DNA of 13,017 nt, taken from Novosphingobium sp. (GTDB lineage: Bacteria > Pseudomonadota > Alphaproteobacteria > Sphingomonadales > Sphingomonadaceae). Position numbers and translations under genes: made by a program. The first letter of the stretch is position 1, and the number at the start of each line of letters is the position of its first letter. Location of the stretch: the NCBI GenBank assembly GCA_030830245.1, contig JAURNJ010000202.1, positions 1 to 13,017 on the forward strand, written 5' to 3'. Under the pieces are notes generated by a model. The model had not been told where the DNA came from, made no database searches, and worked only from the letters and a program-made list of their open reading frames with translations. Below, one piece after another: positions 1 through 13,017 of this stretch.

Positions 1-933
1 GGCATCGAACCAGCCGCAGCGGCGTTTGCGCCCCGTCACCGTGCCGAACTCGTGTCCGCGCTCACCAAGCCGCTGGCCCACCTCGTCTTCCAGTTCGGTG
101 GGGAAGGGACCGGAGCCGACGCGCGTCGTATAGGCCTTGACGATGCCCAGCACGTATCCGGTCGCCGACGGGCCCAGGCCCGATCCGGAAGCAGCCGTGC
201 CACTCACGGTATTGGACGATGTTACAAAGGGATAGGTGCCGTGATCGACATCGAGGAGCACGCCTTGCGCGCCTTCGAACAGAATGCGCGCGCCTGCCTT
301 CTTGATCGTGTTGAGCCGCCGCCAGACCGGCTGGGCATAGGCAAGCACGAAGGGTGCGATCGCACGCAGCTCTGCGATCAGCGCCGCGCGATCGACCGGC
401 GGCTGGTCAAACCCGGCGCGCAACGCATCGTGATGCGCACAGAGCCGGTCGAGCTGCGGGCCGAGCGCATCGAGGTGGGCAAGGTCGCACACCCTGATCG
501 AGCGGCGACCGACCTTGTCCTCGTAGGCAGGCCCGATTCCGCGCCCGGTCGTACCGATCTTGCCCGCGCCCGCCGCTGCCTCGCGCAGGCCGTCAAGCTC
601 GCGGTGGATGGGCAGGATGAGCGGGCAATTATCTGCAATCGCGAAATTTTCCGCCGATATTGCAACACCCTGTGCCTCAAGCTTGGCGATTTCCTCTTTA
701 AGGTGCCAAGGGTCGAGTACGACGCCGTTACCGATATAGGAGGGCGTGCCGCGCACGATCCCGGACGGCAGCAGACTGAGCTTGTAGGTCTGTTCGCCCA
801 CCACCAGCGTGTGCCCGGCATTGTGACCGCCCTGAAAGCGCACCACAGCATCGGCGCGGCTGGCCAGCCAGTCGACGATCTTGCCCTTGCCTTCATCGCC
901 CCACTGGGCGCCGATGACAGTAACGTTGGCCAT
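1..933 (-). CDS. purA: Adenylosuccinate synthetase, N-terminal 311 residues (cut by window edge)
   Basis: This enzyme joins IMP and aspartate using GTP to form adenylosuccinate, the first committed step from IMP to AMP, in the cytoplasm. The start ATG (931-933) opens [18 protein letters not shown], which contains the N-terminal GDEGKGK phosphate loop with catalytic Asp13. His41 lies in GGHNAGHT. The IMP-binding GTTGRGIGP follows at residues 127-135, and a [10 protein letters not shown] segment, matching the Arg-rich IMP/GTP loop, sits at the window edge. The family is about 430 residues long, so roughly 118 C-terminal residues, including the guanine-recognition loop, lie outside the window. 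A purine-rich GAGGGA lies about 10 bases before the start. The gene is on the same strand as serC-serA-hisZ but is separated from hisZ by an oppositely oriented PAS/PilZ gene, so it probably has its own promoter in 934-1206. Identification is near certain. Confidence 0.97.
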
Positions 934-1206
934 GGATAGAGTCCCTCACCCTGCCGGGATGATCCGCAAGCGCCCTTCGACAGGACTCGGCGCAAGGGAT
1001 AGGACGAAAACGGCCAGGGGCCGCGATGCGGGCCGGCCTTTAGCGGTGGCTCGGACATGGGTCAAGCGCGCACCCTGCCGGGCTCCGGGTCCGCAGTTCG
1101 TTAACCAATATTTCCAACCGCATTAGGGGGATTTCAACGAAGTCCACGCAGGGATTGGCAGGAAATATGAACGCGTCAACGCGGTCTGGGAGTTTCGCGA
1201 GAATAG
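934..1206. promoter_or_regulatory. Divergent intergenic region purA / PAS-PilZ gene
   Basis: This 273-bp gap must hold the promoters for purA (minus) and the PAS/PilZ gene (plus). No convincing -35/-10 pair can be picked by eye. Visible structure includes a 12-bp direct repeat CACCCTGCCGGG at 947-958 and 1071-1082, and a GGCCGGCC palindrome at 1031-1038. An AT-richer patch (about 1098-1115) contains GTTAACCAATATTT and is the likeliest plus-strand promoter zone. The 81-residue open frame crossing this region has no protein-like character and was not called. Confidence 0.4.
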
Positions 1207-2412
1207 ATGGCTGGCAGAGGTTTCTTTAGGAGCCTGACCGACAGGGGACAATCTGCCTCGCCAAAAGCGGGTGCGGAGCTGCCCGGAAACGTCATCCGTC
1301 CTGACGACGCCAAGGCGCGGCTGGGCATCCTCGAAGACTTCGAAAGGGCCGGATTCGGCTGGCTTTGGGCAAGCGATGCCGATGGCTGCCTAATCTACAT
1401 TTCCGAAAGCGCCGCGCAGAGCACGGGCAAGCAACCTGCCGACATTCTGGGCAAGCACCTTACCGAACTGTTCGAAACCGACCCGGACAACCCGGACGAA
1501 CGATCCGACCGGCCGTTCAAGTTCCAGCTGAGCGCGCGCAGCCGCATCGTCGATCTTGTCGTGCGATTCGCGCTGGGCAAGTCGAAGCACGAGGCCAAGC
1601 AGACCTGGTGGTCGTTTTCCGCGCAACCGAACCTGGACGGGGCCGGCAGCTTCAAGGGCTATCGCGGCATCGCCAAGGACATCACCGTCGAATACGAGCG
1701 CAAGCTGATGGATTCGCGGCTGGCGGAATATGATTCGCTGACCGGCCTTGCCAACCGGCACCGCATGTCGAAAGACCTCAACAGCGCCAAGATCATCGCC
1801 GCGATCATGGGGCTCGCAAATGCGCTTGGCATGGATGTCGTGGTGGAAGGGGTGGAAGCCTTCGACCAGCTGGAAGTGGTCAAGGGAATGGGCGCGAAGT
1901 ACGTGCAGGGTTGGATCTTCTCGAAGGCGCTGGCCATCGAGGTGGTCAGGGACCGCATGTCGACCGGCGAGTTCCGCATCGAGCCGGACGGTCCGGACCA
2001 TTACCGTTCCGACCGCCGCACCGTGTTTCGCCGCATCGGCATCATCCACGAGGATCATCGCTATGCCGGCGTACTGCGCGATCTTTCGCGCACTGGCGCA
2101 CGCGTCGAAGGCTTGCTCGGCGTGCCTGTTGGCACGCAGCTCGTGCTCGATCTGGGCGGCGGACAGCTCGCCGTCTGCGCCGTCAGCCGCGCCAAGGAAG
2201 CCATGATGGGGGTCGAATTCGAGACCCCGCTGGTCAACGACGGCGCTGGTGGGCTTTGCACCCGCCACCGCGTTTCGCCCTATGCGCTTGCAGCCGCCGG
2301 AATGCCGTTGGAAGCGTTGCCTGCAGGCAACTATCCGATGCAGCTGATCAAAAAGGACGGCGACAACCAGCGCAAGCCGTTGTTTGTCGAGGTCAAGACA
2401 CCGGGGATCTGA
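1207..2412 (+). CDS. PAS–PilZ protein with internally collapsed GGDEF-EAL core
   Basis: The 401-residue product looks like a cyclic-di-GMP signalling protein with its catalytic middle missing. Residues ~43-165 form a PAS/PAC sensor (GFGWLWASDADGCLIYIS ... GYRGIAKDIT). Residues 176-191 (DSLTGLANRHRMSKDL) are the canonical opening of a GGDEF cyclase. Residue 193 onward (SAKIIAAIMGLANALGMDVV, then VEGVEAFDQL and YVQGWIFSKAL) is the canonical end of an EAL phosphodiesterase. Neither a GGDEF nor an EAL signature motif is present. From the opening DSLTG to the closing QG is ~58 residues, where an intact GGDEF-EAL pair needs about 400. Residues ~266-340 form a PilZ domain with the RxxxR motif (RTVFR, 271-275) and DLSRTG (292-297), so c-di-GMP binding may survive. 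The frame is open throughout. The start has only a weak ribosome site (GGGAG at about 14 bases). No enzymatic activity is expected; it may be a receptor or a decaying gene. Confidence 0.85.
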   Translation: MAGRGFFRSLTDRGQSASPKAGAELPGNVIRPDDAKARLGILEDFERAGFGWLWASDADGCLIYISESAAQSTGKQPADILGKHLTELFETDPDNPDERSDRPFKFQLSARSRIVDLVVRFALGKSKHEAKQTWWSFSAQPNLDGAGSFKGYRGIAKDITVEYERKLMDSRLAEYDSLTGLANRHRMSKDLNSAKIIAAIMGLANALGMDVVVEGVEAFDQLEVVKGMGAKYVQGWIFSKALAIEVVRDRMSTGEFRIEPDGPDHYRSDRRTVFRRIGIIHEDHRYAGVLRDLSRTGARVEGLLGVPVGTQLVLDLGGGQLAVCAVSRAKEAMMGVEFETPLVNDGAGGLCTRHRVSPYALAAAGMPLEALPAGNYPMQLIKKDGDNQRKPLFVEVKTPGI

Positions 2413-2421
2413 GCAAGCTCA
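2410..2421. repeat. Palindrome holding both convergent stop codons
   Basis: TGAGC-AA-GCTCA is a perfect 5-bp inverted repeat. Its left TGA is the stop of the plus-strand PAS/PilZ gene and its right TCA is the stop (TGA) of minus-strand hisZ, leaving six bases between the two genes. There is no T-run, so it is at best a weak bidirectional terminator. Confidence 0.5.
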
Positions 2422-3528
2422 GCCCAAGGCCACCGCTTCGCTGCCTTCCAGCCGGTGTGTGCAACCCAGCTCCGCCGGATCGTCTCGGGCCGAAAGCGCG
2501 GCCCGCGTGCGCCAGCCGACCGCGCGCAGCCGTGCCGCCACGTCGCCATCATGGCCGAGCGGTAGAAACAGGACATTTTCCAGCGCGGCGCTGGCCGCGA
2601 GGCTGTCGATCAGCGGATCGGGGTAAAGCGAAAAGCCCGTCGCTGCCTCGTCTCGCCCGAGAATGCGATAGGTTCCGCCGCGCCCCAGCGCGCCCGAAAC
2701 ATTATCTGCATAGAGGGTGAAACCGAACCAGGACTGATACTCGAAGCCGTGCCGTTCGCTCGGGTCAAGGGTGATCCTGGCCTTGCCCTCCACCCGACCG
2801 GCGATCTCGCGCAGGCCCGCAATGCGGCTGGCAAGCGCGCCGCCGGTGTCGAATTGCGCCAGCTTGTCTATCGCCTGGTCGAACGGGCCGATGGCGGCGA
2901 GCAGCGGCAGGTAGGCTTCGCCTCCCGCAGAGACCAGCCCGCCCGCATCCTTGGCGTCAAGCTCCCGACGCACTGCCTCCAGATCCCCGGTACGAGGCAC
3001 CTTACCTTCCAGGGTATCGACCAGATCGGGCAAGGTAAAATCGAGCGATATTTTCGTCGCGCCCGCCGCCTGCAGCGCCTCAATCGCCAGCGCCACGATT
3101 TCTCCGGCAGCGGCGACCGAATCCGATCCGATCAGCTCCGCCCCGACTTGAAGCCGCTCGCGCGCCGGATCGAGCCCCTGGCCCTTGATGGTGACCACCT
3201 GCCCGGCATAGCACAGCCTGAGCGGGCGCCCCGCCCCGGCGAGGCTGGTCGCAGCGAGGCGGCCGATCTGCGGGGTGATGTCGCTCCGCAGCGCCATCAT
3301 CCTGAGCGACACGGGATCGACAAAGCGGAACATGCGGCGCGGACTGATGCCCGACATCCGGCTCGCCATCGACTTTTCGAATTCGATGCTGGGGGTCTGC
3401 ACCCGGTCGTAGCCATGGCTGTCGAGCACATCCATGACGGCGCGCGTCACCCGCACAGCCGTCGCCGCATCGGCAGGCAGCCGGTCCTCCAAGCCCTCGG
3501 GCAACAGATCGCGGTCGGTATCTTGCAT
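2419..3528 (-). CDS. hisZ: ATP phosphoribosyltransferase regulatory subunit
   Basis: HisZ is a catalytically inactive paralogue of histidyl-tRNA synthetase. It assembles with the short form of HisG to make active, histidine-regulated ATP phosphoribosyltransferase, the first step of histidine synthesis. The 369-residue product shows the class II synthetase-like core: LLPEGLEDRLP (8-18), RMFRFVDPVSLRMMALRSD (65-83) followed by ITPQIGRLA, then YAGQVVTIKG (107-116) and RLQVGAELIG (125-134). A Gly-rich segment (GALGRGGTYRILGRDE) follows nearer the C-terminus. It is shorter than a HisS (~420) and lacks the C-terminal anticodon-binding domain, which fits HisZ. AGGGAGG five bases before the ATG supports the start. 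It follows serA by 25 bp, so the two are probably co-transcribed. hisG is not in the window; a short hisG elsewhere in the genome is expected. Confidence 0.9.
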   Translation of the reverse strand: MQDTDRDLLPEGLEDRLPADAATAVRVTRAVMDVLDSHGYDRVQTPSIEFEKSMASRMSGISPRRMFRFVDPVSLRMMALRSDITPQIGRLAATSLAGAGRPLRLCYAGQVVTIKGQGLDPARERLQVGAELIGSDSVAAAGEIVALAIEALQAAGATKISLDFTLPDLVDTLEGKVPRTGDLEAVRRELDAKDAGGLVSAGGEAYLPLLAAIGPFDQAIDKLAQFDTGGALASRIAGLREIAGRVEGKARITLDPSERHGFEYQSWFGFTLYADNVSGALGRGGTYRILGRDEAATGFSLYPDPLIDSLAASAALENVLFLPLGHDGDVAARLRAVGWRTRAALSARDDPAELGCTHRLEGSEAVALG

Positions 3529-3553
3529 CAGGGCCTCCCTGCCCCAGTCACAA

Positions 3554-5137
3554 TCAGAACGCCAGCGCCATCACCCGCTTGACCCCCGCAAGGCCACGCG
3601 CCGCCTCGAGCAAGGAGCCGGGGACCGGGCTGTCGACCGATAGCAGCAGCACTGCCTCGCCTCCCGCCTCGCGCCGCCCGAGGTTGAAAGTGCCGATGTT
3701 GATCGCGTTCTCGCCGAGCAGCGTGCCGAGGCGACCGATGAAGCCGGGCACGTCCTCGTTGACGATATACAACATGTGGCCCTTGAGTTCGGCTTCCACC
3801 TTGATGCCGAACAGCTCGACCAGGCGCGGCTCGCCATTGCCGAACAGCGATCCGGCAACGGACCGCTCGCCGGCATCGGTCTTCACCGAAACCCGGATCA
3901 CGGTGTGGTAATCGCCCGCGCGTTCGGTCTTGACCTCGCGCACTTCCATGCCGCGCTCCCGGGCGAGGAAAGGCGCGTTGACCATGTTCACCGTGTCCGA
4001 ATGGACCCGCATGAACCCGGCCAGCACGGCAGCGACAATCGGCTTGATGTTGAGCTCTGCCGCCACGCCTTCCGCATGGATCGAGATGCGCGGGATGGTG
4101 CCGGTGGTCAGCTGGCCGACCAGCGATCCGAGACTCTCCGCCAGCGCCATGTAAGGCCGCAGCTTGGGCGCTTCCTCGGCACTGAGCGACGGCATGTTGA
4201 GCGCGTTGGTGACGCCGCCGTTGACGAGATAGTCGGAAAGCTGCTCGGCAACCTGCAAGGCGACATTGACCTGCGCCTCGTTGGTGCTCGCGCCAAGGTG
4301 CGGCGTGCAGATGAAATTGGGCGCGCCGAACAGGACGTTGTCCTTGGCCGGTTCCTCGGCGAAAACGTCGAGCGCTGCGCCAGCGACATGGCCGGAATCG
4401 AGCATTTCGCGCAATGCCGCCTCGTCGATCAGGCCGCCGCGCGCGCAATTGATGATGCGCACGCCCTTCTTCGTCTTGGCGAGGTTTTCCCGGCTCAAAA
4501 TATTGCGCGTCTGGTCCGTCATCGGGACATGCAGGGTGATGAAATCGGCCCGCGCCAGCAGGGTGTCGAGATCCGCCTTCTCCACTCCCATCTCCACCGC
4601 GCGTTCCTCGGTGAGGAAGGGATCGTAGGCTAGCACCTTCATCTTGAGGCCAAGAGCGCGACTGGCGACAATCGAGCCGATGTTGCCCGCGCCGATCAGG
4701 CCAAGCGTCTTGCCGGTCACCTCGACTCCCATGAAGCCGTTCTTGGGCCACTCACCCGCCTGGGTGCGCGCATTGGCTTCGGGGATTTGCCGGGCGAGCG
4801 CGAACATCATGGCGATGGCGTGTTCGGCAGTCGTGATGGAATTACCGAACGGCGTGTTCATCACCACGACGCCCTTCGAGCTGGCATAGGGAATATCGAC
4901 ATTGTCGACACCGATACCTGCGCGCCCGATAACCTTGAGCTTTGTGGCGGCGTCGAGCACTTCCTTCGTCACCTTGGTCGAACTGCGGATGGCAAGGCCA
5001 TCGTAGTCGCCGATACGGGCGATGAGCTGTTCGGGCGTCTCGCCGGTGATGACATCGACATCGCAGCCGCGCTCTTCGAAGATCTTCGCGGCGTTGGGGT
5101 CCATCTTGTCGGAAATGAGGACTCTGGGTTTGGTCAT
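3554..5137 (-). CDS. serA: D-3-phosphoglycerate dehydrogenase
   Basis: SerA oxidises 3-phosphoglycerate to 3-phosphohydroxypyruvate with NAD+, the entry to serine synthesis. The 527-residue length matches the long form of the family. The N-terminal substrate domain has RAGIGVDNVD (72-81). The Rossmann fold shows GLIGAGNIG (146-154) with the NAD-ribose aspartate in YDP (Asp172). Catalytic residues are Arg233 (CARGGLIDE), Glu262 (FAEEPA) and His280 (TPHLGAS). Residues ~320-440 fit the intervening ASB domain, and ~452-527 (HMLYIVNEDVPGFIGRLGTL) is an ACT domain, which in this family can mediate serine feedback. GGAG eight bases upstream supports the ATG. It lies 93 bp downstream of serC and 25 bp upstream of hisZ, so the pathway genes act together. 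An ACT domain alone does not prove serine inhibition here. Confidence 0.97.
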   Translation of the reverse strand: MTKPRVLISDKMDPNAAKIFEERGCDVDVITGETPEQLIARIGDYDGLAIRSSTKVTKEVLDAATKLKVIGRAGIGVDNVDIPYASSKGVVVMNTPFGNSITTAEHAIAMMFALARQIPEANARTQAGEWPKNGFMGVEVTGKTLGLIGAGNIGSIVASRALGLKMKVLAYDPFLTEERAVEMGVEKADLDTLLARADFITLHVPMTDQTRNILSRENLAKTKKGVRIINCARGGLIDEAALREMLDSGHVAGAALDVFAEEPAKDNVLFGAPNFICTPHLGASTNEAQVNVALQVAEQLSDYLVNGGVTNALNMPSLSAEEAPKLRPYMALAESLGSLVGQLTTGTIPRISIHAEGVAAELNIKPIVAAVLAGFMRVHSDTVNMVNAPFLARERGMEVREVKTERAGDYHTVIRVSVKTDAGERSVAGSLFGNGEPRLVELFGIKVEAELKGHMLYIVNEDVPGFIGRLGTLLGENAINIGTFNLGRREAGGEAVLLLSVDSPVPGSLLEAARGLAGVKRVMALAF

Positions 5138-5153
5138 TCTATGTGCTCCGTGC

Positions 5154-5224
5154 GTCCCTGCGCAGCAGGGACCTTGTCGGTAATGAGTATTACAATGGCA
5201 CGAGGCCCCTGCCTTCGCAGGGGC
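5154..5224. repeat. Three consecutive hairpins in the serC–serA gap
   Basis: Three perfect inverted repeats sit in 71 bp: GTCCCTGC-GCA-GCAGGGAC (5154-5172), GTAAT-GAGT-ATTAC (5180-5193) and GCCCCTGC-CTTC-GCAGGGGC (5205-5224). The outer two share a CCCTGC/GCAGGG core. They fill almost the whole gap after serC and before the serA ribosome site. They could form a REP-like dispersed palindrome unit, an attenuating or mRNA-stabilising structure, or a partial terminator. No U-run follows on the transcribed strand. Confidence 0.7.
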
Positions 5225-5230
5225 GCAAAC

Positions 5231-6355
5231 TCAGCTCTTGACCGTGGCGTAGGCCCAGTCGAGCCAAGGTCCGAGCGCCTCGATATCGGCAGTCTCGACC
5301 GTAGCGCCGCACCAGATGCGCAGGCCCGGCGGGGCATCGCGGTAGCCGGCGATGTCGTAGGCCGCTTCTACGTCTTCCAGCAGCTTGGCGAATGCCTTGA
5401 TGAACGCCTCGTCCGCGCCCTCGACGGTGAGACACACGCTGGTCTTCGACCGAGTCGCCGGATCGGCAGCGAGGTGGCCCAGCCAGTCGCGCTCCGCAAC
5501 GATCCGGTCCAGCGCGGCGGCATTCGCATTGCTGCGCGCCTGGAGACCCTTCAGCCCGCCCACGGACTTTGCCCATTCGAGCGCGAAGATTGCGTCCTCC
5601 ACAGCGAGCATCGAAGGCGTGTTGATGGTCTCACCCTTGAACACGCCTTCGGCCAGCTTGCCCTTGGAGACGAGGCGAAACACTTTGGGCAGCGGCCACT
5701 GCGGTGTGTAGCTTTCCAGCCGCTCGACTGCGCGCGGGCCAAGGATCAGGACGCCATGGCCGCCCTCGCCGCCAAGCACCTTCTGCCACGAGAACGTGGC
5801 GACATCGATCTTTTCCCAATCGATGTCATAGGCAAACACCGCGCTGGTCGCGTCTGCGAAGGAAAGGCCCTGCCGGTCCGCCGCGATCCAGTCCGCATTC
5901 GGCACGCGCACGCCCGAGGTCGTGCCGTTCCAGGTGAACAGCACATCGTTCGACCAGTCGACCTGCGACAGGTCGGGCAGCCCGCCGTAATCGGCCCGGA
6001 TCACGGTGGGATCGAGCTTCAACTGCTTGGAGATATCGGTCACCCAGCCTTCGCCGAAGCTTTCCCAGGCGAGCGCGGTGACGGGCCGCGCGCCGAGCAT
6101 GGTCCACATCGCCATCTCGAAGGCGCCAGTGTCGGAGCCCGGCACGATGCCGATGCGGTGCGTATCGGGCAGGCCGAGCATCTCGCGCATCAGGTCGATG
6201 CAATGGCCGAGCCGCGTCTTGCCGATCTTGGCGCGATGCGAGCGACCAAGCACCTCGGTAGCGAGTTTTGCGGGGGAATAGCCCGGCGGCTTGGCGCAGG
6301 GACCGGAAGAAAAGAACGGACGCGCGGGTTTGCGCGCCGGCATTTGTGCAGTCAT
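5231..6355 (-). CDS. serC: Phosphoserine aminotransferase
   Basis: SerC is a PLP enzyme that transfers an amino group from glutamate to 3-phosphohydroxypyruvate, giving phosphoserine (step two of serine synthesis). It usually also acts on the analogous intermediate of pyridoxal phosphate synthesis. The 374-residue protein starts with [12 protein letters not shown] (14-25). It carries the phosphate-binding [15 protein letters not shown] (70-84), Asp168 of [11 protein letters not shown], and the Schiff-base lysine Lys192 in [12 protein letters not shown]. The sequence style is that of the second SerC subgroup (Methanosarcina type), common in alphaproteobacteria, rather than the E. coli type. 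AAGGAG eight bases before the ATG (6353-6355) is a strong ribosome site. It is first in the serC-serA-hisZ block, with a promoter expected in the divergent region 6356-6516. No serB is seen here. Confidence 0.95.
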
Positions 6356-6419
6356 GTCAGACTCTCCTTGCAGAGAGCACGCGCGGCGTTGGGACCGCGT
6401 GGCCCGTCGGCGGCCTTAG

Positions 6420-6440
6420 TGTTGCACCGCAACAAGTCAA
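6420..6440 (-). promoter_or_regulatory. Candidate serC promoter -35 with overlapping inverted repeat
   Basis: Read on the minus strand, TTGACT (6440-6435) is a good -35 hexamer. Immediately downstream is TGTTGC-GGT-GCAACA (6434-6420), a perfect 6-bp inverted repeat lying in the spacer, where a repressor would block polymerase. The -10 is poor (CTAAGG at about 6419-6414). The TGC-N-GCA pattern resembles sites bound by regulators such as PhaR, but that link is only a resemblance. Confidence 0.35.
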
Positions 6441-6469
6441 GCAATTTACCGCAATTTACCATCGGGTAA
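6441..6469. promoter_or_regulatory. Tandem GCAATTTACC repeat plus inverted half-site
   Basis: GCAATTTACC occurs twice in perfect tandem (6441-6450 and 6451-6460), and the second copy forms TTACC-ATCG-GGTAA (6456-6469). This gives three half-sites in a 29-bp, AT-richer stretch in the middle of the divergent serC / lipoprotein promoter region. A 10-bp period puts the half-sites on the same helix face. A second inverted repeat, GCAGT-N8-ACTGC (6484-6501, with GTTAAC inside), lies just before the lipoprotein start. These fit operator sites; the protein is unknown. Confidence 0.4.
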
Positions 6470-6516
6470 CCGCGCGCCCTATAGCAGTGTTAACCAACTG
6501 CTGCGAAGAATTGCGC

Positions 6517-7182
6517 ATGCGCCGGATCGCTCTCCTCCTGCCCGCCGTGGCCCTGCTTGCCGCCTGCGGCAGCGTCGTGCCCGAGGGGCCCAAGCAGCAG
6601 ACCGTGGCGCGTTCGACCGCTGTGTTCACCCCGCGGCCGGAGGCCCGCCAGTGCCTCGCCGAACTCGGCGCGAGCAAGGCGAACTTCACCCCGGTGCCTG
6701 ATCAATACTTCGAGCGGGGCTGTTCGACGCTCAACACCGTGCGGCTAACAAGCCTGCAAAGCGACGATGCCGTGCTCGCACTCGACCGTCTCGGGCCGGT
6801 GACCTGCCCGCTTGCCACCACTTTCGCGGCTTGGGCGCGTTTCGGCGTCGATCGCGCCGCGCGCCAGATACTCGGCAGTCCACTCGCGCGGATCGAGACG
6901 ATGGGCAGCTACTCCTGCCGCAATGTGGCCGGAACCGCCCGCCGCTCGGGCCATGCGAGCGCCAATGCCATCGACGTTTCCGCATTCATTCTTGCGGATG
7001 GTCGACGGATCCCGGTGCTGGGCGGCTGGAACGGCGGTAGCGCGAGCGAACGCCAGTTCCTGCGCACCGTGCACCAGAGCGCTTGCCGGCGTTTCGGCAT
7101 GGTGCTGGGCCCGGACTACAACAAGGCCCATCACGATCACCTGCACGTCGAAACGGGATTTCCGGGCGATTTCTGCCGGTAA
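6517..7182 (+). CDS. Extensin-family (peptidase M15-like) lipoprotein
   Basis: The product, 221 residues from ATG 6517, begins with a short lipoprotein signal (MRRIALLLPAVALLAACG) whose lipobox LAAC puts the lipid on Cys17. An outer-membrane or periplasmic location is therefore expected. The body matches the extensin-like C-terminal family: CPLATTFAAW (97-106), GSYSCRNVAG (130-139), SGHASANAIDVSAF (144-157), then FGMVLGPDYNKAHHDHLH (193-210). His146, Asp153 and His208/His210 form a zinc-site pattern like that of D,D-peptidases of the M15 type, so a role in peptidoglycan trimming is plausible but inferred. Six cysteines in the mature part suggest disulfides. The open frame extends upstream to 6268, but that would run inside serC and hide the signal peptide, so ATG 6517 is preferred. 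The ribosome site (GAAGAA) is weak. It is divergent from serC. Confidence 0.85.
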   Translation: MRRIALLLPAVALLAACGSVVPEGPKQQTVARSTAVFTPRPEARQCLAELGASKANFTPVPDQYFERGCSTLNTVRLTSLQSDDAVLALDRLGPVTCPLATTFAAWARFGVDRAARQILGSPLARIETMGSYSCRNVAGTARRSGHASANAIDVSAFILADGRRIPVLGGWNGGSASERQFLRTVHQSACRRFGMVLGPDYNKAHHDHLHVETGFPGDFCR

Positions 7183-7191
7183 GGCGGACTG

Positions 7192-7217
7192 GGGCAGCGC
7201 GCTAATCCGCACTGCCC
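7192..7217. terminator. Hairpin between convergent genes, possible bidirectional terminator
   Basis: GGGCAG-C-GCG-CTAATC-CGC-A-CTGCCC forms a 6-bp stem, one mismatch, a 3-bp stem and a 6-base loop. It lies in the 48-bp gap between the stop of the extensin-family gene (7182) and the stop of the amidohydrolase gene (7231). Position and symmetry fit a shared terminator, but no T-tract follows on either strand. Confidence 0.45.
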
Positions 7218-7230
7218 TCACCCTGTCAAA

Positions 7231-8502
7231 TCAGAACGGCAGATTGTAAAGCTTCACCGCGTTGTCCTGAAGCACCTTCTTCTGCACTTCGTAGCTGTAG
7301 CCGCCGAGCACATCCTTGAGGTGCGCCTGCACCCCTGGATAGAGCGAGGTCGGATGCGGGAAGTCGGTTTCGAACATGATCTTGTCCTCGCCGATGCGGT
7401 GCAGCAGGTCCTTCGGCCCGACGCTCTCGAACCAGAACGTGCACCAGAAGTGGTCGTTCCAGTATTCCCAAGGCGACTTCTTGAGCTTGTCGCGCTTGCC
7501 CGCCAGCATCTCGCGGAACTGGTGTTCGAGAGCTTCGACCGCCCACGGCACCCAGCCCGCGCCGCTTTCGATAAGGCCGATCTTCAGGCCGGGGTGCCGG
7601 TCGAGCCTGCCCGAAACCATCCAGTTGCCCATGGTTGCGGCATTGCCCATCGAGAACATCATGGCGACGACCGCGAGGCCTTCCTCGAACTCAAAATCCT
7701 TCCAGGTCATCGTGAAGGGATTGATCGAGGCGTTAAGGTGGAAATTGAGCGCCATGCCGGTGTCGCTGCACAGGTCGAGGAACTCGGTCCAGTAGTCGTT
7801 CATGAAGCTGGGAACGCCGACGAATTCAGGCGTATCGGGCAGGACGAAGCCCTTGAGGCCCATTTCGTGGCAACGACGCGCCTCGGCCATCATGGCCTTC
7901 TGGTCCCAATAGGGCAGGTGCGCCATGTTGAAGATGCGCTGGCCGCTGACTTCCTGGTATTCTGCGGAAGCATCATTGTAGATGCGCACGATGGTGTGGG
8001 CGAGCTCCTTGTCGTCCAGGGTCATCAGCATGCCCGCCTGGGTAACGCCTGAATTCTGGTAACAGATCTGCGCGTGGACACCCATGTCGTCCATCGCCTT
8101 TAGGCGCGGACCGATCTCATGCCCCCCGGGGTGCGACTGGTCCAGGTTGGGGAATGCAAAGCGGCCCAGCAGCTTGTTGTTATCCTTGCGGATCACGTTG
8201 CCGCCGGTTGCGCCAAGATCGCGGTCGCCTAGGTGCCAGCGGTCGCGTCCGTCGATCCGCTTGATCACCGGCATCTTGTCCTTCATCGCGGCAGGCGCGC
8301 GGCTGGTGAAGAGATCCGGCGCTTCGGTCAGGTGTGCATCGGTATCGACGATCTTGATCCCGGCGAACATCGGATCGAGCCCCTTGGACTCCTGCGAATA
8401 ATCGACTTCGCGGATGATTCCGCCTTCGCTGAAGCCGGTCTCGGCCCAGTATTTGACGGCGCTTTCCTGCATTTCCTTGGTCTTGGGATCGGCGTCGGCC
8501 AT
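7231..8502 (-). CDS. Amidohydrolase family 2 metal-dependent hydrolase/decarboxylase
   Basis: The 423-residue protein belongs to the amidohydrolase-2 group (ACMSD-like TIM barrels). Members hydrolyse or decarboxylate aromatic acids and related compounds using a bound metal. Visible signatures are IVDTDAHLTE (51-60; the Asp55-x-His57 metal pair), HLPYWD (195-200), FHLNAS with His255 (254-259), LIESGAGWVPWA (310-321) and MFETDFPHP with Asp380 (376-384). All expected metal or catalytic positions appear present. The N-terminus carries ~48 extra residues before the first barrel strand. GGAGA seven bases before the ATG (8500-8502) supports the start. It is divergent from the P450 gene with ~200 bp between them, which suggests joint control and a shared catabolic or tailoring pathway. 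The substrate cannot be read from sequence; hydrolase versus decarboxylase is undecided. Confidence 0.88.
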   Translation of the reverse strand: MADADPKTKEMQESAVKYWAETGFSEGGIIREVDYSQESKGLDPMFAGIKIVDTDAHLTEAPDLFTSRAPAAMKDKMPVIKRIDGRDRWHLGDRDLGATGGNVIRKDNNKLLGRFAFPNLDQSHPGGHEIGPRLKAMDDMGVHAQICYQNSGVTQAGMLMTLDDKELAHTIVRIYNDASAEYQEVSGQRIFNMAHLPYWDQKAMMAEARRCHEMGLKGFVLPDTPEFVGVPSFMNDYWTEFLDLCSDTGMALNFHLNASINPFTMTWKDFEFEEGLAVVAMMFSMGNAATMGNWMVSGRLDRHPGLKIGLIESGAGWVPWAVEALEHQFREMLAGKRDKLKKSPWEYWNDHFWCTFWFESVGPKDLLHRIGEDKIMFETDFPHPTSLYPGVQAHLKDVLGGYSYEVQKKVLQDNAVKLYNLPF

Positions 8503-8540
8503 GACATTATCTCCAGTAAATTCTTAATGATGACATTATC
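8501..8540. promoter_or_regulatory. 11-bp direct repeat over the amidohydrolase start, candidate operator
   Basis: ATGACATTATC occurs at 8501-8511 and again at 8530-8540, 29 bp start to start. The first copy covers part of the amidohydrolase start codon and its ribosome binding site. The second is embedded in an inverted repeat TAATG-ATGA-CATTA (8525-8538). The layout suits a regulator controlling the amidohydrolase and possibly the divergent P450. A local duplication of the leader is the alternative. Confidence 0.45.
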
Positions 8541-8594
8541 GCGATTCGTTCGCAGGATTGCAACGCAGGCCACCGCGCCGGGGCGATAATCCGG

Positions 8595-8612
8595 CCTGTC
8601 CTTTCGGGCAGG
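8595..8612 (+). repeat. Hairpin in the P450 leader region
   Basis: CCTGTCC-TTTC-GGGCAGG makes a 7-bp stem (one G·U pair as RNA) with a 4-base loop, about 90 bp before the P450 start. Whether it is transcribed depends on where the P450 promoter lies. No other strong structure is seen in 8541-8703. Confidence 0.35.
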
Positions 8613-8703
8613 ACACACCAGCGACGTCCAAGGCAAAAATCGCACGTGCGGCTTGCTCTTGCGGGTGCACATCTGCATGAAGCGCCATCGTTTGGAGACA
8701 GCC

Positions 8704-10053
8704 ATGACCATGCAAGCAACCCTCGCGCGCACCCCGAAAGAAGAGCTGGAAAAGATCTTCCCGCAATCGCTCGACGCGCTGCGCACAACGATGGAAAACC
8801 GGCCTGACAACGTGCCCGAAGACCGTGTGGTCAGGCTGCCGATGGGGATGAACGCCAACGCCAACGACCTCGTCGATCCCTACGAGCCGTTCGACTGGCT
8901 GGCGAGCGCGGACATTCCCCGCCTGCTCTACAATCCGGCATCGGGCATGGAGCTGTCCGAAGTGGCAGGCGGCGGATCTTCACCGGGCAACTGGGTCGTC
9001 ACTCATTACGACGACATCGACCGTGTTTATTGCGACAACGAGTGCTTCTCGAACAAGGGCACGGCCGAGTTCCAGCGCCTGATCGGCGAGACGTTCCCTT
9101 CGATCCCGCTCGCGCTCGATCCGCCCGACCATACACAGTATCGTATGTTCCTGTGGCCCAATTTCACTCCGGTCCACATCACCAAGGTGCTGGAGCCGCA
9201 AATCCGCAAGGTTGTCGATGAGATGATCGACGAGTTTGCCATGAAGGGCGAGGTCGACATCGCGTGGGATTTCGCCCGCGTGTTTCCAGTGCGGATCTTC
9301 ATGGGCCTGATGGGCTTTCCCGACGAGAAGTTCGACGAATTCCTCGAATGGGAATGGGCGATCCTGCATTCCAACGATTTCGAACGGATGCAGTGGGCGC
9401 TGCGCAACGTGCTCGGCTTCCTGCGCGGTTTCATCGAGGAGAAGCGCGCCAATCCGGACGAATTCCTCACCTCGCGGATCGTCCACGGCGAGATCAAGGG
9501 CCGCAAGCTGACCGATGACGAGATCATCGGCATGACCTGGTTCCTGTGGCTGGGCGGGCTCGACACGGTCGCGGCGACCATCGCCCAGATGTTCCGCCGC
9601 ATGGCTCTGCAGCCTGAAATCCAGACGATGATTCGCGACAATCCCGATTGCATCAATGGCGCTGTCGAGGAATTCCTGCGCACCCAGCCGATCCTCAACA
9701 CCGGCAGGCGTGCGGTGAAGGACTTCGAATGGCACGGAGTCCAGATCAGGAAGGGCGATCCCTTCACCGCGTTCAACCAGGCAGGCAATTTCGACCCGGC
9801 GCAATTTGCCAACCCGCGCACCTTCGATCCCACCCGCGTCGGCAACCGGCACCACACCTTCGTGGCCGGAGTGCATATCTGCCTTGGCGCGCACCTCGCT
9901 CGCCGTGAACTGCGCGTCTTGCTGGAGCGCTGGTTTGCCCGCATTCCCGAGTTCCGGGTGAAGCCGGGCACGGACACCTCGCTCTATCCCACGCTGCTCG
10001 GCATCCGGAACCTGCACATCGAGTGGGACGCGTCGAAGGTGAAGAAGGGTTGA
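8704..10053 (+). CDS. Cytochrome P450 (soluble bacterial type)
   Basis: This is a heme monooxygenase that needs electrons from a ferredoxin and its reductase, neither of which is in the window. From ATG 8704 it has 449 residues. Signatures in order are DPPDHTQYR (139-147, helix C region), WLGGLDTVAA (282-291, the oxygen-binding I helix with Gly284/Asp287/Thr288), EFLR (323-326, the ExxR salt bridge), and FVAGVHICLG (386-395) with heme-ligand Cys393. All hallmark residues are intact. The open frame starts at 8653, but ATG 8704 has GGAGA five bases ahead and no other start is as well placed. No membrane anchor is visible. It is divergent from the amidohydrolase gene, and its TGA overlaps the probable TTG start of the following methyltransferase, so the two should be co-transcribed. 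The CYP family and substrate are not assigned. Confidence 0.95.
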   Translation: MTMQATLARTPKEELEKIFPQSLDALRTTMENRPDNVPEDRVVRLPMGMNANANDLVDPYEPFDWLASADIPRLLYNPASGMELSEVAGGGSSPGNWVVTHYDDIDRVYCDNECFSNKGTAEFQRLIGETFPSIPLALDPPDHTQYRMFLWPNFTPVHITKVLEPQIRKVVDEMIDEFAMKGEVDIAWDFARVFPVRIFMGLMGFPDEKFDEFLEWEWAILHSNDFERMQWALRNVLGFLRGFIEEKRANPDEFLTSRIVHGEIKGRKLTDDEIIGMTWFLWLGGLDTVAATIAQMFRRMALQPEIQTMIRDNPDCINGAVEEFLRTQPILNTGRRAVKDFEWHGVQIRKGDPFTAFNQAGNFDPAQFANPRTFDPTRVGNRHHTFVAGVHICLGAHLARRELRVLLERWFARIPEFRVKPGTDTSLYPTLLGIRNLHIEWDASKVKKG

Positions 10054-10673
10054 GTGAACGGCGCGCGCTGCCGCTCGATCCCGATTCGGTAAAGGGCTTC
10101 CTCGATCCCGAGGAGGGTTGGGCGCTGTACGACGCTGCGCATGCCGCGGCGCCGCTTGGCCCGGTGGTCGAGATCGGCGCGTATTGCGGCAAGTCCGCGC
10201 TCTATCTTGGCGCGGCCTGCAAGGCTTCGGGCAATACGCTGTTCTCGATCGATCATCATTGCGGCTCGGAGGAAAACCAGCCGGGCTGGGAATGGCACGA
10301 TGCCGAGCTGTGGAACGAATCGGCAGGACGGCTCGATACGCTGCCCACCTTCCGCGAGACGATCCGCAAGGCCGGGCTGGACGACACCGTCGTCGCGCTG
10401 GTCGGGCGCTCGACCCAGATTTCGGCGGTGTGGGACCGACCCTGCGGCATGGTCTTCATAGATGGCGGGCACACGATGGAAGCCGCCCTCGAAGACCTGC
10501 GTGGCTGGTCGGGCAAGGTAGCGCGCGGTGGCACGCTGGCGATCCACGATGTATTCCCGAACCCCGACGATGGAGGCCGTCCGCCCTACGAGATCTACCG
10601 CATGGCGCTTGCATCCGGCCTGTTCGAAGAAAGCGCCGCAGTGAAAAGCCTGCGACTGCTCAGGCGGGCCTAG
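10050..10673 (+). CDS. Class I SAM methyltransferase (Methyltransf_24-like)
   Basis: The 207-residue product has a compact SAM-binding Rossmann core: motif I VVEIGAYCGKS (39-49), the ribose-binding acidic position SIDHH (Asp68), and FIDGGHT (136-142, Asp138), followed by GGTLAIHDVFPNPDDGG (160-176). The stretch CGSEENQPGWEWHD (71-84) and RLDTLPTFRET (94-104) are highly patterned and look family-specific. The proposed start is TTG 10050 inside the P450 stop (TTGA overlap), with AAGGTGA about eight bases upstream. An alternative is GTG 10023, adding nine poor residues. Its stop TAG shares CTAG with the convergent toroid gene. It may act in the same pathway as the minus-strand glycosyltransferase-methyltransferase-toroid set, but it is transcribed with the P450. 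The substrate is unknown; an O-methyltransferase is the default guess. Confidence 0.85.
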   Translation: MSERRALPLDPDSVKGFLDPEEGWALYDAAHAAAPLGPVVEIGAYCGKSALYLGAACKASGNTLFSIDHHCGSEENQPGWEWHDAELWNESAGRLDTLPTFRETIRKAGLDDTVVALVGRSTQISAVWDRPCGMVFIDGGHTMEAALEDLRGWSGKVARGGTLAIHDVFPNPDDGGRPPYEIYRMALASGLFEESAAVKSLRLLRRA

Positions 10674-11710
10674 TCAGCGAAAATCCTGCTTCCCGGCGTC
10701 ATCCCTTCGAGCGCATCCAGAGCCAGCACATAGGCCGCCTGGGTCCAGCCCGGCTTTTCCGCAGGCCAGTCGATGGCTTCATCGAACTGCCAGCCCATCC
10801 AGAACACGCCGTCGCCATCGCGGCGGGTTTCGACGAGATGGAGCAGCCGCGCCGCTTCGCTATGGTTTCCGCAGCGCAGCAGGGCCATGACAAGCTCGCA
10901 TGTTTCGGCGACTGTCACCCACGGTTCGCTTTCCACGCAGCGGCAACCAAGATCCGCTTCGATGAAACGGTGCCATTGCCCGCGCAGATGGGCATGTGCA
11001 GCCTTCCCGGTCACGGCCCCTGCCAGCACGGGATAATACCAGTCCATGGCGTGATGGCCGCGCTGCTGTTCCAAACGGGCAAAGCGTTCGGGCCGAGTGC
11101 GGATCGTCTCACCCAGCCGCTCGCGCGCCTCGCGCCAGCTAGGCTGGTCTTCGCGCATGACCGCCGCCAGATCGAGCGCATGTCCGAGACTGGCGAAGAT
11201 ACTCGCGTTTCCGGCCAGCAATGCATCGTCGAGGCCAGTGCCGTGCGCCTCGGCACACCACGATACGTCGCCATGATCATGCTGATGGTCGAGGACATGG
11301 TCTATCGCAGCACGCACCATGGGCCAGTATGGCTTGGCGGCGCGCGTGCCGAACAGGAGCCGATGGTGCTCCACGGCGGTTGCGACATAGGCGGTAAAAT
11401 TGGTGTCGAGCACCTGCGGAGCGGGTACCCGCGCAATGGCAACGTGATCGGCCATCGGCAGGGCATTGCCATATTCGCTTAGAAAAGCGCCGTCGCCCTG
11501 TTGCGCATTGGCTAAAGCATCGAGTCCAGCGCGGGCCGCGCGCTCCTCTCCCGCAACGCCTAGCGCCATGACACATTCGGCATGGTTCCAGCTGTCCCAC
11601 GGGCCTTGCTCGAACCAAGGGATCATGCCGTCGCCCTGCTGCACCTCGAGGATGCGGGCGACCGGCGCAGCGAGGCGCGACCGAAGCGCGGTGGCAACTT
11701 GCAGCATCAT
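10670..11710 (-). CDS. Alpha/alpha-toroid 'prenyltransferase-like' protein
   Basis: The 346-residue protein has the look of the terpenoid cyclase/prenyltransferase alpha-alpha toroid fold. Short Gly-Asp-Gly turns recur at repeat ends: QQGDGMIPWF (24-33), QQGDGAF (70-76) and DGDGVFW (298-304). Conserved-looking blocks are WDSWNHAECVMAL (38-50), LDTNFTAYVATAVEHH (101-116), MDWYYPVLAGAVTG (222-235) and CRCVESEPWVTVAETCELV (256-274). There is no DxDD motif of class II terpene cyclases and no clear protein-prenyltransferase zinc site, so the database-style name 'prenyltransferase' should not be read as function. The frame is open to 11827, but ATG 11710 overlaps the TGA of the upstream methyltransferase (ATGA), so this start is preferred and implies coupling. 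A sugar- or lipid-handling enzyme is possible. No signal peptide is seen. Confidence 0.75.
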   Translation of the reverse strand: MMLQVATALRSRLAAPVARILEVQQGDGMIPWFEQGPWDSWNHAECVMALGVAGEERAARAGLDALANAQQGDGAFLSEYGNALPMADHVAIARVPAPQVLDTNFTAYVATAVEHHRLLFGTRAAKPYWPMVRAAIDHVLDHQHDHGDVSWCAEAHGTGLDDALLAGNASIFASLGHALDLAAVMREDQPSWREARERLGETIRTRPERFARLEQQRGHHAMDWYYPVLAGAVTGKAAHAHLRGQWHRFIEADLGCRCVESEPWVTVAETCELVMALLRCGNHSEAARLLHLVETRRDGDGVFWMGWQFDEAIDWPAEKPGWTQAAYVLALDALEGMTPGSRIFAD

Positions 11711-12417
11711 GGGTCTCGCCTGAAATACATTGCCAGGCTCTTGCCCATTATCGGATCGAGAACGCGTTCCAAACCCCGAGTCAGCCACGGGGCCTGCATC
11801 ATGTCCCAGACAAGCAGGCGATGCCAAGCCTTGACCAGCGGATGATCGTCACGCCGGCTCCAGAACGCGGTCTTGAGCCACCAGAACGGCGTATGCAGCG
11901 CATGGGCATGGTGCGAGGAGAGGAATGTGAAGCCGGCCTGCTCCACCATTGTGCGCAGTTCGCCCGGATCGACGATGCGGATGTGCCCGCCGGGCTGGTC
12001 CGAATAGCCTCCCGGCCCCGAGGCGAGTTTCCAGCAGATCCACTCGGGCCAGGCGCGCGGCACAGTCACGGCATAGATCGCGCCAGGCTTGAGTACGCGC
12101 GCGGCCTCGGAAACCAGCGCCGCCATGTCCGGCACATGTTCGAGCACCTCCGAACAGATTGCCGCATCGAAGCTGCGATCATCGAACGGCAGCGCGGACG
12201 CATCGGCAGTGCGGAACTCGGCGACCGGGCCCTTGCCGCCAAGATCGGCGGCGCGCTCGCGCGCCAGCGCCAGCGATGCCTCGTCAAGATCGACACCAAT
12301 GGCCTGTGCCTGGGTCAGCAATTGCACGCCGTGGCAGTGCCGCCCCTCGCCGCAGCCGATGTCAAGCAGCCGGTCTCCCTTGCCGAGGCCCAGCGCCTCG
12401 ATCCTTGCGGTCAGCAT
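11707..12417 (-). CDS. Class I SAM methyltransferase (Methyltransf_11-like)
   Basis: The 236-residue product carries motif I LLDIGCGEG (17-25), an acidic ribose-binding loop GVDLDE (41-46), ADASALPFDD (71-80) and SEVLEHVPDM (89-98), a standard SAM-dependent methyltransferase core. The C-terminal third is unusual, rich in His and Trp: GGHIRIVDPGEL (143-154), SSHHAHALHTPFWWLK (167-182), HPLVKAWHRLLVWDMM (192-207), and a hydrophobic end around PWLTRGLERVLDPIMGKSLA (210-229). This part probably recognises the substrate and perhaps the membrane surface. ATG 12417 overlaps the glycosyltransferase stop by 7 bp, and its own stop overlaps the toroid start by 4 bp, so three genes are translationally coupled. 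The substrate is likely a product of the glycosyltransferase (inference). Confidence 0.88.
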   Translation of the reverse strand: MLTARIEALGLGKGDRLLDIGCGEGRHCHGVQLLTQAQAIGVDLDEASLALARERAADLGGKGPVAEFRTADASALPFDDRSFDAAICSEVLEHVPDMAALVSEAARVLKPGAIYAVTVPRAWPEWICWKLASGPGGYSDQPGGHIRIVDPGELRTMVEQAGFTFLSSHHAHALHTPFWWLKTAFWSRRDDHPLVKAWHRLLVWDMMQAPWLTRGLERVLDPIMGKSLAMYFRRDP

Positions 12418-13016
12418 CGCGAGGCTACAGCCTCGTGCAGCAAGGCTTCATAGGCCTCGCCAACCCTGTCCCAGCCATAGCGTTGCCGCACCCTGGCAAG
12501 GCCGGCAATCGCCATGGAAGCGCGCTGCTCGCTGTCGCGCAGCAAACCGTCGATCGCATCGCGCAGGGCCTTGCCGCAACCGGCGCGCACAATGAGGCCG
12601 GCGTCGCCCACCACCTCCGGCAAAGCGCCCCCATCGGTGACGACAACCGGCGTGCCACAAGCCATCGCCTCGATCGCGGGCAGGCCGAACCCTTCGTAAA
12701 GTGAGGGCGTGACGCACACGGTGGCGCTTGCGTAGAGATCGGCGAGTTGCGCGTTGGTCAGCCCGCTGACGAAGCGCATCCTGCCTTGTGCCTCGAGCTT
12801 TCGCGCCAGTTCGCGCGATTGGCCTTCGCGCGGCTTGCCGACCACGACCAGCTCAAGCTCGGGCCAGTCAGGGACAAGCGCCTCGAAGGCGGCGAGCAGG
12901 TGGCGAAGGCCCTTGAGCGGTACGTCGGAACTCGAAGTGGTAACGATCCTGAGGCGCTGCGGCGCCTCGATCTCGCGCGGCGCGAATGTCGCCTGATCGA
13001 CCCCGAGCGGAACGAC
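12411..13016 (-). CDS. Family-4 glycosyltransferase, C-terminal 201 residues (cut by window edge)
   Basis: This is the C-terminal, nucleotide-sugar-binding half of a GT-B retaining glycosyltransferase. From the window edge inward it shows VVPLGVDQATFAPR, then TTSSSDVPLKGLRHLLAAFE (the phosphate/KG loop), ELVVVGKP, and RFVSGLTNAQLADLYASA. The EGFGLPAIE signature (12694-12668, the E-x7-E pair that contacts the donor sugar) is followed by AMACGTPVVVTDGGALPEVV. Family-4 proteins are usually 350-420 residues, so about half, the acceptor domain, lies beyond position 13017. The gene leads into the methyltransferase with a 7-bp overlap. Donor and acceptor cannot be assigned from this half. Confidence 0.93.
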   Translation of the reverse strand, partial: VVPLGVDQATFAPREIEAPQRLRIVTTSSSDVPLKGLRHLLAAFEALVPDWPELELVVVGKPREGQSRELARKLEAQGRMRFVSGLTNAQLADLYASATVCVTPSLYEGFGLPAIEAMACGTPVVVTDGGALPEVVGDAGLIVRAGCGKALRDAIDGLLRDSEQRASMAIAGLARVRQRYGWDRVGEAYEALLHEAVASRC

Positions 13017-13017
13017 C

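What the first reader, a model, noticed from the sequence alone, without database searches (positions are those of the whole stretch)
1732..1941. In-frame collapse of a GGDEF-EAL core inside a PAS–PilZ protein
The canonical opening of a GGDEF domain (DSLTGLANRHRMSKDL, residues 176-191) runs straight into the canonical end of an EAL domain (SAKIIAAIMGLANALGMD ... VEGVE ... QGWIFSKAL). The change falls at about nt 1777-1785. About 350 residues that would hold both catalytic sites are gone, yet the frame is open and PAS and PilZ both look intact. Either a natural in-frame deletion turned a c-di-GMP enzyme into a PAS-linked c-di-GMP receptor, or the gene is decaying, or the assembly collapsed here.
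Basis: partly seen in the sequence, partly recalled or inferred. Interest (0 to 1): 0.75.

Follow-up and report, generated by a model that had tools for sequence, protein, structure and literature searches.

The report
Internally deleted cyclic-di-GMP enzyme gene
A normally 742-residue bacterial signalling enzyme is seen here with its catalytic middle missing in one fragmented draft genome, while what looks like the same species carries the whole gene elsewhere, so this is most likely a recent, ordinary loss-of-function deletion or an assembly error, not a new receptor.

Summary
ORF 1207-2412 (401 aa) reads PAS, the first 16 residues of a GGDEF domain, the last quarter of an EAL domain, then PilZ. 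The join is at nt 1770-1773. Against 5 of 6 relatives compared, exactly 1,023 nt (341 codons) are missing, with no inserted base and about 2-4 nt shared at the break. The motifs GGDEF, FEAL and DDFGTG fall in the lost part; EGVE and the PilZ c-di-GMP motifs remain.

The decisive find is P0125, an intact 742-aa protein (2 member sequences, sources ncbi and jgi) that differs from the window protein at 2 of 401 shared residues. So the short form is very recent or artificial. It was not found elsewhere: its junction is in 1 of 195 genus genomes, the window's own, and none of 120 listed proteins covers the query fully. The genome is a 72%-complete draft in 351 contigs. A codon model shows no significant relaxation of selection (p 0.35).

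Verdict: probably a real, recent null allele; an assembly or library artefact is a strong rival; a selected PAS-PilZ receptor is possible but unsupported.

The parts
1207..2412 (+). 401-aa ORF: PAS + GGDEF remnant + EAL remnant + PilZ + conserved tail
1372..1686 (+). PAS domain (residues 56-160)
   Evidence: Pfam PAS_9, E 9.9e-9
1723..1770 (+). GGDEF remnant, residues 173-188: first 16 of the 157 residues matched in the intact protein
   Evidence: Pfam GGDEF 173-329 in P0125; alignment
1770..1773 (+). deletion junction; 1,023 nt absent relative to intact orthologues; about 2-4 nt shared by both sides
1771..1926 (+). EAL remnant, residues 189-240: last 52 of the 232 residues matched in the intact protein
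   Evidence: Pfam EAL
2014..2226 (+). PilZ domain (residues 270-340)
   Evidence: Pfam PilZ 19.9 bits, below cut-off 22.5; G016 orthologue 22.5 bits, P0125 not listed at E 1e-3
2017..2031 (+). RxxxR motif RTVFR (271-275), part of the PilZ c-di-GMP site
   Evidence: R270, R271, F274, R275, R276 invariant in 20 proteins; motif meaning recalled
2080..2097 (+). [D/N]xSxxG motif DLSRTG (292-297)
   Evidence: D292 and S294 invariant, G297 nearly so in 20 proteins; motif meaning recalled

Best explanation
A real, very recent in-frame deletion of 1,023 bp removed the catalytic core of a PAS-GGDEF-EAL-PilZ cyclic-di-GMP enzyme in one Novosphingobium strain or population, by illegitimate recombination at a few shared bases. 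The product can neither make nor degrade c-di-GMP; most likely it is a null allele that happens to stay in frame. Shown: the gap, its exact size, the loss of the motifs, the nearly identical intact form. Inferred: that the junction exists in living cells, that P0125 is from the same species, and that the product has no function.
For: Exact 1,023-nt gap with no added bases. Intact P0125 differs at 2 of 401 shared residues, positions 4 and 146. No long repeat spans the breakpoints: in the two orthologues tested the longest exact match within 60 nt of the two breakpoints is 7 nt and not in register, so a k-mer repeat collapse would not make it. In a sample of 40 other contigs of this genome (of 351), 37,624 bases on 11 contigs aligned to the part of G016 that was fetched, with 6 length differences of 60 nt or more, none of them open through on both sides as this one is; the draft does not show such joins often, though the sample is small. 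The missing segment is not elsewhere in the draft (best match 51% identical). A relative's copy (G012) is broken by frame changes and a stop, so the gene may be dispensable.
Against: The genome is a 72%-complete, 351-contig draft; no reads are available. The junction occurs in this one assembly only of 195. Staying in frame has a one-in-three chance either way. G012 is a draft too, so its breaks may be errors. Selection: a count of private changes (34:25 nonsynonymous to synonymous, against 52:112 in three relatives, p 6e-4; PAS alone 7:2 against 12:41, p 0.002) hinted at relaxed constraint, and pairwise omega is a little higher with the window (0.12-0.16) than among the three nearest relatives (0.09-0.12), but the likelihood model did not confirm it (omega 0.077 against 0.058, p 0.35; without the remnants p 0.13).
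Confidence: 0.55

Rival explanations
1. Assembly or library artefact: a chimeric read, amplification chimera or false gap closure joined two points 1,023 nt apart; the organism carries the intact 742-aa gene.
For: Fragmented incomplete draft; intact gene, 399 of 401 shared residues identical, in other assemblies; junction in 1 of 195 genus genomes; a few shared bases fit a chimera as well as a deletion.
Against: No repeat long enough for a de Bruijn collapse; no other join of this kind in 37,624 aligned bases outside the window; gene order around the ORF is preserved as in G145.
Confidence: 0.36
2. A selected variant: loss of the enzyme core made a PAS-linked c-di-GMP receptor that signals through PilZ.
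For: Frame kept; PAS intact; PilZ motifs RTVFR and DLSRTG kept; omega on the window's branch 0.077, rough 95% range 0.05-0.13.
Against: The branch is almost wholly older than the deletion (2 residue changes since P0125), so omega says little about the short form. No second short form found. About 50 EAL residues, a quarter of a barrel, sit between the domains; the model of that stretch and of PilZ is low confidence (pLDDT mostly under 50), so it neither supports nor excludes folding.
Confidence: 0.08

Closest known systems
PAS-GGDEF-EAL-PilZ proteins of Novosphingobium and other sphingomonads (P0125; G016 orthologue, 742 aa)
   Same: PAS, GGDEF start, EAL end, PilZ and tail align to three relatives without any other gap and to P0125; in G016 the gene also lies next to the same left-hand neighbour. 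The surroundings of P0125 were not seen
   Different: 341 residues with both catalytic sites are missing here
Natural truncations of c-di-GMP turnover genes within species (ycgG, yciR), reviewed in PMC10333796 (passages seen)
   Same: Strain-level loss of part of a c-di-GMP turnover gene
   Different: As told there, ycgG loses its sensory domain and yciR what follows GGDEF, each leaving an active enzyme; here both catalytic sites go and the sensor and receptor ends stay
Degenerate GGDEF-EAL receptors such as FimX and LapD (recalled)
   Same: No catalysis expected, c-di-GMP binding conceivable
   Different: Those keep folded GGDEF and EAL domains; here neither domain is whole

Membership tests
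GGDEF diguanylate cyclase (PF00990) | GGDEF motif and complete domain | tested here: not met
   No PF00990 match; motif absent; 16 residues remain
EAL phosphodiesterase (PF00563) | EAL and DDFGTG motifs, complete barrel | tested here: not met
   Matches profile 181-235 of 236 only; FEAL and DDFGTG absent, EGVE present
PAS domain protein | Complete PAS fold | tested here: met
   PAS_9 35.9 bits, profile 7-102 of 103; modelled at pLDDT 57-84 per ten-residue block between 51 and 160
PilZ c-di-GMP receptor | PilZ domain by profile | tested here: inconclusive
   19.9 bits against cut-off 22.5; intact G016 orthologue 22.5
PilZ c-di-GMP receptor | RxxxR and [D/N]xSxxG motifs | tested here: met
   RTVFR 271-275, DLSRTG 292-297
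PilZ c-di-GMP receptor | Binds c-di-GMP | not testable with these tools
   Needs a binding assay
Functional, selected short form | Same short form in more than one independent genome | tested here: not met
   Junction pattern in 1 of 195 genus genomes; none of the 240 proteins listed by two searches holds it

The most novel reading that the evidence does not exclude
A single in-frame deletion has just converted a c-di-GMP enzyme into a PAS-PilZ receptor in one strain, caught at the moment of origin beside its intact parent allele.
Probability: 0.08. Interest if true: 0.5.

Novelty: new member of a known kind. Interest (0 to 1): 0.2.

Why it matters
If the deletion is real it is one more strain-level loss in a c-di-GMP network, a kind already in print (PMC10333796, passages). 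If the product proved functional, the pair of near-identical intact and short alleles would show directly how a receptor can arise from an enzyme in one step. If it is an artefact, it is a reminder that single draft genomes can offer convincing 'new' domain architectures.

Tried and rejected
Missing core elsewhere in the draft: searched, best match is a 51%-identical EAL protein on contig C79, not the lost piece; by the completeness estimate about 28% of the genome is not in the draft. A family of short forms: not found. One listed protein, P0003, has a shorter spacing (259 instead of 340-344 residues) because part of GGDEF is missing, with EAL whole; a different event.

Relaxed selection as proof that the deletion is old: private-change counts suggested it but the four-taxon codon model did not, and P0125 makes it moot. 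Controls of that model: serA own branch 0.011 against 0.039 (p 0.0085, lower), serC 0.077 against 0.078, P450 0.043 against 0.061 (p 0.35); so the window's lineage is not raised in general. The separate fit of the 63-codon EAL remnant gave a runaway branch length and is not used. Amidohydrolase and hisZ had no columns shared by all three relatives; purA gave no more than the 80 shared columns demanded and was not fitted. In one search the focal gene was profiled on one topology and the controls on another single one, on which P450 peaks at 0.077.

Structure model: mean pLDDT 48, only PAS is readable, so no fold search was run. Plasmid records: 51 with a match, all under 60% identity, no bearing. 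Literature: 'GGDEF-EAL-PilZ' with 'PAS' gave 0 papers; 'PilZ, EAL, Novosphingobium, c-di-GMP' gave 1, on cellulose (listing only); the assembly-error search gave 7 (listing only); the architecture search gave 7, of which one was opened (passages).

Full report
WHAT IS THERE. The ORF at 1207-2412 is open for 401 codons. Pfam places PAS at residues 56-160, the end of EAL (profile 181-235 of 236) at 186-240 and a sub-threshold PilZ at 270-340. The genome is a draft of 2.14 Mb in 351 contigs, 72% complete, 3.4% contaminated. Of 17 named loci that encode relatives, several are MAGs named Novosphingobium and the others mostly sphingomonads or unclassified Alphaproteobacteria (which genera count as sphingomonads is recalled). 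Neighbours are a purA-like gene on the minus strand to the left (translation, name recalled) and HisZ-like, SerA-like and SerC-like genes on the minus strand to the right (Pfam; gene names recalled).

THE GAP. The first half of the ORF matches a relative's gene at up to 91% of bases up to window base 1772, the second half from 1770 on. Side by side, the two stretches lie 1,023 nt apart in G016, G149, G151, G189 and G145, and 1,004 nt apart in G012. At the break the left stretch of G016 matches to ...TCGAA and the right one from AAAGACC..., so 2 bases are shared there, and 3 to 4 would be if the lost sequence resembled some other relatives. In the two orthologues tested, the longest exact match within 60 nt of the two breakpoints is 7 nt and not in register. 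Of 27 relative loci examined (20 distinct, 7 fetched twice), 26 (19 distinct) hold both halves, about 1.0 kb apart in each; one holds only the second half because its contig starts inside the core. Of the 240 proteins listed by two searches, 187 hold both halves, at 340-344 residues' spacing except one at 259.

WHAT IS LOST. In the intact P0125, Pfam GGDEF covers 173-329 and EAL 350-581. The gap takes 341 residues: GGDEF (252), FEAL (379), NVSA (435), LELELTES (464), DDFGTG (497) and KVDKSF (518) are gone; EGVE and the PilZ motifs stay. From established knowledge of these domains the product can have neither cyclase nor phosphodiesterase activity.

THE INTACT ALLELE. The first protein search could only return proteins up to about 702 residues, so it could not show full-length close relatives; its best matches covered at most 67% of the query (120 of 394 listed, 7995 candidates scored). 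A second search with the G016 orthologue returned P0125, 742 aa, 2 member sequences on 2 contigs, sources ncbi and jgi (120 of 7998 listed). It is identical to the window protein over all 213 residues after the break and at 186 of 188 before it (differences at 4 and 146). The next nearest full-length protein is 85-88% identical. That this is one species is an inference from protein identity; its DNA was not seen, and whether its two member sequences are independent is not known.

HOW OLD, HOW REAL. Two substitutions since P0125 mean the short form is young, or that it does not exist outside the assembly. The junction pattern, with one mismatch allowed, occurs in 1 of 195 genomes of the genus, the window's own. 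To see how often the draft shows such joins, 40 other contigs (227,654 bases of 2.14 Mb) and the window were compared with 410,084 bases of G016: 48,800 bases aligned, 11,176 of them in the window and 37,624 on 11 of the 40 contigs (matches under 70% identity or 120 nt were dropped, and pairs across the ends of fetched stretches are not seen). Eight length differences of 60 nt or more were found, 2 in the window and 6 outside; only the focal one is open through on both sides, and it was included by design. So the draft is not full of such joins, but the sample is small. The codon model gives omega 0.077 on the window's branch against 0.058 elsewhere (LR 0.87, p 0.35), roughly 0.05-0.13; the private-change count that had suggested relaxation (p 6e-4) is not upheld.

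IS IT FUNCTIONAL. PAS is modelled at pLDDT 57-84 per ten residues; what follows residue 175 is mostly under 50, PilZ included, from an alignment of 20 sequences, so the model cannot say whether the remnant folds. A quarter of an EAL barrel is not expected to. A relative, G012, carries the gene broken by frame changes and a stop, which fits a dispensable gene, if those breaks are not draft errors.

VERDICT. Most likely a recent in-frame null allele (0.55), next an artefact (0.36), least a selected receptor (0.08). Within-species truncation in c-di-GMP turnover genes is already described (PMC10333796, passages).

Noticed in passing
L053 4519-6675 (G012:C86): The orthologue of a close relative is broken: three matching stretches in two frames, one TGA, and 19 nt fewer between the halves; decay or draft errors.
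   Followed up: partly
P0003 (650 aa): A more distant homologue lacks the second half of GGDEF (Pfam 1-68 of 161) but keeps EAL whole: another in-frame loss in this family.
   Followed up: partly
L062 / G000:C79:5976-6908: Another EAL protein of the same genome, 51% identical to the last part of the lost core, whose match ends 6 bases before the contig end.
   Followed up: no
window 1-6442: The gene order from the purA-like gene through the focal gene to SerA and SerC is shared with G145, but in G016 the focal gene and serA lie over 30 kb apart on one contig.
   Followed up: partly
window 7151-7231: Between the extensin-like and amidohydrolase genes G016 has about 876 nt more and G149 about 350 nt more than the window.
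   Followed up: no
window 10673-11827: A 385-aa minus-strand ORF beside two methyltransferases and near a glycosyltransferase has no Pfam match at 1e-5.
   Followed up: no
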